From the NCBI RefSeq assembly GCF_000421185.1, contig NZ_ATWJ01000009.1, forward strand, positions 312,868-376,867: a stretch of 64,000 bases of DNA, read 5' to 3'. Position 1 is the stretch's first letter, and every line of letters starts with the position of its first letter. Origin of the DNA: Ornithinimicrobium pekingense DSM 21552 (lineage in GTDB: Bacteria > Actinomycetota > Actinomycetes > Actinomycetales > Dermatophilaceae). Positions 1-64,000 of the stretch are shown here, piece by piece. The notes under the pieces are model-generated. The model was given only the letters and a program-made list of their open reading frames with translations. It had not been told where the DNA came from and did no database searches. The position numbers were made by a program, and so were the translations under genes.

Positions 1-153
1 CTCGTCGTCGCGCACGGCACGCACCGGCGAGACCGGGGCCTCGTCGCGGACGGGCTCGCGACGGGTGTCGTCGTAGGCGTCGTAGTCGTCGTAACGCTCG
101 TCGGACTCGGCGAGTCCGAGGTACTCCATCGTCTTGCGCAGCGCCCCGGCCAT
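1..153 (-). CDS. sepF: SepF cell-division protein, N-terminal part only
   Basis: Only the first 51 codons lie in the window. The start reads MAGALRKTMEYLGLAE, the membrane-binding amphipathic helix typical of SepF, followed by a long Asp/Tyr/Arg-rich acidic linker. In the family SepF tethers FtsZ filaments to the membrane and acts with FtsZ at the septum of Gram-positive bacteria. It follows yggS on the same strand, the usual actinobacterial order. The FtsZ-binding C-terminal domain is outside the window. Confidence 0.9.
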   Translation of the reverse strand, partial: MAGALRKTMEYLGLAESDERYDDYDAYDDTRREPVRDEAPVSPVRAVRDDE

Positions 154-212
154 GTGTGCGAGCTCCTTGGTGCGACGGGCTGACACCCGTGGTGGATCGG
201 TCGCTGCCGACG

Positions 213-944
213 CTACAGCCGGGACCCCATGATGGCGGTGCCGACACGCAGGTGTGTCGCACCACAGGTCACAGCAGTTTCAAGGTCGCCGCTCATGCCC
301 GCGGACAGCCACGTGGCCTCCGGGTGCTCCCGGCGCAGGTCCTCGCCGAGCCGGGCCAGCCGCTCGAAGGCCGCACGCGTCCCGTCATCGTCGAGACCGA
401 GGGGCGCGACGGCCATGAGCCCGCGCAGCTGCAGGTGCTCGGCGGCCGCCACGGCGTCCGCGAGGGCGGGCACCTCCTCGGGCGCCGCTCCCCCGCGGCC
501 CCGGTCCTCCCCCTGCCCCAGGTCGACCTGCAGGGTCACGGCGAGGGGGGTATGGCGTGCGCCCTCCTCGAGGGCGTTGCCCACGCCGCGGTCCAGCGCC
601 CGGACCAGCTTGGCGCGGTCGACCGACTGGACGACGTCGGCATACCTCGTGACGTGGTTCGCCTTGTTGGTCTGCAGCTGGCCGATGAAGTGGACCGTGA
701 GCCGCGACCGCACCTGCTCGTCCAGCTCGGCGACCTTGGGCCCGGCCTCCTGGTCGCGGTTCTCCCCCACGTGCTCGACCCCGAGCCCGGCCAGCTCGAC
801 GACGTCATCACCGGGGAAGAACTTGGTGACGACGACGAGGGTGACCTCGGACGGGTCGCGGCCCGCAGCACGGCAGGCGTCGTCGATGCGGGTCTGGACG
901 GCGGCGAGGTTGGCGGCGAGCTCGTCGCGTCGGCTGTCGGTCAC
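213..944 (-). CDS. yggS: YggS/PROSC-family PLP-binding homeostasis protein
   Basis: This 243-residue protein has the single-domain alanine-racemase-like fold of the YggS family. The PLP lysine is in the VVVTKFFPG segment near residue 35, and the family signatures HFIGQLQTNK and SAGMSGDLETAV are present. Known role: PLP buffering and vitamin B6 homeostasis, not a metabolic enzyme. The GTG start overlaps the pgeF stop as GTGA, which fixes the start and indicates translational coupling. It lies between pgeF and sepF as in most actinobacteria. Confidence 0.93.
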   Translation of the reverse strand: MTDSRRDELAANLAAVQTRIDDACRAAGRDPSEVTLVVVTKFFPGDDVVELAGLGVEHVGENRDQEAGPKVAELDEQVRSRLTVHFIGQLQTNKANHVTRYADVVQSVDRAKLVRALDRGVGNALEEGARHTPLAVTLQVDLGQGEDRGRGGAAPEEVPALADAVAAAEHLQLRGLMAVAPLGLDDDGTRAAFERLARLGEDLRREHPEATWLSAGMSGDLETAVTCGATHLRVGTAIMGSRL

Positions 945-1711
945 GCGACCTGCTCCCGCTCGAGCAGGCGCACGACGCCGACGAACCGGCCCGTCTGGCC
1001 GTCGCGGCGGTGGGAGTAGAGGTCGGGGTTCTCCCGGGTGCAGCCGGGCAGCCACCGCACGGGGACACCCTCCCGCACGAGCTGCTCCACGACACCGGCC
1101 GCGACGTCGATCGCGGGCGTCCCTGTCCAGGTGACCGCCGCGGCGCTCGGAGCGACGGCGGCCGCGGCGTCGCGCATCTCGGCCGGCACCTCGTAGCAGC
1201 GCGCGCACACCGACGGCCCGACCAGCGCCTCGATGTCCTCGGCGCCCAGCTCCCGCATGCCCGCGACGGTGGCGGGTACGACGCCGGTGACCATGCCGAG
1301 GCGGCCCGCGTGCACCGCGGCGACGAAGCCCTCGGTGCGGTCCACCAGCAGCACCGGCACGCAGTCGGCCACCATCACGACGAGGGCCTCGTCCGTCCGG
1401 CCGGAGATCAGCCCGTCGACGGAGGGTGCGGCGTCCGCCTGCTCCTGGTCGTGGTCCTGCGTGCCCGGCGTGACGGCCACGTCGCAGCCGTGCACCTGAT
1501 CCATGAAGCGCAGGTCGGCCAGCCGCAGCCCTAGCTCGTGGGCCAGGCGGTGGCGGTTGGTCGTCACCGCCTCGTCGAGGTCACCGACGTGGCGGGCGAG
1601 GTTGAGCTGGTCGAACGGTGCCTGGCTCGACCCGCCCCGGCGGTCGGTGAAGGCCCACTCGACGCCGTACCGCGCGCCGCTCGGCTCGATCCGCTCCCGC
1701 CAGAAGAACAC
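941..1711 (-). CDS. pgeF: PgeF/YfiH laccase-domain protein (peptidoglycan editing factor)
   Basis: This 256-residue protein belongs to the DUF152/YfiH family. Metal-ligand motifs are visible: DQVHG, ADCVPVLL and AVHAGRLGM. The last replaces the common HAGWRG. The E. coli homologue hydrolyses cytoplasmic UDP-MurNAc carrying L-Ser in place of L-Ala; purine nucleoside phosphorylase activity is also described in the family. The GTG start at 1711 follows the stop of the DivIVA-domain gene by four bases. In-frame codons upstream lack family similarity. In relatives this gene directly follows ftsZ; here an 8.5-kb pilus locus intervenes. Confidence 0.88.
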   Translation of the reverse strand: MFFWRERIEPSGARYGVEWAFTDRRGGSSQAPFDQLNLARHVGDLDEAVTTNRHRLAHELGLRLADLRFMDQVHGCDVAVTPGTQDHDQEQADAAPSVDGLISGRTDEALVVMVADCVPVLLVDRTEGFVAAVHAGRLGMVTGVVPATVAGMRELGAEDIEALVGPSVCARCYEVPAEMRDAAAAVAPSAAAVTWTGTPAIDVAAGVVEQLVREGVPVRWLPGCTRENPDLYSHRRDGQTGRFVGVVRLLEREQVA

Positions 1712-1715
1712 CTGG

Positions 1716-2783
1716 TCAGGGTAGCGCCGGGGCGTGGGCCTCCGAGCCCGTGGTCGCGCCGAGCCGCCACTCCTCGTCGTCGAGGCTCGCGAGCTGCTGC
1801 TGCACGAGCGCCCGCAGCCGGTCGCGGTAGGCACCCTGCTGCTCGTCCAGCTCGACGATGCGCCGCTCGAGCACCGCGCGCCTGGCCTGCAGGTCGGCGA
1901 GGATGCCGGCACGCTCGGCCTCGGCGTCGGCGATGAGCCGGTCCCGCTCGGCCTGGCTCGCCTGCACCAGCCGCTCCTTCTCCACCGTCGCCGCGTCCGT
2001 CATCTCGCGCGCCTGCTGGTGCGCGGTCGCCAGGATGCGCTGGGCCGACGCGGTGGCCTGCTCCTTCTCGGCGGCCGCCTCGGCCTGCAGCCGCTCGGCC
2101 TCCGTCCGCGCGCCAACGCTGAGCCGCTCACCCTCGGCGCGCCCCTGCTCGACGAAGTGGTCGTGCAGCTCGGCGGCGATCGTGGCTATGACCTTGAGGT
2201 CGTCCACCTGTCCTGTGTCGTCCGTGCCGGTGGTGAAGAGGTCGTGCTGGCCGAGGACCTCAGTAGCCTGCGTCTCAGCCGTCAGCCGCAGGGTGCGCAG
2301 CTCCTGCACCAGCGTCTCGTGCGAGCCGAGGAGCACGTCGTGCTCGTGCGTGAGCCGCTGCAGACGGCGGGAAGCCTCGGCCTCGGCGGCCTCGGCCTGC
2401 TGCTGCCGCTCCCCCGCCTCGGTGGCGGCGCGATCGGCGTCGGCGACGCGCGCGTCGGCGCTCTCGATGTCGGCACGGGCGTTGTCGAGACGGGTCTGGT
2501 AAGCGGCGAGCTCGGCGACCAGCTCGCGCCGCTCGGTGCGGATCAGCTCGAGCTGCTGCCGCTCACGCACGACGCGCTCGCTCTCCTGCTCCTCGTCCAG
2601 CTGCTGCAGGCTCAGGGGTCGGAGGCGCGCCGCCTTGAGCTCGTCGACCTCTGCGTGCAGACGCCGAAGCTCGACGACGACCTCCTCCAGGAAGGAGTCG
2701 ACCTCCGTCTCCTCGTAACCACGCTTGAGGTAGTTCGCAGAACGGAAGCTCTTGCGGACGACGTCCTCCGGGAGTAAAGGCAT
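1716..2783 (-). CDS. DivIVA-domain coiled-coil protein
   Basis: The protein has 355 residues. Residues 1-50 match the DivIVA lipid-binding N-terminus (MPLLPEDVVRKSFRSANYL, then YEETEVDSFLEEVVVELR). The rest is an almost continuous Ala/Glu/Arg/Gln-rich coiled coil. Membrane curvature sensing and polar or septal scaffolding are the known roles. It is unlikely to be the main Wag31 homologue, which normally lies downstream of sepF/yggT. It begins 20 bases after tadC with an AGGGA ribosome site, so it is probably the last gene of the Tad operon. A role in placing the pilus is inference. Confidence 0.8.
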   Translation of the reverse strand: MPLLPEDVVRKSFRSANYLKRGYEETEVDSFLEEVVVELRRLHAEVDELKAARLRPLSLQQLDEEQESERVVRERQQLELIRTERRELVAELAAYQTRLDNARADIESADARVADADRAATEAGERQQQAEAAEAEASRRLQRLTHEHDVLLGSHETLVQELRTLRLTAETQATEVLGQHDLFTTGTDDTGQVDDLKVIATIAAELHDHFVEQGRAEGERLSVGARTEAERLQAEAAAEKEQATASAQRILATAHQQAREMTDAATVEKERLVQASQAERDRLIADAEAERAGILADLQARRAVLERRIVELDEQQGAYRDRLRALVQQQLASLDDEEWRLGATTGSEAHAPALP

Positions 2784-2803
2784 GTCTGGTCCCTACCGAT
2801 CGA

Positions 2804-3697
2804 CTAGCTGAAGACTTCGATGATGTTGATGGCGGCCGGGCCGAGGATGACGATGAACAGGGCCGGCAGGATGAAGAGCACCAGGGGGAAGACGACCTTG
2901 ACGGGGATCTGCATCGCCTTCTCCTCGGCGCGCTGCCTCCGCTTGAGCCGCATCTCGTCGGCCTGGGTCTCGAGGACCTTGGCCACCGAGACGCCGTGCT
3001 TCTCGGCCTGGACGATGGCCCGGACAAACCGCCGGAGGTCGGGCACCGCTACTCGCTCGGTCAGGGCCGTGTAGGCGTCGCGACGCGGCTGGCCGACCTG
3101 GATGTCCTGGAGCGTGCGCAGGAGCTCGTCGGCGAGTGGCCCCTGGCTGTTACGGGCCACGTGAGCCATGGCCGCCTCGAACCCTAGGCCCGCCTCCACC
3201 GCGATCGTGAGCTGGTCGAGGGTATCGGGGAGCGCGAGCTGCACCTTGTCGCGACGCTTGATGGCTGCGTTGTAGAGAAGCAGCTCTGGCATGAACCACA
3301 CGAACGCCAGCACGAATGCGGCAAGGAGGATCGTCCGCAGCGCTGGTGCACCGCCCACGAGCAAGAACGCGAATCCTGCCGCCCCGGCCGTGGACACCAT
3401 CTTCAGGACTATGACCCGCTCCAGCGGCCAGGAGGCCGGTCGTCCTGCACGCCCGAGCAGGCGGTCCAGCGTCCGGACGGAACCCGTCGGTGTCAGACGC
3501 CGCGCGAGTCTGACCAGGGTGCCCCCGCGCAGCTGGGGGCCGTCGTCAGCGTCACGGCCTGCCGTCAGGCCGCGTTGCAGGTTGGCTACCGCTCGACGCC
3601 GGACCGCGTCGGGCTGGGCGGTGAACGACCACAGCAGCAACGGGACGGCGAGCGCCAGGCAGGCGGCGGCTGTCAGCACTCCAGGGGCGAGCGTCAT
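2804..3697 (-). CDS. tadC: Type II secretion F-family inner-membrane protein, TadC-like
   Basis: This 297-residue protein has an N-terminal membrane helix, a central T2SSF domain (about residues 130-260, with the GLGFEAAMAHVA and GVSVAKVLETQADEMR segments) and C-terminal membrane helices. TadC and TadB form the inner-membrane platform of Tad pili on which TadA acts. Its ATG overlaps the tadB stop by one base (TGATG), so the two are coupled. It is the last canonical tad gene of the operon. Confidence 0.85.
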   Translation of the reverse strand: MTLAPGVLTAAACLALAVPLLLWSFTAQPDAVRRRAVANLQRGLTAGRDADDGPQLRGGTLVRLARRLTPTGSVRTLDRLLGRAGRPASWPLERVIVLKMVSTAGAAGFAFLLVGGAPALRTILLAAFVLAFVWFMPELLLYNAAIKRRDKVQLALPDTLDQLTIAVEAGLGFEAAMAHVARNSQGPLADELLRTLQDIQVGQPRRDAYTALTERVAVPDLRRFVRAIVQAEKHGVSVAKVLETQADEMRLKRRQRAEEKAMQIPVKVVFPLVLFILPALFIVILGPAAINIIEVFS

Positions 3698-4638
3698 CAG
3701 AACTTCACCTCGATGGCCTTCCGCAGCCAGAGCGCACCGATCGTCATCAGGACCGCTCCTGTGGCGATGAGGATGTACCCGAGGACGTGGCTGGTGAGCG
3801 AACCGATGTAGGTGGGGTTGAGGACCATGAGTGCCAGCAGCACGACGAACGGCAGCGCCAGCAGGATGATTGCCGACATCTTGCCCTCGGCCGCGAGTGC
3901 CTTGACCTGCCTGCGGATCTGGCCGCGTTCGCGGATGGTGCCGCTGACGCCGTCCAGCACCTCGGCGAGGTTACCGCCCACCTGTCGGTGGATGGCGATT
4001 GCCTGAGCGACCCACCGGAAGTCGTCGCTGTCCATACGCTCGGCCGCTGCCTCGACGGCCTCTCCGAGGTCCCGCCCGACCCTCACCTGGTTGACGATGC
4101 GCGTGACCTCCGTGGCGCCTGGCTCGTCGAGCTCGGCGGCGACAGAGACCATCGCCTGCTGGACGCTGTGCCCGGCCCGCAGGTTGCTGGCCAGGAGCTG
4201 GAGCAGGTCATCCAGCTGGTCGGCGAAGTCGCTCTTGCGTCGGTCGGCCTTCAGAGCGACGTAGAAGTAGGCCCCCACCGCTCCGACGAACGCCATGAGC
4301 ACGCCGCCAAAGATGCCTCCGATGACGGCTCCTGCAGCGAAACAGGCGATGATGCCCGCTCCCACGAGGAGAAGGAAGTCAGCGGGGTCCTGACGGATGC
4401 CGGCGCGGTCCAGCTTGTTGGCGAACCGCTCGGACTGGCCACGCCTGTTGAGCACCCCGGCGATCGCTGCTGTGCTCTTCTCCGCCGACCGGCCCAGGAA
4501 CCCGACTGACTGCACCCCGTGGCGTCGGCGGTACAGCGGTACGCTGCGGGACGGCACCATGGCCCACACCGCCGATCCACCCGCCAGGAGGAGCGCCAGG
4601 ACTGCCATCTGGACGAGCGGCGAGCTCATCGCACTCAC
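3697..4638 (-). CDS. tadB: Type II secretion F-family inner-membrane protein, TadB-like
   Basis: This 313-residue paralogue of TadC has an N-terminal helix, a pair of central helices (LLVGAGIIACFAAGAVIGG), a T2SSF domain with LRAGHSVQQAMVSVA and IHRQVGGNLAEVLDGV, and two C-terminal helices. It forms the Tad platform with TadC. The GTG start overlaps the tadA stop as GTGA; an ATG three codons later (4629) is an alternative. Confidence 0.87.
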   Translation of the reverse strand: MSAMSSPLVQMAVLALLLAGGSAVWAMVPSRSVPLYRRRHGVQSVGFLGRSAEKSTAAIAGVLNRRGQSERFANKLDRAGIRQDPADFLLLVGAGIIACFAAGAVIGGIFGGVLMAFVGAVGAYFYVALKADRRKSDFADQLDDLLQLLASNLRAGHSVQQAMVSVAAELDEPGATEVTRIVNQVRVGRDLGEAVEAAAERMDSDDFRWVAQAIAIHRQVGGNLAEVLDGVSGTIRERGQIRRQVKALAAEGKMSAIILLALPFVVLLALMVLNPTYIGSLTSHVLGYILIATGAVLMTIGALWLRKAIEVKF

Positions 4639-6131
4639 CGGAACCGCCCCCGCGGCTGCTCAGGCGTCTCGAAGATGGACGGGGCGACGTGGATGCCCTG
4701 CTCCTCGAACCGCTCCGTGAAGTGGGGCCGGACGCCGGTCGACTTCGTGGTACCAAGGAACCGACCCTGCGCGTCGACGCCGGCCGAGTAGTCGAAGACG
4801 AATGCGTCCTGCAAGGTGACGATGTCCCCCTCCATCCCCTGGACCTCGGTGACGTGAGTGACCCGACGCGTGCCGTCGCGCAGGCGGGTGAGCTGCACGA
4901 TGACATCCACAGCTGAGGCGATCTGCTCGCGGATAGCGCGCAGCGGCAGGTCCATCCCGGCCATGAGCACCATCGTCTCCAGACGGGAGATCGCATCGCG
5001 CGGGCTGTTGGCGTGCAGGGTCGACAGAGACCCGTCGTGACCGGTGTTCATCGCCTGCAGCATGTCCAGGCTCTCACCGCCACGAACCTCGCCGACGATG
5101 ATGCGGTCCGGCCGCATGCGCAAGGAGTTGCGCACCAGGTCACGGATGGTGATCTCCCCGTGACCCTCGATGTTCCGGGGCCGGCTCTCGAGCCGCACGA
5201 TGTGCTCCTGCTGCAGCTGGAGCTCGACGGCGTCCTCGATCGTCACGATGCGTTCACCGTCCGGGATGAAGGAGGACAGGACGTTCAACATGGTCGTCTT
5301 TCCGGTGCCCGTGCCACCGGAGACCAAGATATTGAGCCGCGCCTCGACGCACGCCCGAAGCAGCTCCACCATCTGCGGCGAGACACTTCCACGCGCGACC
5401 AGGTCCTCAACTCGCATCGGCTTCTTGCCGAACTTTCGGATCGTCAGGGTGGATCCGCTGAAGGCCAGCGGCGGGATGACGGCGTTCACACGCGAACCAT
5501 CCTCGAGGCGGGCGTCCACCAGCGGTGAGCTCTCGTCGATCCGTCTGCCGACACGGCTCACGATGCGCTCGATCACCCGTCGCAGGTGGTCCTCGGAGGT
5601 GAACCGGGCCTCGGCACGGCGTAACGTTCCCGAGGACTCGATGTAGATCTTCTCCGGCCCGTTGACCATGATCTCGGTGACGTCATCGTCGTCGAGCAGC
5701 TTTTGCAGCGGGCCGTATCCGAGGACGTCGTCCGTGATCTCCTTGATCAGACGCCGACGCTCATCTGTCTTCAGCGGGACGGACGCTGCGTTCACGAGAT
5801 TAGTGACCTCGCGGCGCACCAGCTCCTGCAGTTTTCCTTCGTCCAGCGCCGAGTCGCTGATGCGGTTGCCCAGCCGTGTGAAGAGCTCCTCTCTCGCCTC
5901 TTCCTTGAGCCGGACCACGACGTCCGACTCACGAACAGGCGGTGGCGCTGGAACCGCGACGGCGTTGTCAGACTCGACGGGTGTGGGAGTCGGCACCTCA
6001 AGATCGACGGTGGACATCGGCTCAACCGTCTGCGACGAGGCGACGGGGGCCTGGGGGGACGGCAGCACGGTTGGCGCTGCCGGCAGCTCCTCACGGCTGC
6101 GCGCCGACCGCAGTCGCTCCGAGAGGTTCAT
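4635..6131 (-). CDS. tadA: TadA/CpaF-family pilus assembly ATPase
   Basis: The protein has about 498 residues. A variable Pro-rich N-terminus (residues 1-75) leads into the VirB11/CpaF helical domain with the signature [20 protein letters not shown]. Walker [10 protein letters not shown] lies near residue 270, followed by [14 protein letters not shown] and the [10 protein letters not shown] segment. It is the hexameric secretion ATPase driving Tad pilus assembly. The chosen ATG overlaps the cpaE stop (ATGA); an ATG ten codons upstream is possible but would overlap cpaE by 34 bases. Confidence 0.93.
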
Positions 6132-7315
6132 CGCCGGCCCCTCGCTCGGTGCCCCAGCCACGCAGACCGCGTGGTGGCAGGGGAAAAGCGGTGCACGAGC
6201 TGTACAAGTTCCCTGCTCAGCGGGTCTCTCGGTTGGCTCTCCACGATGGGCGACCCCTCGTTCGTCGACCTCATCACCTTCATGGACCGCGGCAGGACAA
6301 GATCGACCGAGGCCCCGATCGTCGCCTCCACATCCGGGACCGCGAGCCCGCCGCCCTTCTCAGCCATGTTGACGACGATGTGTCGCGTGGCGGGTGTCAG
6401 CTCCAGCTCACCGAGAAGCTCAAGCTCCTTCCGCAGGCCACGGACGCCGGGGACGTCCAGGCTGGTGATGAGGACGAGATCGGTGGTGTGATCCATCGCC
6501 GCAAGTGTTTCTTCACTCATGCCGGGCGCCGTGTCGATGACCACGAACCGGAACTCCTGCTTGAGCGAGGCGATCAGTGTTGCGATCTGCGCCGCCCCGA
6601 TGTGGTCCGCCTCAGCCGGGGACTTCACGCCGGGAAGGACGTGAAGACCTGACGGATGTGCGGTGAGCAGCGCCTTGAGAGCGATGGGGTCCTGCGCGCT
6701 CGGCCCGCTGACCACATCGCTCAGCGTGTAGACCGGGTCCAGATCCAAGGCGGCCGCCACGTCGCCGAACTGGATGTCGAGGTCGATCAGGACGGTTCCC
6801 TGCGGAGACTGCTGGGTGAGCCCCATCGCGATGTTGGTAGCAAGCGTGGTCTTGCCGACCCCTCCCTTAGGAGACGCCACGGTGATAACCCGCCCACCGA
6901 AGCTGTCCGCAGGCGCGCCGCTTGATGAACGCCCGGTTGTGATCTCGCTCGCGCGGCGGATCGCCCACCGGAACTCCTCGACGTCGAGCTGGGGGCTCAT
7001 GAGGTCCTTGACACCCGCCCGGAGCGCCGAGAGGGCCAGCTGTTCAGCCTGCTGTGTGATGAGCAGCAGTGAGACGGTGGGGAACTGCTGCTCGAACTTG
7101 CCCGCCAGCTCCAGCGTCCGGTTCGCCAGCTCAGCGTCCCCGTCGGCGTCGACCAAGACGGTACGAACCTCCTCCGGCTCCTCCGTGAGCGCCAACAGCT
7201 GGGCCGGTCCCGCGGGTAACTGATGCCGAGTCAGCACCAGCAGGTTATCGTCCGTGGCCAACCGGACCCGCCTGACCAGGTCGGTTGACTCACTCACCAG
7301 GATGACTGCGGTCAT
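6128..7315 (-). CDS. cpaE: CpaE/TadZ-like MinD-family ATPase with receiver-like N-terminus
   Basis: The protein has 395 residues. Residues 1-115 resemble the atypical receiver domain of TadZ/CpaE. The deviant Walker A KGGVGKTT is near residue 150, followed by VLIDLDIQFGDVAAALDLDP and FVVIDTAPGMSEETLAAMDHTTD. CpaE/TadZ proteins place the Tad machinery, often at a pole. Both ends overlap their neighbours as ATGA, so the gene lies inside a tightly coupled operon. Positioning function here is by family. Confidence 0.88.
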   Translation of the reverse strand: MTAVILVSESTDLVRRVRLATDDNLLVLTRHQLPAGPAQLLALTEEPEEVRTVLVDADGDAELANRTLELAGKFEQQFPTVSLLLITQQAEQLALSALRAGVKDLMSPQLDVEEFRWAIRRASEITTGRSSSGAPADSFGGRVITVASPKGGVGKTTLATNIAMGLTQQSPQGTVLIDLDIQFGDVAAALDLDPVYTLSDVVSGPSAQDPIALKALLTAHPSGLHVLPGVKSPAEADHIGAAQIATLIASLKQEFRFVVIDTAPGMSEETLAAMDHTTDLVLITSLDVPGVRGLRKELELLGELELTPATRHIVVNMAEKGGGLAVPDVEATIGASVDLVLPRSMKVMRSTNEGSPIVESQPRDPLSRELVQLVHRFSPATTRSAWLGHRARGRR

Positions 7316-8190
7316 TCGAGCACGTTCCTTCCCGTGGACGGAACGGTGATCACGATCGTGCGTGCATCGTCGTCGTCAGCGCCCTCCGGTTCGAGGGTCA
7401 ACCACACGCTCCCGTACTCCTTGGCGTAGATGACCCTTGCGGCATCTTCAGCAGGGAGAGCAAGGGTCACGTGGATCGTGTCCGCCGGCGCTTGAGCCTC
7501 GGCGTCCTCATCGCGTGCGTTCGAAGGGGGGGCCACAAAGCCACCCTCTACGCGCACGACCAGCACTTTGTGCAGGAGCAGGTCGGTGATGGTGAACGAC
7601 TCGCCTTCGTCCTCCGACGAGCCGTCTTCGCCCCCGGTACCGGAGTCGGCGGACTCCTCCTGCTGGGCCCGCTCGTCGAAGACGATGTTGCCGTCGTCAT
7701 CGAGCACGTAGTTGTGCTCCGTCTCGATGTCGAAAGAGCCAAACACGCCAACCCGGTCGCCAGCGACAATGCTGCCGCCCAGTGCTCGCGGGTTCTCCAG
7801 CGGGATGGTCAGCTGGTGGTAGGTCTCGGCTTCTTCAGGCAGAGTAAAAGTGCCACGCGCTCGTACCTCTTCGGGCGTGGCGAACCGACCCAACTGCAAC
7901 TGTTCACCCTCCGAGATCGCGGCAGTCACGACACGGCCCTCAAGATCACTCAGATCAGTCACCCGACCAGCGACCTGGAACTGTTTCGGTATGGCTTGGG
8001 TGTCGACGAAGGTGCCGAGCTCCTCCGCAGTTGTTCCTTCCGGGATGGCCGCCGCAGCGACATAAACGTTGTCCGTCTCCATCCCCTCGAGCGCACGCGC
8101 GTCAGCGTTGCTGGCGTAGTTCACCACGAGAAAGGCTGCTGCTGCCGTCAGCACGATGGCGATCATGGCGGCAATCACTCGCTTGAGCAC
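7312..8190 (-). CDS. cpaB: RcpC/CpaB-like pilus assembly protein with SAF domain
   Basis: This 292-residue protein has an N-terminal membrane anchor (residues 5-25), a SAF domain (VYVAAAAIPEGTTAEEL to LEGRVVTAAISEGEQL) and an RcpC-type C-terminal region with an acidic Gly/Ser linker. CpaB/RcpC shapes the Tad pilus channel on the cell exterior. The GTG start has AAGGGG six bases upstream. The region uses more A/T-ending codons than the rest of the window. Confidence 0.85.
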   Translation of the reverse strand: MLKRVIAAMIAIVLTAAAAFLVVNYASNADARALEGMETDNVYVAAAAIPEGTTAEELGTFVDTQAIPKQFQVAGRVTDLSDLEGRVVTAAISEGEQLQLGRFATPEEVRARGTFTLPEEAETYHQLTIPLENPRALGGSIVAGDRVGVFGSFDIETEHNYVLDDDGNIVFDERAQQEESADSGTGGEDGSSEDEGESFTITDLLLHKVLVVRVEGGFVAPPSNARDEDAEAQAPADTIHVTLALPAEDAARVIYAKEYGSVWLTLEPEGADDDDARTIVITVPSTGRNVLE

Positions 8191-8221
8191 GGGTTCCCCT
8201 TATGACTTAGAATTGTTCTTG

Positions 8222-9229
8222 TTAGTCCACGAGCGCGACGACAGCAGCGCCCCGGTCAGGCCCGTCGCCGTACTCCCAGGCATCGTCCAGTGACACGTAC
8301 TCCACGAACGCGCCCCTGATGCAGCGGTCCTCGCCCTTGCACGGGACGGGACTACCTGCCTCGATCGACCCGAGGTAGTAACCGCTGATCTTGATGGCAG
8401 CGAAAGACTCGATGTGGTACCACCTGTCCCAGCTCTTCGTGTAGCCAGGCGGCTCGGGCGCGCCCTGTGTGCAATCCTTGACGTTATGTTTATCCGTCCA
8501 GCAGTAGTCGTAGATGGGGACCAGAACAGTCGTTCCAACCTCGATGTCTTCTGCCTTGCAGCCCTTCGGCGTATTACCAGTCTGCGAGGCGATCCACCCG
8601 CCTGCTTCGACAAGACGACCGCAGCCCGATGTAGCTCCTTGATCGTCGATATAGGCAAAGCCCGCCGGCATCGCGACCCCACTTGTGCTGGTGATGCAAC
8701 TCTCGCTACCGTCCAAATGCTTCGGTAGGTAAAGAACAACATCTTTGCCTGTCGCCCCGCCCTGCTTCTCAAAGCTGCAGCGGGAAAAGGTCAGGGGCAT
8801 GGTCGTAACCCCCTTGGTGGGCACACCCCACACTGCAGACGCACTCTCGCCTATTTGAGTTGAATCGATATTTAGGATGGCAAGGAAGTAGTTGTCGTGC
8901 TGACCTTGAGCCCGAACCGAGACTCGATTGGCGTCTGGATAGGTCACATCTACGGCCACAGATTCCTTTTGACTGCGAACATTCGCGGCGACAAAGGTCG
9001 AGGCTAGGTCGTCATCATCTGGACACCCCTCCGAACCAGCACACTGTTGCGCCACGGCTAAAGCTGCAGCATCCGCCCCGTTTTGCACCTCCTGCGATTT
9101 CGCATAGATGGAGGCGAGATCCACTCCTGCGCCAACAAATCCAATCAGAACCATCAACGACACGGCAACCATAACGGCCACAGCCCCACCGTCTGCCGGT
9201 GATGACATAATCCTCCTTAGCCGCCGCAT
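8222..9229 (-). CDS. TadG-like pseudopilin/pilus-associated membrane protein
   Basis: This 335-residue protein has a basic N-terminus, one membrane helix (AVAVMVAVSLMVLIGFVGAGVDLASIYA) and the TadG-type motif VQNGADAAALAVAQ. A Cys-containing extracellular domain of about 280 residues follows, resembling no catalytic fold I recognise. The chosen ATG at 9229 has AAGGGG seven bases upstream and overlaps tadE by 13 bases. An ATG at 9208 follows a strong AAGGAGG at a short spacing and is the alternative. Base composition is conspicuously AT-rich. Confidence 0.75.
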   Translation of the reverse strand: MRRLRRIMSSPADGGAVAVMVAVSLMVLIGFVGAGVDLASIYAKSQEVQNGADAAALAVAQQCAGSEGCPDDDDLASTFVAANVRSQKESVAVDVTYPDANRVSVRAQGQHDNYFLAILNIDSTQIGESASAVWGVPTKGVTTMPLTFSRCSFEKQGGATGKDVVLYLPKHLDGSESCITSTSGVAMPAGFAYIDDQGATSGCGRLVEAGGWIASQTGNTPKGCKAEDIEVGTTVLVPIYDYCWTDKHNVKDCTQGAPEPPGYTKSWDRWYHIESFAAIKISGYYLGSIEAGSPVPCKGEDRCIRGAFVEYVSLDDAWEYGDGPDRGAAVVALVD

Positions 9230-9621
9230 CGCATTGCCCCTTCCCCAGTGAGAGTGTACTCCGAGACGAAGAACCCCGTCCATGACTTCGCCGTATATTC
9301 TGCGGACGCAGTGTGCTGACACGCGTCATTAGGCAATCCCGTAACTTTGGAAAAGGTCACAGTCGCCTTGGCCGCATCCGCGTCACTCTCACCGAACGGC
9401 AGGAAAGATTGGTAGAAATGCTGTCGCGCCAGCGTTTCGTCATCTTTGATAGCCATCTCCCGCGCCGCCTCGCGACTGGCTTGCGCCAGGTTGGCCTGAA
9501 TGGCCCAAACGCGTCCAAACTCTATGACGCCCATAAGCAAGGCGAGCAAAATGCTCAGCACCAGCGCGAATTCGACGGCCGCAGCCCCTCTTTCCGCATG
9601 CCTTTCTGCGTACATACCCAT
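9217..9621 (-). CDS. tadE: TadE-like minor pseudopilin
   Basis: This 134-residue protein has the TadE N-terminal segment ERGAAAVEFALVLSILLALLMGVIEFG, in which G/AAAVEF resembles a prepilin-peptidase site, followed by ANLAQASREAAREMA. TadE-type minor pilins are processed by the Tad prepilin peptidase. The ATG is preceded by AAGGAG at two bases spacing. It is the first gene after the hairpin that follows flp. Confidence 0.85.
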   Translation of the reverse strand: MGMYAERHAERGAAAVEFALVLSILLALLMGVIEFGRVWAIQANLAQASREAAREMAIKDDETLARQHFYQSFLPFGESDADAAKATVTFSKVTGLPNDACQHTASAEYTAKSWTGFFVSEYTLTGEGAMRCGG

Positions 9622-9660
9622 GGCTCCTTGTCCTGGCGCGCGAGACCACGAACTGACAAT

Positions 9661-9688
9661 GCCGGGGCGGTAGTTTCACCACCCCGGC
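9661..9688 (-). terminator. Hairpin between flp and tadE
   Basis: Ten-base arms (9661-9670 and 9679-9688, one G-U pair) enclose an eight-base loop just after the flp stop. There is no clear U tract. It may partly terminate or stabilise the pilin mRNA so that flp is expressed above the downstream machinery genes. Confidence 0.6.
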
Positions 9689-9703
9689 ACGTCAAACTGC
9701 AGC

Positions 9704-9901
9704 TCAGGGCGTCTTGGCCTCAAGCGGCGTCAAGACGGCGTCGAACATCTGGTCGAGCTCTGGGCCGATGAGGAACACTGTGGTGATGATCGCCACAGCG
9801 ATGGCGGCGACCATGATGCCGTACTCGACGGCGGTCGCACCGCGCTCCTTATCGCCGAGCTTGGCCTTGAGCGAGGAAAGTGCGTAGAAGATGGCAGCCA
9901 T
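9704..9901 (-). CDS. flp: Flp-family type IVb pilin
   Basis: This 65-residue prepilin has a short leader ending KERG, then the conserved ATAVEYGIMVAAIAVAII helix with the Glu-Tyr pair at mature positions 5-6, and a short C-terminal tail. It is the major subunit of Tad pili. GGAGGAG lies seven bases before the ATG. It is the first gene of the locus, behind a 343-bp region without genes. No prepilin peptidase gene is visible nearby. Confidence 0.92.
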   Translation of the reverse strand: MAAIFYALSSLKAKLGDKERGATAVEYGIMVAAIAVAIITTVFLIGPELDQMFDAVLTPLEAKTP

Positions 9902-10200
9902 GATGGGCTCCTCCGGGAACAGGTGCCGGCCCCCCGTTGGGGCCCTGCACGACTGAATGGGACGACTGGTCGAGGTGGATTACCCCTTCCAGCCACCATC
10001 AGAATGCACCCCGTCAAGTACCGACACAAGAGTTACCTGTGTGACGAGGGGCACATACGCGTTCAAAGAGGTAAACACTTTGAACGGACCTGAACACGGC
10101 TTTGCCCGCGCTTTACCTTGAGCGCCCGCAGAGAGCCAGAGGTCTCCGTCCCGCCGCCGGTCGGGCAGCGGCAACCGCAGCGGCGAAGCATATCGACAAC
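9902..10200. other. Flp/Tad operon leader, no gene seen
   Basis: This stretch lies upstream of flp and downstream of the ftsZ hairpin. It is AT-richer than its surroundings and holds the inverted repeat at 10060-10086, plus a weaker ACACA-N9-TGTGT pair at 10024-10042. I could not identify a convincing -35/-10 pair or a coding frame. Confidence 0.6.
10060..10086. promoter_or_regulatory. Inverted repeat upstream of flp, candidate operator
   Basis: Nine-base perfect arms, CGTTCAAAG and CTTTGAACG, flank a nine-base AT-rich spacer about 160 bp upstream of flp. The size suits a dimeric transcription factor. No regulator gene is adjacent. Confidence 0.5.
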
Positions 10201-10231
10201 GGGGCCCGACCGCCAGATGCGGTCGGGCCCC
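10201..10231 (-). terminator. Terminator after ftsZ
   Basis: A perfect 13-bp GC-rich stem (10201-10213 paired with 10219-10231) with a five-base loop lies 14 bases after the ftsZ stop. There is no U tract, as is common in actinobacteria. It would separate the division cluster from the Tad operon. Confidence 0.8.
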
Positions 10232-10244
10232 GTCCGTCGGGCTC

Positions 10245-11534
10245 CTACTTCAGGAAGTCAGGCACGTCCAGGTCGTCGGTCTCGTCCTCGAAGGTCACCT
10301 GCCGCGGCGGCTGCACCGGGCGCTGCTGCTGGACAGGGCGCTGGCCGTTTGAGTGCTGTGTCTGCTGGACACCCGCCATCATCCGCTCCCCTTCGTCAGA
10401 TGACGAATCGTCAGACGGAGCAGCTTGGATGTGGCCGTTGTGGGCGGGGGCACCCACGGGGCGCGCCGGCGGCTGCTGTGCCTGAGACGGCTGCGACTGC
10501 TGCACCGGCCGCTGCTGCGCCTGGGGGCGCGACGCACCACCGGCCTGCACCTGGCCGAGCGCGCGCTCGTTCTCCCGCGTCTGGGGCGACCCGCCGTCGA
10601 AGCCGGCGGCGATGACAGTGACGCGCACCTCGTCGCCGAGGGAGTCGTCGATGACCGCACCGAAGATGATGTTGGCCTCCGGGTGCGCGGCCTCCTGCAC
10701 CAGGCGCGCCGCCTCGTTGATCTCGAAGAGGCCAAGGTCGGAGCCGCCCTGGACCGACAGCAGCACGCCGTGCGCGCCCTCGATGCTCGCCTCGAGCAGG
10801 GGCGAGGAGATCGCCAGCTCGGCTGCCTGCACCGCACGGTCCTCGCCGCGGGCCGAGCCGATGCCCATGAGCGCCGAGCCGGCGCCCTGCATCACCGACT
10901 TCACGTCGGCAAAGTCGAGGTTGATCAGACCCGGGGTGGTGATGAGGTCGGTGATGCCCTGGACACCGGAGAGCAGCACCTGGTCGGCGCTGCGGAAGGC
11001 GTCGAGCATGCTGACCGCACGGTCGGAGATCGACAGCAGCCGGTCGTTGGGGATGACGATGAGGGTGTCGACCTCCTCGCGGAGGGTCGCGATGCCGGAC
11101 TCGGCCTGGTTGGCGCGCCGACGGCCCTCGAAGGTGAAGGGGCGGGTCACGACGCCGATGGTCAGCGCCCCGAGCTGCTTGGCGATCTTGGCGACGACCG
11201 GGGCTCCACCGGTGCCGGTGCCGCCGCCCTCGCCGGCGGTGACGAAGACCATGTCGGCGCCGCGCAGCGCCTCCTCGATCTCCTCGGTGTGGTCCTCGGC
11301 GGCGCGGCGCCCCACCTCGGGGTCGGCGCCGGCACCGAGGCCACGGGTCAGCTCACGACCGACGTCGAGCTTGACGTCGGCGTCGCTCATGAGCAGCGCC
11401 TGGGCGTCGGTGTTGATGGCGATGAACTCGACACCCTTGAGGCCGACCTCGATCATCCGGTTGATGGCGTTGACGCCACCACCGCCGATGCCGACGACCT
11501 TGATGACGGCCAGGTAGTTCTGAGCAGCGGACAC
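10245..11534 (-). CDS. ftsZ: Cell-division tubulin homologue FtsZ
   Basis: This 429-residue protein has the nucleotide-binding motif GGGVNA, tubulin signature GGGTGTG near residues 104-110, T7-loop region and a Gln/Pro-rich linker from about residue 325. It ends in the conserved tail [10 protein letters not shown] that binds SepF and FtsA-type partners. It assembles the Z ring. The GTG start is preceded by GAAAGG at nine bases; codons further upstream have no family similarity. ftsQ lies upstream on the same strand, 133 bp away, allowing an ftsZ-specific promoter. Confidence 0.98.
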
Positions 11535-11582
11535 GGTGGACCTTTCGAGATGGAGACCAGGGTTGTGTGGTTCTGTGCCGCG

Positions 11583-11666
11583 AGCATAAGACGGGGGTGC
11601 CATTTGGCCCCTTGAGCGTGAACCTCGACTTCAGGTCGAGGGTCTAGGCCGCCACCGAAAGGCGGC
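11583..11666 (-). promoter_or_regulatory. ftsQ-ftsZ intergenic region with two hairpins and a candidate -10 box
   Basis: A 6-bp stem (11648-11666) and a 7-bp stem (11623-11641, CCTCGAC paired with GTCGAGG) follow ftsQ. TATGCT at 11588-11583 could be the -10 of an ftsZ promoter. I see no -35 match. Confidence 0.4.
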
Positions 11667-11667
11667 G

Positions 11668-12474
11668 TCAGCCCTGCGGCGCGGCCGGCAGCCCCGTCAC
11701 GATCGGCGTCTCCGGCGAGCTCACGTCGATCTTCTGCGGGATGCCGCCGAGCGGGTCGATGCTCTCCTGGTCCAGGAGGGCGGTGACGACCTTCCACTTC
11801 TTCTCGGACTCGGTCGGCTCACCCCACGCCAGGGTCAGCTGGTCGACCGTCATCGTCACGGTGCCGTTGGCGGCGTAGGTCGGGACCGACAGCTCGCCCT
11901 CGAGCGCCTTCGCCTCCGGGCGCAGGCTCCACAGCTCCACCAGGCCGCGCACGGTCTCGCGAGACAGCGCCTGCGGCTCCTCGCCGGCGACGCGGACCAA
12001 CGGCACACCCTTGGGTCGCTTGCCCACCTCGTCGTAGACCACGCCGCCGGCATCCGCGACCCACGTGCTGTCACCGCGCCGCAGCGCGAGCGCCGGCTCG
12101 CGCAGCTCGACCTCGTAGACCACCGTCGAGGGCCACCTGCGGGTCACGTCGATGCTGCGCACCCGCGTGTCGCCGGCCAGGACCCGCTCGCTCACCCGGC
12201 TCTCGGAGACCCGTGCGAGCGGTCGTCCCTGCGGGATGTCGGCGTGGCGAACGACGCTGTCGGCGACCTCGCCCTCGACCCCGCTGACCCGCACGGTCTC
12301 GACGGTAAAGGCCACGGAGTAGAAGAACAGGAAGACCAGCGCGGCGGCGAGCACGGCGACGAGGCTGCCCCAGCCGAGCACGGCGCATCGCCACGCCTTG
12401 GGCCCGCGCACGCCGCGCCTTTGAGCCCGCCGCTGCCGGCGGCGCTCGGCCATCCCCTTCGGCAGGATCCTCAC
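11668..12474 (-). CDS. ftsQ: Divisome protein FtsQ (POTRA domain)
   Basis: This 268-residue protein has a basic cytoplasmic N-terminus, one membrane helix (about residues 32-55) and a POTRA domain (FTVETVRVSGVEGEVADSVVRH, then VTRRWPSTVVYEVELREPAL). FtsQ links early and late division proteins with FtsL/FtsB. The GTG start overlaps the murC stop (GTGA); an internal ATG at residue 8 is less likely. Confidence 0.93.
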   Translation of the reverse strand: MRILPKGMAERRRQRRAQRRGVRGPKAWRCAVLGWGSLVAVLAAALVFLFFYSVAFTVETVRVSGVEGEVADSVVRHADIPQGRPLARVSESRVSERVLAGDTRVRSIDVTRRWPSTVVYEVELREPALALRRGDSTWVADAGGVVYDEVGKRPKGVPLVRVAGEEPQALSRETVRGLVELWSLRPEAKALEGELSVPTYAANGTVTMTVDQLTLAWGEPTESEKKWKVVTALLDQESIDPLGGIPQKIDVSSPETPIVTGLPAAPQG

Positions 12475-13943
12475 GACGCCTCCTCCCCCAGCAGCTCGAG
12501 CAGCTGTGGCCCGACGGCGGTGATGTCGCCGGCGCCGACGGTTACGACGAGGTCGCCCGGACGCACGAGGGTATGGAGCATCTCGGCGGCACGTCCGCGC
12601 TCGTCGAGCAGGTGCACCTCGGTGCCGGTGCCGGCCTCGCGCACGAGGTCGGCGAGCAGGCCGGAGGTCACGTCGGGAAACTGCTCCTGGGCCTCCCGCG
12701 CGCCGTAGACCGGCAGCAGCAGGAGCACGTCGGCAGCGGCCAGGCCGGCGGCGAAACCCTCGGCGAAGTCGCGGGTGCGGGAGAACAGGTGCGGCTGAAA
12801 GGCGATCACGACACGCCGACCCGCGGCGGCCGAGCGTGCCGCCTGGACCACGGCGGTGACCTTCGGCGCGTTGTGCGCGTAGTCGTCGACGACCTCGACG
12901 CCGCCGGCGGTGCCGACGTGCTCGAAGCGCCGGTGCGCGCCGGGGAAGGCCGCCAGCCCCGCCAGCACCGGCTCAAGCGGCACGCCAAGGCCCGCGGTTG
13001 CGGCGAGCAGCGCGGCGGTGGCGTTGTGCAGGCTGTGCAGCCCGGGCACCGGAAGCCGCAGCTGGGCGGTCGTGCCCTCGGTCACCGGGCCGAGGGTGCG
13101 GCTCCAGACCAGGGTGGCCGAGGACGTCATACCCTCCGTGCGCGCGTCGCGGACCAGCACGTCGGGGGCCTCCCCGGCCCCCGTGCCCCAGGTGACCACG
13201 CGCGTGCCCTCGTCGCGGGCGCGTGCGGCGAGACGGGCGGCGCCGGGGTCGTCGGCGTTGGTGACGAGCAGGCCGCCGGGCGCGATCGTGCGGGCGAAGT
13301 CGGCGTAGGCGCGCTCGACGCCGGCCTCGTCGCCCCAGAAGTCGAGGTGGTCCGGCTGGACGTTGGTCACGACCGCGACCCGCGGGCGGTAGACGAGGAA
13401 GGAGCCGTCGCTCTCGTCGGCCTCGACGACGACGGGGCTGCCCTCACCGCCGGGCGCGGCGTTGGTGCCGGAGCCGGCCAGCGGCGCGCCGATGACGTAG
13501 GCCGGGTCGGCGCCGGCGGCCTGCAGGGCCACGGTCGTCATCGCGCTCGTGGTGGTCTTGCCGTTGGCGCCGGCGACCGCGACGGCGTCGCGGCCGGGCA
13601 GCAGCGCCGCGATGCCCTGCGACCGGTGCAGCACCCGCAGCCCGGCGGCACGGGCGGCGGCGAGCTCGGGGTTGTCCTCCGGTATGGCGCTGCTCACCAC
13701 CACGGTCGAGGCACCCTCGAGGTGGGCCGGGTCGTGCCCGACGAAGACGCGGGCGCCCTCGGCCTCCAGCGCGCGCAAAGTGGCGCTGTCGGCACGGTCG
13801 GAGCCGGAGACGGGGATGCCGCGCGCAAGGTACATCCGGGCCACGCCGGACATGCCGGAGCCGCCGATGGCGACGAAGTGGACCGCGCCCAGCTCGTCGG
13901 CGGCCGGCACCGCGGCCGTGAAGTCGAAGCGGGGGCTGCTCAC
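12471..13943 (-). CDS. murC: UDP-N-acetylmuramate-L-alanine ligase
   Basis: This 490-residue ligase adds L-Ala to UDP-MurNAc. N-terminal HFVAIGGSGMSG, ATP-binding GANGKTT near residue 127, central EADESDGSF and NVQPDHLDFWG, and the C-terminal YAHNAPKV are all present. The GTG start overlaps the murG stop. It is part of the coupled chain murD-ftsW-murG-murC-ftsQ. Confidence 0.97.
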   Translation of the reverse strand: MSSPRFDFTAAVPAADELGAVHFVAIGGSGMSGVARMYLARGIPVSGSDRADSATLRALEAEGARVFVGHDPAHLEGASTVVVSSAIPEDNPELAAARAAGLRVLHRSQGIAALLPGRDAVAVAGANGKTTTSAMTTVALQAAGADPAYVIGAPLAGSGTNAAPGGEGSPVVVEADESDGSFLVYRPRVAVVTNVQPDHLDFWGDEAGVERAYADFARTIAPGGLLVTNADDPGAARLAARARDEGTRVVTWGTGAGEAPDVLVRDARTEGMTSSATLVWSRTLGPVTEGTTAQLRLPVPGLHSLHNATAALLAATAGLGVPLEPVLAGLAAFPGAHRRFEHVGTAGGVEVVDDYAHNAPKVTAVVQAARSAAAGRRVVIAFQPHLFSRTRDFAEGFAAGLAAADVLLLLPVYGAREAQEQFPDVTSGLLADLVREAGTGTEVHLLDERGRAAEMLHTLVRPGDLVVTVGAGDITAVGPQLLELLGEEAS

Positions 13944-15046
13944 CCCGCCGCTCCCCGTCCGGCCGTGGTCAGGATGAGGTCCACCAGCTGGTCGTCGGCG
14001 TCGCGCTCGCCGTGCTCGGCCGCCGCGCGCGACATCGCGGCGAGCCGCTCGAGGTCGCAGGCCAGCGGGATGACGGTGCCGCGCACCCAGTCGGCGTTGA
14101 CCTCGGCGTCGTCGACGAGGAGGCCACCGCCGGCCTCGACGACCTCGGCGGCGTTGAGCCGCTGCTCGCCGTTGCCGACGGGCAGCGGCACGTAGATGGC
14201 GGGCACGCCGACGGCCGACAGCTCGCTCACGGTGCCCGCACCGGCGCGGCACACGGCCAGGTCGGCGACGGCATACGCGAGGTCCATGCGGTCGGTGTAG
14301 CTCATCGCGACGTAACGCGCGCCGTCGAGCCGGGCCGGCACCTCGATGTCCTTGCCCTCACCGGTGAGGTGCAGCACCTGCACGTCGGCGGTCAGCAGGT
14401 CCTCGGCCGCGGCGGAGAAGGCCTGGTTGAGCCGCTGGGCGCCGAGCGAGCCGCCGAAGACCAGCAGCGTGGGCCGGTCGTCGTCGAGGCCGAAGTGGGC
14501 CAGCCCCTGCGGCCGCAGCGCGGCACGGTCGAGGTCGCGGATCTCAGCACGCAGCGGCAGCCCGACACGGGTGGCACCGGGCAACTCGGTCGCGTCGAAG
14601 GTCGTCGCGACGGCGTCGGTGAGGCGGGCACCGAGGCGGTTGGCCAGGCCGGCGCGGGCGTTCTGCTCGTGGATGACGATCGGGGTGCCGGCCCGGCGCG
14701 CCGCGAGGTAGGCCGGGGTCGAGACGTAGCCGCCGAAGCCGACCACCACGTCCGCCTCGCACGCGCGGATCGCATGGAGGGCGGCGCCGATCGCCGAGGT
14801 GAGCGCGGTCGGGAAGCGCAGCGCGGTGGCGTCGGGGCGGCGCGGGAAGGGCACCTTGGGCACGAACGTGAGGTCGTAGCCGCGCTCGGGCACGAGCCGG
14901 GCCTCGAGCCCCTCCGTCGTGCCGAGCACGCAGATGTGGACGTCGGGTACGCGGCGGCGCAGGGCGTCGGCGGTGGCCAGCAGCGGGTTGACGTGACCGG
15001 CCGAGCCGCCGCCGGCCAGCACGACGGAGAGGGGTCGCTCGCTCAT
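13940..15046 (-). CDS. murG: Lipid II synthase MurG
   Basis: This 368-residue GT28 glycosyltransferase transfers GlcNAc from UDP-GlcNAc to lipid I at the inner face of the membrane. GGGSAGHVNPLLA, GGYVSTPAYLAA, IHEQNARAGLANR and CRAGAGTVSELSAVGVPAIYVPLP are the family motifs. The ATG overlaps the ftsW stop (ATGA). Confidence 0.97.
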   Translation of the reverse strand: MSERPLSVVLAGGGSAGHVNPLLATADALRRRVPDVHICVLGTTEGLEARLVPERGYDLTFVPKVPFPRRPDATALRFPTALTSAIGAALHAIRACEADVVVGFGGYVSTPAYLAARRAGTPIVIHEQNARAGLANRLGARLTDAVATTFDATELPGATRVGLPLRAEIRDLDRAALRPQGLAHFGLDDDRPTLLVFGGSLGAQRLNQAFSAAAEDLLTADVQVLHLTGEGKDIEVPARLDGARYVAMSYTDRMDLAYAVADLAVCRAGAGTVSELSAVGVPAIYVPLPVGNGEQRLNAAEVVEAGGGLLVDDAEVNADWVRGTVIPLACDLERLAAMSRAAAEHGERDADDQLVDLILTTAGRGAAG

Positions 15047-16353
15047 CGGCGGCTCCCCCGCCCGGCGGCGCGGCGGGTCGGGACGACGGCCAGGGTGCGG
15101 CGCAGCGCGGAGGGGCGGGCCTTGAGACGCTCGGCCGCACCGGGCACCGAGCGGGCCAGCGCGAGCAGCAGCCCGACCCCGATGAGGGCGGCGATGAGCG
15201 CCGACCCGCCGCTGGAGACCAGGGGCAGCGGCACGCCGATGATCGGCAGCATCCCGATGACCGAGCCGATGTTGAGCAGCGCCTGGCCGAGCAGCCAGAT
15301 CATCACGCCGGCGGTCGCGAGCCGGATGAAGGGGTCGTCGGACTGGCTGACGATGCGGAAGCACGCGTAGGCAAGCACGGCGAAGAGCAGCAGCACGGCC
15401 ATGGTCCCGGGCAGGCCCAGCTCCTCGCCGATGATCGCCAGGATGAAGTCGTTGTGCGGCTCGGGCAGCAGGCCCCACTTCTCGCGGGAGGCGCCTAGGC
15501 CCAGCCCCCACCAGCCGCCGTCGGCGAGGGCGTACTCGGCGTGGACCTTCTGGAAGCAGCCGCCGTTGGCCGCGTGCGGGGAGTCGCAGATGTCGCCGAG
15601 CCACACCTGGATGCGCTGCATGCGGTTGGCGCTGCCGGCGGCGAGGAAGGCGACGCCACCGGCGGCGACGGCGCCGACGCCGACGAACCACTTGGCGGGC
15701 AGTCCGGCCGCCCACAGCATGCCGACGACGATCGCGACCATGATCATGGCGGTGCCCAGGTCGTGACCCTGCAGCACCAGCCCGACGAGCACGAGGCCGA
15801 AGGGGAAGACGAACGGCGCGGTGGCCGGGACGATCCGGTGGATGACCTTGCGCCGGTTGGCCAGCACCGCCGCGCCGAAGACGACCAGTGCCAGCTTGCC
15901 GAACTCCGAGGGCTGCAGGCTGAAGCCGGCGATGCTGATCCAGTTGCGGTTGCCCTGGAACTCCACGCCCAGGCCGGTGAAGACGGCCGCCTGCAGGCCG
16001 AGCGCGAGCAGGATCGCGGGGAACGCCATGCGCTTCCACCAGCGCACCGGCACCCGGGAGCCGACCAGGGCGAGGACGATGCCGACCCCGGCGAAGGCGA
16101 CCTGCTCGAGGAAGACGGTGTAGGAGCTGCCGCTGTCGACGAACGAGCGGGGGCCGCTGGCCGAGAGCACCATGACCAGCCCGAGGGCGGTGAGGATCCC
16201 GGCCGAGGCCAGCACGAGGTAGTAGGGCGCGACCGGGGAGCGCAGCCACTCGCCGACCGAGGCGAGGCTCCACTCCGACGGGCTGGTCGCGGGCTGCCGG
16301 GAGGTGCGCGGGCGCACCGTCGCCGTGGGCCGCGGTCGGGAGATCGTGGTCAC
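15043..16353 (-). CDS. ftsW: Septal peptidoglycan polymerase FtsW (SEDS family)
   Basis: This 436-residue integral membrane protein has about ten helices. It begins after an Arg/Thr-rich tail and carries SEDS segments QPSEFGKLALV, GHDLGTAMIM and GVPLPLVSSGGSALI. It polymerises glycan at the septum together with the class B penicillin-binding protein encoded upstream. GTG overlaps the murD stop. Confidence 0.97.
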   Translation of the reverse strand: MTTISRPRPTATVRPRTSRQPATSPSEWSLASVGEWLRSPVAPYYLVLASAGILTALGLVMVLSASGPRSFVDSGSSYTVFLEQVAFAGVGIVLALVGSRVPVRWWKRMAFPAILLALGLQAAVFTGLGVEFQGNRNWISIAGFSLQPSEFGKLALVVFGAAVLANRRKVIHRIVPATAPFVFPFGLVLVGLVLQGHDLGTAMIMVAIVVGMLWAAGLPAKWFVGVGAVAAGGVAFLAAGSANRMQRIQVWLGDICDSPHAANGGCFQKVHAEYALADGGWWGLGLGASREKWGLLPEPHNDFILAIIGEELGLPGTMAVLLLFAVLAYACFRIVSQSDDPFIRLATAGVMIWLLGQALLNIGSVIGMLPIIGVPLPLVSSGGSALIAALIGVGLLLALARSVPGAAERLKARPSALRRTLAVVPTRRAAGRGSRR

Positions 16354-17879
16354 GACCTCTCCTCCCCCGCCAGGTGGCGGCGCACCGCGTCGGCGAACTC
16401 GTCGCCGCGCGAGCCGTAGCTGGGGAACATGTCCAGCGACGCCGCCGCGGGCGAGAGGAGCACGACGTGGCCGGGTCGGGCCATGGCCGCGGCAGAGCTC
16501 ACCACGTCGTCCATCAGCCGGGCCAGCGCACGCATGTCCCCATGGTCGGCGACCCCGGCGTCGTGGACGGGGACCTCGGGCGCGTGTCGGGCGAGCGAGG
16601 TCGCGATCTGCGCACGGTCGGCGCCCAGGAGCACGACCCCGCGGAGCCGGTCGGCGACCCTGGCGACGAGGTCGTCGACCTCGGCACCCTTGAGCTGGCC
16701 ACCGGCGACCCAGACGATGTCGGGGTAGGCGTAGAGCGCGGCCTGGGCGGCGTGCGGGTTGGTGGCCTTGGAGTCGTCGACCCAGGTCACGCCCTCGTGC
16801 TCGGCGACGATCGTGGTGCGGTGCGAGTCGGTGCGGAAGGCGCGCAGGCCGTCGCGGACGGCGGCCGAGGAGACGCCGGCGGCCCGGGCGAGGCCGGCGG
16901 CGGCCAGGGCGTTGGCGACCAGGTGCGGCGGCGGGGTGCCGGTGCCGTCGCCGCCGGAGGCGCGGGCCAGGTCGGCCAGCGTGCCCAGCTCGGCCGCGCT
17001 CGTCGCACGCTCCTGGATGAACGCGCGGTCAGCGAGGACGTCGTCGACCACCCCGAGCATCGACAGGCCGGGCGTGCCGAGCGTGAAGCCGACCGCGCGG
17101 CAACCCTCGACCACGTCGGCCTCCTCGACCATGCGCTCGGTGCGCTCGTCCTGGACGTTGTAGAGGCAGGCCACCTGGGTGCGCTCGTAGATCCGGGCCT
17201 TGTCCGCGGCATACCCCTCGAGCGAGCCGTGCCAGTCGAGGTGGTCGGGCGCGAGGTTGAGCACGACCGAGGCCAGCGGCGACATCGAGTGCGTGAAGTG
17301 CAGCTGGAAGCTGGAGAGCTCGACCGCGATGACGTCGTAGGGGTCGGGGTGCTGGACGGCGTCGAGGACCGGCGTGCCGACGTTGCCGGTGGCGATCGCC
17401 CGCAGACCGGCGGTGCGCAGGATCGTCTCGAGCAGCTGCACGGTCGTGGTCTTGCCGTTGGTGCCGGTCACCACCAGCCAGGGCGCCGCGCCCACGCGTG
17501 GCTGCAGGCGCCAGGCGAGCTCGACCTCCGACCACACGGGTATGCCGCGCTCCAGCGCCGCGTCGAGCACGGGGTGGCTGGGCGGCCAGCCGGGCGAGGT
17601 GACGACCACGTCGACCTCGAGGTCCTCCGGCCAGCCCTCGACGTGCTCGGGCCCCAGCCGCACGTCGGCGCCGAGGATGCCGAGGATCCCGGCCTGGGTC
17701 TCCTGCTTCTCCGTGCCGTTGCCGCGGTCGACGACGGTGACGCGCGCGCCGTGCTGGAGAAGCGCGTCGGCGGCGGCGAAGCCGGTGACGCCGAGCCCGG
17801 CGACCAGCGCGCGCAGGCCCGACCAGTCGGCGTCGCGGTGGGTGAGCTCGTCCAGGTCCGTCCGCCCGCTCCCGCTCAC
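16350..17879 (-). CDS. murD: UDP-MurNAc-L-alanine:D-glutamate ligase
   Basis: This 509-residue Mur ligase has GTNGKTT near residue 141, [20 protein letters not shown] and [11 protein letters not shown], which are diagnostic for MurD. It adds D-Glu to UDP-MurNAc-L-Ala. The GTG start overlaps the mraY stop (GTGA). The length is slightly above the usual 450-480 because of loop insertions. Confidence 0.97.
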
Positions 17880-18991
17880 AGGTTGGCCACCCACTCGCCG
17901 TAGAACAGGCCCAGCCCGACGGCGACGCACAGCCCGGCGATGATCCAGAAGCGGATGACGATCGTCACCTCGGCCCACCCGAGCAGCTCGAAGTGGTGCT
18001 GCAGCGGCGCCATCCGGAACACCCGTTTTCCGGTCATCTTGAACGAGGCGACCTGGATGATCACCGACAGCGTGATCATGACGAACAGGCCGCCGAGGAT
18101 GGCCAGCAGCAGCTCGGTGTGGGTGGTGATGGCCAGGCCGGCCAGGCCGCCGCCGAGGGCCAGCGAGCCGGTGTCGCCCATGAAGATCTTGGCCGGCGAG
18201 GCGTTCCACCACAGGAAGCCGAAGGTGGCGCCGGCCACCGAGCAGGCCACCACAGCCAGGTCGAGGGCGTCGCGCACGTCGTAGCAGTTGGGGCCGGGGG
18301 CGAGCTGGCAGTTCTGGTTGTACTGCCAGATGCCGATGACCGAGTAGGCGCCGAAGACCATCACGCTCGCGCCGGTGGCCAGCCCGTCGAGGCCGTCGGT
18401 GAGGTTGACCCCGTTGGAGGCGCCGGCGATGAGGATGTTGGCCCAGATGATGAACAGGATCGTGCCGATGACCGGGCCGGCGAAGGCGAGGTCGACCGGC
18501 GTGTCCCGCACGAAGGAGATGGCCGTCGAGGCGGGGCTGCGGGTGTTGTCACCCGGGGTCTGCAGCGCACCGACGGCGAAGATGATCGCCACGACCGCCT
18601 GGCCGGCGAGCTTCTCCAGGGAGGTCAGGCCGAGGCTGCGCTGCTTGGAGATCTTGGTGTAGTCGTCGAGGAAGCCGATGAACCCCAGCCCGGTGAGCAG
18701 GAAGAGCACCAGCACCGCGCTCATCGTGAACCGGCTGTGCGTCACCTCCACCAGCCCGGACATGTCGAGCAGGATGAGCAGCAGGTGGGAGAGCACGTAG
18801 CCGGCCAGCGTGGCCAGGATGATCACCGCGCCGCCCATCGTCGGCGTGCCGCGCTTGGTGTGGTGGGAGGTGGGGCCGTCGTCGCGGATGAACTGGCCGT
18901 AGCCGCGGCGGACCAGGAACTTGATGAACAGCGGCGTGCCGAAGAGCGCGATGACCAGCGACACACCGCCGGCGAGCAGGACGTTGACCAT
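17876..18991 (-). CDS. mraY: Phospho-MurNAc-pentapeptide translocase
   Basis: This 371-residue membrane enzyme has about ten helices. [24 protein letters not shown] and [11 protein letters not shown] are the signature motifs, the latter two carrying the catalytic Asp residues. It makes lipid I from UDP-MurNAc-pentapeptide and undecaprenyl phosphate. Its ATG immediately follows the murF stop without a gap. Confidence 0.98.
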
Positions 18992-20452
18992 CTAGCCGTC
19001 CCTCCCCGCCAGGGCGTCGCCCAGGAAGCGCAGGCCCGAGTCGCGGCTGGACTTCAGCAGCACCACGTCGCCGGGGCGCAGCAGGTCGGCCAGGAGCTCC
19101 TCGGCGCGGTGGCGGTCCTCGACCGCGTGGTGCGTGGCTCCGCCCGCCTGCAGGTATGCCGTGCCCGCGGGCCCGGCGAGGTCGCCGACCGTGACGAGCG
19201 CGTCGACGCCGAGCTCGCCGGCGAGCCGGCCGACCCCGGCGTGCTCGGCGTCGCTGTCGTCGCCGAGCTCGAGCATGCCGCCGAGGACGGCGAGGGTGCG
19301 GCCCTCGGGCCGGCGCATCGCCGCCAGGGCTCGCAGCGCCGCCTTCGTGGAGTCGGGGTTGGCGTTGTAGGCGTCGTTGACCACCGTGACCCCGTCGGGG
19401 CGGGTGGTGACCTCCATGCGCCATCGCGACTTCGCGGTCGCGGCGCCGAGCGCGTCGGCGACCTCGGGCCACGGCATTCCCCACTCGTGGGCGGTGGCGG
19501 CGACCGCGAGGGCGTTGCCGACGTGGTGCTCCCCCACCAGCTGCAGCTGGACCGCAAGCCCCTCGGCAGGGCCGTCGGGCGCGTGCAGCGTGAACGACGC
19601 GCGGCCGTCGGGGTCGAGGACGACGTCGGTGGCCCGCACCTCGGCGTCCTCGCCGCGGCCGACCAGCAGCGTGCGCGCCTGCGTCCGCGACGCCATACCC
19701 GCGACGACGGGGTCGTCGGCGTTGAGGACGGCCAGGCCGTCGGGGGGCAGCGCCTGCACCAGCTCGGACTTGGCCTCGCCGATCGCCTCGCGCGAGCCGA
19801 ACTCGCCCAGGTGCGCGGTGCCGACGTTGAGGACGACGGCGACCTGGGGCGGTGCGATGCCGGTGAGGTGCTCGATGTGGCCCGCGCCGGAGGCGCCCAT
19901 CTCGGCCACGAGGAACTCGGTGTCCTCGGCGAGCCGGCAGACGGTCAGCGGCACGCCGACCTCGGAGTTGTAGGAGGCCTCGGGGGCCAGCGTCGGGCCG
20001 AGCGCGGGCAGCACCTGGGCCATGAGGTCCTTGGTCGAGGTCTTGCCGGAGGAGCCGGTGATGCCGACGACGCGCAGGCCCCCGGCCGCGGCGCAGCGGT
20101 CGTGCACCTCGCGGGCGACGGCGGCGAAGGCGCGGGTGACCGCGTCGTAGGGCGGCAGGTCGACCCTCCGGGTGGGATCGTGGTCCGGAGCCTCGTCGAC
20201 GACGACGCACGGCAGCGCGTCGGTCTCGCGGTTGGTCAGCGCGGCGGCGCCACCGGCAGCGGCGGCGTCTCCGAGGTAGTCGTGGCCGTCGGCCGACTCA
20301 CCACGGCGCGCCACGTAGAGGCTCCCGGGCTCGACGGCCCGGGAGTCGGTGACGACGCTCGTCGTGATGGTGGTCGCGGCAGCCTCGGCGGTGTCGGGAT
20401 GGACCCGTCCACCGGTGACCCGGGCGATGTCGCGGAGGGTCAGGGGGATCAC
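18992..20452 (-). CDS. murF: UDP-MurNAc-tripeptide:D-Ala-D-Ala ligase
   Basis: This 486-residue ligase has GITGSSGKTSTKD near residue 130, NVGTAHLGEFGS and the MurF-specific NDAYNANPDSTKAALRAL. It adds D-Ala-D-Ala to the tripeptide. The GTG directly abuts the ftsI stop. murE, which normally stands here between ftsI and murF, is missing. Confidence 0.97.
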   Translation of the reverse strand: MIPLTLRDIARVTGGRVHPDTAEAAATTITTSVVTDSRAVEPGSLYVARRGESADGHDYLGDAAAAGGAAALTNRETDALPCVVVDEAPDHDPTRRVDLPPYDAVTRAFAAVAREVHDRCAAAGGLRVVGITGSSGKTSTKDLMAQVLPALGPTLAPEASYNSEVGVPLTVCRLAEDTEFLVAEMGASGAGHIEHLTGIAPPQVAVVLNVGTAHLGEFGSREAIGEAKSELVQALPPDGLAVLNADDPVVAGMASRTQARTLLVGRGEDAEVRATDVVLDPDGRASFTLHAPDGPAEGLAVQLQLVGEHHVGNALAVAATAHEWGMPWPEVADALGAATAKSRWRMEVTTRPDGVTVVNDAYNANPDSTKAALRALAAMRRPEGRTLAVLGGMLELGDDSDAEHAGVGRLAGELGVDALVTVGDLAGPAGTAYLQAGGATHHAVEDRHRAEELLADLLRPGDVVLLKSSRDSGLRFLGDALAGRDG

Positions 20453-22348
20453 TCACCGCCTCCCTTCGTCCTTGATGGCAATGTCCCCCAGTGTGACACC
20501 GGATCCTTGACCCGGCGCCTTCTTCGCCGGGTCGTACTCGAGGGGCACCTCCAGCGGCGGGCCCTCGGCGGGCTCGACGCCCTCCTTCTGCAGCGCGTAG
20601 CGCATGACCGAGGAGAAGACCGGGCCGGCGATGATGCCGCCGAAGCGGTGGATCTTGGTCGGGCGCTGCACCGCGACGCCGACGACGTACTTCGGGTCGT
20701 CCGCGGGCGCGAAGCCGATGAAGCTCGAGGTGACCCCGCTGTAGCCGCCCTTGGTCTCGTCGAAACGGTCGGCGGTGCTGGTCTTGCCGGCCACGTGGTA
20801 GCCGTCGACGGCCGCCAGCGGCGCGGTGCCGCCGGTCGCGGGGATCTGCTGCATGATCTCGGTCAGCGTGTCGGCGGTCTCCTTGGAGACCACCCGCGTG
20901 CCGGTCGGCAGCGGCAGCTCGGCGTAGCGGCCCTCCTCGTCGACCGTGCCCTGGATGAAGGACGGCGTCAGGCGGGTCCCGTCGTTGGCGATGGTCTGGA
21001 AGACGCTCACCTGCTGCAGGAACGAGCCGGAGTAGCCCTGGCCGAACATCAGGGTGTACTGCGTGGTGTCGCTCCACCCGGCGGTCCCCGGCTGGGGCAC
21101 CAGTCCGGCGGACTCACCGGGCAGGCCGTGCCCGACGGGGCTGCCCAGCCCGAACTTGCGGATCCAGTCGTAGAGCTTCTGCTCGCCGAGCTTCTCCCCG
21201 ACGAGGATCGTGCCCATGTTGGAGGACTTGGCGATGACGCCGGCGAAGGTCAGGTGCTGCACCGGGTGCGGCTCGACGTCGCGGAAGGAGGTGCCGCCGC
21301 GCGGCAGCGACACCGGCACCTCGACGGGGGTGTCGCGCTCGACCAGGCCCTCCTCGACGGCCGCGGCCGCGGTGATGAGCTTGGCGGTCGAGCCGGGCTC
21401 GTAGACGTCCTCGATCGCGGCGTTGCGCATGTCCTCCGACGTCTGCGTGTCGTCGGCGGGGTCGAAGCCGGGATAGCTGGCCAGGGCGACGATCCGGCCG
21501 GTGCTGACCTCCTGCACCACGGCATACCCGCGCAGCGCCCCGGCGTCCTTGACCCGCTCGCGGATGGCGTCGTAGGCGTACCACTGCAGGTCGGCGTCGA
21601 TGCTCAGGCGCACGTCCTGGCCCGGGACGGCCGGGTCCTCCTGGTAGAGGCCGGTGCTGATCCGCTCGCCGCTGGAGCCGACCTCGAAGACCGCCTCGCC
21701 TGGTGCGCCGGTGAGGTCGTCATGGTGGACCAGCTCGATGCCGCCGGCGGGCATCTCCCCCGCGCCCATCCACCCGACGAGCGGCGCGGCTGCCTCGCCG
21801 AGCGGGTAGTCGCGGCGCATGACGTTCTCGGCGCTGACGCCGCGCACGCCGCGGGCGCGCAGCTCCTGCCAGGTCTGCGGGGAGACGTCCTTGACCAGCA
21901 CGGTGTACTTCTCCCCCGGCGGGTCGGTCAGCGCCTCCAGGATCGGACCCTCGTCGGCGCCCGTGACCTCGGAGACGACCTGGGCCGCGGCCGCGAAGCC
22001 CTCGGCGACGACCTCGCCCTCGTCGTCCTTGAGCGTGTAGTCCTCGACCAGGGTGGGGTCGGCGACGATGCGGCGGCGCTCGACGCTGACCGCGAGCTCG
22101 GCCCCGGAGACGTCGGTGATCGTGCCGCGCTCGGCGGGGATGGCGCGGACCTCGAGCCGGCCGTTGACCGCGGCGGCGGACACGCTGGCGGCGTCGAGGC
22201 CCTGCAGCCGCACGAGCTGGGCGGCGAAGAGGCTGAGGACGACCATGACACCCACCAGCATCGTGCGCATGCGGCGACGCGGGTGGACGACCCCGGGGGC
22301 GACGGGGCCGCGCCGCGGCCTGCGCGCTGCTGTCACGGAGGTCATCAC
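20453..22348 (-). CDS. ftsI: Class B penicillin-binding protein, FtsI/PBP3-like
   Basis: This transpeptidase has 631 residues: an N-terminal membrane helix (residues 28-48), a dimerisation domain and a penicillin-binding domain. Catalytic motif STAK is near residue 318, SSN near 374, and the third motif reads KTS near 519 where KTG is usual. It crosslinks septal peptidoglycan with FtsW. GTG at 22348 and ATG at 22345 are equally possible starts. Position between ftsL and murF supports the assignment. Confidence 0.93.
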   Translation of the reverse strand: MMTSVTAARRPRRGPVAPGVVHPRRRMRTMLVGVMVVLSLFAAQLVRLQGLDAASVSAAAVNGRLEVRAIPAERGTITDVSGAELAVSVERRRIVADPTLVEDYTLKDDEGEVVAEGFAAAAQVVSEVTGADEGPILEALTDPPGEKYTVLVKDVSPQTWQELRARGVRGVSAENVMRRDYPLGEAAAPLVGWMGAGEMPAGGIELVHHDDLTGAPGEAVFEVGSSGERISTGLYQEDPAVPGQDVRLSIDADLQWYAYDAIRERVKDAGALRGYAVVQEVSTGRIVALASYPGFDPADDTQTSEDMRNAAIEDVYEPGSTAKLITAAAAVEEGLVERDTPVEVPVSLPRGGTSFRDVEPHPVQHLTFAGVIAKSSNMGTILVGEKLGEQKLYDWIRKFGLGSPVGHGLPGESAGLVPQPGTAGWSDTTQYTLMFGQGYSGSFLQQVSVFQTIANDGTRLTPSFIQGTVDEEGRYAELPLPTGTRVVSKETADTLTEIMQQIPATGGTAPLAAVDGYHVAGKTSTADRFDETKGGYSGVTSSFIGFAPADDPKYVVGVAVQRPTKIHRFGGIIAGPVFSSVMRYALQKEGVEPAEGPPLEVPLEYDPAKKAPGQGSGVTLGDIAIKDEGRR

Positions 22349-22436
22349 CCCTGTCGATGGAGTCCGTCGGTCGGCTGGTCAGGAGGCCCGCCGGCCCGTG
22401 GTCACGGACGGTCGGCCGGGGCGTGAAGGTCGGTGG

Positions 22437-22910
22437 CTAGCCGTCCTTCTCGCCGGTCGCCACGCCCGTGGAGGGCAGGTCAACGGTAATCGTGCGGCCG
22501 CCGTCGACCTTGGAGGCCACGCCGGTGATCGAGCCGTCCGACAGGCGCAGCGTCGCGGTGGAGGTGGAGGGCACCATGTCGAGCTTGCGGGCGCTCTCGG
22601 CCAGCGTCTCGGCCGACTGCAGGTGGGCCAGCTGCGCCTCGAGGGTGACCTTCTCGTCGTGCAGGGCGGTCGCCTCCGACCCCAGCCGGGACAGGATGTA
22701 GGAGCCCTCGGCGCGGGCGGTGTTGAGCAGCAGCACCGCGGCGAAGGCGCCGAGGACGACCAGCAGGCACAGCACCCGGAAGCCGGCGTGCGCCACGGCG
22801 GGCGCGGCGTCGACGACGCGGGTGCGGCCGCCGCGGGCGGTCACCGGGCGGGAGAGCGAGCGGGCGGGTGCGGCGCTCCCCAGGCGGGGGGCGAGGGTCA
22901 TCTGGCTCAT
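22437..22910 (-). CDS. ftsL: FtsL-like divisome protein
   Basis: This 157-residue bitopic protein has a basic N-terminus, one membrane helix (VLCLLVVLGAFAAVLLLNTARAEG) and a short coiled coil (LGSEATALHDEKVTLEAQLAHLQSAETLAESARKL). The sequence is divergent, as FtsL usually is; the fold and the place between rsmH and ftsI carry the call. It ends 88 bp before ftsI. Confidence 0.82.
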   Translation of the reverse strand: MSQMTLAPRLGSAAPARSLSRPVTARGGRTRVVDAAPAVAHAGFRVLCLLVVLGAFAAVLLLNTARAEGSYILSRLGSEATALHDEKVTLEAQLAHLQSAETLAESARKLDMVPSTSTATLRLSDGSITGVASKVDGGRTITVDLPSTGVATGEKDG

Positions 22911-22919
22911 CGGTGCACC

Positions 22920-23915
22920 TCAGGTCTGGTCGGGGGTGGTCCGCGTGCGCTCGGCGGCACGCAGGCGGACGGAGGCGGATCGGGGGTTGGCGGCGGTCTC
23001 GGCGTCGGTCGCCTGTTCCGCGCCGCGGACGAGCAGCCGCAGCCACGGCTGCTGCTCGGGCAGCACGACGGGCATCTGCGGAGGGGCCGAGCTGGTGGCC
23101 CCGGCGGCGAGCCCGCGCTTGGTGATGCGGTCCTCCAGCGAGTGGTAGGACAGCACGACGATGCGCCCGCCCACGGGGAGCGCGCGCAGGGCCTGGGTCA
23201 GCGCCTGGCTCCACACGCTGAGCTCGGCGTTGACCTCGATGCGCAGCGCCTGGAAGGTGCGCTTGGCGGGGTGGCCGCCGGTGCGCTGCGAGGCCGCGGG
23301 GACCACGTCGTGCAGCAGCGCGACGAGCCGCCCGGAGGTGGTGAAGGGCTCCTGCTCGCGCTGCCGGACGACGGCCCTGGCGATGGGGCGGGCGAAGCGC
23401 TCCTCGCCGTACTCCTTGAGGATCCGCACCAGCTCACCCACGTCGTAGGTGTTGAGGACGTCGGCGGCGGTCAGCCCGGTGCTCTGGTCCATCCGCATGT
23501 CCAGCGGCGCGTCGGTGCGGTAGGCGAAGCCGCGCTCCACCTCGTCCAGCTGCAGCGAGGAGACGCCCAGGTCGAAGAGGATCGCGTCGGCGCGGCGCAG
23601 CGGCGGCTCCAGGCCGGCCAGCACCTCGGGCACGTCGTCGCTGACGGCGTGCACGCCGGTGAACCGGTCGCCGAAGCGTGCCAGGCGCCCGGTGGCCAGG
23701 GCCAGGGCCTCGGGGTCTCGGTCGATGCCGACCGCCCGGGCCGACGGGCAGGCCTGCAGGACCGCCTCGGTGTGGCCGCCCATGCCCAGGGTGCCGTCGA
23801 CGAAGACCGCTCCCTCGTGCTGCAGCGCCGGGGCGAGCAGCTCGACGCAGCGCTCGAGCATCACGGGGGTGTGGCGTGCGCTGGGAGGGCGGTCCTGAGG
23901 CTGGTCGGTCGTCAT
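22920..23915 (-). CDS. rsmH: 16S rRNA (cytosine-1402-N4) methyltransferase RsmH
   Basis: This 331-residue methyltransferase has the start region [16 protein letters not shown]-binding [31 protein letters not shown], and FQALRIEVN and [10 protein letters not shown] near the C-terminus. It methylates C1402 in the ribosomal P site. ATG at 23915 is chosen because upstream codons lack similarity and run through the repeated hairpins at 24049-24120. Confidence 0.96.
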
Positions 23916-24048
23916 GGTCGTCTGCCCGGGTCGAGGAGGTGTCGCGGCGGGCCTGTCCTGCTCCGTCCCTGTCCCTGGTCCCCCACCGTCCATCCGGTCC
24001 TCGTGCCCGGCGCCGGGGAAGTGGCGTCGGGATCGAAGGACTCGTTCC

Positions 24049-24120
24049 GGGTCCGGCACGGGGGAAGTCGTGCCGGCGTCCGGGCTGCGGGTCCGGCACG
24101 GGGGAAGTCGTGCCGGCGTC
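24049..24120. repeat. Two identical 32-bp direct repeats, each a hairpin, between mraZ and rsmH
   Basis: Copies at 24049-24080 and 24089-24120 are identical with a 40-bp period. Each contains CCGGCAC and GTGCCGG arms around a purine-rich loop. They lie 60-130 bp after mraZ and about 130 bp before rsmH, so they sit in the mraZ-rsmH transcript leader. A partial third copy may exist near 24009-24031. Attenuation or protein binding is inference. Confidence 0.8.
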
Positions 24121-24177
24121 TGCAGCAGGTGTGGACGGGGGGAGGCCAGGGACAGGGTGGAAGGGGTGCACCGCGGC

Positions 24178-24612
24178 TCACATCAGTCCGGGCACCACCT
24201 CCTCCGACTGCTCGGCGAAGGCGTCCTCGGTCTGCTCGAGGTATGCGGTCCACGCGGCGGTGTCCCAGACCTCGACCCGGTTGCCCGCCCCGATGACCGT
24301 GCACTCGGTCGACAGGCCCGCGTAGTCGCGCAGGATCTGCGGGATCGTCACGCGCCCCTGCTTGTCGGGCACCTCGTCGGAGGCGCCGGAGAGGAACACG
24401 CGCTGGTAGTCGCGCACGGCCCGGCTGGTGGTGGGGCTGGACTGCCACTGCATCGCGATCCGCTCGAACTCGTCCTGCGGGTAGACGTAGAGGCAGCGCT
24501 CCTGGCCGCGGGTGACGACCAGGCCCTTCTCCAGGCGGGGGCGGAACTTGGCGGGCAGGAACATGCGGCCCTTGTCGTCGAGCTTGGGCGTGTGGGTGCC
24601 GAGGAAGAGCAC
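24178..24612 (-). CDS. mraZ: Transcriptional regulator MraZ
   Basis: This 144-residue protein has two AbrB-like MraZ domains, seen as [20 protein letters not shown] and [21 protein letters not shown]. MraZ is a DNA-binding repressor of its own dcw operon. The third in-frame GTG (24612) is chosen. It gives the family start MLFLGTHTP and lies eight bases after AGAGGGGG, whereas GTG at 24621 overlaps that ribosome site. Confidence 0.94.
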
Positions 24613-24653
24613 CTGCACCACCCCCTCTGATCAGCGCGACCGGTGAACTCCTG

Positions 24654-24678
24654 CTCCAGTGCGCCCCACTTTACTCCA
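24654..24678 (-). promoter_or_regulatory. Three MraZ-box-like repeats in the mraZ leader
   Basis: On the minus strand TGGAG (24678-24674), TGGGG (24668-24664) and TGGAG (24658-24654) are spaced exactly 10 bp. This matches the TGGGN-N5 direct repeats bound by MraZ in E. coli. A TAGGAT box at 24712-24707 could be the -10, placing the boxes just downstream of the start of transcription. Confidence 0.65.
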
Positions 24679-24898
24679 CTTTGCTCCCCTGGCAAGCCGT
24701 TTCGGCATCCTATCGCGAGAAATTTCGTGCGTTTCTGCAGGTCACGGGCGGGGAGCGCGGTGGAGCGGATCGGAGCCCCTGGCCTCGGTAGGCACCCATC
24801 CCCTCGGGTGGCGCCGCGGGTCCGGCTCCGGCCGGAACGGCATACCCGCAGGTCAGAGGATGTATGGGGTGGAGGGAGCTCCGGGCCAGGGAGCGCGG

Positions 24899-24957
24899 TG
24901 GGGAGCGGTGGAGCGCCCCGGTGGTGCGAAGTGGAGGGCCCCTGGAACGAGGTGGAG
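24899..24957 (+). promoter_or_regulatory. Three pairs of TGGNN boxes upstream of the moxR operon
   Basis: Pairs TGGGG/TGGAG (24899, 24909), TGGTG/TGGAG (24922, 24932) and TGGAA/TGGAG (24943, 24953) each have a 10-bp step. The whole 24613-25147 region (535 bp) between mraZ and moxR holds no gene I can support. Confidence 0.4.
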
Positions 24958-24978
24958 GGACCGCATACCCGTGCCGTT

Positions 24979-25024
24979 CTGTCGTGACACGGTGGTCGTG
25001 CCAGCGACGCCCGTGTCACGACAG
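24979..25024. promoter_or_regulatory. 14-bp perfect inverted repeat upstream of moxR
   Basis: CTGTCGTGACACGG (24979-24992) is repeated inverted at 25011-25024 around an 18-bp spacer. Each arm contains the near-palindrome TGTCGTGACA. Because the flanking operons diverge, a terminator is not expected here, so an operator or leader hairpin is more likely. Confidence 0.55.
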
Positions 25025-25147
25025 CGCCGCACGAGCGTTCTTCCCGGCGCCTCGAGAGTCCCTCGCGGAGCCCCCGCACCGGCCCGTCAGCACAGTCTTT
25101 CGCGTCCGGCACTGTCGGGAGGGACCTGCGTTTGGCAAGATCACGGT

Positions 25148-26125
<978 letters not shown>

Positions 26126-26176
26126 GGGCAGGGCAGGGGTGAGGGTGCCGGTGCAGCGCCAGCCAGGGGGCGGGCC

Positions 26177-27490
26177 GTGAGGTCGCCGTGGGCGCTGCTG
26201 ACCACCCGCGGCAAGCTGTTCGTCGTGCTGGGGGCGGTGGTCGTCGCCGCCGGGGTGGTCCTCGGCTACGAGGACGTGACGCGGATCGGGCTGGTGCTGG
26301 TCGCGCTGCCGGTCCTCGCGCTGATCCTCATGCCGCGGCGCACCCCGCGCGTCCGCGTGCACCGCGACGTCGAGCCGAGCCGGCTGGCGCCCGACGAGCG
26401 CGGCCAGGTCGTCGCGCACTTCACCAACGTCGGCAAGCGCCCCACCCCGCTCTACCTCGCCGAGGAGCACCTCGACTTCCAGCTCGGCGACCGGCCGCGC
26501 TTCGTCCTGCCCCGCCTCGCCCCGGGCGAGGACCGCAGGCTCCGGTATGCCGTGCGCAGCCGCCACCGCGGGGCCTACCCCCTGGGGCCGGTCCTGCTGC
26601 GCCAGCGCGACCCCTTCGGGCTGACCTTCCTGACCCTGCAGCTGTCGTCGACGACCGAGATCCTCGTGCTGCCCCGCATCCACCCGCTGGGCGAGGGCCG
26701 CATCCGCGGGATGTCCCGCGGCAGCGAGGGCGAGATGCCGCAGATGGTGGCGCTGCACGGCGAGGACGACGTGAGCATCCGCACCTGGCGCGAGGGTGAC
26801 GAGCTGCGGCGGGTGCACTGGCCGGCGACCGCGCACCGCGGCGAGCTCATGGTCCGCCAGGAGGACCGCCCGGCCCGCAGGCGTGCCCTGCTCATCCTCG
26901 ACTCGCGGGCCGCGGCCTACCCGGGCAGCGGCGTCCGCCCCGCCTACGAGTGGGCGGTGTCGGCGATCGCCTCGGTCGCCCGCCACCTGGTCGCCGACGG
27001 CTTCGTGGTGCACCTGCTCACCGACACGACCCTGCGGGACGGCACCACCGACCATCCGGTCGAGCTCGACGCCGCCCTCGACGCGCTCGCCCGCGTCCAG
27101 CCCGATCAGGACGCGCGGCTGGACCGGCTCGCCGCCGCGGCCGCGCCCTTCACCACCGGTGGCGTGCTCGTGGTCGCCGCCGTCGTGGCGCACGACGAGG
27201 AGGCGCTGCGCACGCTCGCCGCGATCCGCCAGCCCGGCTCACGGGCGATGGCCTTCGTGCTCGACCCCGAGAAGTTCGGCACCCGCACCGAGAGCCGCAA
27301 CGGCACCGCGCGGGGCGACCGGGACGCGCGGGGTGGCCGCGACTCCGCCGCCGACGACGGGCGGCGCGTCGCCCCGACGGCGCTGCTCGCCGACTCCGGC
27401 TGGCAGACCGTCGTGGTCGGCCCGCACACCGAGGTCCCCCGCGCCTGGGCGGCCATCGGCAGCACCACCCTGGCGGGGGCCCGCGCATGA
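26177..27490 (+). CDS. DUF58 domain-containing membrane protein
   Basis: This 437-residue protein has two N-terminal membrane helices (residues 13-55) and the DUF58 signature GEDDVSIRTWREGDELRRVHWPATAHRGELMVRQ, then a von Willebrand A-like segment. An Arg/Asp/Gly-rich, low-complexity insert lies near residues 365-400. It usually works with the MoxR ATPase encoded 51 bp upstream. GTG start; the stop overlaps the next ATG. Confidence 0.9.
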   Translation: MRSPWALLTTRGKLFVVLGAVVVAAGVVLGYEDVTRIGLVLVALPVLALILMPRRTPRVRVHRDVEPSRLAPDERGQVVAHFTNVGKRPTPLYLAEEHLDFQLGDRPRFVLPRLAPGEDRRLRYAVRSRHRGAYPLGPVLLRQRDPFGLTFLTLQLSSTTEILVLPRIHPLGEGRIRGMSRGSEGEMPQMVALHGEDDVSIRTWREGDELRRVHWPATAHRGELMVRQEDRPARRRALLILDSRAAAYPGSGVRPAYEWAVSAIASVARHLVADGFVVHLLTDTTLRDGTTDHPVELDAALDALARVQPDQDARLDRLAAAAAPFTTGGVLVVAAVVAHDEEALRTLAAIRQPGSRAMAFVLDPEKFGTRTESRNGTARGDRDARGGRDSAADDGRRVAPTALLADSGWQTVVVGPHTEVPRAWAAIGSTTLAGARA

Positions 27491-29808
27491 GGCTCGACAC
27501 CAGCAGGGACGCCTTCGCCCGGGGCATGTGGCCCGAGGGCCTCGTCGCGGCGCTGGCCACCCTGGCCGTCGCGTGGCCGCTGACCGGGCTGCTGCGCGAG
27601 GACAGCTGGTTCGTCCCGGCCGTCCTCATGGTCGGCCTCGTCGCGCTGACGGGCGCGGTCCTGCGCACCCTCGACGTGCCGCCCAGCCTCACGTCGGTGG
27701 TGCAGCTGCTCGTCAGCCTCGTCGGGCTGTCGCAGGTCTACCTCCGCGAGTCGCTGTGGCGGGGGCTGGTGCCGACCCGGGACACCCTGCTGCTCGTCGG
27801 CGAGCTGCTGCGCGAGGCCGGAACCGTCCTGCAGACCTACGCCGCGCCGGCCCCGACCACCCAGGGCGTCGCCTTCCTCGTCGTGTCGCTGATGACGCTG
27901 ACCGCCGTCTCGGTGGACTCCATGGGCGTCACCGGGCGCGCCCCGGCCAGCGCCGGCATCCCGCTGGCCGCCGGCTTCCTGGTGTCGGTGTCCAACTCCG
28001 GGCAGGCGATGGAGCCGTGGTACTTCGCCGCCGTCGCCGTGCTGTGGCTGGTGATGCTGGCCCAGCAGGGCCACCGGGTGCTCGCCGGCTGGCCGTCGGC
28101 CAACCGCCGTGAGGCGCACGGCCGCGACGACGTCACCGCGAACGTCCCGACCTACCGCGGGCTCTCCCAGGTGCTGGGCGCCCTCGCGCTGGTGGCCGCG
28201 GTCGTCGGCGCCGCCGCGATCCCGCACCTGCCGCCGACCTTCCTCGGCGACGGCCTGGCCCGCAACCCCGACGCCCGGAACGCCGGCGAGGGCAGCGCCC
28301 AGGTGTCGTTCACCGAGACGATGGACCCCGCGCGTGACCTGCGCAACCAGTCACAGGCGCCGGTGCTGACCTATCGGACCACCGCGACCCGCCTCGAGCC
28401 GTTGCGGGTGACCGCGACCGAGCGCTGGGACGACGGCCGCTGGGTGGCCCCGAACCGTCCGGTGTCCGGGCTGCTGCCGGTCGACGCCCCGATCCCCCGG
28501 CCCGCCGGGCTGGCCGACGGCGTCCAGCTCCAGCAGGAGCAGGTGACGGTGACCGGCAACGCGCTGGACGTGCCGCACCTGGCCGTCCCCTTCCCCGTGG
28601 CCTCGGTGCAGCTGCCCGACGACTCGGCATACCGCTTCGACCCCGACGACTCGACGGTGGTGCTGCAGGCCCCGGCCGACCAGTACACCGCCGCCTACCT
28701 GTCCGTCGCCGGCGGCGGCGAGCTGCCCGACGGCGTGGGTGAGGCCCCGGCCGACCCGGCCAAGTTCGACGAGGAGGTGCTCGCGGTCGACCCCGTCTCG
28801 GCCGAGGCGGTCGGCGCGCTCACCGACGAGGTGGTCGCGGGCACGTCCAACGCGCTGCAGGCCGCGATCCTCATCCAGAACCACCTGCGCAGCGCCCCCT
28901 ACCAGTACTCCCTCACCCTGGCCCCGGCGGCGGAGGCCGACGCCAGCGACCCGATCGGCGGCTTCCTCGAGACGCGCCAGGGCTACTGCGTGCAGTTCGC
29001 GACCGCGATGGTCATGATGGCGCGCTCGGAGGGGATCCCGGCGCGGATGGCCGTGGGGTTCCTGCCCGGCCAGGTCCAGGTCGACGGCACCCGCCGGGTC
29101 ATCGCCGCCGACGCCCACACGTGGCCCGAGCTGTGGATCAGCGGCATGGGGTGGACCCGCTTCGAGCCCACCCCCGGCATCCGCAGCGAGGCCCCGCCGG
29201 TCTACGCCCGCACCCCGGCGACCACCGGCGACGCCGCCCCGACCACGACCACCGTGACGCGCACGCCCGAGCCGACGACGACCGCCGCCGCCCCGACGCC
29301 GGAGGAGGAGAGCGGCCTCTCCGAGATCTGGCCGACGCTGTGGCGCACCCTCGTGGGTGTCCTGGTGCTGGCGCTGCTCATGGCCCTGGTCCCGCTGGTC
29401 GGGCGGCGCTACCGCGAGGAGGCGCTGCGCGCGGCCGCCACCCCCACCGAGAAGGTCGAGGGCCAGTGGCTGGTGCTCACCCGCAGCCTGGGCGACCTGG
29501 GCGTGGACGAGCCGCCGGCCCGCAGCCCGCGCGACATGCGACGCCACTACCGCGAGAACACGATGATGAACCGCTCGGGCGAGGACGCGCTCGGCCGGAT
29601 CACGGCCACGCTCGAGCGCTCGAGGTATGCCGCGCCCGACCACGTGGCGGACGCCGACGCCTCCCGCATGGGCGAGGACGTGCGCACCGTGGTGGAGCAG
29701 GTCCGTGAGGCCACGCCGTGGAACATCCGCGCCAACGCGGCCCTCCTGCCGCAGAGTGGCCTCGCCGGTGTCCGTGCCTGGGTGAGAGGAGTGTTCCGTC
29801 GTCGCTGA
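27487..29808 (+). CDS. Transglutaminase-like membrane protein (TgpA/DUF3488 type)
   Basis: The protein has 773 residues. About six N-terminal membrane helices are followed by an extracytoplasmic transglutaminase-like domain with Cys in TRQGYCVQFATAM (near residue 500) and His in AADAHTWPELW. A Thr/Pro-rich linker, one more helix and a cytoplasmic DUF4129-like tail follow. It forms an operon with MoxR and DUF58 through an ATGA overlap. Its substrate is unknown; a cell-surface or wall role is inferred from topology. Confidence 0.9.
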   Translation: MRLDTSRDAFARGMWPEGLVAALATLAVAWPLTGLLREDSWFVPAVLMVGLVALTGAVLRTLDVPPSLTSVVQLLVSLVGLSQVYLRESLWRGLVPTRDTLLLVGELLREAGTVLQTYAAPAPTTQGVAFLVVSLMTLTAVSVDSMGVTGRAPASAGIPLAAGFLVSVSNSGQAMEPWYFAAVAVLWLVMLAQQGHRVLAGWPSANRREAHGRDDVTANVPTYRGLSQVLGALALVAAVVGAAAIPHLPPTFLGDGLARNPDARNAGEGSAQVSFTETMDPARDLRNQSQAPVLTYRTTATRLEPLRVTATERWDDGRWVAPNRPVSGLLPVDAPIPRPAGLADGVQLQQEQVTVTGNALDVPHLAVPFPVASVQLPDDSAYRFDPDDSTVVLQAPADQYTAAYLSVAGGGELPDGVGEAPADPAKFDEEVLAVDPVSAEAVGALTDEVVAGTSNALQAAILIQNHLRSAPYQYSLTLAPAAEADASDPIGGFLETRQGYCVQFATAMVMMARSEGIPARMAVGFLPGQVQVDGTRRVIAADAHTWPELWISGMGWTRFEPTPGIRSEAPPVYARTPATTGDAAPTTTTVTRTPEPTTTAAAPTPEEESGLSEIWPTLWRTLVGVLVLALLMALVPLVGRRYREEALRAAATPTEKVEGQWLVLTRSLGDLGVDEPPARSPRDMRRHYRENTMMNRSGEDALGRITATLERSRYAAPDHVADADASRMGEDVRTVVEQVREATPWNIRANAALLPQSGLAGVRAWVRGVFRRR

Positions 29809-29923
29809 CCACTCCCCTGCCCCTGCCCCCGCCTCGGTCCCTCCTCGCTACGCACCCCGCCACGCCCGGCACGCACGACGCCCGGACGGACCCGACCCCT
29901 CCGAGCCCTGGCTGACGACCCTC

Positions 29924-31294
29924 GTGGGCGGCCGCCTCACCCTCCTGGCGTGGGCCGGCGGCGCCCTGCTGACGGTGCTGATCCTCTCAGGCCCGGTCCT
30001 GCAGGTCGTCTACCACAGCCCCCGATCGCGGCTGGTGATGACCACCGTGGACGTGTGCGTGGCGCTGCTGGCCGCCTACCTGGCGCACGGCCGCTTCGTG
30101 CGCGGCCGGGTGGCCGACGACCTGCTCATGGCGCAGTGCCTCGTGGTCCTGGCCGTCGCCAACATCCTGTCCACCGTCCTCCAGCTCTCCGTCGGCGACG
30201 CCGCCACGGACGTGTGGCTCGCCTCGGCGCTGCGCGTGGCCGGCGCGCTCCTGCTCCTGGCCGCCGCGCTCGTGCCGCCGGACCGCACCCTCCCGCTGCG
30301 CGCAGCCCGGTGGACGCTGCTCGGCCCCCTGCTCCTGCTGCTGGCCGGCATGGTCGTGGCCGTCCTGCTCGGGCCGGCGCTGCCCGCCCCCCTCGACACC
30401 AGCGCCTTCGACGGTCGCGGCCACCCGCCGCTGCTCACCGGGCACCCGCTGATGATCGGCGGCCACCTGCTCGCGGCCGCCTGCTTCCTGGTCGCCTCGC
30501 TCGTCTTCACCGTGCGGGGCGCCCGCACCGCCGACGACCTGCTGCGCTGGCTCGGCGCCGCCTGCGCCCTCGGCGGCTTCGCCCGGCTCAACTACGCCCT
30601 GCTGCCCTCGGGCTACACCGACTGGCTCTACACCGGCGACCTGCTGCGCACCGGCTTCTACCTGGTGCTGCTCGTCGGCTCGGCCCGCGAGCTGTCGCTC
30701 TACTGGACCACGCGCGAGCTGCGCGCGGTCGACGAGGACCGCCGCCGCCTGGCCCGCGAGGTGCACGACGGCGTCGTGCAGGAGCTGACCTACATCCGCG
30801 TCGAGGCGCACTCCATACCCGACGAGGCGCTGCGCGAGCGGGTGCTCGGCGCGACCGACCGCGCCCTCGACGAGGCCCGCACCGCCATCCACGCCCTGGG
30901 CCACCTGCACGCCGAGCCGCTGCCGGACCTGCTCGACCGGGCCGCGCGCGAGCTCGCCCGGCGCCACGGCCTCGAGGTGGAGGTGCAGGCCGACGAGGAC
31001 GTCCCCGTCGACCCGCAGCACCGGCACACCCTGCTGCGCATCGTCCGCGAGGCCGTCACCAACGCGGCCCGGCACGGGCGGGCGAGCACCGTGCGCATCG
31101 AGCTGGCGCACGACGACGGGGCCAGGGTGATGCGGGTCACGGACGACGGGAGCGGCTTCGACCCGCGCGCTGTCGCCAGGAACACCGCCGGCTACGGCAT
31201 GATCAGCATGGCCGAACGCGCCCGTTCGCTGCCCGGCAGGCTGGAGGTCGACAGCACCGTCGGCCGGGGCAGCGAGGTGTGCGTACGGTGGTGA
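29924..31294 (+). CDS. NarL-type sensor histidine kinase
   Basis: The protein has about 456 residues. Seven membrane helices occupy residues 8-245 with no recognisable ligand domain. A HisKA_3 H-box REVHDGVVQELTYI (His near 281) and an HATPase domain with REAVTNAARHG and DDGSGFD follow. The frame is open back to 29786, but GTG 29924 is the first standard start and lacks a ribosome site. The N-terminus is therefore uncertain. The cognate regulator follows. Confidence 0.85.
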   Translation: MGGRLTLLAWAGGALLTVLILSGPVLQVVYHSPRSRLVMTTVDVCVALLAAYLAHGRFVRGRVADDLLMAQCLVVLAVANILSTVLQLSVGDAATDVWLASALRVAGALLLLAAALVPPDRTLPLRAARWTLLGPLLLLLAGMVVAVLLGPALPAPLDTSAFDGRGHPPLLTGHPLMIGGHLLAAACFLVASLVFTVRGARTADDLLRWLGAACALGGFARLNYALLPSGYTDWLYTGDLLRTGFYLVLLVGSARELSLYWTTRELRAVDEDRRRLAREVHDGVVQELTYIRVEAHSIPDEALRERVLGATDRALDEARTAIHALGHLHAEPLPDLLDRAARELARRHGLEVEVQADEDVPVDPQHRHTLLRIVREAVTNAARHGRASTVRIELAHDDGARVMRVTDDGSGFDPRAVARNTAGYGMISMAERARSLPGRLEVDSTVGRGSEVCVRW

Positions 31295-31364
31295 CCCGGC
31301 AGGAGCTGCCCGTCGGGACTCGCGAGGACGCGCCTCGCAGCTGGTGGAAGGAAGTGCACGGCAG

Positions 31365-32066
31365 ATGAGCGACGACGGTGTCGCGGCGACCACGGCCGAC
31401 CCGGTCCGCATCGTGCTGGCCGACGACCACGCCCGGGTCCGCGCCCAGGTGCGCCAGGCCCTCGAGGCCGGCGGGATGGAGGTCTGCGGCGAGGCAGCCA
31501 CCGCCGAGGAGGCGCTGGCCCTGACCCTCGAGCAGGTCCCCGACGTCGCCCTGCTCGACATCCACATGCCCGGCAACGGCATCTCCGCGGCCGACGAGAT
31601 CACCAAGCGGCTGCCGCAGACGGCCGTGGTCATGCTGACCCGGTCCAGCGAGGACGACGACCTCTTCGACTCCCTTCGCGCCGGCGCGTGCGGCTACCTG
31701 CTCAAGGGCTCCGAGCCCGCCGAGCTGGCGACCGCGCTGCGCGCCGTGCTGGCGAACGGCTCGGCCATGTCGCCGCAGCTGGTCAGCCGGGTGCTCCAGG
31801 AGTTCCGGGCACCGCGGCGGCGGCCCTTCGTCCGCAAGTCGGTCGCGGCCGGACGGCTGAGCACGCGGGAGTGGGAGGTGATGGACCTGCTCGGCCAGGG
31901 CCTGACCACCGACGAGGTGGCCAAGCGCCTGTTCCTGTCCCCCACGACCGTGCGGGTGCACGTGTCCACCGTGCTGCGCAAGCTGCGGGTCAAGGACCGC
32001 GAGGCGGCCTTCAGAGTTCTTCGCGAGGATCCTGCGGACGCCGGGCCCGGGCGGCCAGGGCGGTGA
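31365..32066 (+). CDS. NarL/LuxR-family response regulator
   Basis: This 233-residue regulator has a receiver domain with DD at residues 20-21, phospho-acceptor Asp65 in LLDIHMPG and Lys114 in YLLKGS. A LuxR-type helix-turn-helix (LSTREWEVMDLLGQGLTTDEVA through VRVHVSTVLRKL) follows. It should be phosphorylated by the kinase 70 bp upstream. Its 3' end overlaps the convergent DUF6907 gene by 56 bp. Confidence 0.92.
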   Translation: MSDDGVAATTADPVRIVLADDHARVRAQVRQALEAGGMEVCGEAATAEEALALTLEQVPDVALLDIHMPGNGISAADEITKRLPQTAVVMLTRSSEDDDLFDSLRAGACGYLLKGSEPAELATALRAVLANGSAMSPQLVSRVLQEFRAPRRRPFVRKSVAAGRLSTREWEVMDLLGQGLTTDEVAKRLFLSPTTVRVHVSTVLRKLRVKDREAAFRVLREDPADAGPGRPGR

Positions 32067-32340
32067 GCTCGATCCCCAGCCGCTCGGCCTCCGCGGGCGT
32101 GAGCTGCTCGTCCCCCACGAGGACGTAGGGGCCGTCCTCCTCCCCCGTCGTGGGGTCGATGGACATGACCAGGCGGGCCTGGACCCCGTCGGCCAGCGTC
32201 AGCGGCTCGCTCTGGTGCAGCCAGTCGTCCTCGCCCCTCGCGGGGTCGTGGGCGACCACGCACCACGGCGGGCAGCGGCGCTCGCCACCTCGCCCCTCGT
32301 CCGGGGGCGGACCAGGGTCCGTCCGGCCCTGGTCACCCAC
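32011..32340 (-). CDS. DUF6907-like protein
   Basis: This 109-residue protein has the CPPWCVVAHDP and DDWLHQSE segments, the Cys/His pattern of the actinobacterial DUF6907 family, then an (A/V)RLVMSIDPTTGE strand and a helical tail. No function is established. The GTG start lacks its own good ribosome site and overlaps a 30-codon ORF that has one. The tail overlaps the response regulator gene on the other strand. Confidence 0.65.
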   Translation of the reverse strand: MGDQGRTDPGPPPDEGRGGERRCPPWCVVAHDPARGEDDWLHQSEPLTLADGVQARLVMSIDPTTGEEDGPYVLVGDEQLTPAEAERLGIELTALAARARRPQDPREEL

Positions 32341-32425
32341 CCTGGGCCGCCGCAGCGTGGACCCGGCCGGCGACGGGCGGGCGCGGTGCTGTGGCGAGTG
32401 TTCTGCGGTGCACGGATGTCGTCAT
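32333..32425 (-). CDS. Possible 30-residue leader ORF before the DUF6907 gene
   Basis: ATG at 32425 follows AGGAG with a five-base spacing. The frame ends in TGA eight bases into the DUF6907 gene. The product (MTTSVHRRTLATAPRPP...) is basic and of no known family. It could couple translation of the DUF6907 gene, or be its true N-terminus if a one-base error exists in the sequence. Confidence 0.4.
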   Translation of the reverse strand: MTTSVHRRTLATAPRPPVAGRVHAAAAQGG

Positions 32426-32497
32426 CGTTTCTCCTGCGGTCACGGGCTACCCCAGCCGGCAGGCCCCTGTTCCCACCGGCTACGACGACGCTATTGG

Positions 32498-32515
32498 CCG
32501 CTCACCCCTGAGCGG
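32498..32515. promoter_or_regulatory. Small hairpin in the divergent DUF6907/arfB region
   Basis: CCGCTCA and TGAGCGG form a 7-bp stem with a CCCC loop. The surrounding 32341-32658 stretch contains the leader ORF but nothing else I can name. Confidence 0.35.
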
Positions 32516-32658
32516 TAGCGCCGTGGATGTTCATTGTGCTAAACGGTTCTGGTGAGTCTATGCCGGGGCGGTGCCGCCGCGCACCCGTCACGGTGCCGTC
32601 CCTGCGGGCGTCCGGGAGGTGCACCCGGGACCTGACCGGTTCCTGGGACACTGAGCGG

Positions 32659-33123
32659 GTGCAGCCCCGCAACGACCTCGACCTCGTGGTGCCGCCCGGA
32701 CCCGGGCTGCGCCACGGGCTCGTCGTGCCCACGGCCGAGCTGGAGGAGCGCTTCACCCGCGCCGGCGGCCCCGGCGGTCAGGGGGTGAACACGACCGACA
32801 GCCGGGTGGAGCTGTGGTGGGACCCGTCGACCTCGACGGCGCTCACGTCCGCCCAGCAGCAGCGTGCCGCTGCCGCCCTCACCCCACACCTCGTCGGTGG
32901 TCGGGTGCGGGTCGTCGCGGCCGAGCACCGCTCGCAGCGGCGCAACCGCAAGGCTGCGCGCGAGCGGCTGGCCGGGCTCCTGCGCGAGGCGCTGGCCCCG
33001 CCGGCGCCGGCGCGGCGCGCGACCAGGCCCACGCGCGGGTCGCAGCGCCGGCGGCTGGACGCCAAGCGGCGTCGCTCGCAGCTCAAGTCGGGCCGGGCGC
33101 GGCCGACGGGCGACGCCGGGTAG
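32659..33123 (+). CDS. arfB: Peptidyl-tRNA hydrolase ArfB-like ribosome rescue factor
   Basis: This 154-residue protein carries the release-factor GGQ motif (residues 39-41, in GGPGGQGVNTTDSRVELWW) and a basic, Arg/Lys-rich C-terminal tail that in ArfB enters the empty mRNA channel. It lacks the codon-recognition domains of RF1/RF2. It frees stalled ribosomes. GTG 32659 is chosen since upstream codons are not conserved-looking. Confidence 0.9.
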   Translation: MQPRNDLDLVVPPGPGLRHGLVVPTAELEERFTRAGGPGGQGVNTTDSRVELWWDPSTSTALTSAQQQRAAAALTPHLVGGRVRVVAAEHRSQRRNRKAARERLAGLLREALAPPAPARRATRPTRGSQRRRLDAKRRRSQLKSGRARPTGDAG

Positions 33124-33136
33124 TCCGCAGCAGCCC

Positions 33137-33631
33137 TCAGACGGGCCGTGCCATCTCCACGTCGACGGTGCCGGCCCGGTGCGGGTGCGGCAGCGAGCCG
33201 CCGGTGAGCCGGTAGCCGTGGCGCTCGTAGACCCGCCGCGCCGCGACGTTGTCCTCGTGCACCTGCAGGACCATGCGGCTGGCGCCCAGCTCCTCGCGCG
33301 CCAGCTCCAGGGCCGCGTCGAGGAGCAGGTCGACCACCCCCCTGCCCCGGGCCTGCGGGATGACGTAGACCGCCAGCACCAGCGCGTCGCCGGCGCCGGG
33401 GCGCAGCCCCAGCTCGGGCGGGGTCCGCGGGGTGAGGACGGTCAGCGTGCCCAGCGGCGTGCCGGCGGCGTCGCGGGCCTGCAGCGTGCGGTCGTCGCTG
33501 CTGCGGCGCCAGTCGGCCTCGGTGCGGTCGCGGACGTCCTCGAGCCGGCTCCAGAACGCCTCCGGCGCGTGCGTGAGCATGCCGATGCGCAGCTCGGCGT
33601 AGCTGCGCCAGTCGTCGGGGGTGAGGCGCAC
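33137..33631 (-). CDS. GNAT-family N-acetyltransferase
   Basis: This protein of about 164 residues has the acetyl-CoA-binding loop VIPQARGRGVVDLLL and the C-terminal VHEDNVAARRVYERHGY motif. The substrate is unknown. GTG 33631 is chosen with GGGG eight bases upstream. The frame extends to an ATG at 33736, but that would run through the sigma-factor terminator. Confidence 0.85.
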   Translation of the reverse strand: MRLTPDDWRSYAELRIGMLTHAPEAFWSRLEDVRDRTEADWRRSSDDRTLQARDAAGTPLGTLTVLTPRTPPELGLRPGAGDALVLAVYVIPQARGRGVVDLLLDAALELAREELGASRMVLQVHEDNVAARRVYERHGYRLTGGSLPHPHRAGTVDVEMARPV

Positions 33632-33675
33632 GACGTGGACCCCGTCGGCACGCTCGCACTCCCCGGGACGCCGAC

Positions 33676-33710
33676 GGCGCCCGCCCCTCCGACCGGGAGG
33701 GGTGGGCGCC
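33676..33710 (-). terminator. Terminator of the principal sigma factor gene
   Basis: Fifteen-base arms (33676-33690 and 33696-33710, one G-U pair) with a five-base loop lie 38 bases after the sigA stop. Confidence 0.8.
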
Positions 33711-33747
33711 GCGGCATCAGGTGAGGCGGACCCCATACCCGGTGAGC

Positions 33748-35442
33748 TCAGTCCAGGTAGTCGCGCAGGACCTGGGAGCGCGAGGGGTGGCGCAGCTTGC
33801 TCATCGTCTTGGACTCGATCTGGCGGATCCGCTCACGGGTCACGCCGTAGACCTTGCCGATCTCGTCGAGCGTCTTGGGCTGGCCGTCGGAGAGGCCGAA
33901 GCGCATCGAGACCACGCCGGCCTCGCGCTCGGAGAGGGTGTCGAGCACCGAGTGCAGCTGCTCCTGCAGCAGCGTGAACGACACGGCGTCGGCCGGCACG
34001 ACCGCCTCGGAGTCCTCGATGAGGTCACCGAACTCGCTGTCGCCGTCCTCGCCCAGCGGGGTGTGCAGCGAGATGGGCTCGCGGCCGTACTTCTGGACCT
34101 CGACGACCTTCTCGGGCGTCATGTCCAGCTCCTTGGCCAGCTCCTCCGGGGTGGGCTCGCGGCCCAGGTCCTGGAGCATCTGGCGCTGGACGCGGGCCAG
34201 CTTGTTGATGACCTCGACCATGTGCACGGGGATGCGGATGGTGCGGGCCTGGTCGGCCATCGCCCGCGTGATCGCCTGGCGGATCCACCACGTGGCGTAG
34301 GTCGAGAACTTGTAGCCCTTGGTGTAGTCGAACTTCTCGACCGCGCGGATGAGACCGAGGTTGCCCTCCTGGATCAGGTCCAGGAAGAGCATGCCGCGAC
34401 CGGTGTAGCGCTTGGCCAGGGAGACGACCAGGCGCAGGTTGGCCTCGAGCAGGTGGTTCTTGGCGTTCTTGCCGTCCTGGGCGATCCACCACAGCTCACG
34501 CTTGAGCTTGGCGTCGACCTTCTCCCCGGAGTTGAGCTTCTCCTCGGCGAACAGGCCGGCCTCGATGCGCTTGGCGAGCTCGACCTCCTGCTCGGCGTTG
34601 AGGAGGGCCACCTTGCCGATCTGCTTGAGGTAGTCCTTGACCGGGTCGGCGGTGGCGCCGGCGGTGACGACCTGCTGGGCGGGGGCGTCGTCGTCGTCGG
34701 CGGTGGACAGCACGAAGCTGTCGTCGTCCTTGCCCGTGACCTTCCCCGCACCCTCCTTGTCGCCGGCCTCCTCGCCCTCGACCGCGTCGTCCTTGAGATC
34801 GGCCTCCTCCGGGTCGACCTCCGCCACGGCCTCGGCGACCGGGTCGGTGGCCTTGGCGGCGGCCTTCTTCGTCGCGGTCCTGCTCGCCGCCCTCTTGCGC
34901 GGAGCAGGTGCCTCGCCGGCCGCGGCGTCGGCCGCTCCACGGGTCGTCGTCGCCTTCTTGGCCGCGGTCTTCTTCGCGGGGGCCTTGGCGGCGGTTGTCT
35001 TGGCGGCGGTGGTCTTCGCAGCCGTCTTGCGCGCGGCGGTGCCCGCCGCGGGCGCCTCGGTCGGGGCGGAGCCCTCCTCGCCGTCGGTCGCCTCGGGCTT
35101 GGCCGCCGTCCTGGGGGCCGCCTTCGCCGGCTTGGCGGCGGGAGCGGGCTTGGACGCGGTCTTCGCCGCCGGCTTGGCCGCGGTCTTGCGGGCCCGGGAG
35201 CGGGGCGCCGCCTGGGAGGTGCCGTCGTCGCGGATCTCGATGGCCTGGTCGTTGAAGACGCGCAGGACCTTCTTCTGTGCTGCGGGCGTCGTCACCTCGG
35301 CCGCCTGCAGCGCGTCCCGGACCTGCGTCATCGCCACGTGGCCGTCCTGGGTGCCCTGCGCGAGCAGTGTGGTCAGCGCCTCGTGCTGGAAGGCGGCGGG
35401 CAACGTGGTCTGTTCGGTCGGCCGGGTGGTCTTGGCTGTCAC
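33748..35442 (-). CDS. sigA: Principal sigma factor, SigA/HrdB type
   Basis: The protein has about 564 residues. A short N-terminal helical domain is followed by a Lys/Ala/Pro-rich tail (residues 75-200) typical of actinobacterial principal sigma factors and an acidic 1.1-like stretch. Regions 1.2-2.4 include [39 protein letters not shown] and [14 protein letters not shown]; regions 3 and 4 end in [23 protein letters not shown] 35442 lacks a clear ribosome site. Confidence 0.96.
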
Positions 35443-35542
35443 GGGAAGAACCAACTCTTTTCTGGCGGAAGTCGGGCGGAGGCCGGGCAGGGACGAGTCG
35501 TCAGGTGCGATCCGGGAGCGGGTGCGCCCTGTCTCAACGGCA

Positions 35543-35578
35543 GGTGACCCTTGACAGTATAAAACGTCAAGGGTCACC
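35543..35578. promoter_or_regulatory. 13-bp perfect inverted repeat upstream of sigA
   Basis: GGTGACCCTTGAC and GTCAAGGGTCACC flank an AT-rich 10-bp spacer containing TATACT on the minus strand (35561-35556), a possible -10 for sigA about 110 bp ahead of the gene. It could equally be the terminator of the usp gene, whose stop lies 76 bp upstream on the same strand. Confidence 0.55.
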
Positions 35579-35653
35579 CGGATATGCCCCGGTCCGTCGC
35601 GGGAGGTCAGCGCCTCGCCGCGAGCCGTCCCCGGACCACCGCCGACGCGGGGG

Positions 35654-36061
35654 TCAGTCCTCCTCGCCCGCCTTGACGGCCAGCACCGGGCAGGTCGCCT
35701 CGAGCAGGATCCGCTGGGCGTTGGAGCCCAGGATGAGCTTGCCGATCGGGGTGCGACGGCGCAGCCCGATGACGATGAGCCGGCCGTCGCTCTCCTCGGC
35801 CACCTCGACGAGGTCCTCGGCCGGCTCGTTGCCGCGGACCAGGGCACGCACCTCGTGCTCGACGCCGGCCTCGTCCAGGTCGTGCTGGACGCGCCCGAGC
35901 TCCTCCTCGAAGCGCTGCGCCTCCTCGGCGTCGAAGTCGCGCCCGCCCCGGTGGGAGTTGACGACCACCAGCTTGTCCTGCCGCAGCAGGGCCTCGGCAC
36001 GGGCCGCGCGCAGCGCTGCGCGACCTTCACGGGTGGGGATGTAGCCGACGATGATCGACAT
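35654..36061 (-). CDS. Universal stress protein, UspA family
   Basis: This 135-residue single-domain Usp has the ATP-binding pattern [21 protein letters not shown] and C-terminal CPVLAVK. It starts [10 protein letters not shown] behind AGGAGGAG at nine bases. It probably binds ATP in the cytoplasm under stress; its exact role is unknown. Confidence 0.9.
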
Positions 36062-36166
36062 AGGGCGATTCTCCTCCTGTGGGGGGGTCCTGAGGTGGAG
36101 GCTACACCGCCGCTGCGCGCCGTCCTGGGCGACCCGGCGCGGTCCCCCGCGCCGCCGCCGGGCAGG

Positions 36167-37288
36167 TCAGGCGACCTCGGCGGCACGCCTCCACGGCGGC
36201 ATCCCCTGGTCCAGCGCCTCCCGCAGCAGCCGCGCCATCGTGCAGCCCGGCTCGGTCTCCAGGGCGAGGTCGACCGCCTCGTTGGCCACGGTCCCCTCCC
36301 CCATCCCCCACGCCAGGGCACCGGCGACGGTCAGCAGCGGCACCGCCTCGGCCACCGGCACCCGCGCCGCCAGCCCGAGCAGCCGGTCGAGGGCCGCGAC
36401 CCGGTCGTGGGCCGGCCACGCTGGCACGACCCGCCGCACGTCGCGCGCGAGGTCGTCGGGCAGGACCTCCTCCACGGTGAACAGCCGGGGCAGCCACCGT
36501 GCCATCACGGCGTCCCGCAGGGTGCGGTCCGCCAGGGCCACCGCGATCCGGGCCCGGTCCCGCGGGGCGGGGTCGTCGCGGCCGGCCGTGACCCAGGCGC
36601 CGAACCGGCCCAGGGCGTCGAGCGGGTCGTAGGTCTGCGGCGTCAGCTGGAGGAAGGAGAGCGCCAGGTGCGTCTGCCCGGCGGCGGTCTCGTCGCGGCG
36701 CCGCACGCGGGCGGCCACCTCCTCGCGGCTGCCGGCCGGGAAGCGGCCCTGCAGCACGAGATCGGCCACCGCCGGCACGTCGGCGGGGGCGGGCAGGGGG
36801 TGCCACGCGGCCTGCGGCCCATCGGGCGTCACGGCGCCGCCGCCGACGACCGACAGGTAGTGGCCCGCCCGCACCAGCGCCAGGTCGTGGAGCCGGTGCC
36901 CGTCCTCGTCGGTGAGGAGGGCCACCGCGGCACCGACCGCCGCTGCGACCCCGTCGTCGGCGTCGTAGACGATCACGTGCAGCAGCACCGGGCCGTCCTG
37001 CTCCCTCCTGGCCCTGGCCAGCGGCCGGGCAAGGGCGGCGACGACCGCGACGGCCTCGTCCTCGGGCGGCAGGTCGAGGCGGGCGGTGAACCGTACCGTG
37101 CACCGGGTGGTGCCGGGTGCACCCCGGTCGGTGGTGTCGGGGACCGACGCCATGACGACCACCGAGCTGGCCGGCTGGTAGCCGATGAGGTGCGGGACCG
37201 TGGCCAGCAGGTGCGGGGTGCCGCTGAGCAGGATCGGCCGGGCGGGGCCGGCGGAGGTGACTGACGGGGTGTTCGTGGGCTCGTCCAT
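36167..37288 (-). CDS. DUF4192 family protein
   Basis: This 373-residue protein begins with the family pattern [28 protein letters not shown] and ends with a helical bundle region [24 protein letters not shown]4192 genes are restricted to actinobacteria and commonly lie next to the principal sigma factor, as here. No function is known. CACTGT eight bases before the ATG may be a weak leaderless promoter. Confidence 0.88.
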
Positions 37289-37307
37289 GGGCCCACACAG
37301 TGCCGAA

Positions 37308-37333
37308 GACGGGCCCGACCGTGCGGGCCCGTC
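37308..37333 (-). terminator. Terminator after the EcsC-like gene
   Basis: A perfect 10-bp stem (37308-37317 with 37324-37333) and six-base loop lie 30 bases after the EcsC-like stop. Confidence 0.78.
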
Positions 37334-37363
37334 CTCGTCAACCTGTGGATAACGGCCGGGCGG

Positions 37364-38113
37364 TCAGCCGAGCGCACCCTCCTCGACGGCCGGGGCACCG
37401 GCCGGGCGCGGGGTGAACTCGCGGCGGGCGAGGTCGGCGATGCGCTTCATCAGCAGGCCGTCCAGGCCCGCACCGACGATGCCGCCGGCCACGGGCACGA
37501 ACCGGATGAAGCGGCCCAGCGCCTTGCCGCCCACGGTGGTCAGCAGGCGGAAGCCGATGGCCTTGTTGACCATCATCCCGGCCGCCTGCGGCATCCGGGA
37601 CACGGCCAGCCGCGCCAGGCGGCTCGAGCCGGCCATGCCGGGCAGCATGGTCAGCCCGGCCTTGCGCATGAGGTCGTCGGCGTCGCCGCCGACCAGGGTC
37701 AGCATGACCGCGGCGCGGGCACCGGCGGTGGAGACGTCATACCCCCGCAGCTCCGCGACGGCCGCGACCATGCGCGTGGCCAGGGTGTAGAAGCCCAGCA
37801 CGTTGGCCGGCAGCGACACCGGCATGGTGATCAGGCCGCCCACCCCGGTGACGAAGCCGCCGGCGCCGGCCAGCCGGACGTGGTCGGAGACCACCTCCGA
37901 GACCGCCTTCTCGACGTCGCCGCCGTGCTTGCGGCGGGCGTCGGCGGCGACCTGCGAGGAGGACGAGAGCGGGCCGATCCCGTCCAGACCGAGGTCCATG
38001 ACCCGGTTGACGAACATGGTGGACAGCTTGTCGAGGGGCCCGCCGTCACCGGGGGCGGGCAGGTCGTGCTCCCGGGCGGACGGATGGTCGTCCTTGGGGC
38101 CGAAGAGACCCAT
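37364..38113 (-). CDS. EcsC-family protein
   Basis: This 249-residue protein has the EcsC-like hydrophobic, Gly-rich core (GAGGFVTGVGGLITMPVSLPANVLGFYTLATRMVAAVAELRGYD and VGGKALGRFIRFVPVAGGIVGAGLDG). The family is named after a gene next to an ABC exporter in Bacillus; its function is unclear. AGGAGG lies eight bases before ATG. It is a single gene, divergent from the next. Confidence 0.85.
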   Translation of the reverse strand: MGLFGPKDDHPSAREHDLPAPGDGGPLDKLSTMFVNRVMDLGLDGIGPLSSSSQVAADARRKHGGDVEKAVSEVVSDHVRLAGAGGFVTGVGGLITMPVSLPANVLGFYTLATRMVAAVAELRGYDVSTAGARAAVMLTLVGGDADDLMRKAGLTMLPGMAGSSRLARLAVSRMPQAAGMMVNKAIGFRLLTTVGGKALGRFIRFVPVAGGIVGAGLDGLLMKRIADLARREFTPRPAGAPAVEEGALG

Positions 38114-38160
38114 GGGTCGGTCCTCCTAGGTCGGTGGATGTCGGGCCTCATCCTGACACG

Positions 38161-38174
38161 ATGTCGGTTAGGTT
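38161..38174 (+). other. Divergent intergenic start region
   Basis: An alternative ATG at 38161 exists for the membrane protein downstream. It lies before the TAGGTT box and is judged not to be used. Confidence 0.3.
38169..38174 (+). promoter_or_regulatory. -10 box TAGGTT, leaderless
   Basis: TAGGTT ends seven bases before ATG 38182, so transcription would begin at or next to the start codon. Confidence 0.55.
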
Positions 38175-38181
38175 GCGCTTC

Positions 38182-38760
38182 ATGCTGACTCGCTCCGGGG
38201 GTGCGCCGACGCGCACGCTGGTCCTGGTGTCCGCCCTGCTCGCCGTGGCCGGCGGGGTGCTGCTCTGGCTGGGTCTGACCGGCCCGCTGCAGACGCCGCA
38301 GGACGCCCTCGAGCCGGTCGCCGACGGCGCGACCGTGCAGGTCTCCGACGAGGGGTTCTCGCTGTGGTCGCAGGACCCCGACGCGTGGGAGACGGCGGTG
38401 TGCAGCGCCGGGGGGACGCCGCTGCTGCGTCCCACCGCGGCGTGGTCGATCACGGTCGCCGGCACGGACCACCACGAGGTGGCGCGCAGCCCCCGCGCGC
38501 TGCTCGCCGGCTCCTACGAGGTCACGTGCACGCCGGAGCAGACGCTGTATGCCGGCCCGCACGCCGAGCGCACCGCGCCGTCGCCCCTGCGCGGCCCGCT
38601 GGGCGTGGCCGCGGGCGGCACGCTGCTCGGGCTCGCCCTCGTGACCGCGGTGGCCGCGCTGCTGCTGCACCGTCGTCAGCGCCGGCTGGAGGCGTTCCGC
38701 GTGCCGGCGCACCGGCTGGACCCGAGCCTGCGGTCGCGGGGGACGGTCGACGGCGAGTAG
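38182..38760 (+). CDS. Two-helix membrane protein of unknown function
   Basis: This 192-residue protein has an N-terminal helix (TLVLVSALLAVAGGVLLWLGL), an extracytoplasmic domain of about 105 residues with two Cys (AVCSAGG, EVTCTPEQ) that could form a disulfide, and a second helix (VAAGGTLLGLALVTAVAALLL) before a basic tail. I do not recognise the family. The start is chosen from the TAGGTT box. Confidence 0.7.
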   Translation: MLTRSGGAPTRTLVLVSALLAVAGGVLLWLGLTGPLQTPQDALEPVADGATVQVSDEGFSLWSQDPDAWETAVCSAGGTPLLRPTAAWSITVAGTDHHEVARSPRALLAGSYEVTCTPEQTLYAGPHAERTAPSPLRGPLGVAAGGTLLGLALVTAVAALLLHRRQRRLEAFRVPAHRLDPSLRSRGTVDGE

Positions 38761-38786
38761 GCCGGCGCCTCACCCACACGCACGAT

Positions 38787-38828
38787 CGGGACCGATCGTG
38801 GTCGTCATGACGACCACGATCGGTCCCG
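38787..38828. terminator. 42-bp perfect palindrome, bidirectional terminator
   Basis: Each 21-base half is the exact reverse complement of the other, with no spacer (centre 38807/38808). It lies between two convergent genes, 26 bp after one stop and 24 bp after the other. Confidence 0.8.
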
Positions 38829-38852
38829 TTGTCCGTAGGTCGGGCCCGCCGG

Positions 38853-39812
38853 TCAGTGCTCGGTCGTGCCCGCCTCGTCGCTCGGCTCCTGCGGGGCGGG
38901 GCCGGCGACCTCGGGGTCCTGGAGGAACTTCTCCAGCTCGGCACCGATCTCGTCGGCCGTGGGCAGCTTGGACGCCTCGGCGGCGAGCAGGCTGCGACGG
39001 CGCTGGCCCTCGACGAAGTGGTCGTAGCGCTGCTCCAGGCCCTCGACGACCTCCTTGGCCCCCTCGCTCTGGGCCAGCTCGGCCTCGATGCGGCCGCGGG
39101 TCAGGCCGGCCATCGCGATGAGCTCGGCGGTCGGCAGGACCAGGCCGGTGAGGTCCATGAGGGCGTCAGCCGCGGCCACGGCGGCGTCGCCGAACTGGGT
39201 CTCGGCGAGGTAGTGCGGCACGTGCACGGCCACGCCCATCGTGGTCAGCCCGGCCTCGGCCAGACGCAGGTGCAGCAGGGCCTCGGCGCTGCCGGGGACC
39301 TTGACCGACCCGAAGAGGGGGGTGTGACCCTCGCCGAGCAGCTCGCGGTCGCTGGCGTAGCGGGTCATCCCCACCGGGCGGGTGTGCGGCACGGCCATCG
39401 GGATGCCGTGGGCGCCGGCGACGCGGCGCACGCCGAAGGCCAGGCTGAGCTGGCGGACGGCCTCGACGAAGCCCTCCCAGCGGAAGTCCGGCTCGACCCC
39501 GTGCAGCAGCAGGAAGGGCTCGCCGGCCGCGTCCTGCATCCGGTAGAGGACCAGGGAGGGGTCGTCGTAGTCGGCGTAGTGGTCGGAGTCGAACGTCATG
39601 AGGGGACGCCGCGAGCGGTAGTCGACGAGGGCGTCGACGTCGAAGCTGGCCACGACCTCGTGCTCGAGGGTGTCCAGCAGGTGCTCGGCCAGGGTGGACC
39701 GGACCATGCCCGCGTCGAGGAACCCGTCGAGTGACACCAGCATCAGCGGGGCCGGCTGCGGCTGGCGGGAGGCGTCGGCCTCCAGTCGGAACAGTGGCGA
39801 GTGCGTCGTCAC
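38853..39812 (-). CDS. PAC2-family protein (proteasome assembly chaperone-like)
   Basis: This 319-residue protein has an N-terminal PAC2 domain with LMLVSLDGFLDAGMVRSTLAEHLL and FLLLHGVEPDFRWEGF, and a helical, charged C-terminus (VVEGLEQRYDHFVEGQRRRSLL). Actinobacterial PAC2 proteins are related to archaeal and eukaryotic proteasome chaperones; the client is unknown. GTG start with GGAAGGAG upstream. Confidence 0.88.
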   Translation of the reverse strand: MTTHSPLFRLEADASRQPQPAPLMLVSLDGFLDAGMVRSTLAEHLLDTLEHEVVASFDVDALVDYRSRRPLMTFDSDHYADYDDPSLVLYRMQDAAGEPFLLLHGVEPDFRWEGFVEAVRQLSLAFGVRRVAGAHGIPMAVPHTRPVGMTRYASDRELLGEGHTPLFGSVKVPGSAEALLHLRLAEAGLTTMGVAVHVPHYLAETQFGDAAVAAADALMDLTGLVLPTAELIAMAGLTRGRIEAELAQSEGAKEVVEGLEQRYDHFVEGQRRRSLLAAEASKLPTADEIGAELEKFLQDPEVAGPAPQEPSDEAGTTEH

Positions 39813-39874
39813 GTCGGTGCTCTCCTTCCGTCTGCGGGGTCAACGCCCTGGTGGGGTCGAATGATTCCGGGTGA

Positions 39875-39880
39875 TAGGCA
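39875..39880 (+). promoter_or_regulatory. -10 box TAGGCA, leaderless
   Basis: The box ends six bases before the S9 peptidase ATG (39887). Confidence 0.45.
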
Positions 39881-39886
39881 TGGACC

Positions 39887-42022
39887 ATGAGCACACCGGC
39901 GTCCGTCTTCTCCGACCTGTCCCACTACGTCGCCGTGCCGCGGCTGTCCGGCCTGGCGATGTCGCCCGACGGGACCCGGCTGGTCACGACCGTGGCGACC
40001 CTCAACCGTAAGGCAACCGGTTACACCACCGCGCTGTGGGAGGTCGACCCGACCGGGGAGCGTCCGGCGCACCGGCTCACGCGCAGCGCCAAGGGCGAGG
40101 CCGGGGCGGCCTTCACCGCCAGCGGTGACCTCTACTTCACCTCGGCCCGCCCCGACCCCGACGACGACGAGGAGGAGCCGCGCTCGGCGCTGTGGCTCAT
40201 CCCGGCCCACGGCGGCGAGGCCCGGGTCGTGCACAACCGGACCGGCGGGATCGCCGGGGTGTCGACCGCCCGGGACGCCGACGTCGTGCTCGTCACCGCG
40301 GGCCTGCTGCCGGGGGCGCGGACCGAGGAGCAGCACGCCGCCCTGGCCAAGACCCGCAAGGAGGGCGGGGTCGACGCGATCCTGCACGCCGGCTACCCGG
40401 TGCGCTTCTGGGACCGCGACCTGGGCCCCGAGCTGCCGCACGTCTTCGCCGTCGAGCCCGGCGGCGAGAAGGACGCGGACGCCGACGCGGACGCGCAGGG
40501 TGAGGACGAGGCCCCCGCGCCGCTGCCCGGCACCCTGGACCGGACCCCGCCGGTGCGGCTGCGGCTGCTGACGGGCGGGCTGCCGGCCCCGCTGCACGAG
40601 CCCCACCCGGTCCTCTCCCCCGACGGCAGCTTCCTGCTGCTCGGTGTCCCGGTGCCCCAGGCCCGGGCCGAGCAGCGCTCCGCCCTGGTGCGCATCGACG
40701 TCGCCAGCGGCGAGCGCCATACCCTCCTCGACCGCGACGCGACCGAGGTCGACCCGGGGCCGGTCAGCCCCGACGGCACCCGCGCGGTCGTGGTGGTCGA
40801 CCGTGTCACCAGCCCCACCGAGCCCCCGCACCCGCGCCTGCACGTCGTGGACACCACCACCGGTGAGACGACGCCGCTGGCCCACGACTGGGACCGCTGG
40901 GCCTCGCCCGTGGCCTGGACCCCGGACGGTTCCTCCGTCCTGGTGCTGGCCGACAGCGACGGGCGGCGCCCCGTCTTCCGCATCGACGTCGCGACCGGCG
41001 AGGTCACCCAGGTCACCCACGACGACGCCGCCTGGAGCGACCTCGTCGTCGACCCCGACGGGCGGGTCGCCTACGGCGTGCGCAGCTCCTACCTCTTCCC
41101 GCCCGAGGTCGTCCGCCTGGACCTGACCTCCGGCGAGGTCACCGAGCTGCAGGGACCGGTCGCCCGGCCGCAGGTCCCGGGCCGGCTCGAGGAGGTCACC
41201 ACGACGGCCGCCGACGGCACGCCGGTGCGCGGCTGGCTCGCGCTGCCCGAGGGCGAGGCCACGGGCGGGCACCCCCTGCTGCTGTGGATCCACGGTGGGC
41301 CGCTGGGCTCCTGGAACGCCTGGACGTGGCGGTGGAACCCCTGGCTCATGGTCGCCCAGGGGTATGCCGTGCTCCTGCCGGACCCGGCGCTGTCCACCGG
41401 CTACGGGCAGGACTTCATCCAGCGCGGCTGGGGAGCCTGGGGCGACGCGCCCTACACCGACCTGATGGCGGTCACCGACGCCGTGGTCGCGCGCCGCGAC
41501 ATCGACGGGTCCCGGACCGCCGCGATGGGCGGGTCGTTCGGCGGCTACATGGCCAACTGGGTCGCCGGGCACACCGACCGGTTCCGGGCGATCGTCACGC
41601 ACGCCTCGCTGTGGGCCCTGGAGGGCTTCGGCCCCACGACCGACGCCGCCTTCTACTGGCAGCGCGAGATGACGCCGGAGATGAGCGCGGTCAACAGCCC
41701 GCACCGGTTCGTGGAGCAGATCGTCACGCCGATGCTCGTCATCCACGGCGACAAGGACTACCGCGTGCCGATCGGCGAGGGGCTGCGGCTGTGGTACGAG
41801 CTGCTGTCGCGCTCGGGGCTGCCGGCGGCCGAGGACGGGTCGACGGTCCACCGGTTCCTGTACTTTCCGCAGGAGAACCACTGGATCCTCGCCCCGCAGC
41901 ACGCGAAGGTCTGGTACGAGGTCGTCAGCGCCTTCCTCGCCGAGCACGTCCTGGGCGAGGAGCCGAAGGTGCTGCCGCACGTGCTGGGTCTGACGCCTCC
42001 GCCGGAGGACGCTCCGGCCTGA
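39887..42022 (+). CDS. S9-family prolyl oligopeptidase-like peptidase
   Basis: This 711-residue protein has an N-terminal beta-propeller (about residues 1-430, repeated SPDG segments, with an acidic DADADADAQGEDE insert near 200). An alpha/beta-hydrolase domain follows: nucleophile Ser near 549 in GGSFGGYMA, Asp near 623 in HGDKDYRVP and His near 664 in ENHWI. No signal peptide is seen, so it is cytoplasmic. It would cleave short peptides. Confidence 0.93.
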   Translation: MSTPASVFSDLSHYVAVPRLSGLAMSPDGTRLVTTVATLNRKATGYTTALWEVDPTGERPAHRLTRSAKGEAGAAFTASGDLYFTSARPDPDDDEEEPRSALWLIPAHGGEARVVHNRTGGIAGVSTARDADVVLVTAGLLPGARTEEQHAALAKTRKEGGVDAILHAGYPVRFWDRDLGPELPHVFAVEPGGEKDADADADAQGEDEAPAPLPGTLDRTPPVRLRLLTGGLPAPLHEPHPVLSPDGSFLLLGVPVPQARAEQRSALVRIDVASGERHTLLDRDATEVDPGPVSPDGTRAVVVVDRVTSPTEPPHPRLHVVDTTTGETTPLAHDWDRWASPVAWTPDGSSVLVLADSDGRRPVFRIDVATGEVTQVTHDDAAWSDLVVDPDGRVAYGVRSSYLFPPEVVRLDLTSGEVTELQGPVARPQVPGRLEEVTTTAADGTPVRGWLALPEGEATGGHPLLLWIHGGPLGSWNAWTWRWNPWLMVAQGYAVLLPDPALSTGYGQDFIQRGWGAWGDAPYTDLMAVTDAVVARRDIDGSRTAAMGGSFGGYMANWVAGHTDRFRAIVTHASLWALEGFGPTTDAAFYWQREMTPEMSAVNSPHRFVEQIVTPMLVIHGDKDYRVPIGEGLRLWYELLSRSGLPAAEDGSTVHRFLYFPQENHWILAPQHAKVWYEVVSAFLAEHVLGEEPKVLPHVLGLTPPPEDAPA

Positions 42023-42044
42023 CGGTCGGGCAGGCACCCGACCG
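42023..42044 (+). terminator. Terminator after the S9 peptidase
   Basis: CGGTCGGG and CCCGACCG form an 8-bp stem with a six-base loop directly after the stop codon. Confidence 0.65.
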
Positions 42045-42115
42045 GGCCGGGCCACTCCCGGTGCCACTCCCGGTGCCGGTGGTCGGTGTCGGTGATCGGT
42101 GCCACAGTGGCGGGT

Positions 42116-42775
42116 ATGGACAGCACCCGCCTCACCCCGACCGCCGTCGCCGCCGACCCCGAGCTCGCCGACTGGCGCGTGCTGCTGGGCCGCCTGTCGA
42201 CGCGGTTCGCGACGGGCAGCTTCGTGACGGGCGCGCGGCTGGTGGCCGCGATCACCGAGATCGCCGAGGAGCTGGACCACCACCCCGACCTCGACCTGCG
42301 CTACCCGCACCTGACCGTGACCACGGTCAGCCACGACGTGGGCCACCTGACCGGCCGGGACCGCGAGCTGGCCCGGCGGGTCAGCGCGGCCGCGCGCTCG
42401 ATGGACGTCTCAGCCGTGCCGGCCGAGGTGTCCACCCTGGAGGTGGCGCTGGACGTGACGGACGCCGACCGGGTCCGCCCGTTCTGGGCCGCGGTGCTGG
42501 GGCTGCAGGCCGGCGCGGACGGTGACCTGGCCGACCCCGCCGGCCGGATCGCTCCCCTGTGGTTCCAGCAGATGGACGAGCCCAGGACCGCGCGCAACCG
42601 CTTCCACCTCGACATCACCGTGCCGCACGACGTCGCCGAGCAGCGCGTGGCTGACGCGCTCGCCGCAGGTGGCACGCTCGTCAGCGACGAGAGAGCGCCC
42701 TCGTGGTGGGTGCTGGCCGACGCCGAGGGCAACGAGGTGTGCGTGTGCACCTGGCAGGACCGCGAGGACTTCTGA
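42116..42775 (+). CDS. Pterin-4a-carbinolamine dehydratase and VOC domain fusion
   Basis: Residues 1-105 of this 219-residue protein form a PCD/PhhB-like domain, with the EELDHHPDL and YPHLTV(T)TVSHDVGHLT motifs around His55-His56. Residues 115-219 form a glyoxalase-like VOC domain (EVALDVTDADRVRPFWAAVLGL, DPAGRIAPLWFQQM, WWVLADAEGNEVCVC). Such fusions occur in actinobacteria without a known substrate. Phenylalanine hydroxylase is not encoded nearby. Confidence 0.85.
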   Translation: MDSTRLTPTAVAADPELADWRVLLGRLSTRFATGSFVTGARLVAAITEIAEELDHHPDLDLRYPHLTVTTVSHDVGHLTGRDRELARRVSAAARSMDVSAVPAEVSTLEVALDVTDADRVRPFWAAVLGLQAGADGDLADPAGRIAPLWFQQMDEPRTARNRFHLDITVPHDVAEQRVADALAAGGTLVSDERAPSWWVLADAEGNEVCVCTWQDREDF

Positions 42776-42796
42776 GCCACCTCACGGGCACGGCGG

Positions 42797-43993
42797 TCAG
42801 GGGCCGGGCGCCCACCCCGTCCGCGCGGCCCACTCCTGCGCCCGCGGGAACGCCCGCGCGAACCACGGTTCCTTGGCCTCGGCGTAGTCGCTCGTGGGCA
42901 GCCCGGAGGCGACCAGCACCGCCTTGAGCTCGGCGTAGTCGCTCCTGGCCTGCTCGTCGTCCCGCAGCCAGTCGCGCATGAGGAGCGCCAGCCGCCAGGC
43001 GTTCCCGTCCGCCGCACGGCCGTGCACGTGCACGACGCGCGCGGGGTCGGCACCGCCCCAGAGCCGCTTGGGCCAGCGCTCCTCCCCCGTGCCCGCTCCC
43101 CGGGCGTGGTCCCACCCGCTCGCCGGGGCCGTGAACCCGACCGCGCCCAGCCGCGTGCGGACGGCCTCCTCGTCGAGGACCTCCAGGGTCGGGACCACCA
43201 CCTGCAGGTCGATGACGTCCTTGGCCGCCAGGCCGGGGACCGCGGTCGAGCCGATGTGGTCCACGCGCGCGGCCCGGTCGCCGAGCGCGGCCCGCAGCCG
43301 CGCGACCAGCCTGGCCCCCTGCGCGGGCCAGCTCGGGTCGGGGTCGACGACCGTCAGGTCCTCGCTGCGGCGGACCTTGCGGCCGAGGCGCAGGTTGGCC
43401 TCGAAGGGCACGAGCCGGTCCCACCACAGCCGGTCGACCCTCGACCTCAGCTCCTCGAGCGTCCCGGAGTTGGGCAGCAGCACGTCGGCGGCCGCCCGCC
43501 GGGCGCGGTCGTCGGCCTGGGCCCGGATGCGAGCCCGGGCCTGCTCCTCCTCCATGCCCCGCAGCTCGACGAGCCGGTGCAGCCGGACGTCCTCGGGGAC
43601 GTCGACGATCACCGTCAGGGCGTAGTCGCCCACCCGGTCGAGCTCCACCAGCAGCGGGATGTCGTGGACGACCACGGCGTCCTGCGGCGCCCCGCCGACC
43701 AGGGCCGCGGTCCGCTCGGCGATGCGCGGGTGGGTGATGGCCTCCAGGTCACGCCGCGCGGACTCGTCGCCGAAGACGACGGCAGCGAGCGCCGGCCGGT
43801 CCAGTGCGCCCTCGTCGGTGACGAGGTGGGCGCCGAACCGGTCGGCGATCTCGGCCAGGGCGGGAGCGCCGGGCTCGACGACCTCGCGGGCGATCCGGTC
43901 GGCGTCGAGGACGACCGCCCCGAGCTCGGCCAGCCGCTGCGACACGGTCGACTTGCCGGACCCGATCCCGCCCGACAGTCCCACGCGCAGCAT
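42797..43993 (-). CDS. coaE: Dephospho-CoA kinase fused to GrpB/UPF0157 domain
   Basis: This 398-residue protein has the CoaE kinase at residues 1-200 (P-loop GGIGSGKST, LDADRIAREVV) and a GrpB/UPF0157 nucleotidyltransferase-like domain from about 215 (HIGSTAVPGLAAKDVIDLQVV). The kinase makes coenzyme A. The same fusion is known in mycobacteria, where the second domain is thought to help folding. ATG 43993 follows a leaderless -10. Confidence 0.94.
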   Translation of the reverse strand: MLRVGLSGGIGSGKSTVSQRLAELGAVVLDADRIAREVVEPGAPALAEIADRFGAHLVTDEGALDRPALAAVVFGDESARRDLEAITHPRIAERTAALVGGAPQDAVVVHDIPLLVELDRVGDYALTVIVDVPEDVRLHRLVELRGMEEEQARARIRAQADDRARRAAADVLLPNSGTLEELRSRVDRLWWDRLVPFEANLRLGRKVRRSEDLTVVDPDPSWPAQGARLVARLRAALGDRAARVDHIGSTAVPGLAAKDVIDLQVVVPTLEVLDEEAVRTRLGAVGFTAPASGWDHARGAGTGEERWPKRLWGGADPARVVHVHGRAADGNAWRLALLMRDWLRDDEQARSDYAELKAVLVASGLPTSDYAEAKEPWFARAFPRAQEWAARTGWAPGP

Positions 43994-44000
43994 GGACCCC

Positions 44001-44006
44001 AGGGTA
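44001..44006 (-). promoter_or_regulatory. -10 box TACCCT of coaE, leaderless
   Basis: TACCCT ends seven bases before the coaE ATG. Confidence 0.6.
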
Positions 44007-44028
44007 TGCCGTGGCGCCGACCGGGCAC

Positions 44029-44589
44029 CTACGTCGGGCGCACCTGCGCGTCCTTGCCCGTCATTTCCTCGATGTCGCGCTCGGCGGTGGCGAGCAGGTT
44101 GTCGGCGAGGTGGCGCAGGGCGCGGGCGACCGCGACCTCGTCACCGATCTCCGGCACCGGACGGTCCTTGGGCGAGCGGTGGCTCTGCCCGGTCGCGACG
44201 AGATGCTCGGGCGCGTCCGCCAGCAGGACCGCCCGCACGTCGGTGTCGTCGGCGTTCTCGAAGATGGACACCCGGACCGACCACTCGCGCACGTGCGGCA
44301 TACCGGAGCCCTGGCCCGAGGCCCCGTGCGCGGCGGCCGCTGGGGCCGCGGACGAGCCCGCAGGCGCGGCGGCCACCGCCTCGGCGACCTCCTGCGGCTC
44401 GTCCTCGCTCGAGACCCGCAGCACGGCGCCCGGGCCGGGGAAGATCAGCCCGGTGTGGCCGTCGGACCACTCGACCAGGTAGGGCGGCCCTCCCTCGGCT
44501 CCCCGGGTCTCCAGCACCCGTCCGTCCCGCGTCGGCTCCCCGACGTGGGCGGCGGCCAGCACGATGCGGTCACCTGGGCTCGCCCTCAT
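44029..44589 (-). CDS. DUF1918-DUF1876 fusion protein
   Basis: Residues 1-60 of this 186-residue protein match DUF1918 (MRASPGDRIVLAAAHVGEP and GPPYLVEWSDGHTGLIFPGP). An Ala/Ser/Gly linker follows, and residues 100-186 match DUF1876, a dsRNA-binding-like fold (WSVRVSIFENADDTDVRAVLL, PVPEIGDEVAVARALRHLADNLL). Both families are actinobacterial and usually occur as separate small proteins. ATG overlaps the stop of the 44-residue ORF (ATGA), so translation is coupled. Confidence 0.85.
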   Translation of the reverse strand: MRASPGDRIVLAAAHVGEPTRDGRVLETRGAEGGPPYLVEWSDGHTGLIFPGPGAVLRVSSEDEPQEVAEAVAAAPAGSSAAPAAAAHGASGQGSGMPHVREWSVRVSIFENADDTDVRAVLLADAPEHLVATGQSHRSPKDRPVPEIGDEVAVARALRHLADNLLATAERDIEEMTGKDAQVRPT

Positions 44590-44720
44590 GAGCGCGTCAC
44601 GGGAACGGCTCCCGCCCGGCCACGAGGTGGACGTGCGCGTCTGCCGCGCGGCACCCCCGGGTCGAACCACTCGAGCAGGTCCGTGCGCGGACCGGTCGTG
44701 CGTGCCATCTCCTTGGCCAT
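44586..44720 (-). CDS. 44-residue protein translated upstream of the DUF1918-DUF1876 gene
   Basis: The ATG has AGGAGGAG four bases upstream, the best ribosome site in this area. The stop overlaps the next ATG as ATGA. The product starts MAKEMARTTGPRTDLLEWFD and has an Arg/Pro/Gly-rich tail. I do not recognise a family. Confidence 0.65.
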   Translation of the reverse strand: MAKEMARTTGPRTDLLEWFDPGVPRGRRARPPRGRAGAVPVTRS

Positions 44721-44895
44721 GGTTCTCCTCCTGCTCCCGGGGCACCGTCGCCCTCGCGCCTCCAGTCTGCTCCCGGGCCCGCGGTGGAGGGAAGGTCGCG
44801 ACCGCGTGGGAAAGACCACACCCCGCGGCCCCTCCGGGGCCTTCCGCACCCCCGCCGCGGCTGCGTAGGCTGGGAGGACAGCAAAGGAGCTGGCC

Positions 44896-46296
44896 ATGAC
44901 GGCATCGACCTCCACCGCCACCCTCACCTTCCTGGGCGCGGCCGGCACCGTGACGGGGTCCAAGACCCTGCTGACCGTCGACGGCCGGACGTTGCTGGTC
45001 GACGCGGGCCTGTTCCAGGGCGAGAAGACGTGGCGGCTGCGCAACTGGGAGCCGTTCCCGGTATCGCCCCGCACGGTCGACGCCGTCGTGCTGACCCACG
45101 CGCACCTGGACCACTGCGGCTACCTGCCGGCGCTGGTCCGCGAGGGCTTCGCCGGCCCCGTCTGGTGCACCGAGGACACCCGTCGGCTCGCCGAGATCGT
45201 GCTGCGCGACTCCGCCTACCTGCAGGAGAGCGACGCCGCGCACGCCGCCCGGCGCGGCTACTCCCGGCACCACCCGCCCCGGCCGCTCTACACGGTCACC
45301 GACGTCGAGCAGTCGCTGCCGCTCTTCCGCACGGTCGACTTCGACGAGGAGCACCTCGTCGACCCCGCGGTCGGGCTGCAGGTGCGGATGACCCGCGCCG
45401 GCCACATCCTCGGCTCGGCCAGCGTGTCCGTGACCTGGCCCGGCGGGTCGGTCCTGTTCTCCGGCGACCTCGGCCGTGTCGACCACCCGGTGCTGCGCTC
45501 CCGGGACATCCCGCCCGGCGCCCACCACGTCGTCGTCGAGTCGACCTACGGCGACCGCGAGCACCCCGACCCCGACGGGGCCGCCTACGAGAAGCTCGCC
45601 GACGCCGTCCGCCGCACCACCGCCCGCGGCGGGACCGTGCTCGTCCCGGCGTTCGCGGTGGACCGCACCGAGGTCGTGCTGCAGGCGCTGAGCCAGCTGC
45701 GGCGCGCCGGGCGGATCCCGGACGTGCCCGTGATCGTCAACAGCCCCATGGCGCTGGCCGCGCTGCGCGTCTACCGGCAGGCGGCCTCCCGGGGCGAGCT
45801 GCGCCCCGACCTGCGCGGCGAGCTCGCCGACCTGCCCACCCTGCGCGAGGCCCGCACCGTGGAGGAGTCGAGGGCGCTCAACCGCCCGCGTATGCCGTGC
45901 GTCATCATCAGCTCCTCGGGCATGACGACCGGGGGCCGGGTCGTGCACCACCTGCGCCACCTGCTGCCCGACCGGCGCAACACCGTCGTGCTGACCGGTT
46001 ACCAGGCCGTCGGCACCCGCGGCCGGGCGCTGGCCGAGGGAGCGCACCAGGTCAAGATGCACGGGGAGTACGTGCCGGTGCGCGCCGAGGTGGTCCAGGT
46101 CGACGAGTTCTCCGTCCACGCCGACGCCTCCGACCTGCTGTCCTGGGTCGCCGCACTGGAGCCGGCGCCGCGCACGGTCCTCGTCAACCACGGCGAGGCC
46201 GACTCAGCCCGGGCGCTGGCCAGGAGGATCGACGAGGAGCTGGGGCTCGTCGCGGTCGCCGTCCGCCACGGCGAGGTGGTCAGCGTCCGGCACTGA
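44896..46296 (+). CDS. Metallo-beta-lactamase/beta-CASP RNA-processing-type hydrolase
   Basis: This 466-residue protein has the zinc motif HAHLDH at residues 68-73, GHILGSASV, FSGDLGR, the beta-CASP region with VNSPMALAALRVY and IISSSGMTTGGRV, and the Zn-KH/RMMBL end (KMHGEYVPVRAEVVQVDEFSVHAD). This is the CPSF/YSH1-like exo/endonuclease family. AAAGGAG lies seven bases before ATG. It is co-directional with the ADH 12 bp downstream. Confidence 0.93.
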   Translation: MTASTSTATLTFLGAAGTVTGSKTLLTVDGRTLLVDAGLFQGEKTWRLRNWEPFPVSPRTVDAVVLTHAHLDHCGYLPALVREGFAGPVWCTEDTRRLAEIVLRDSAYLQESDAAHAARRGYSRHHPPRPLYTVTDVEQSLPLFRTVDFDEEHLVDPAVGLQVRMTRAGHILGSASVSVTWPGGSVLFSGDLGRVDHPVLRSRDIPPGAHHVVVESTYGDREHPDPDGAAYEKLADAVRRTTARGGTVLVPAFAVDRTEVVLQALSQLRRAGRIPDVPVIVNSPMALAALRVYRQAASRGELRPDLRGELADLPTLREARTVEESRALNRPRMPCVIISSSGMTTGGRVVHHLRHLLPDRRNTVVLTGYQAVGTRGRALAEGAHQVKMHGEYVPVRAEVVQVDEFSVHADASDLLSWVAALEPAPRTVLVNHGEADSARALARRIDEELGLVAVAVRHGEVVSVRH

Positions 46297-46308
46297 CGAG
46301 GAGGGCAC

Positions 46309-47307
46309 ATGCACGCGTGGGTGGTCGAGGAGCCCCGACCCGTTGCCGACGGGCCGCTGCGGCTGGTGGAGCTGCCGGACCCGCAGCCCGGCCCGGGCGA
46401 GGTGCGGGTCCGGGTCGAGGCGTGCGGCGTCTGCCGCACCGACCTGCACCTGGCCGAGGGTGACCTGGTGCCGAGGAGACCGCATACCGTGCCCGGCCAC
46501 GAGGTCGTCGGACACGTCGACGCCCTCGGCCCGGGGTGCACGCGTCTGGCGCTGGGCGACCGGGTCGGGATCGCCTGGCTGCGCGGCACCTGCGGGCGGT
46601 GCCGGTGGTGCCGCAGCGGGCGCGAGAACCTGTGCCCGCGCGCCACCTTCACCGGGTGGGACGCCGACGGCGGCTTCGCCGAGCTGGCGGTCGTCGACGA
46701 GGCGTTCGCCTACCGGCTGCCGGAGGACCTGCCCGCGGAGAAGGCGGCACCGCTGCTGTGCTCGGGCATCGTCGGCTACCGGGCGCGGCGGCGGGCCGAC
46801 CTGCCGCCGGGCGGACGGCTCGGCCTCTACGGCTTCGGCGCCTCGGCGCACCTGGTGGCGCAGGTCGCGGTGCGGCAGGGGGCGGTCGTGCACGTGATGA
46901 CCCGCTCCGCGAGTGCCCGGCAGCTGGCGCTGGACCTCGGCGCGGCGTCGGCCACCGCGGCCGCGGACCCGCCTCCCGAACCTCTTGACGCCGCGATCCT
47001 CTTCGCCCCGGTCGGCGACCTGGTGCCGCCGATGATGCGGGCGCTGGACCGCGGCGGGGTCGGGGTCGTCGCCGGCATCCACCTCAGCGACGTCCCGCCG
47101 CTGGTCTACGAGCGGGAACTGTTCTACGAGAAGCAGCTGCGCAGCGTCACGGCCAGCACCCGGGCCGACGGGGAGGAGCTGCTGCGCCTGGCCGTCACGC
47201 TGGGCCTGGAGCCGACGACCACGGCGCGGCCCTTCGACGCGGCCGCGCGGACGCTGGCCGACCTGGCGGCCGACGCCTACGGGGGCGCGGCCGTGCTCGT
47301 GCGGTGA
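46309..47307 (+). CDS. Zinc-dependent alcohol dehydrogenase
   Basis: This 332-residue medium-chain dehydrogenase has the catalytic-zinc region ACGVCRTDLH (Cys39) and PGHEVVG (His64), four structural-zinc Cys in GTCGRCRWCRSGRENLC, and NAD-binding LYGFGASAHL. The YGFGASAH motif in place of GxGxxG and the KQLRSVTASTRAD region match the AdhP-like subgroup annotated for alcohol oxidation. AGGAGGG precedes the ATG. Confidence 0.92.
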   Translation: MHAWVVEEPRPVADGPLRLVELPDPQPGPGEVRVRVEACGVCRTDLHLAEGDLVPRRPHTVPGHEVVGHVDALGPGCTRLALGDRVGIAWLRGTCGRCRWCRSGRENLCPRATFTGWDADGGFAELAVVDEAFAYRLPEDLPAEKAAPLLCSGIVGYRARRRADLPPGGRLGLYGFGASAHLVAQVAVRQGAVVHVMTRSASARQLALDLGAASATAAADPPPEPLDAAILFAPVGDLVPPMMRALDRGGVGVVAGIHLSDVPPLVYERELFYEKQLRSVTASTRADGEELLRLAVTLGLEPTTTARPFDAAARTLADLAADAYGGAAVLVR

Positions 47308-47335
47308 CCACGCCCCTGCGGTGAGGAGGGGCCCC

Positions 47336-50300
47336 TCAGGAGGCGGTCGCGTCCTCGGCGGCGTCCATCGCCGCGTAGATCCGCTTGGCGGACACCGGGC
47401 CGGCGGTGCCCAGCCGCTGGGCGAAGACCGACACGCGCAGCTCCTGCACCGACCAGACGACGTCCCTGACGTCGGGGTCGAGGCGGCGGTGCGGGGGCAG
47501 CTTGGCCAGGAAGGCCTCGAGCTCCTCCTCCACCACGTGCACCTCCTCCATCCGCTTCCGGTCGCGGGGCAGGTCCTGCACGCCCTTGTCCAGACGCTCG
47601 GCCATCGCGCGCAGCCAGACGACCATCCGCGGCAGCCGCCGGTAGCCGACCTCGGCGACGAAGCCGGGGTGCACGAGCCCGTCGAGCTGGCGCCGCAGGT
47701 CCAGCGCCATGTCCGCCGCAGCAGGGGTCGTCAGCCGTTGCAGCCGCAGGGAGACGTCGCGAGCGGTGTCGAGGATGGGCACGAGGGCCTCGACGATCTC
47801 GAGCACGCGCGGGACGGTCTGCTGCTTCACGGCCGTCAGGGCCTGCTGGAACTGCGCCGGCGTGCGCACCGTCGCCCCCGGCATCTCGGCCACGACCGAG
47901 TCGACGGCCGCGGCGAGCGCGTCGTCGAGCAGGGCGGGGACCGAGCCGTGCGGGTTGTGGCCGAGGGAGAGCTTCTGCTGGTTGGTCAGCAGCGCCAGCA
48001 GCCGCTTCCACGGCGGGGTGGAGCTGAGCAGGAGCAGCCGGCGGATGCCGCGGGTGGTCTCGCGGTCGGCCTCGGACCGGGTGGCCAGCACCCGGACGTC
48101 CACGGCGGTGCCGGTGTCGACGAGGGCCGGGAAGCCCTGCACGACACGTGGACCGACCTGCCGGGAGAACGTCTCCGGCAGCGGGTCGAGGTCGGCCGGC
48201 CAGCTCGTCAGTCCCGAGCGCTCGACCCCCGATGCCGCGGCGGCCATCGTCGTGCGGACCTGACCGGCGAGCTGCTGCTGCAGGGCCGCGAGGTCCTTGC
48301 CCTCGCCGAGCACCTCGACACGCCCGCGGGAGCGACCGCGGCCGCCCCGGCCGCCCCGGCCGTCCTTGCCACCCTTGCCGTCCTTGCCACCTTCCTTGTC
48401 GTTCCCCGGGCGGACCGCACGCTCCACGCGGAACGTCATCCGCAGGTGGTCGGGCACCCGCTCCACCTCGAAGTCGGAGGCGTGCACCCGCACCAGCCCG
48501 CGCCGGGTCAGCTCCTGGGCCAGCGCCTCGCGCACCGGGAGCGCGCCCACGGTGCCGGCCTCCTGCATACCCCTCAGGGCCGCGCGCGCGTGGTCCGGCG
48601 CCGGCACGAAGTTGCGCCGCAGGTCCTTCGGCAGGGCCTTGACCAGCGCGGTGACCAGCTCCTCGTGCATGCCGGGCACCAGCCAGTCGAAGCCGTCCTC
48701 GTCGACCTGGTTGAGCACCTCGACGGGCAGGTGGACGGTGACCCCGTCGGCGTCGGCTCCCGGCTCGAACTGGTAGGTGAGGCCGAACGTGAGCTCGCCC
48801 TGCGTCCAGCTCGTCGGGAAGTCGGTCTGGCTGACGGCCGACGCGGAGTCGGAGACGAGCAGCTCCTCGGTGAAGGTGAGCAGCCCCGGGTTCGTGCGGC
48901 GCTCGGTCTTCCACCAGGTGTCGAAGTGGGTGCCGGAGACGACGTCGGCGGGGATGCGCTCGTCGTAGAACGCCACGAGGGTCTCGTCGTCGACGAGGAT
49001 GTCGCGCCGCCGCGCCCGCGCCTCGAGCTGGCCGAGCTCGCGCACCAGCCTGCGGTTGGCGTGGAAGAACTCGTGCCGGGTGTCCCAGTCGCCCTCGACG
49101 AGCGCGGTGCGGATGAACAGGTCGCGCGCGGTCTCGGGGTCGACCCGCCCGAGGGGGACGGTGCGCCCCGCGACGAGGGGTATGCCGTAGAGCGTCACCC
49201 GCTCGTCCGCGACGGCGCTGCCCCGCGACCGCGACCAGCGGGGCTCGCTGTAGCTGCGCTTGACGAGGTGGTGCGCGAGCGCCTCCGCCCAGGCCGGGTC
49301 GATGACCGCGTTGGTGCGCGCCCACAGGCGGGTCGTCTCGACCAGCTCGGCGGTCATCACCCAGTCGGGGTTGCGACGGTGCAGGACCGAGCCGGGCTGG
49401 ATGACGAAGTGCGCGCCGCGGGCGCCGAGGTAGTCGCGCTTCTCCTTCTCGTAGAGCCCGACGTGGGACAGCAACCCGGCCAGGAGCGAGCGGTGGACGT
49501 CGTCGGCGGTGGCCGGGTGCTCGTTGGTCTGCAGGCCCAGGCTCTTGGCCGCCTGCCGCAGCTGGGTGTGCAGGTCCTGCCACTCGCGCACACGCAGGTA
49601 GTGCAGGAACTCGGCCTTGCACAGCCGGCGGAAGGCGGACCCGGACAGGTCCTTCTGCTGGCGCTGGAGGTAGGTCCACAGGTTGAGCAGGACGAGGAAG
49701 TCACTGGTCACCGTGTCCTTGGCGCCCTCGTCCTTGCGCGGGCCCTGGCCGCCTGCGCCCTGCACGCGCACCGGCTCGGCGGCCTGCGCGGGACGGTCGC
49801 CCTGCCGGTCACCGCGTCCGCCCTGCTCGCCGCGCGGTACTCCCCCGGCCCTGCGGAAGCGGGCGTGCAGCTGGTCGGCCCGCTCCCGCTGCTCCAGGGG
49901 CCGCTCGCGCACGTCCTGGATGGACAGCGCGGCGACGATGACCAGGACCTCCTTGAGGGCGCCGTTCTTCTCCGCCTCGACGAGCATCCGGGCCAGGCGC
50001 GGGTCGACGGGCAGCGCGACGATGGCCCGGCCGTAGGGGGTGATCCGCTTGCGCGGCAGGTGGGCCGGGGCGTCGGGGTCGATCGCCTGCAGCTCGGTCA
50101 GCAGCCGCACACCGTCGGCGACCTGCCGCGAGTCCGGCGGCTCGAGGAAGGGGAAGCGCTCGATCTCGCCCAGCCCGAGGTTGGTCATCTGCAGGATGAC
50201 GCTGGCCAGGTTGGTGCGCAGGATCTCGGGGTCGGTGAACTCCGGCCGGGCGGCGTGGTCGTCCTCGCTGTAGAGGCGGATCGCGATGCCGTCGGCGAGC

Positions 50301-51559
50301 CGGCCGGCGCGACCCGCGCGCTGGTTGGCCGAGGCCTGGCTGATCGGCTCGATCGGCAGCCGCTGCACCTTCAGGCGCTGGCTGTAGCGGCTGATGCGCG
50401 CGGTGCCGGTGTCGACGACGTAGCGGATCCCGGGGATAGTGAGCGAGGTCTCCGCGACGTTGGTCGAGACGACGATGCGTCGCCCGCCGTGCCGGGAGAA
50501 GACGCGGTGCTGCTCGGCCGCGGAGAGCCGGCCGTAGAGCGGGAGCACCTCGGTGCGGGGCAGCTGCATACCCTCCAGGGCGTCCACGACGTCGCGGATC
50601 TCGCGCTCGCCCGAGCAGAAGACGAGCACGTCCTCTCCGCGGCCGTCCCGGCCGCTCGCCTCGGTCCACAGCTCCTCCACGGCCTCGACCACGCCGGTGA
50701 CCTGGTCGATCTCGACCTGGACGGGCGCGGCGTCGGCGCCGCCCTTGGTCGGGGCGACCTCCCGCACGAGCGGGCGGTAGCGGACCTCCACGGGGTAGGT
50801 GCGACCCGAGACCTCGACGATCGGCGCCGGGCGCCCGTCGGCGTCGGCGAAGTGGGCGGCGAAGCGCTCCACGTCGATGGTCGCCGAGGTGATGATGACC
50901 TTAAGGTCCGGTCGCTGGGGCAGCAGCTGGCGCAGGTAGCCGAGGATGAAGTCGATGTTGAGGCTGCGCTCGTGCGCCTCGTCGATGATGAGCGTGTCGT
51001 AGCGGCGCAGCATCCGGTCGCGCTGGAGCTCGGAGAGCAGGATGCCGTCGGTCATCACCTTGAGCAGCGTGTCCTCGCGCGAGCGGTCGGTGAACCGCAC
51101 CTGGTAGCCGACGAGCGTCCCCAGCTCGACGCCCAGCTCCTCGCTGATGCGCTCGGCGACAGAGCGCGCGGCGATCCGCCGCGGCTGGGTGTGCCCGATC
51201 ATCCCCTCGACGCCACGGCCGAGCTCGAGGCAGATCTTGGGCAGCTGGGTGGTCTTGCCCGACCCGGTCTCGCCGGCGACGATCACGACCTGGTGGTCAC
51301 GGATCGCCTCGCGGATGTCCTCGCGGCGGTCGCTGACGGGCAGCTCTGCGGGGTAGCTGATGCGCTCCGGCGCCGGCAGGGCCGCCCGGCGCGCCGCGAC
51401 CAGCTCGGCACGCCTCCGGGAGCGGTGCTCGTCCTCGTCCCTTCGGGGACGCCGGCCCCCGTCCGGGGTATGCGGTCGCCCGCCTCCTGCGCCCCCTCCA
51501 CCTCGGCGGCGGCGGGGTCCCCGGGCAGGCCGGGACGGCTGCGGGGGAGGCTCGGGCAC
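47336..51559 (-). CDS. hrpA: ATP-dependent RNA helicase HrpA
   Basis: This 1407-residue DEAH helicase has Walker A GETGSGKTTQ, DEAH in IIDEAHERSLN, SAT, STNVAETSLTIPG and QRAGRAGR, then the HA2/OB and long DUF3418 C-terminal regions typical of HrpA. A Gly/Lys/Arg-rich low-complexity insert lies near residue 1050. GTG 51559 is seven bases after TAGAGT, fixing the start. HrpA of E. coli acts on mRNA and stalled ribosomes. It converges on the ADH gene. Confidence 0.95.
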   Translation of the reverse strand: MPEPPPQPSRPARGPRRRRGGGGAGGGRPHTPDGGRRPRRDEDEHRSRRRAELVAARRAALPAPERISYPAELPVSDRREDIREAIRDHQVVIVAGETGSGKTTQLPKICLELGRGVEGMIGHTQPRRIAARSVAERISEELGVELGTLVGYQVRFTDRSREDTLLKVMTDGILLSELQRDRMLRRYDTLIIDEAHERSLNIDFILGYLRQLLPQRPDLKVIITSATIDVERFAAHFADADGRPAPIVEVSGRTYPVEVRYRPLVREVAPTKGGADAAPVQVEIDQVTGVVEAVEELWTEASGRDGRGEDVLVFCSGEREIRDVVDALEGMQLPRTEVLPLYGRLSAAEQHRVFSRHGGRRIVVSTNVAETSLTIPGIRYVVDTGTARISRYSQRLKVQRLPIEPISQASANQRAGRAGRLADGIAIRLYSEDDHAARPEFTDPEILRTNLASVILQMTNLGLGEIERFPFLEPPDSRQVADGVRLLTELQAIDPDAPAHLPRKRITPYGRAIVALPVDPRLARMLVEAEKNGALKEVLVIVAALSIQDVRERPLEQRERADQLHARFRRAGGVPRGEQGGRGDRQGDRPAQAAEPVRVQGAGGQGPRKDEGAKDTVTSDFLVLLNLWTYLQRQQKDLSGSAFRRLCKAEFLHYLRVREWQDLHTQLRQAAKSLGLQTNEHPATADDVHRSLLAGLLSHVGLYEKEKRDYLGARGAHFVIQPGSVLHRRNPDWVMTAELVETTRLWARTNAVIDPAWAEALAHHLVKRSYSEPRWSRSRGSAVADERVTLYGIPLVAGRTVPLGRVDPETARDLFIRTALVEGDWDTRHEFFHANRRLVRELGQLEARARRRDILVDDETLVAFYDERIPADVVSGTHFDTWWKTERRTNPGLLTFTEELLVSDSASAVSQTDFPTSWTQGELTFGLTYQFEPGADADGVTVHLPVEVLNQVDEDGFDWLVPGMHEELVTALVKALPKDLRRNFVPAPDHARAALRGMQEAGTVGALPVREALAQELTRRGLVRVHASDFEVERVPDHLRMTFRVERAVRPGNDKEGGKDGKGGKDGRGGRGGRGRSRGRVEVLGEGKDLAALQQQLAGQVRTTMAAAASGVERSGLTSWPADLDPLPETFSRQVGPRVVQGFPALVDTGTAVDVRVLATRSEADRETTRGIRRLLLLSSTPPWKRLLALLTNQQKLSLGHNPHGSVPALLDDALAAAVDSVVAEMPGATVRTPAQFQQALTAVKQQTVPRVLEIVEALVPILDTARDVSLRLQRLTTPAAADMALDLRRQLDGLVHPGFVAEVGYRRLPRMVVWLRAMAERLDKGVQDLPRDRKRMEEVHVVEEELEAFLAKLPPHRRLDPDVRDVVWSVQELRVSVFAQRLGTAGPVSAKRIYAAMDAAEDATAS

Positions 51560-51566
51560 GCGCTCC

Positions 51567-51572
51567 ACTCTA
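51567..51572 (-). promoter_or_regulatory. -10 box TAGAGT of hrpA, leaderless
   Basis: The box ends seven bases before GTG 51559. Confidence 0.55.
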
Positions 51573-51667
51573 CGAGCCGACCGCAACTCCCTTTCCCCGC
51601 CGACGACGTCGCTCGCACGCCTCCGGCCTCCCGACGGCACGATGCTGCCGGCGGGCACCGCGCGACG

Positions 51668-51673
51668 TAGGCT
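51668..51673 (+). promoter_or_regulatory. -10 box TAGGCT, leaderless
   Basis: The box ends six bases before the ATG of the alpha/beta hydrolase (51680). Confidence 0.6.
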
Positions 51674-51679
51674 CGGCGC

Positions 51680-52447
51680 ATGCGGTGGCGGACGGTCCAG
51701 GAGTTCCGGCACCAGGACCGCACGATGCTCGTCCGCCGCCCCGAGGGGGAGGGTGACGGCCCGGCGTTCGTCCTGGTGCACGGCATCGGCGTCTCCGCGC
51801 GCTACTTCACCCGGCTGGCCAGGGCCCTGGCCCCGCACGGCACGGTGCACGCGGTGGAGCTGCCGGGGTTCGGCGCGGCTCCCCGGCCGCCCGAGCCGCT
51901 GACGATCGAGGAGCACGCCGCCACGCTCGACGCCTGGGTGCGCGAGGCCGGGCTGGAGCAGCCGGTGGTCGTCGGGCACTCCATGGGGGTCCAGGTGGTG
52001 CTGGAGGCCGCCCTCCAGGACCCCAGGATCTGGTCGGCCGTCGTCGCCGTCGGCGGTGTGGTCGACCCCGCCGCCCGCACGGCGACGCAGCAGGCTCTCC
52101 GGCTGGCCCACGACATGCTGCTCGAGCCGCCGCTGGCCAACTGGGCGGTGCTCACCGACTACCTGCGCACCGGCCCCCGGTGGTACCTCCGGACGCTGCC
52201 GCACATGCTCGGCTACCGGACCGAGGAGACGCTCCCCCGGCTCGAGGTCCCGCTGCTGGTGATGCGTGGGGCGCGCGACCCCATCGCCTCCGCGGCCTGG
52301 GTCGAGCACATGCGGCGTCTGGCCCCGGACGCGCGGCTCGTCGAGGTGCAGGGTGCAGCGCACGTCGCCATGTACAGCAGGCCGGAGGTCGTCGCCGGGC
52401 AGGTCCTCGCCCACGCCCGGGCCGCGGCCGGCCGCGAGCCGGCGTGA
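51680..52447 (+). CDS. Alpha/beta-fold hydrolase
   Basis: This 255-residue protein has the oxyanion HGIGVSARYF, nucleophile GHSMG (Ser near residue 101), Asp in MRGARDPI and His in QGAAHVAMYS. The substrate is unknown. It is the first gene of a two-hydrolase operon; its stop overlaps the next GTG. Confidence 0.9.
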   Translation: MRWRTVQEFRHQDRTMLVRRPEGEGDGPAFVLVHGIGVSARYFTRLARALAPHGTVHAVELPGFGAAPRPPEPLTIEEHAATLDAWVREAGLEQPVVVGHSMGVQVVLEAALQDPRIWSAVVAVGGVVDPAARTATQQALRLAHDMLLEPPLANWAVLTDYLRTGPRWYLRTLPHMLGYRTEETLPRLEVPLLVMRGARDPIASAAWVEHMRRLAPDARLVEVQGAAHVAMYSRPEVVAGQVLAHARAAAGREPA

Positions 52448-53157
52448 GCCGCCTGACGGGCCTCGTCCGCAACGGCTGGTCGTGGGCCCTGGACTACCTC
52501 TACGTCGGGCTGCGGCAGGCCCAGGGGTTCGTCCGCCGCGTGGACCCGGCCACCTACCGCGACCCCGACACCGCCGCCGCCTCCACCTCCGTCGCCCCCG
52601 TGCTCCTGCTGCCCGGTGTCTACGAACGGTGGCAGTTCATGCTGCCCCTCGCCGAGCTTCTGCACGGGCGCGGCCACCCGGTGCACGTCGTCACCGGGCT
52701 GCGGTGGAACACCGCCTCGGTGCCCGCGAGCGCCGCCGTCGTCGGCACCTACCTGCGGGAGCAGGACCTGCGCGACGTGCTGGTGGTCGCCCACAGCAAG
52801 GGCGGTCTGATCGGCAAGTACGCCATGCTGCACGAGGACCCCGACGGACGCATCGACCGGATGATCGCGGTCGCCACCCCGTTCGGCGGCTCCGTCTACG
52901 CCCGGCTCTTCCTCCTGCCCGCCATCCGCGCCTTCTCCCCGGCCGACCCGACCGTGCGGTCGCTGGCCGAGCAGCTGGAGGTGAACCGCCGGATCACCTC
53001 GATCTGGGGCGCCTTCGACCCGCACATCCCCGGCGGCAGCCGGCTGGAGGGCGCCACGAACGTGCCGCTGCGCACCTCGGGGCACTTCCGGATCATCGGC
53101 CAGCGTGAGCTGCTGGACGCGGTCGCGTCGGTGGCCGCCGGCGACGGCTCCCCCTAG
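52444..53157 (+). CDS. Esterase/lipase-like alpha/beta hydrolase
   Basis: This 237-residue protein has LLLPGVYERWQFM and the nucleophile elbow VVAHSKGGLIG (Ser near residue 118, with Ala in place of the usual Gly). ATPFGGS is typical of triacylglycerol lipase-like proteins, and His would be in SGHFRII. GTG overlaps the upstream stop (GTGA). The C-terminus overlaps the convergent gene by four bases. Confidence 0.85.
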   Translation: MSRLTGLVRNGWSWALDYLYVGLRQAQGFVRRVDPATYRDPDTAAASTSVAPVLLLPGVYERWQFMLPLAELLHGRGHPVHVVTGLRWNTASVPASAAVVGTYLREQDLRDVLVVAHSKGGLIGKYAMLHEDPDGRIDRMIAVATPFGGSVYARLFLLPAIRAFSPADPTVRSLAEQLEVNRRITSIWGAFDPHIPGGSRLEGATNVPLRTSGHFRIIGQRELLDAVASVAAGDGSP

Positions 53158-53600
53158 GACCGCTCACGCGACGTCCTGGCCGGCCCGCAGCCCCGGGCCA
53201 CGGGCAGGTGCGTGACCCCCGCCCCGGTCACCACGAAGGTGCCGTGCAGGTCGACGAGGGCGCGACCGCATACCTCCAGCGCGTGCTGGTGCAGCCGGCG
53301 GTCCTGGTCGCTCACCAGGCCCCAGGACCGGGCGATGCCGATCACCACCCCGCCGATCCCGGCCAGCGTCACGCAGCTGAGGACCGTGGCGGACACGGTC
53401 TCGCGCAGGGCGGTCTCGTGCGGGATGTCGCCGACGAAGACGGGCTGGGCCAGCGAGCCGTCCCCGCGGCACAGCAGGAAGCTGAGGCCCCCGGTCGTGC
53501 GGTCGGCGTCCGAGACGCACAGGTCGAGCAGGTCGGCGGCGAAGAGGGGGTCGGCGAGGGACCGGGTGGGCCAGTCGGGCGGCAGGTCGTGAAAGGTCAT
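53154..53600 (-). CDS. Conserved actinobacterial protein of unknown function
   Basis: This 148-residue protein begins MTFHDLPPDWPTRSLADPLF and contains DLCVSDADRTTGGLSFLLCRGDGSLAQPVFVGDIP, a pattern I recall from unnamed actinobacterial proteins. No catalytic motif is clear. CACGCT six bases before ATG may be a leaderless -10. Confidence 0.6.
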   Translation of the reverse strand: MTFHDLPPDWPTRSLADPLFAADLLDLCVSDADRTTGGLSFLLCRGDGSLAQPVFVGDIPHETALRETVSATVLSCVTLAGIGGVVIGIARSWGLVSDQDRRLHQHALEVCGRALVDLHGTFVVTGAGVTHLPVARGCGPARTSRERS

Positions 53601-53677
53601 GCCGCGAGCGTGCCCAACGCGCGCCCGGCGCCGCAGATCTTGTCCACAGGCCCTCACCGGGCGGGCCCCACCGCGCG

Positions 53678-54940
53678 TCAGAGCATGAGCGAGACGGTGT
53701 GGATCACGAGGCCGACCAGCGCACCGACGATCGTGCCGTTGAGCCGGATGAACTGCAGGTCACGGCCGACGTGCAGCTCGATCTTGTCGGAGGCCTCGCG
53801 GGCGTCCCAGCGCTGGATGGTGCCGGAGATGACCGAGGTGATCTCCGGGCCGTAGCGCTCGACGAGGCTGACGACCAGGTCGGCGCTGCCGCTGTCGAGC
53901 TTGGCCCGCAGCGCCTCGTCCTCGACGACCCGGCGGCCGAAGCCGCTGAGGGCGCCGGACATCCGCCGACGCAGGTGTCCCTGGGGGTCGGTGAGCGCCT
54001 CGAGGAGGGTCGCCCGCAGGGTCTCGCCGATCCGGACGCCGGTCGCGCTGACCTGCGGGTGGTCCAGCAGCCGCTCCTTGAGGGCCTCGAAGCGGGCCAT
54101 CGACCGCGGGTCGTGCTGCAGGTCGGCGGCGATGTCCGCCAGGTAGGAGTCGAGGGCGGCGCGGACGTTGTGGTGGGGGTCGTTCTTGATGTCGCGGGCC
54201 CAGCGCAGGACCTCCTGGTAGACGCGACGCGTCACCTGGTCGTTGACCCACGTCGGGGCCCAGGCCGGCGCGCGGGAGCGGACGATCTGCTCGACCTCCT
54301 CCTGGTGCAGCGCGAGCCAGGCGTGCAGCTCGCGCGCGACCAGGTCGACCAGGCCGTGGTGGGAGCCGTCCTCGACGACGCGCTCGAGCAGGTGCCCGGC
54401 CATCGGCGAGAGCGGCTCGCGCCGCACGCGCGGCAGGACGACGTCGTCGATGACGGTGCGCAGCTCCTCCTCGTCGACGCGCTCCACGGCGCGCACGAGA
54501 AAGGGCACGGCCTCGGTGACGATGCGGTCGGCGTTCTCCTCCCGACCGACCCACTCGCCCAGCCGGAGCATCACCCCGGCGTCCATGTACTTCTCCCGCA
54601 TCACCTGGGGGGTGAGGAAGTTGTCGGTGACGAACTGCTCCAGGCTCGCGCCGAGGTCGTCCTTGCGCCGACGCACCAGCGCGGTGTGCGGGATCGGCAG
54701 GCCCAGCGGGTGCCGGAACAGCGCGACGACGGCGAACCAGTCGGCGATGGCACCGACCATGCCGGCCTCGGCCGCGGCGTTGACGAACCCCCAGGCCCCG
54801 TCCCGGCCGTGGGTGAGCAGGTAGACGACCGCCATGGCCACCAGCAGCCCCGTCGCCACCGCGCGCATGCGGCGCAGGCCGGCGCGGCGGGTGGCGTCGT
54901 CGACTCGGGCGGCGGCCGGCGGGGCGAGCGTCGTGGTCAC
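53678..54940 (-). CDS. DUF445 family membrane protein
   Basis: This 420-residue protein has a membrane helix pair near the N-terminus, then AAEAGMVGAIADWFAVVALFRHPLGLPIPHTALV, the DUF445 signature. A long helical middle and a C-terminal helix (GTIVGALVGLVIHTVSLML) follow. The function is unknown. GTG start behind TACGCT. Confidence 0.9.
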   Translation of the reverse strand: MTTTLAPPAAARVDDATRRAGLRRMRAVATGLLVAMAVVYLLTHGRDGAWGFVNAAAEAGMVGAIADWFAVVALFRHPLGLPIPHTALVRRRKDDLGASLEQFVTDNFLTPQVMREKYMDAGVMLRLGEWVGREENADRIVTEAVPFLVRAVERVDEEELRTVIDDVVLPRVRREPLSPMAGHLLERVVEDGSHHGLVDLVARELHAWLALHQEEVEQIVRSRAPAWAPTWVNDQVTRRVYQEVLRWARDIKNDPHHNVRAALDSYLADIAADLQHDPRSMARFEALKERLLDHPQVSATGVRIGETLRATLLEALTDPQGHLRRRMSGALSGFGRRVVEDEALRAKLDSGSADLVVSLVERYGPEITSVISGTIQRWDAREASDKIELHVGRDLQFIRLNGTIVGALVGLVIHTVSLML

Positions 54941-54946
54941 GGTGCG

Positions 54947-54952
54947 AGCGTA
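54947..54952 (-). promoter_or_regulatory. -10 box TACGCT, leaderless
   Basis: The box ends six bases before the DUF445 GTG (54940). Confidence 0.6.
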
Positions 54953-55045
54953 GCCGCCGCGACCGATGAGGACTGTCGGTCGCGGGGGTCAGACTCACCA
55001 GGGACGGGCGCACCGGGCGTCCGTCGAAGCAGAGGGAGACCTGCC

Positions 55046-55465
55046 ATGGTGACGCTCAACCCCTACATCACCTTCCGCGGCGAGGCGCGCGAGGCGATGA
55101 CCTTCTACCGGTCCGTGCTCGGCGGCGAGCTGACCATGAGCACCTTCGGCGAGAGCGGGATGGGTCAGGACCCGGCCACGGCCGACCAGATCATGCACGC
55201 CCAGCTCGAGGCGCCCGGTGGGCTCACGCTCATGGGGGCCGACGCTCCTCCGGGTATGGAGAGCGCGCCCGGTGACACCGTCTCGATCTCGCTGAGCGGA
55301 CCGGCGCAGGACGAGGAGCGGCTGCGCGGGTGCTACACGGCGCTCAGCGAGGGCGCCCGCTCGACGCTGCCGCTGGAGAAGGCGCCGTGGGGCGACTGGT
55401 TCGGGATGCTGACCGACCGCTACGGGATCGGCTGGATGGTCAACATCGCCGGTGACGGCGGCTGA
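55046..55465 (+). CDS. PhnB-like VOC-family protein
   Basis: This 139-residue glyoxalase-fold protein contains PYITFRGEAREAMTFYRSVLGGEL, GADAPPGM and APWGDWFGMLTDRYGIGWMVNI, the PhnB/3-demethylubiquinone-like pattern. Function is unknown. AGGGAG lies seven bases before ATG. Its TGA abuts the convergent cds1-like stop without a gap. Confidence 0.88.
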   Translation: MVTLNPYITFRGEAREAMTFYRSVLGGELTMSTFGESGMGQDPATADQIMHAQLEAPGGLTLMGADAPPGMESAPGDTVSISLSGPAQDEERLRGCYTALSEGARSTLPLEKAPWGDWFGMLTDRYGIGWMVNIAGDGG

Positions 55466-56599
55466 TCAGCCGGTCCACTCCCCCGTGCGCCACGCCCGCT
55501 CGAGCACGGCGGTGTAGGGACGGGTGTCCCAGTCGTGCCCGCTCACCCACGCGTCGTCGCCGTAGGTGTCGGCGTAGCGGCTCGCGTCATCGCACAGCAG
55601 CGTGACGATCGACCCGGCCCTGCCCTGCTCGCGCAGCTCGCACGCCAGGCGCAGCACGCCGTACATCGCCGTGCCGGTGGACGGGCCGCAGGAGAGGCCC
55701 AGCTCCTCGCGCAGGAACCGCATGGCCGCGACCGAGGCGGCGTCGGGCACCCCGAGCATGCGGTCGACGACGCCGGGGACGAAGCTGGGCTCCACGCGGG
55801 GGCGGCCGATGCCCTCGATGCGCGAGCCGCACGGTGCCCTGCCCGGCGCCTCGCCACCCCCGAACGCCGGCAGGAACGCCGACCCCTCCGGGTCCACCAC
55901 GCACAGCCGGCTGGCGTGCCCCTTGAGCCGCACGTAGCGCCCGATCGTGGCCGACGTGCCGCCGGTGCCGGCGCCGACGACGAGCCACTCGGGCACCGGG
56001 TGCCGCTCCAGCGCCATCTGCTCGAAGATCGACTCGGCGATGTTGTTGTTGCCGCGCCAGTCGGTCGCCCGCTCGGCGTAGGTGAACTGGTCCATGAAGT
56101 AGCCGTCGTAGCGCTCCGCGAGCTCGCGGCTCACGTCATACACGGCCGCCGCGTCCTCGACGAGGTGGCAGGAGCCGCCCTCCCGCTCGATGAGCGCGAT
56201 CTTCTCGGTGCTGGTGTCGCGGTGCATGACGGCCACGAACGGCAGCCCGAGCATGCGGGCGAAGTGCGCCTCGCTGACGGCGGTCGAGCCCGAGCTGGCC
56301 TCGATGACGGTCGTGCCCTCGCGGATCGCGCCGTTGCACAGGGCGTGGAGGAACAGCGAGCGCGCAAGACGGTGCTTGAGGCTGCCGGTGGGGTGGGTCG
56401 ACTCGTCCTTGAGGTAGAGGTCGACCTGCCATCCGGCCGGCATCCGGACGTGCACCAGGTGCGTGTCGGCGCTGCGGTTGGCGTCGGCGCGCAGGCGCCG
56501 CACCGCCTCGTCGGTCCAGGCCCGGTCGGCCGGTCGCGGCGGGCGCACGTCGCGCAGCGGCTGCACGCCGGTTGCGGGCGGGGTCTGCTGGAGGCTCAC
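55466..56599 (-). CDS. Cds1-like PLP-dependent L-cysteine desulfhydrase
   Basis: This 377-residue protein belongs to the cysteine-synthase fold. PLP Lys is in [13 protein letters not shown], the Ser/Thr loop in [12 protein letters not shown], and the phosphate loop in [15 protein letters not shown]. It resembles mycobacterial Rv3684/Cds1, which releases H2S from cysteine; that activity is inferred here. It follows a sulfide oxidoreductase and sulfur carriers on the same strand, and also has its own TAGCGT box. Confidence 0.82.
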
Positions 56600-56606
56600 C
56601 CGCCCG

Positions 56607-56612
56607 ACGCTA
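56607..56612 (-). promoter_or_regulatory. -10 box TAGCGT, leaderless
   Basis: The box ends seven bases before GTG 56599, in the 21-bp gap after the DsrE-like gene. The desulfhydrase could thus be transcribed independently. Confidence 0.55.
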
Positions 56613-56620
56613 CCGGCCGC

Positions 56621-57271
56621 TCAGACGAAAACGACCTGGGCGCCCTCGGCGATGTCGATGAAGTCTCCGGCGCTGATAACACCCTCCACGCCCGGGTGCA
56701 GGTCGGCCTCGATCATCTTCATCATGTCGTAGGTCAGCCGGCAGGCGTACATGTGCGCGCCAGAGGCCTGGAGCAGGTCGAGGAAGTCGGGGATCGAGGG
56801 GATCTCCATCTCCTCCATCTGCTTCTTCATCATCCGGGTGGCGAAGCCGGTCATCCCCGGCAGGTTGCCCATCGCCTGCGGCATCGAGACGTGCTCGAGG
56901 CCGGGCCGGAGCCGGCCCAGGTCGGGCATGTGCATGGCGGTGTTGCCCGACAGCGTGAACTTGAGGTTGTCGTAGGTCTTGGTGTTGATGATGTCCAGGC
57001 CCCAGAAGGTGAAGAAGATGTGCACCTCGACGCCCTCGCCCAGCGCGGCGTTGCCCATGATGAGCGCCGGGTAGGCCATGTCCAGGTTGCCCTTGGAGCA
57101 GATGAAGGCCATCTTGCGGGGCCCGGAGTATGCGGCCGCGCCGGTGCCCTGGGTCGCCGTCGCCGCAGCGGTGGCGCCGTTGCCCTGCGGCGCGGGGGTC
57201 CGGCCCCGGTCGCCGAAGTCCGGCATGATGAAGCCCTCGGGGGGCGTGGTGCGGGTGGTGGTCGTGCTCAT
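56621..57271 (-). CDS. DsrE2-like (DsrE/DsrF/DsrH family) sulfur-carrier protein
   Basis: The protein has 216 residues. A Thr/Ala/Pro-rich tail (1-50) precedes the core KMAFICSKGNLDMAYPALIMGNAAL and EVHIFFTFWGLDIINTK. Cys58 in ICSKG and Cys177 in YACRLTYDMM are candidate persulfide sites. DsrE-type proteins pass sulfane sulfur to TusA/TusE partners, and a TusE-like gene stands 30 bp upstream. AGGAGGA precedes the ATG. Confidence 0.85.
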   Translation of the reverse strand: MSTTTTRTTPPEGFIMPDFGDRGRTPAPQGNGATAAATATQGTGAAAYSGPRKMAFICSKGNLDMAYPALIMGNAALGEGVEVHIFFTFWGLDIINTKTYDNLKFTLSGNTAMHMPDLGRLRPGLEHVSMPQAMGNLPGMTGFATRMMKKQMEEMEIPSIPDFLDLLQASGAHMYACRLTYDMMKMIEADLHPGVEGVISAGDFIDIAEGAQVVFV

Positions 57272-57301
57272 GGTGGGTCCTCCTCCTCGTCGGTGGGTGG
57301 C

Positions 57302-57616
57302 TCAGACGCAGCCGACGGGCTTGGGCAGGCCGGAGAGCCAGGCCATCTTCTTGGCGGGCTTGCCGGGGTAGAGGGCGAACAGGGTCTTGATGTCGAAGCC
57401 GCCGACGGTCTGCATGCGCCGCAGGGTCGGGGTGACTCCGGTGGTGGCCGAGTCCTCGCGCATGAAGCGCAGGGTGGCCAGGTGGTCCTCGCTCAGCTCG
57501 AGGTCGATGAGGGCGGCCAGGTCGGTGGCGAGGTCCTCGCTCCAGTCCTCCCTGCGCGTCAGGAAACCCTCGGTGTCGACCTCGAAGGTCCGTCCGTTGA
57601 GCGTGTTGGTGGGCAT
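57302..57616 (-). CDS. TusE/DsrC-like sulfur relay protein
   Basis: This 104-residue protein has the DsrC/TusE pattern: LNGRTFEVDTEGFLTRREDWSEDLA and the C-terminal arm SGLPKPVGCV. Cys103 is the conserved penultimate Cys. The second DsrC Cys, ten or so residues upstream, is absent, so it is TusE-like. It starts eight bases after the flavoprotein stop. Confidence 0.85.
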   Translation of the reverse strand: MPTNTLNGRTFEVDTEGFLTRREDWSEDLATDLAALIDLELSEDHLATLRFMREDSATTGVTPTLRRMQTVGGFDIKTLFALYPGKPAKKMAWLSGLPKPVGCV

Positions 57617-57624
57617 CGCGGCTC

Positions 57625-58863
57625 TCACTCCTTCGGCCGGCGCTTGCCGGCCATCGACATGTGGCTGGAGACGGGCAGGCGGCGGCCGGGGAGCAGCATC
57701 TTCCAGTAGATCTGCTCGAACGCCAGCTTGCCCAGGTGGTTGACCCGTGAGGGCTTGAGCAGCGTCATCGGGCCGGCGACCGGGACCGGGAAGGTCCCCT
57801 TGAGCGGCTCGGTGTCGTAGTTGAAGTCGAGCAGCATCGCCTGGCCGCGGCCGGACTCGACGAAGCAGTTGGCGTGCCCGTCGAAGGAGTTGGGCAGCGG
57901 TCGGCCCTGCGTGGCGGCGACGAAGTTGTCGACGAACTCCTCGGTGGCGAAGTGGGCCACCGACCCCGCCTTGGAGGTCGGGATGTCGCTGGCGTCGCCG
58001 AGCACGAAGATCCGCTCGTCCACGACCGAGCGCAGGGTGTGCTTGTCGACGGGGACGAAGCCCGCGTCGTTGCCCAGGCCGGAGTCCGTGACGAACTGCT
58101 GGCCGACGTTGGGCGGCACGGTCACGAGCAGGTCGAACGGCAGCTCTCGCCCGTCGTAGGCGACGAGCCTGTGCTGCTCGTTGTCGATCCGCTCGACCGC
58201 GAAGTCGGCGGCCAGACGGATGCTGCGGTCCTTGAGCAGCCCGCCGAGCTCTGCCGAGGCGACCGGCTTGGTGAAGGCGCCGTCGAGCGGGGTCACGTAG
58301 GTGATGTCGACCTTGTGCCGGACGCCCTTCTTGCGGAAGTGGTCCTCCACGAGGAAGGCGAACTCCAGCGGGGCCACCGGGCACTTGATGGGCATCTCGG
58401 TGATGTGCACCAGGATGCGGCCGGCGGTGAACCCGGCGAGCGCCTCCTTGAGGGCGACCGACCCCTCGTAGGTGTAGAACTCGTGGACCTTGTCCCGCCA
58501 CAGCGCGCCGTCGGCCATGCCGTCGACGAGGGTCGGGTCGGGGCGGGTGCCGGAGGCGATGACCAGCCAGTCGTAGGACAGGCGGCGCCCGTCGACCAGC
58601 TCGACCTCGCGCTGCTCGCGGTGCACGCGCGCGATCGCGGCCTCGACGAAGTCGACGCCGTCGTGGAGGAGCTCGCGGCGGTCCTTGACGACGCGCTCCG
58701 GCTTCATCCAGAACGGGATGAACAGGTAGCCCGGCTGGTAGCGGTGCTGGGTGTCCTGGTCCACGACGGTGATCGACCAGGCGTCCTGGTCGAGGGTCGC
58801 GCGCAGGTGGTTCGCGGCCATGGTGCCGGCGGTCCCGGCCCCGAGGATGAGCAGCTTTTCCAT
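57625..58863 (-). CDS. Sulfide:quinone oxidoreductase-like flavoprotein
   Basis: This 412-residue protein has FAD-binding LILGAGTAG at residues 5-13, LVIASGTRPDP, GDASDIPTSKAGSVAHFATE and a hydrophobic C-terminal region suited to membrane association. Cys161 (IKCPVAP) and Cys332 (ANCFVES) match the spacing of the redox cysteines of SQR and flavocytochrome c sulfide dehydrogenase. It should oxidise sulfide to persulfide or polysulfide. It is the first gene of the sulfur operon. Confidence 0.87.
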   Translation of the reverse strand: MEKLLILGAGTAGTMAANHLRATLDQDAWSITVVDQDTQHRYQPGYLFIPFWMKPERVVKDRRELLHDGVDFVEAAIARVHREQREVELVDGRRLSYDWLVIASGTRPDPTLVDGMADGALWRDKVHEFYTYEGSVALKEALAGFTAGRILVHITEMPIKCPVAPLEFAFLVEDHFRKKGVRHKVDITYVTPLDGAFTKPVASAELGGLLKDRSIRLAADFAVERIDNEQHRLVAYDGRELPFDLLVTVPPNVGQQFVTDSGLGNDAGFVPVDKHTLRSVVDERIFVLGDASDIPTSKAGSVAHFATEEFVDNFVAATQGRPLPNSFDGHANCFVESGRGQAMLLDFNYDTEPLKGTFPVPVAGPMTLLKPSRVNHLGKLAFEQIYWKMLLPGRRLPVSSHMSMAGKRRPKE

Positions 58864-58873
58864 GTCTCTCACG

Positions 58874-58889
58874 ATACCCCCTACAGTAT
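58874..58889 (-). promoter_or_regulatory. ATAC-N8-GTAT operator candidate before the sulfide operon
   Basis: ATACCCCCTACAGTAT lies 11-26 bp before the flavoprotein ATG and partly overlaps a CTACA-GTA-TGTAG palindrome (58881-58893). It resembles the C-tract, ATAC/GTAT-flanked operators of CsoR/CstR-type regulators. No regulator gene is nearby. Confidence 0.4.
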
Positions 58890-58953
58890 GTAGTAGAAGA
58901 CCGTTCCGGCCTCCTCGCGGCCAGGTGTGACGGACCAGACACCGGCGCCCGCC

Positions 58954-58959
58954 TACCAT
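58954..58959 (+). promoter_or_regulatory. -10 box TACCAT, leaderless
   Basis: The box ends seven bases before GTG 58967. Confidence 0.55.
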
Positions 58960-58966
58960 CGGTGCC

Positions 58967-59338
58967 GTGACCTCCCCACGCTGGCCCCGCTCGGTCTACG
59001 GCACCGGCACCGAGCCCGACCCGCGCTTCTCGCTGGCCAACGAGCGCACCTTCCTGGCGTGGATCCGCACCTCCCTGGCGCTGCTCGCCGTGGCGGCCGC
59101 GGTGGACGCGCTGCCGCTGGGCGTCGGCGAGGCCGCGCAGGCCTCGCTCGCGGCGGTGCTGGCGCTGACCGGGCTGATGGCGGCCTTCCACGCCTGGCGC
59201 GGCTGGGCGCGCACGGAGCGGGCGATGCGCCAGGACACGCCCATGCCGGGCAACGCCGCGGGCGTCGTGGTCGTCATCGGTGTCGCGGTCGCGGGGGTCG
59301 TGCTGCTGGTCGCCACCCTGATGCAGGTGGCGGACTGA
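58967..59338 (+). CDS. YidH-type DUF202 membrane protein
   Basis: This 123-residue protein has the DUF202 signature DPRFSLANERTFLAWIRTSLALLA and three membrane helices. No function is established. It is paired with a second DUF202 gene two bases downstream, the usual arrangement of long and short forms. Confidence 0.9.
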   Translation: MTSPRWPRSVYGTGTEPDPRFSLANERTFLAWIRTSLALLAVAAAVDALPLGVGEAAQASLAAVLALTGLMAAFHAWRGWARTERAMRQDTPMPGNAAGVVVVIGVAVAGVVLLVATLMQVAD

Positions 59339-59340
59339 CC

Positions 59341-59682
59341 GTGCCCACGAGGGACCCGGGCCTGCAGCAGGAGCGCACCGCGCTCGCCTGGCGGCGCACC
59401 GGCCTCGCCCTCGTCATCGGCGCGCTGACGATCGGCCGGCTGACGATGGACACCCTCGGCACCAGCGTGCTCGTCCCGGCCGCCGCGGCCGCCGTCCTGG
59501 CGGCCTGGGTGGTGAGCGTGACCCTGCGCGGCCGGCGTTACGCCCTGGCCCACCCCGACGAGCCGCACTTCGACCGCATCCTGCGGGACGGTCGGGTGCC
59601 GGCCGTGGTCGCGCTCGTCACCGTGGCGCTGGCCGTGGGCGAGCTCACCGCCGCCCTGGTGCAGCTACTCACCCTCCGCTGA
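59341..59682 (+). CDS. DUF202 membrane protein, short form
   Basis: This 113-residue protein begins with PGLQQERTALAWRRTGLALVIGA and has three membrane helices. GTG start two bases after the previous stop. The stop directly abuts the convergent DUF1905 gene. Confidence 0.87.
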   Translation: MPTRDPGLQQERTALAWRRTGLALVIGALTIGRLTMDTLGTSVLVPAAAAAVLAAWVVSVTLRGRRYALAHPDEPHFDRILRDGRVPAVVALVTVALAVGELTAALVQLLTLR

Positions 59683-59976
59683 CTAGCCTGCCCTGATCGT
59701 CAGGCCGACGGTGACGACGTCGCCCAGCTCGATGCCCTCGGCGGCGCGCACCGCGTCCTTGACCGGCACCCAGAACGACCCCTGGCGCGGCCACAGCGAG
59801 GTCGTGAACCGGGTGGCCCCGATGCGCCCGGTGACCGGGATCATCCCCCAGCCGTAGGTGACCTCGCGCATGATGTCGCCCAGCCACGCCGACTCCTCCG
59901 GCGGGGTGACGAGGAAGTGGAAGGGCGCGGGCCCGCGCCACTCGACGACCTCCGCGCTGAACTCCAGGTCGGCCAT
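59683..59976 (-). CDS. DUF1905 protein
   Basis: This 97-residue protein has the DUF1905 pattern: FSAEVVEWRGPAPFHFLVTP, TRFTTSLWPRQGSFWVPVKDAVR and GDVVTVGLTI. It is a small beta-barrel-like domain of unknown role. It is divergent from a paralogue at 60058. Confidence 0.85.
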   Translation of the reverse strand: MADLEFSAEVVEWRGPAPFHFLVTPPEESAWLGDIMREVTYGWGMIPVTGRIGATRFTTSLWPRQGSFWVPVKDAVRAAEGIELGDVVTVGLTIRAG

Positions 59977-59983
59977 GACGCCG

Positions 59984-59989
59984 ACGCTA
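59984..59989 (-). promoter_or_regulatory. -10 box TAGCGT, leaderless
   Basis: The box ends seven bases before ATG 59976. Confidence 0.6.
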
Positions 59990-60045
59990 CCCGGGGTGCC
60001 GGACAGGAGCGGTCCGCGTCCCGCCGCTCTGTCGGACGGCAGGCC

Positions 60046-60051
60046 TACGCT
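60046..60051 (+). promoter_or_regulatory. -10 box TACGCT, leaderless
   Basis: The box ends six bases before ATG 60058. Confidence 0.6.
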
Positions 60052-60057
60052 CGGTCC

Positions 60058-60357
60058 ATGGCCGAGACGTGCCGCTTCACCGCCGAGCTGTGGCGCTGGG
60101 CCGCCGCGCAGGACGCCTGGTTCTTCGTGACGCTGCCCGACGACGCGAGCGCGCTCGTGCGCGAGCGCCCCCGTCCCCGGCGCGGCTTCGGGTCGGTCCG
60201 CGTCGAGGTCACGGTCGGCACGACCACCTGGCGCACCTCCGTGTTCCCCGACAGCGGCAGCGGACGCTACGTGCTGCCGGTGAAGAAGGCGGTCCGCACC
60301 GCCGAGGACCTCGAGGAGGGCGAGCCGGTCGACGTGCGGCTCTCGGTCCTGGAGTGA
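60058..60357 (+). CDS. DUF1905 protein, second copy
   Basis: This 99-residue paralogue has FTAELWRWAAAQDAWFFVTLP, TTWRTSVFPDSGSGRYVLPVKKAVR and GEPVDVRLSV. It differs mainly by a basic loop (RERPRPRRGFG). It is followed after 26 bp by a GNAT gene with its own promoter box. Confidence 0.85.
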   Translation: MAETCRFTAELWRWAAAQDAWFFVTLPDDASALVRERPRPRRGFGSVRVEVTVGTTTWRTSVFPDSGSGRYVLPVKKAVRTAEDLEEGEPVDVRLSVLE

Positions 60358-60370
60358 GGGCCGGCGGGAC

Positions 60371-60376
60371 TACCGT
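60371..60376 (+). promoter_or_regulatory. -10 box TACCGT, leaderless
   Basis: The box ends seven bases before GTG 60384. Confidence 0.6.
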
Positions 60377-60383
60377 GGCCGCC

Positions 60384-60863
60384 GTGATCATCCGCCCCGT
60401 CCGCCCGTCGGAGCACGCCCGCGTCGGGGAGCTCCTCGTCGCCGCCTACGCCCCCAGCGGGATGCCGCCGGAGGTGCCCTACTGGTCAGCGCTGCGCGAC
60501 ACGGCCGCCCGCACCCGCGACGCGGAGGTGTGGGTGGCCGAGCTCGACGGCGCCGTCGTCGGCACGGTCACCTGGGCCGGGCACGGCTCCGGCCAGCGCG
60601 AGATCGCGCGGGAGGACGAGGCGGAGTTCCGGATGCTGGCCGTCGACCCGACGGCGCAGGGGCGCGGCGTCGGGCAGGCGCTGCTTGCCGCGGTCGCGGA
60701 GCGGGCGCGCCAGGACGGGTATGCAGCTCTCGTCCTGTGCAGCGCCACGTGGATGGCCCCCGCCCACCGTCTCTACGCGCGCGCCGGCTTCGACCGCATA
60801 CCGGAGCGCGACTGGACCCCCGTGCCCGGCGTCGACCTGCTGGCCTACCGGAAGGCGCTCTGA
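60384..60863 (+). CDS. GNAT-family N-acetyltransferase
   Basis: This 159-residue protein has VIIRPVRPSEHARVGELLVAAY, acetyl-CoA loop VDPTAQGRGVGQALLAAV and MAPAHRLYARAGF. The substrate is unknown. The start is set by the TACCGT box. The repeat array begins on the base after its stop codon. Confidence 0.88.
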   Translation: MIIRPVRPSEHARVGELLVAAYAPSGMPPEVPYWSALRDTAARTRDAEVWVAELDGAVVGTVTWAGHGSGQREIAREDEAEFRMLAVDPTAQGRGVGQALLAAVAERARQDGYAALVLCSATWMAPAHRLYARAGFDRIPERDWTPVPGVDLLAYRKAL

Positions 60864-60952
60864 GCGGACGCACCACGTCCTCGGTCGGGGCAGGCGCGTA
60901 CACACGACGTCGTCGGTCGGCCTGGAGGCGTACACACGACGTCGTCGGTCGG
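60864..60952. repeat. Array of three 25-bp repeats with a 32-bp period
   Basis: Units start at 60864, 60896 and 60928. The last two are identical; the first matches them at 21 of 25 positions. Seven-base spacers separate them. The identical units contain the palindrome ACGACGTCGT. Related units occur at 63415-63472. The remaining 60953-61109 region holds no recognised gene. Confidence 0.8.
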
Positions 60953-61109
60953 GAGGGGGCCGTCGGGAGGGGGCGGGCGCGGCCCGTGTCCTTCGACTGA
61001 CCGGCTGCCCCCCGTGTGAAAGGCTGGAACCAGCGGCACAATGGGGCCGTCGGACCGCCGGGTCCACCAGGGGGTCCCCGCCGCGCCACGACTCGAGGAG
61101 AGAGACGAC

Positions 61110-62345
61110 ATGAACGACCAGCCGCTCGCCGCACCGCAGCCCCTGTCGGCTCCCGCGCCCCTCACCCTCACGGCGCCGGCTCCCGCGGAGCCGGTGGCCG
61201 AGACCGCGGCCCCGAAGATGGCGCCGCCGGTCGACCCCCAGGCGGTCCCCGCCCTGGACAAGAAGGTCGAGGACTTCCTGCACGGCCTGACCCAGACCGA
61301 GACCCGTTCCCCCGAGTTCGCCAAGCGGGCCGCCGACGTCCGCACGATGGGCGACGCGGAGATCCGCAGCGCCGCCGAGACCTCCAACCGCCTGCTCAAG
61401 TCGCCGGTGCGCGCGCTCAACGAGGGCGGCATCTCCAAGGAGTCCAAGGTGGGGCGCACCCTGATGGAGCTGCGCCGCACCGTCGAGGACCTCGACCCGG
61501 CGCAGGCCGAGGGAGCCAAGAAGTTCCTCGGGATGATCCCCTTCGGGGACCGGCTGCGCGACTACTTCCGCAAGTACGAGTCGGCCGAGAAGCACCTCGA
61601 CGGCATCCTCCACGCGCTGCGCAGCGGCCAGGACGAGCTGTCCAAGGACAACGCCGCGCTCAACATGGAGAAGCAGCACCTGTGGGACTCCATGGGCCGC
61701 CTCAACCAGTACGTCTACATCGCCGAGCAGCTCGACGCCAAGGTGTCCGCGCACGTGGCGATGCTCGAGGAGACCGACCCCGAGACGGCCAAGGCCATGC
61801 GCGAGGACGTGCTGTTCTACGTCCGCCAGAAGCACCAGGACCTGCTCACCCAGCTCGCGGTGTCGATCCAGAACTACCTGGCGATCGACATCATCATGAA
61901 GAACAACATCGAGCTCATCAAGGGTGTCGACCGCGCCTCGACGACCACGGTCAGCGCGCTGCGCACCGCGGTCCTCGTCGCCCAGGCCCTCAACAACCAG
62001 CGCCTCGTCCTCGACCAGATCACCGCGCTCAACAGCACCACCTCGGACATGATCCAGCGCACCTCCGAGATGCTGCGGGACAACTCCGTGGCGATCCAGG
62101 AGCAGGCGGCCTCCTCCACGATCGGCCTGGAGCAGCTGCAGGCCGCCTTCGCCAACATCTACGAGACGATGGACGCGATCGACGCCTTCCGCTCCCAGGC
62201 GCTGGACTCCATGTCCCAGACGATCGGCGTGCTCGAGGGCGAGGTGGAGAAGTCCCGCGGCTACCTCGACCGAGCCCAGCGCACCGACGCGCGCCTGGCC
62301 GGCGGGGACCTCGACCTCGGGGACGTCCCCCCGACGCGCCGATGA
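61110..62345 (+). CDS. telA: TelA-family toxic-anion resistance protein
   Basis: This 411-residue, mostly helical protein has a Pro/Ala-rich N-terminus, then the TelA core (LGMIPFGDRLRDYFRKYESAEKHLDGIL, LWDSMGRLNQYVYIAEQLD and DIIMKNNIELIKGVDRASTTTVSALRTAV). TelA proteins are linked to tellurite and envelope stress resistance; the mechanism is unclear. GAGGAGAG precedes the ATG. First gene of an operon with an XpaC-like and an AAA+ protein. Confidence 0.92.
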   Translation: MNDQPLAAPQPLSAPAPLTLTAPAPAEPVAETAAPKMAPPVDPQAVPALDKKVEDFLHGLTQTETRSPEFAKRAADVRTMGDAEIRSAAETSNRLLKSPVRALNEGGISKESKVGRTLMELRRTVEDLDPAQAEGAKKFLGMIPFGDRLRDYFRKYESAEKHLDGILHALRSGQDELSKDNAALNMEKQHLWDSMGRLNQYVYIAEQLDAKVSAHVAMLEETDPETAKAMREDVLFYVRQKHQDLLTQLAVSIQNYLAIDIIMKNNIELIKGVDRASTTTVSALRTAVLVAQALNNQRLVLDQITALNSTTSDMIQRTSEMLRDNSVAIQEQAASSTIGLEQLQAAFANIYETMDAIDAFRSQALDSMSQTIGVLEGEVEKSRGYLDRAQRTDARLAGGDLDLGDVPPTRR

Positions 62346-62364
62346 GCCGGAGGCGCTGAGGAGC

Positions 62365-62973
62365 ATGGGGTTCTCCGACCTGCTGGACCGCATGCTCGGG
62401 CGGGCACCGGCGCAGGAGCAGGAGCGTCTCGTCCTGCCGCCGCCGCCCACCGCCGACGACGTGTATGCGGCCCTGACCCAGACCGAGGAGCTGCTCGCCT
62501 CCAGCGCGCTTCCCTCGGTCGTCACCGCGCGCGCCCAGCGCGTGGTCGACACGGTCCGAGACACCGTCCCGCGCCTGGGACGCGTCAGCGGCAGCGACCT
62601 CGGCTACACGGTGGTGGCGACCGCCACCGACTACCTGCCCGAGGCGGTCGGCGCCTACCAGCGCCTCCCCCGCCGGTATGCCGACACCCGCCCCGTCGAC
62701 GGCGCCAAGACCTCGCTGATGGTGCTGGTCGACCAGCTCGACCTGCTCGGCCTGACGATGGACCGGGTCTTCGACGCCGTCTACCGCGACGACGCCCGTG
62801 AGCTGGTCGCGCAGGGCCGCTTCATCGCCGAGAAGTTCGGCAGCTCAGGCACCGGCGGCCGGCTGCGGATCACCGACGACGACGAGGCGCCCCTGCCGGA
62901 GCAGCCCGACGACCCCACCGGACCGGTCAGCCCCGTCTCCCCGCTCGCCCCGCCCGAAGGAAGGGACCGATGA
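62365..62973 (+). CDS. XpaC-like protein partner of TelA
   Basis: This 202-residue soluble protein has a helical central region ([14 protein letters not shown], then [44 protein letters not shown]) that resembles XpaC, a family commonly adjacent to telA. The homology is weak and rests partly on context. The tail is Pro/Asp-rich. Its stop overlaps the next ATG. Confidence 0.55.
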
Positions 62974-64000
62974 CCACCCAGCCGCTGCGCGAGGCGGTCG
63001 ACGTGCTCGCCCGGGTCGGTCGCGAGGCCGGCCTCGACGAGGGTGCCGTGCGCGCCGAGGGCATGGCCCTGGCGGCAGCCGTCCTGGAGCGCGCGACCGA
63101 CGCCATGGCGATGGCCCAGGCCTGGGGGCAGACCTTCGGCCGGCCGGCGGTCGACTACTTCGAGATGGTGCCGCGCGGCCGCCGCTACGGCTCGATCCCC
63201 ACGACGCTGCTCGGCACGCTGCTCGCCGAGTCGAGCCCCAGGGCCCACGGGTATGCCGTCGCGCTCGCCGACGTCGCGACCGCCGCGTGCACCGTGCCCG
63301 GCGCGGATGCCGACTCCGTCGGCCGGGCCGCCGTCGCGGCCCGCACCCAGCTCGCCGCCGCCGGCGTCTCCGGCCACTCCACCGCCGACACCCCCGTCCA
63401 CCCGCCCCCCACCCCCGACCGGGGACACGGTGTGCACGCCCCCACCCCCGACCGAGGACGTGGCCTGCCCCAGGACCCCGGGGCGCTGAGCCAGTGGTCG
63501 CAGGAGCTGCTGCACCGCGCCCAGGAGCAGGGCGACCGCGTCCGCCAGATGCTCGGCGAGATGGGCCGGCTCGGTCAGGCCGGCGGTCCGGGCGGTCAGG
63601 TGCCGCCCTACCCGCCGGGCACCGCATACCCCGACCCCGCGGCGGGCGCGCCCGACCCCCCCGCCACCTCTCCCGACCAGGTCGTGACCCAGCCCCCGCC
63701 GGAGGGGACGCCCGAGCCCGAGCCGCAGGAGCCGCCCGAGCCCGAGCGCTCCGTGGAGGAGCTGCTCGCCGAGCTCGACGCCCTCATCGGCCTGACCCGC
63801 GTCAAGGCCGAGATCCACCGGCAGGTCGCGGTGCTGAAGATGGACGCGCGCCGTCAGGAGGCCGGCCTCAGGGTCGCGACGCTGACCCGGCACCTGGTCT
63901 TCGTCGGCAACCCCGGCACCGGCAAGACCACGGTGGCGCGGCTCGTCGGCGGCATCTACCGGGCCCTGGGGCTGCTGAGCAAGGGCCAGCTGGTCGAGGT
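62970..64000 (+). CDS. CbxX/CfxQ-type AAA+ ATPase, truncated by window end
   Basis: The 343 residues in the window comprise an N-terminal helical/alpha-beta region (1-130), a Pro/Glu-rich linker (about 140-260) and the beginning of the AAA+ domain with [22 protein letters not shown] and Walker [11 protein letters not shown]. This is the CbxX/CfxQ (SpoVK-like) family. The linker contains two 11-residue repeats ([22 protein letters not shown]) encoded by copies of the intergenic repeat. ATG overlaps the upstream stop (ATGA). Confidence 0.88.
63415..63472 (+). repeat. Two diverged copies of the 60864 repeat inside the AAA+ gene
   Basis: Units at 63415 and 63448 match the reverse complement of the 60896 unit at 19 of 25 and about 18 of 25 positions. 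Their step is 33 bp, a multiple of three, so the reading frame is kept. Confidence 0.6.

Follow-up and report, generated by a model that had tools for sequence, protein, structure and literature searches.

The four adjacent genes described here raise the question of whether a bacterium couples the production of H2S from cysteine to its oxidation within one operon. They lie in a 64,000-nucleotide stretch of the genome of Ornithinimicrobium pekingense DSM 21552 (the whole stretch is referred to as the window) and encode a type III-like sulfide:quinone oxidoreductase (SQR), a DsrC/TusE-family sulfur carrier, a DsrE2-like (DrsE_2) sulfur carrier and a Cds1-like PLP enzyme, which is likely to be a cysteine desulfhydrase. 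A sequence-only reading of the locus had proposed a circuit in which Cds1 would release H2S from cysteine, the SQR would convert it to persulfide and the two carriers would relay the sulfur. DsrC is known chiefly from organisms that reduce sulfate or oxidize sulfur and, as TusE, from tRNA modification. Here, we report that SQR, DsrC and DsrE2, judged by their gene order, form a module that is widespread in bacteria and most likely converts toxic sulfide to protein-bound sulfur, whereas Cds1 is a neighbour that rarely accompanies the other three genes and probably does not regularly belong to the module. The analysis corrects a tempting story of H2S cycling. Moreover, because the module is spread over many groups of Actinomycetota and Bacteroidota that are rich in heterotrophs (according to record titles), it bears on sulfide handling by ordinary soil and sediment bacteria.

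Gene order and conservation

The ORF coordinates and family models bear out the proposed gene set: all four genes are on the minus strand in the order SQR, DsrC, DsrE2 and Cds1, with spacers of 8 bp (SQR/DsrC), 30 bp (DsrC/DsrE2) and 21 bp (DsrE2/Cds1) between the window ORFs, and none of them encodes a TusA or a rhodanese, as had also been stated. The first three genes stay together far beyond this genome. Of 80 named loci, drawn from several phyla, 79 have DsrC after the SQR and 78 have DsrE2, the misses falling at contig ends. Among 59 genomes of the family, DsrC was found in 23 of the 24 with this SQR and in none of the 35 without it (Fisher test, 1.7e-15, kinship ignored). No description of an SQR–DsrC–DsrE2 set was found in the literature searched, which is a weak negative as subscription papers and preprints were mostly outside reach.

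The SQR

The SQR (57625–58863, minus strand, 412 aa) scores 585 bits against the NCBIfam model NF049943 (type III SQR, selenoprotein subtype), above the cut-off of 525, and its best matches in both phmmer and Foldseek (TM 0.85) are to human SQR. It has only two cysteines, Cys161 (KCPVAP) and Cys333 (GHANC), both of which are present in 80/80 loci; we infer that they are equivalent to Cys159 and Cys339, the catalytic cysteines of the type III SQR of cable bacteria (PMC13047784). The family motif is HxxU (PMC13188914), and the window SQR carries Cys at the selenocysteine position. A selenoprotein identity was rejected, with Cys333 present and no in-frame TGA ahead of the stop codon. A second SQR-like gene in the genome (G000:C14), which is 28% identical and has one flagged TGA, was likewise rejected as a Sec protein; its ORF terminates at that TGA near the C-terminus.

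The identity of the window SQR to solved SQRs is about 20–24%, and structures of NDH-2 and persulfide reductases match it too, as would be expected of a flavoprotein that acts on something other than sulfide (an NDH-2-like enzyme, or a reductase of persulfides or CoA-disulfides) in a locus where sulfur flows in reverse, for reduction or cofactor synthesis. We regard such an assignment as very unlikely, given that SQR is the best match in both fold and sequence, that both SQR-type cysteines are invariant and that the operator described below is of a sulfur-responsive type.

The two sulfur carriers

The DsrC gene (57302–57616, minus strand, 104 aa) has an AAGGAG stretch upstream. Its product scores 86 bits against PF04358 and 67 bits against TIGR03342, both above the cut-off, and these scores together with its penultimate cysteine place it in the DsrC/TusE/DsvC superfamily. 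This cysteine, Cys103 (CysA), is the only one in the protein and is conserved in 79/79 loci. Dissimilatory DsrC has two cysteines, with CysB located 11 residues before the penultimate CysA; at this position, the 79 proteins have Ala, Ser, Thr or Glu but never Cys, and the window protein, lacking CysB, is not a two-cysteine (dissimilatory) DsrC. Its single cysteine and TusE-like C-terminus, combined with the inability of TIGR03342 to tell TusE and DsrC apart, would suit a TusE of tRNA 2-thiolation that had entered the operon by chance. This explanation has, in our estimation, almost no chance of being correct: the TusE equivalog model gives 53.5 bits against a cut-off of 191, the restriction of DsrC to family genomes with this SQR is hard to reconcile with it, and a search of the complete window genome, positive in 11 of 14 control genomes, revealed no TusA, which was also not found in 5 of the 24 module genomes. 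A conserved one-cysteine DsrC linked to an SQR, in a genome in which TusA was not found, offers a clean test of the role that this fold plays on its own.

The DsrE2-like protein (56621–57271, minus strand, 216 aa) scores 116 bits against PF13686, above the cut-off, and 104 bits against the NCBIfam equivalog NF047629, below the cut-off of 210. It has a DsrE fold (best PDB match 3pnx) with a low-confidence N-terminal tail of about 46 residues, and only two cysteines, Cys58 and Cys177. The three module proteins of the window thus contain five cysteines in total, four of which are invariant (Cys177 in 78/78 loci); the fifth, Cys58, is present in 65/78.

The operator and sulfur genes elsewhere in the genome

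A CsoR/CstR-type operator, ATACTGTAGGGGGTAT, lies at 58874–58889 on the minus strand, at −26 to −11 with respect to the SQR start codon. It differs by one mismatch from ATACC-N6-GGTAT, the published motif of the sulfane-sulfur sensor ScCsoR (PMC7533328) and of the CstR/ScCsoR regulon. Sites with at most one mismatch precede the SQR in 28 of 81 upstream regions, the window included, against a chance expectation of 0.21 (shuffles) or 0.23 (random windows), and 45 of the 81 show at least three mismatches. Among eight relatives in the genus, a site with at most one mismatch is present in only two; another palindrome is common to four of them, and in G087 the motif is one base short. A CsoR-family sulfur regulator of Thermus is described as reading a different motif (PMC10318464).

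Five sites in the genome match the motif exactly, one of which precedes an obvious sulfur operon: it lies 49 bp before the gene of a metallo-beta-lactamase/rhodanese protein, which is followed by a YgaP-type rhodanese and TauE. The first of these proteins is a probable persulfide dioxygenase that falls below every NCBIfam cut-off. At the other four (L152–L155), no sulfur operon was evident from gene calls made with our own codon-bias script, and family models were run for L155 only. Relatives of the CMD gene at L155 adjoin a CsoR-like gene in L080 and L075. Two sites with one mismatch precede a DUF302 gene and a CsoR-family gene, respectively, and the product of the latter has Cys36 and Cys65 and no His. 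In Streptomyces coelicolor, CsoR, PDO, a rhodanese and a sulfite transporter are under this motif, and Cys37 and Cys66 are needed for sensing (PMC7533328). A CsoR-like gene is present in 23 of the 24 module genomes of the family versus 21 of the 35 others.

The motif is also resembled by CsoR and RicR sites (PMC7533328), and the genome holds two further CsoR-family matches, because of which the SQR site could answer to one of these. That a copper CsoR is the regulator, with the module serving a copper or general thiol-stress response, is nevertheless highly improbable; the motif also stands before the probable persulfide dioxygenase–rhodanese–TauE operon and before the gene of the two-Cys, His-free regulator, which itself scores far below the cut-offs for RicR (45/175), FrmR (35/133) and RcnR (20.5/138).

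Cds1 and its relation to the module

For the Cds1-like protein (55466–56599, minus strand, 377 aa), the nearest described counterpart is Cds1 of Mycobacterium tuberculosis (Rv3684; PMC8389258). The window protein scores 574 bits against NF052478, the NCBIfam model of Cds1, just below the cut-off of 600 (the G087 copy has 587), and its activity is putative. If all four genes formed one operon, H2S made by Cds1 from excess cysteine would pass to the SQR and on to DsrE2/DsrC as a closed route of cysteine disposal. The shared strand and the 21-bp spacer agree with such a route. So does the finding that, among the matches listed, each of the three genus genomes with both has Cds1 adjoining the module and an unchanged gene order (G000, G087 and G071; the spacers in G087 and G071 are about 57 and 135 bp, respectively), which also counts against treating Cds1 as a neighbour. 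In addition, Cds1 of M. tuberculosis alleviates the toxicity of cysteine (PMC8389258), and in B. licheniformis a cluster that includes SQR, PDO and a homologue of DsrE confers cysteine resistance (PMC9918477).

We nevertheless consider the closed route unlikely. Cds1 was found near the module in none of the 80 named loci, 73 of which extend 1200 bases or more beyond the module, and Cds1 and this SQR are shared by 4 of 59 family genomes versus 7.3 expected; in the three of these other than the window genome, they are on separate contigs, one a 3.9-kb piece. No association between Cds1 and the module was found in the family or in the genus, and the CsoR-like gene is negatively associated with Cds1 (8 of 18 family genomes with Cds1 versus 36 of 41 others). 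A conserved Cds1 operon was rejected: the search, which took in 23 loci of the family, the 80 named loci and, among the matches listed, 31 genomes of the genus, turned up such an arrangement only in G000, G087 and G071. Four genus genomes yielded Cds1 but no module (among the matches listed, with surroundings called by the codon-bias script); in these, Cds1 is next to DUF445 or one gene away. The genus counts are of listed DNA matches, and diverged copies may be missed.

Cds1 also probably has its own leaderless promoter. No Shine–Dalgarno-like stretch precedes the window Cds1, and a TAGCGT box at 56607–56612 (minus strand), 13 nt before its GTG, is the putative −10 element; together, these two features point to separate transcription. 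A TANNNT box stands at −12/−13 in 8 of the 9 Cds1 loci of the genus (related loci, with starts picked among candidates), whereas its base rate is 15 in 3568 ATG/GTG triplets in the window. An operator belonging to Cds1 itself was rejected, as no site with at most one mismatch is present in L191–L196, six loci of the genus that carry Cds1 but not the module.

The sequence-only reading had itself named a lack of co-occurrence in relatives as evidence against its proposal, and this is what the neighbourhoods show for Cds1, while SQR, DsrC and DsrE2 are kept together. That the four adjacent same-strand ORFs are one operon is not borne out, and they are not a single conserved unit. The half of the circuit from the SQR to the carriers holds up well, through the preserved gene order, the invariance of the cysteines and the sulfur-responsive type of the operator; the half in which Cds1 feeds the SQR, from cysteine to H2S, is weakly supported.

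Proposed mechanism

It is likely, in our view, that SQR, DsrC and DsrE2 make up a self-standing, sulfane-sulfur-responsive module for sulfide detoxification that relays sulfur to a dioxygenase, with Cds1 as a neighbour. The SQR would oxidize H2S and deliver the electrons to the quinone pool, and the sulfane sulfur would remain on Cys161/Cys333, as its family and the invariant residues suggest. Cys177 of DsrE2 would then accept the sulfur and pass it to Cys103 of DsrC. This order is adopted because transfer from DsrEFH to DsrC is one-way in vitro in another system, in which the donor is DsrEFH, not DsrE2, and is loaded by TusA (PMC13293266). From DsrC, the sulfur would reach the persulfide dioxygenase–rhodanese, directly or via a small thiol, and leave as sulfite through TauE. 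A sulfane-sulfur-sensing CsoR/CstR-type repressor, presumed to bind the operator observed here, would induce the module and the dioxygenase operon jointly. Cds1, probably with its own promoter, would occupy a chromosomal slot beside DUF445, and in three species some of its transcription may come by read-through from the SQR promoter. Several findings speak against this reading: the DsrE2 score below the equivalog cut-off and the probable dioxygenase below every NCBIfam cut-off, the 45 upstream regions with three or more mismatches and the few genus relatives with a well-matching site, the single obvious sulfur operon among the five exact sites, the two further CsoR-family matches, the different motif of the Thermus regulator and the adjacency of Cds1 in three genus genomes.

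A broader proposal is made more tentatively. The module could represent a phylum-crossing sulfane-sulfur relay without TusA, CysB and, expectedly, DsrAB, in which DsrC would be a dedicated acceptor of sulfur from the SQR via DsrE2 and would feed a persulfide dioxygenase; such a relay is undescribed in the literature searched. If this is true, a one-cysteine DsrC serves detoxification, and not energy-yielding sulfur oxidation or tRNA thiolation.

Comparison with known systems

Several described systems share features with this locus. In S. coelicolor, the operator is of the same type, and the PDO–rhodanese–TauE operon and two-Cys regulator of the window genome look equivalent to the parts of that circuit; PMC7533328 sets it against SQR-bearing ones and does not contain the word DsrE. 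The CstR/YrkD cluster of B. licheniformis comprises, as here, an SQR, a DsrE homologue (YrkE), a rhodanese-like protein, a PDO and TauE, all controlled by a CstR-like repressor. However, it has a TusA homologue (YrkI) where this genome has DsrC, and forms one 11-gene cluster instead of scattered operons (PMC9918477). The nearest described operon is MFUM_v2_0219-21 of Methylacidiphilum fumariolicum SolV, which shares with the window the order of type III SQR, small carrier and DsrE2 and is 1.7-fold up in sulfide-adapted cells; its small carrier is TusA, in contrast to the DsrC/TusE-family protein of the window (PMC10205796). On our best reading, the difference from what is known is this one-cysteine DsrC in the place of TusA.

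Gene identities and conservation of the module

An earlier, sequence-only reading had proposed a four-gene operon in which Cds1 makes H2S, SQR oxidizes it and DsrE/TusE proteins relay the sulfur; its coordinates, order and names for the four ORFs were borne out by ORF reading with Pfam and NCBIfam. All lie on the minus strand: a type III-like SQR (58863-57625; NF049943 at 585 bits against a cut-off of 525), a DsrC/TusE-family protein (57616-57302; PF04358 match, TIGR03342 at 67 bits against a cut-off of 53.5), a DsrE2-like protein (57271-56621; PF13686 hit, NF047629 at 104 of 210 bits) and a PLP enzyme near Cds1 (56599-55466; NF052478 at 574 of 600 bits). Human SQR was the best structural match (TM 0.85) of the predicted SQR model (pLDDT 79), and the predicted DsrE2 model (pLDDT 73) matched DsrE-fold proteins. 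The N-terminal stretch of DsrE2 (57271-57125), a low-confidence tail with a PEGFxxPDFGD-like sequence, is conserved in the nearest relatives and is a possible docking peptide.

A close SQR relative (at least 56% identity) occurs in 24 of 59 family genomes, the window's own counted; 16 others have only remote or short matches (at most 45% identity). Around the 23 other SQR holders (loci L032-L054), DsrC adjoins SQR in 22, DsrE2, complete or partial, is found in 22 and Cds1 in none. One contig (L033) stops ahead of DsrE2, and the sole family holder without DsrC (L054, genome G001) has a shortened SQR match followed by a partial DsrE2 match, the missing DsrC reflecting either a deletion or an assembly error. 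A DsrC family search was positive in 23 of the 59 genomes, all within the 24 SQR holders (Fisher 1.7e-15, kinship ignored).

Scanning named genomes gave at least 597 pattern matches, at least 593 of them encoding relatives. The best 80, by record title from Actinomycetota, Bacteroidota, Acidobacteriota, Planctomycetes and others, were analysed. The conserved neighbourhood retained part of the proposed operon, with DsrC in 79/80 and DsrE2 in 78/80 of these best loci, but not Cds1, which was found in 0/80 within flanks of up to 6 kb. The misses fall in L062 and L097, which extend only 534 and 77 bases past SQR; at least 1200 bases follow the last module gene in 73/80 loci and at least 3000 in 64/80. 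An extra gene separates SQR from DsrC in 17 of these 80, in Actinomycetota, Bacteroidota and others; it encodes a DUF1641-type protein (L093 4629-5336 and 16 more loci, with Pfam run on the L093 copy only), which may be an SQR partner. Two genus relatives (L189 in G062, L186 in G061) retain DsrC and DsrE2 beside a broken SQR frame, which may represent decay or an assembly error.

The window proteins contain few cysteines (SQR two, DsrC one, DsrE2 two). Within the same best 80 of at least 593 loci, SQR Cys161 and Cys333 are Cys in 80/80, DsrC Cys103 in 79/79 and DsrE2 Cys177 in 78/78, with Cys58 kept in 65/78; a second DsrC cysteine 11 residues ahead of Cys103 was found in none of the 79.

Association of Cds1 with the module

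Cds1 (E <= 1e-60) occurs in 18/59 family genomes, and together with SQR in four (the window's own G000, G017, G032 and G050) against 7.3 expected (Fisher 0.08, kinship ignored). In the latter three the two genes are on separate contigs, the G050 SQR contig being only 3.9 kb. Cds1 is also rarer alongside the CsoR-like gene, a two-cysteine CsoR-family regulator gene (8/44 with it versus 10/15 without). Among the matches listed for 31 genus genomes, nine have the module, nine Cds1 and three both (2.6 expected); the exact four-gene set was confined to three genus genomes among those searched.

Cds1 adjoins DUF445 in G086, G066 and G083, with one gene (VOC) between them in G069 and the window; the module was not found among the matches listed for these four relatives. 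Six others (G077, G061, G084, G085, G062 and G078) carry the module without Cds1, at roughly 2 to 5 kb from DUF445. Since both lie near DUF445, both occupy one chromosomal slot, bordered in several genus genomes by a DUF1905 gene (family assigned from the L185 copy by Pfam). The adjacency in G000, G087 and G071 can thus stem from this shared slot, or all four genes may have stood together in an ancestor, some lineages having since lost members. On the opposite strand, five genus genomes, all without Cds1, carry a class V PLP protein gene next to the module (L185 4905-6782 and equivalents in L186-L189; L185 copy PF00266, SufS model 115 of 475 bits).

In actinobacteria, a TANNNT box is a mark of leaderless promoters. 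In the window, the GTG start of Cds1 is preceded by a TAGCGT box and lacks a Shine-Dalgarno-like stretch, whereas DsrC and DsrE2 have strong ones. A TANNNT box is at -12/-13 in 8/9 genus loci and at -12 to -14 in 15/26 Cds1 loci read in all; its base rate is 15 per 3568 ATG/GTG triplets in the window.

Operator-type sites

Streptomyces coelicolor ScCsoR binds ATACC-N6-GGTAT and is released by polysulfide (PMC7533328). This motif was sought up to 150 bp ahead of SQR in 81 regions (the window and the best 80 of at least 593 loci). At most one mismatch was seen in 28 (shuffles 0.21, random windows of the same loci 0.23), two in eight more and at least three in 45. The window site (58874-58889) has one mismatch. 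Among eight genus relatives, G071 has a perfect site at -26, matching the window's position, G078 a one-mismatch site at -104 and G087 a motif of this type with a spacer one base too short; L186-L189 share a different palindrome, and L185 has no operator-type site ahead of SQR. A second palindrome, ACTAC-N5-GTAGT or similar, adjoins or overlaps the CsoR-type site ahead of SQR (L065, L074, L079, L081, L186-L189 and window 58881-58896), and we take it to resemble BlaI/MecI-type operators. The ATACC-N6-GGTAT motif is not universal, since a Thermus CsoR-family sulfur regulator recognizes another (PMC10318464).

Across the window's own genome, the stricter ATACCC-N4-GGGTAT (at most two mismatches) gave 52 sites per strand and a reversed control nine. 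One of five perfect sites lies 49 bp ahead of a gene for a 468-aa metallo-beta-lactamase/rhodanese protein, with genes for a YgaP-type rhodanese and TauE coming next; by architecture the 468-aa protein is a putative persulfide dioxygenase (PDO), below every NCBIfam cut-off. Another (L155) accompanies a gene of the CMD family, a member of which also stands next to the CsoR-like gene in L080, and gene calls alone revealed no sulfur operon at the other three. One-mismatch sites are found at two places, ahead of DUF302 and ahead of a gene for a CsoR-family protein that has Cys36 and Cys65 and no His. DUF302 genes adjoin the CsoR-like gene in L068, L070, L075, L080 and L143, some such loci also having a thioredoxin or CMD protein; in loci from Nocardioides and Lapillicoccus, they lie close to the module.

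Proposed sulfur path

Synteny, invariant cysteines and an operator are directly observed for the module. SQR would convert H2S into an SQR persulfide, whose sulfur would pass to DsrE2 Cys177 and then to DsrC Cys103; from there it would reach the PDO-rhodanese, become sulfite and be exported. No TusA was found in the window genome. It is likewise unfound in 5/24 module genomes, yet is commoner with the module (19/24) than without (11/35), and TusA could therefore take part in most relatives.

Comparison with known systems

Catalytic Cys159 and Cys339 are described for the type III SQR of cable bacteria (PMC13047784), numbered similarly to window Cys161 and Cys333 when compared by residue number only. 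A selenoprotein form has an HxxU motif (PMC13188914), of which the window HANC333 is the Cys version. Sulfur transfer from DsrEFH to DsrC in cable bacteria is described as one-way in vitro, with DsrEFH loaded by TusA (PMC13293266); the donor is DsrEFH, whereas our module has DsrE2, a different protein. Within the literature covered, the nearest described operon is the type III SQR-TusA-DsrE2 operon of M. fumariolicum SolV, which rises 1.7-fold in cells adapted to sulfide (PMC10205796) and has TusA where the present module has DsrC. SQR-DsrC-DsrE2 is thus a variant of an already described arrangement, and the DsrC swap is its new part.
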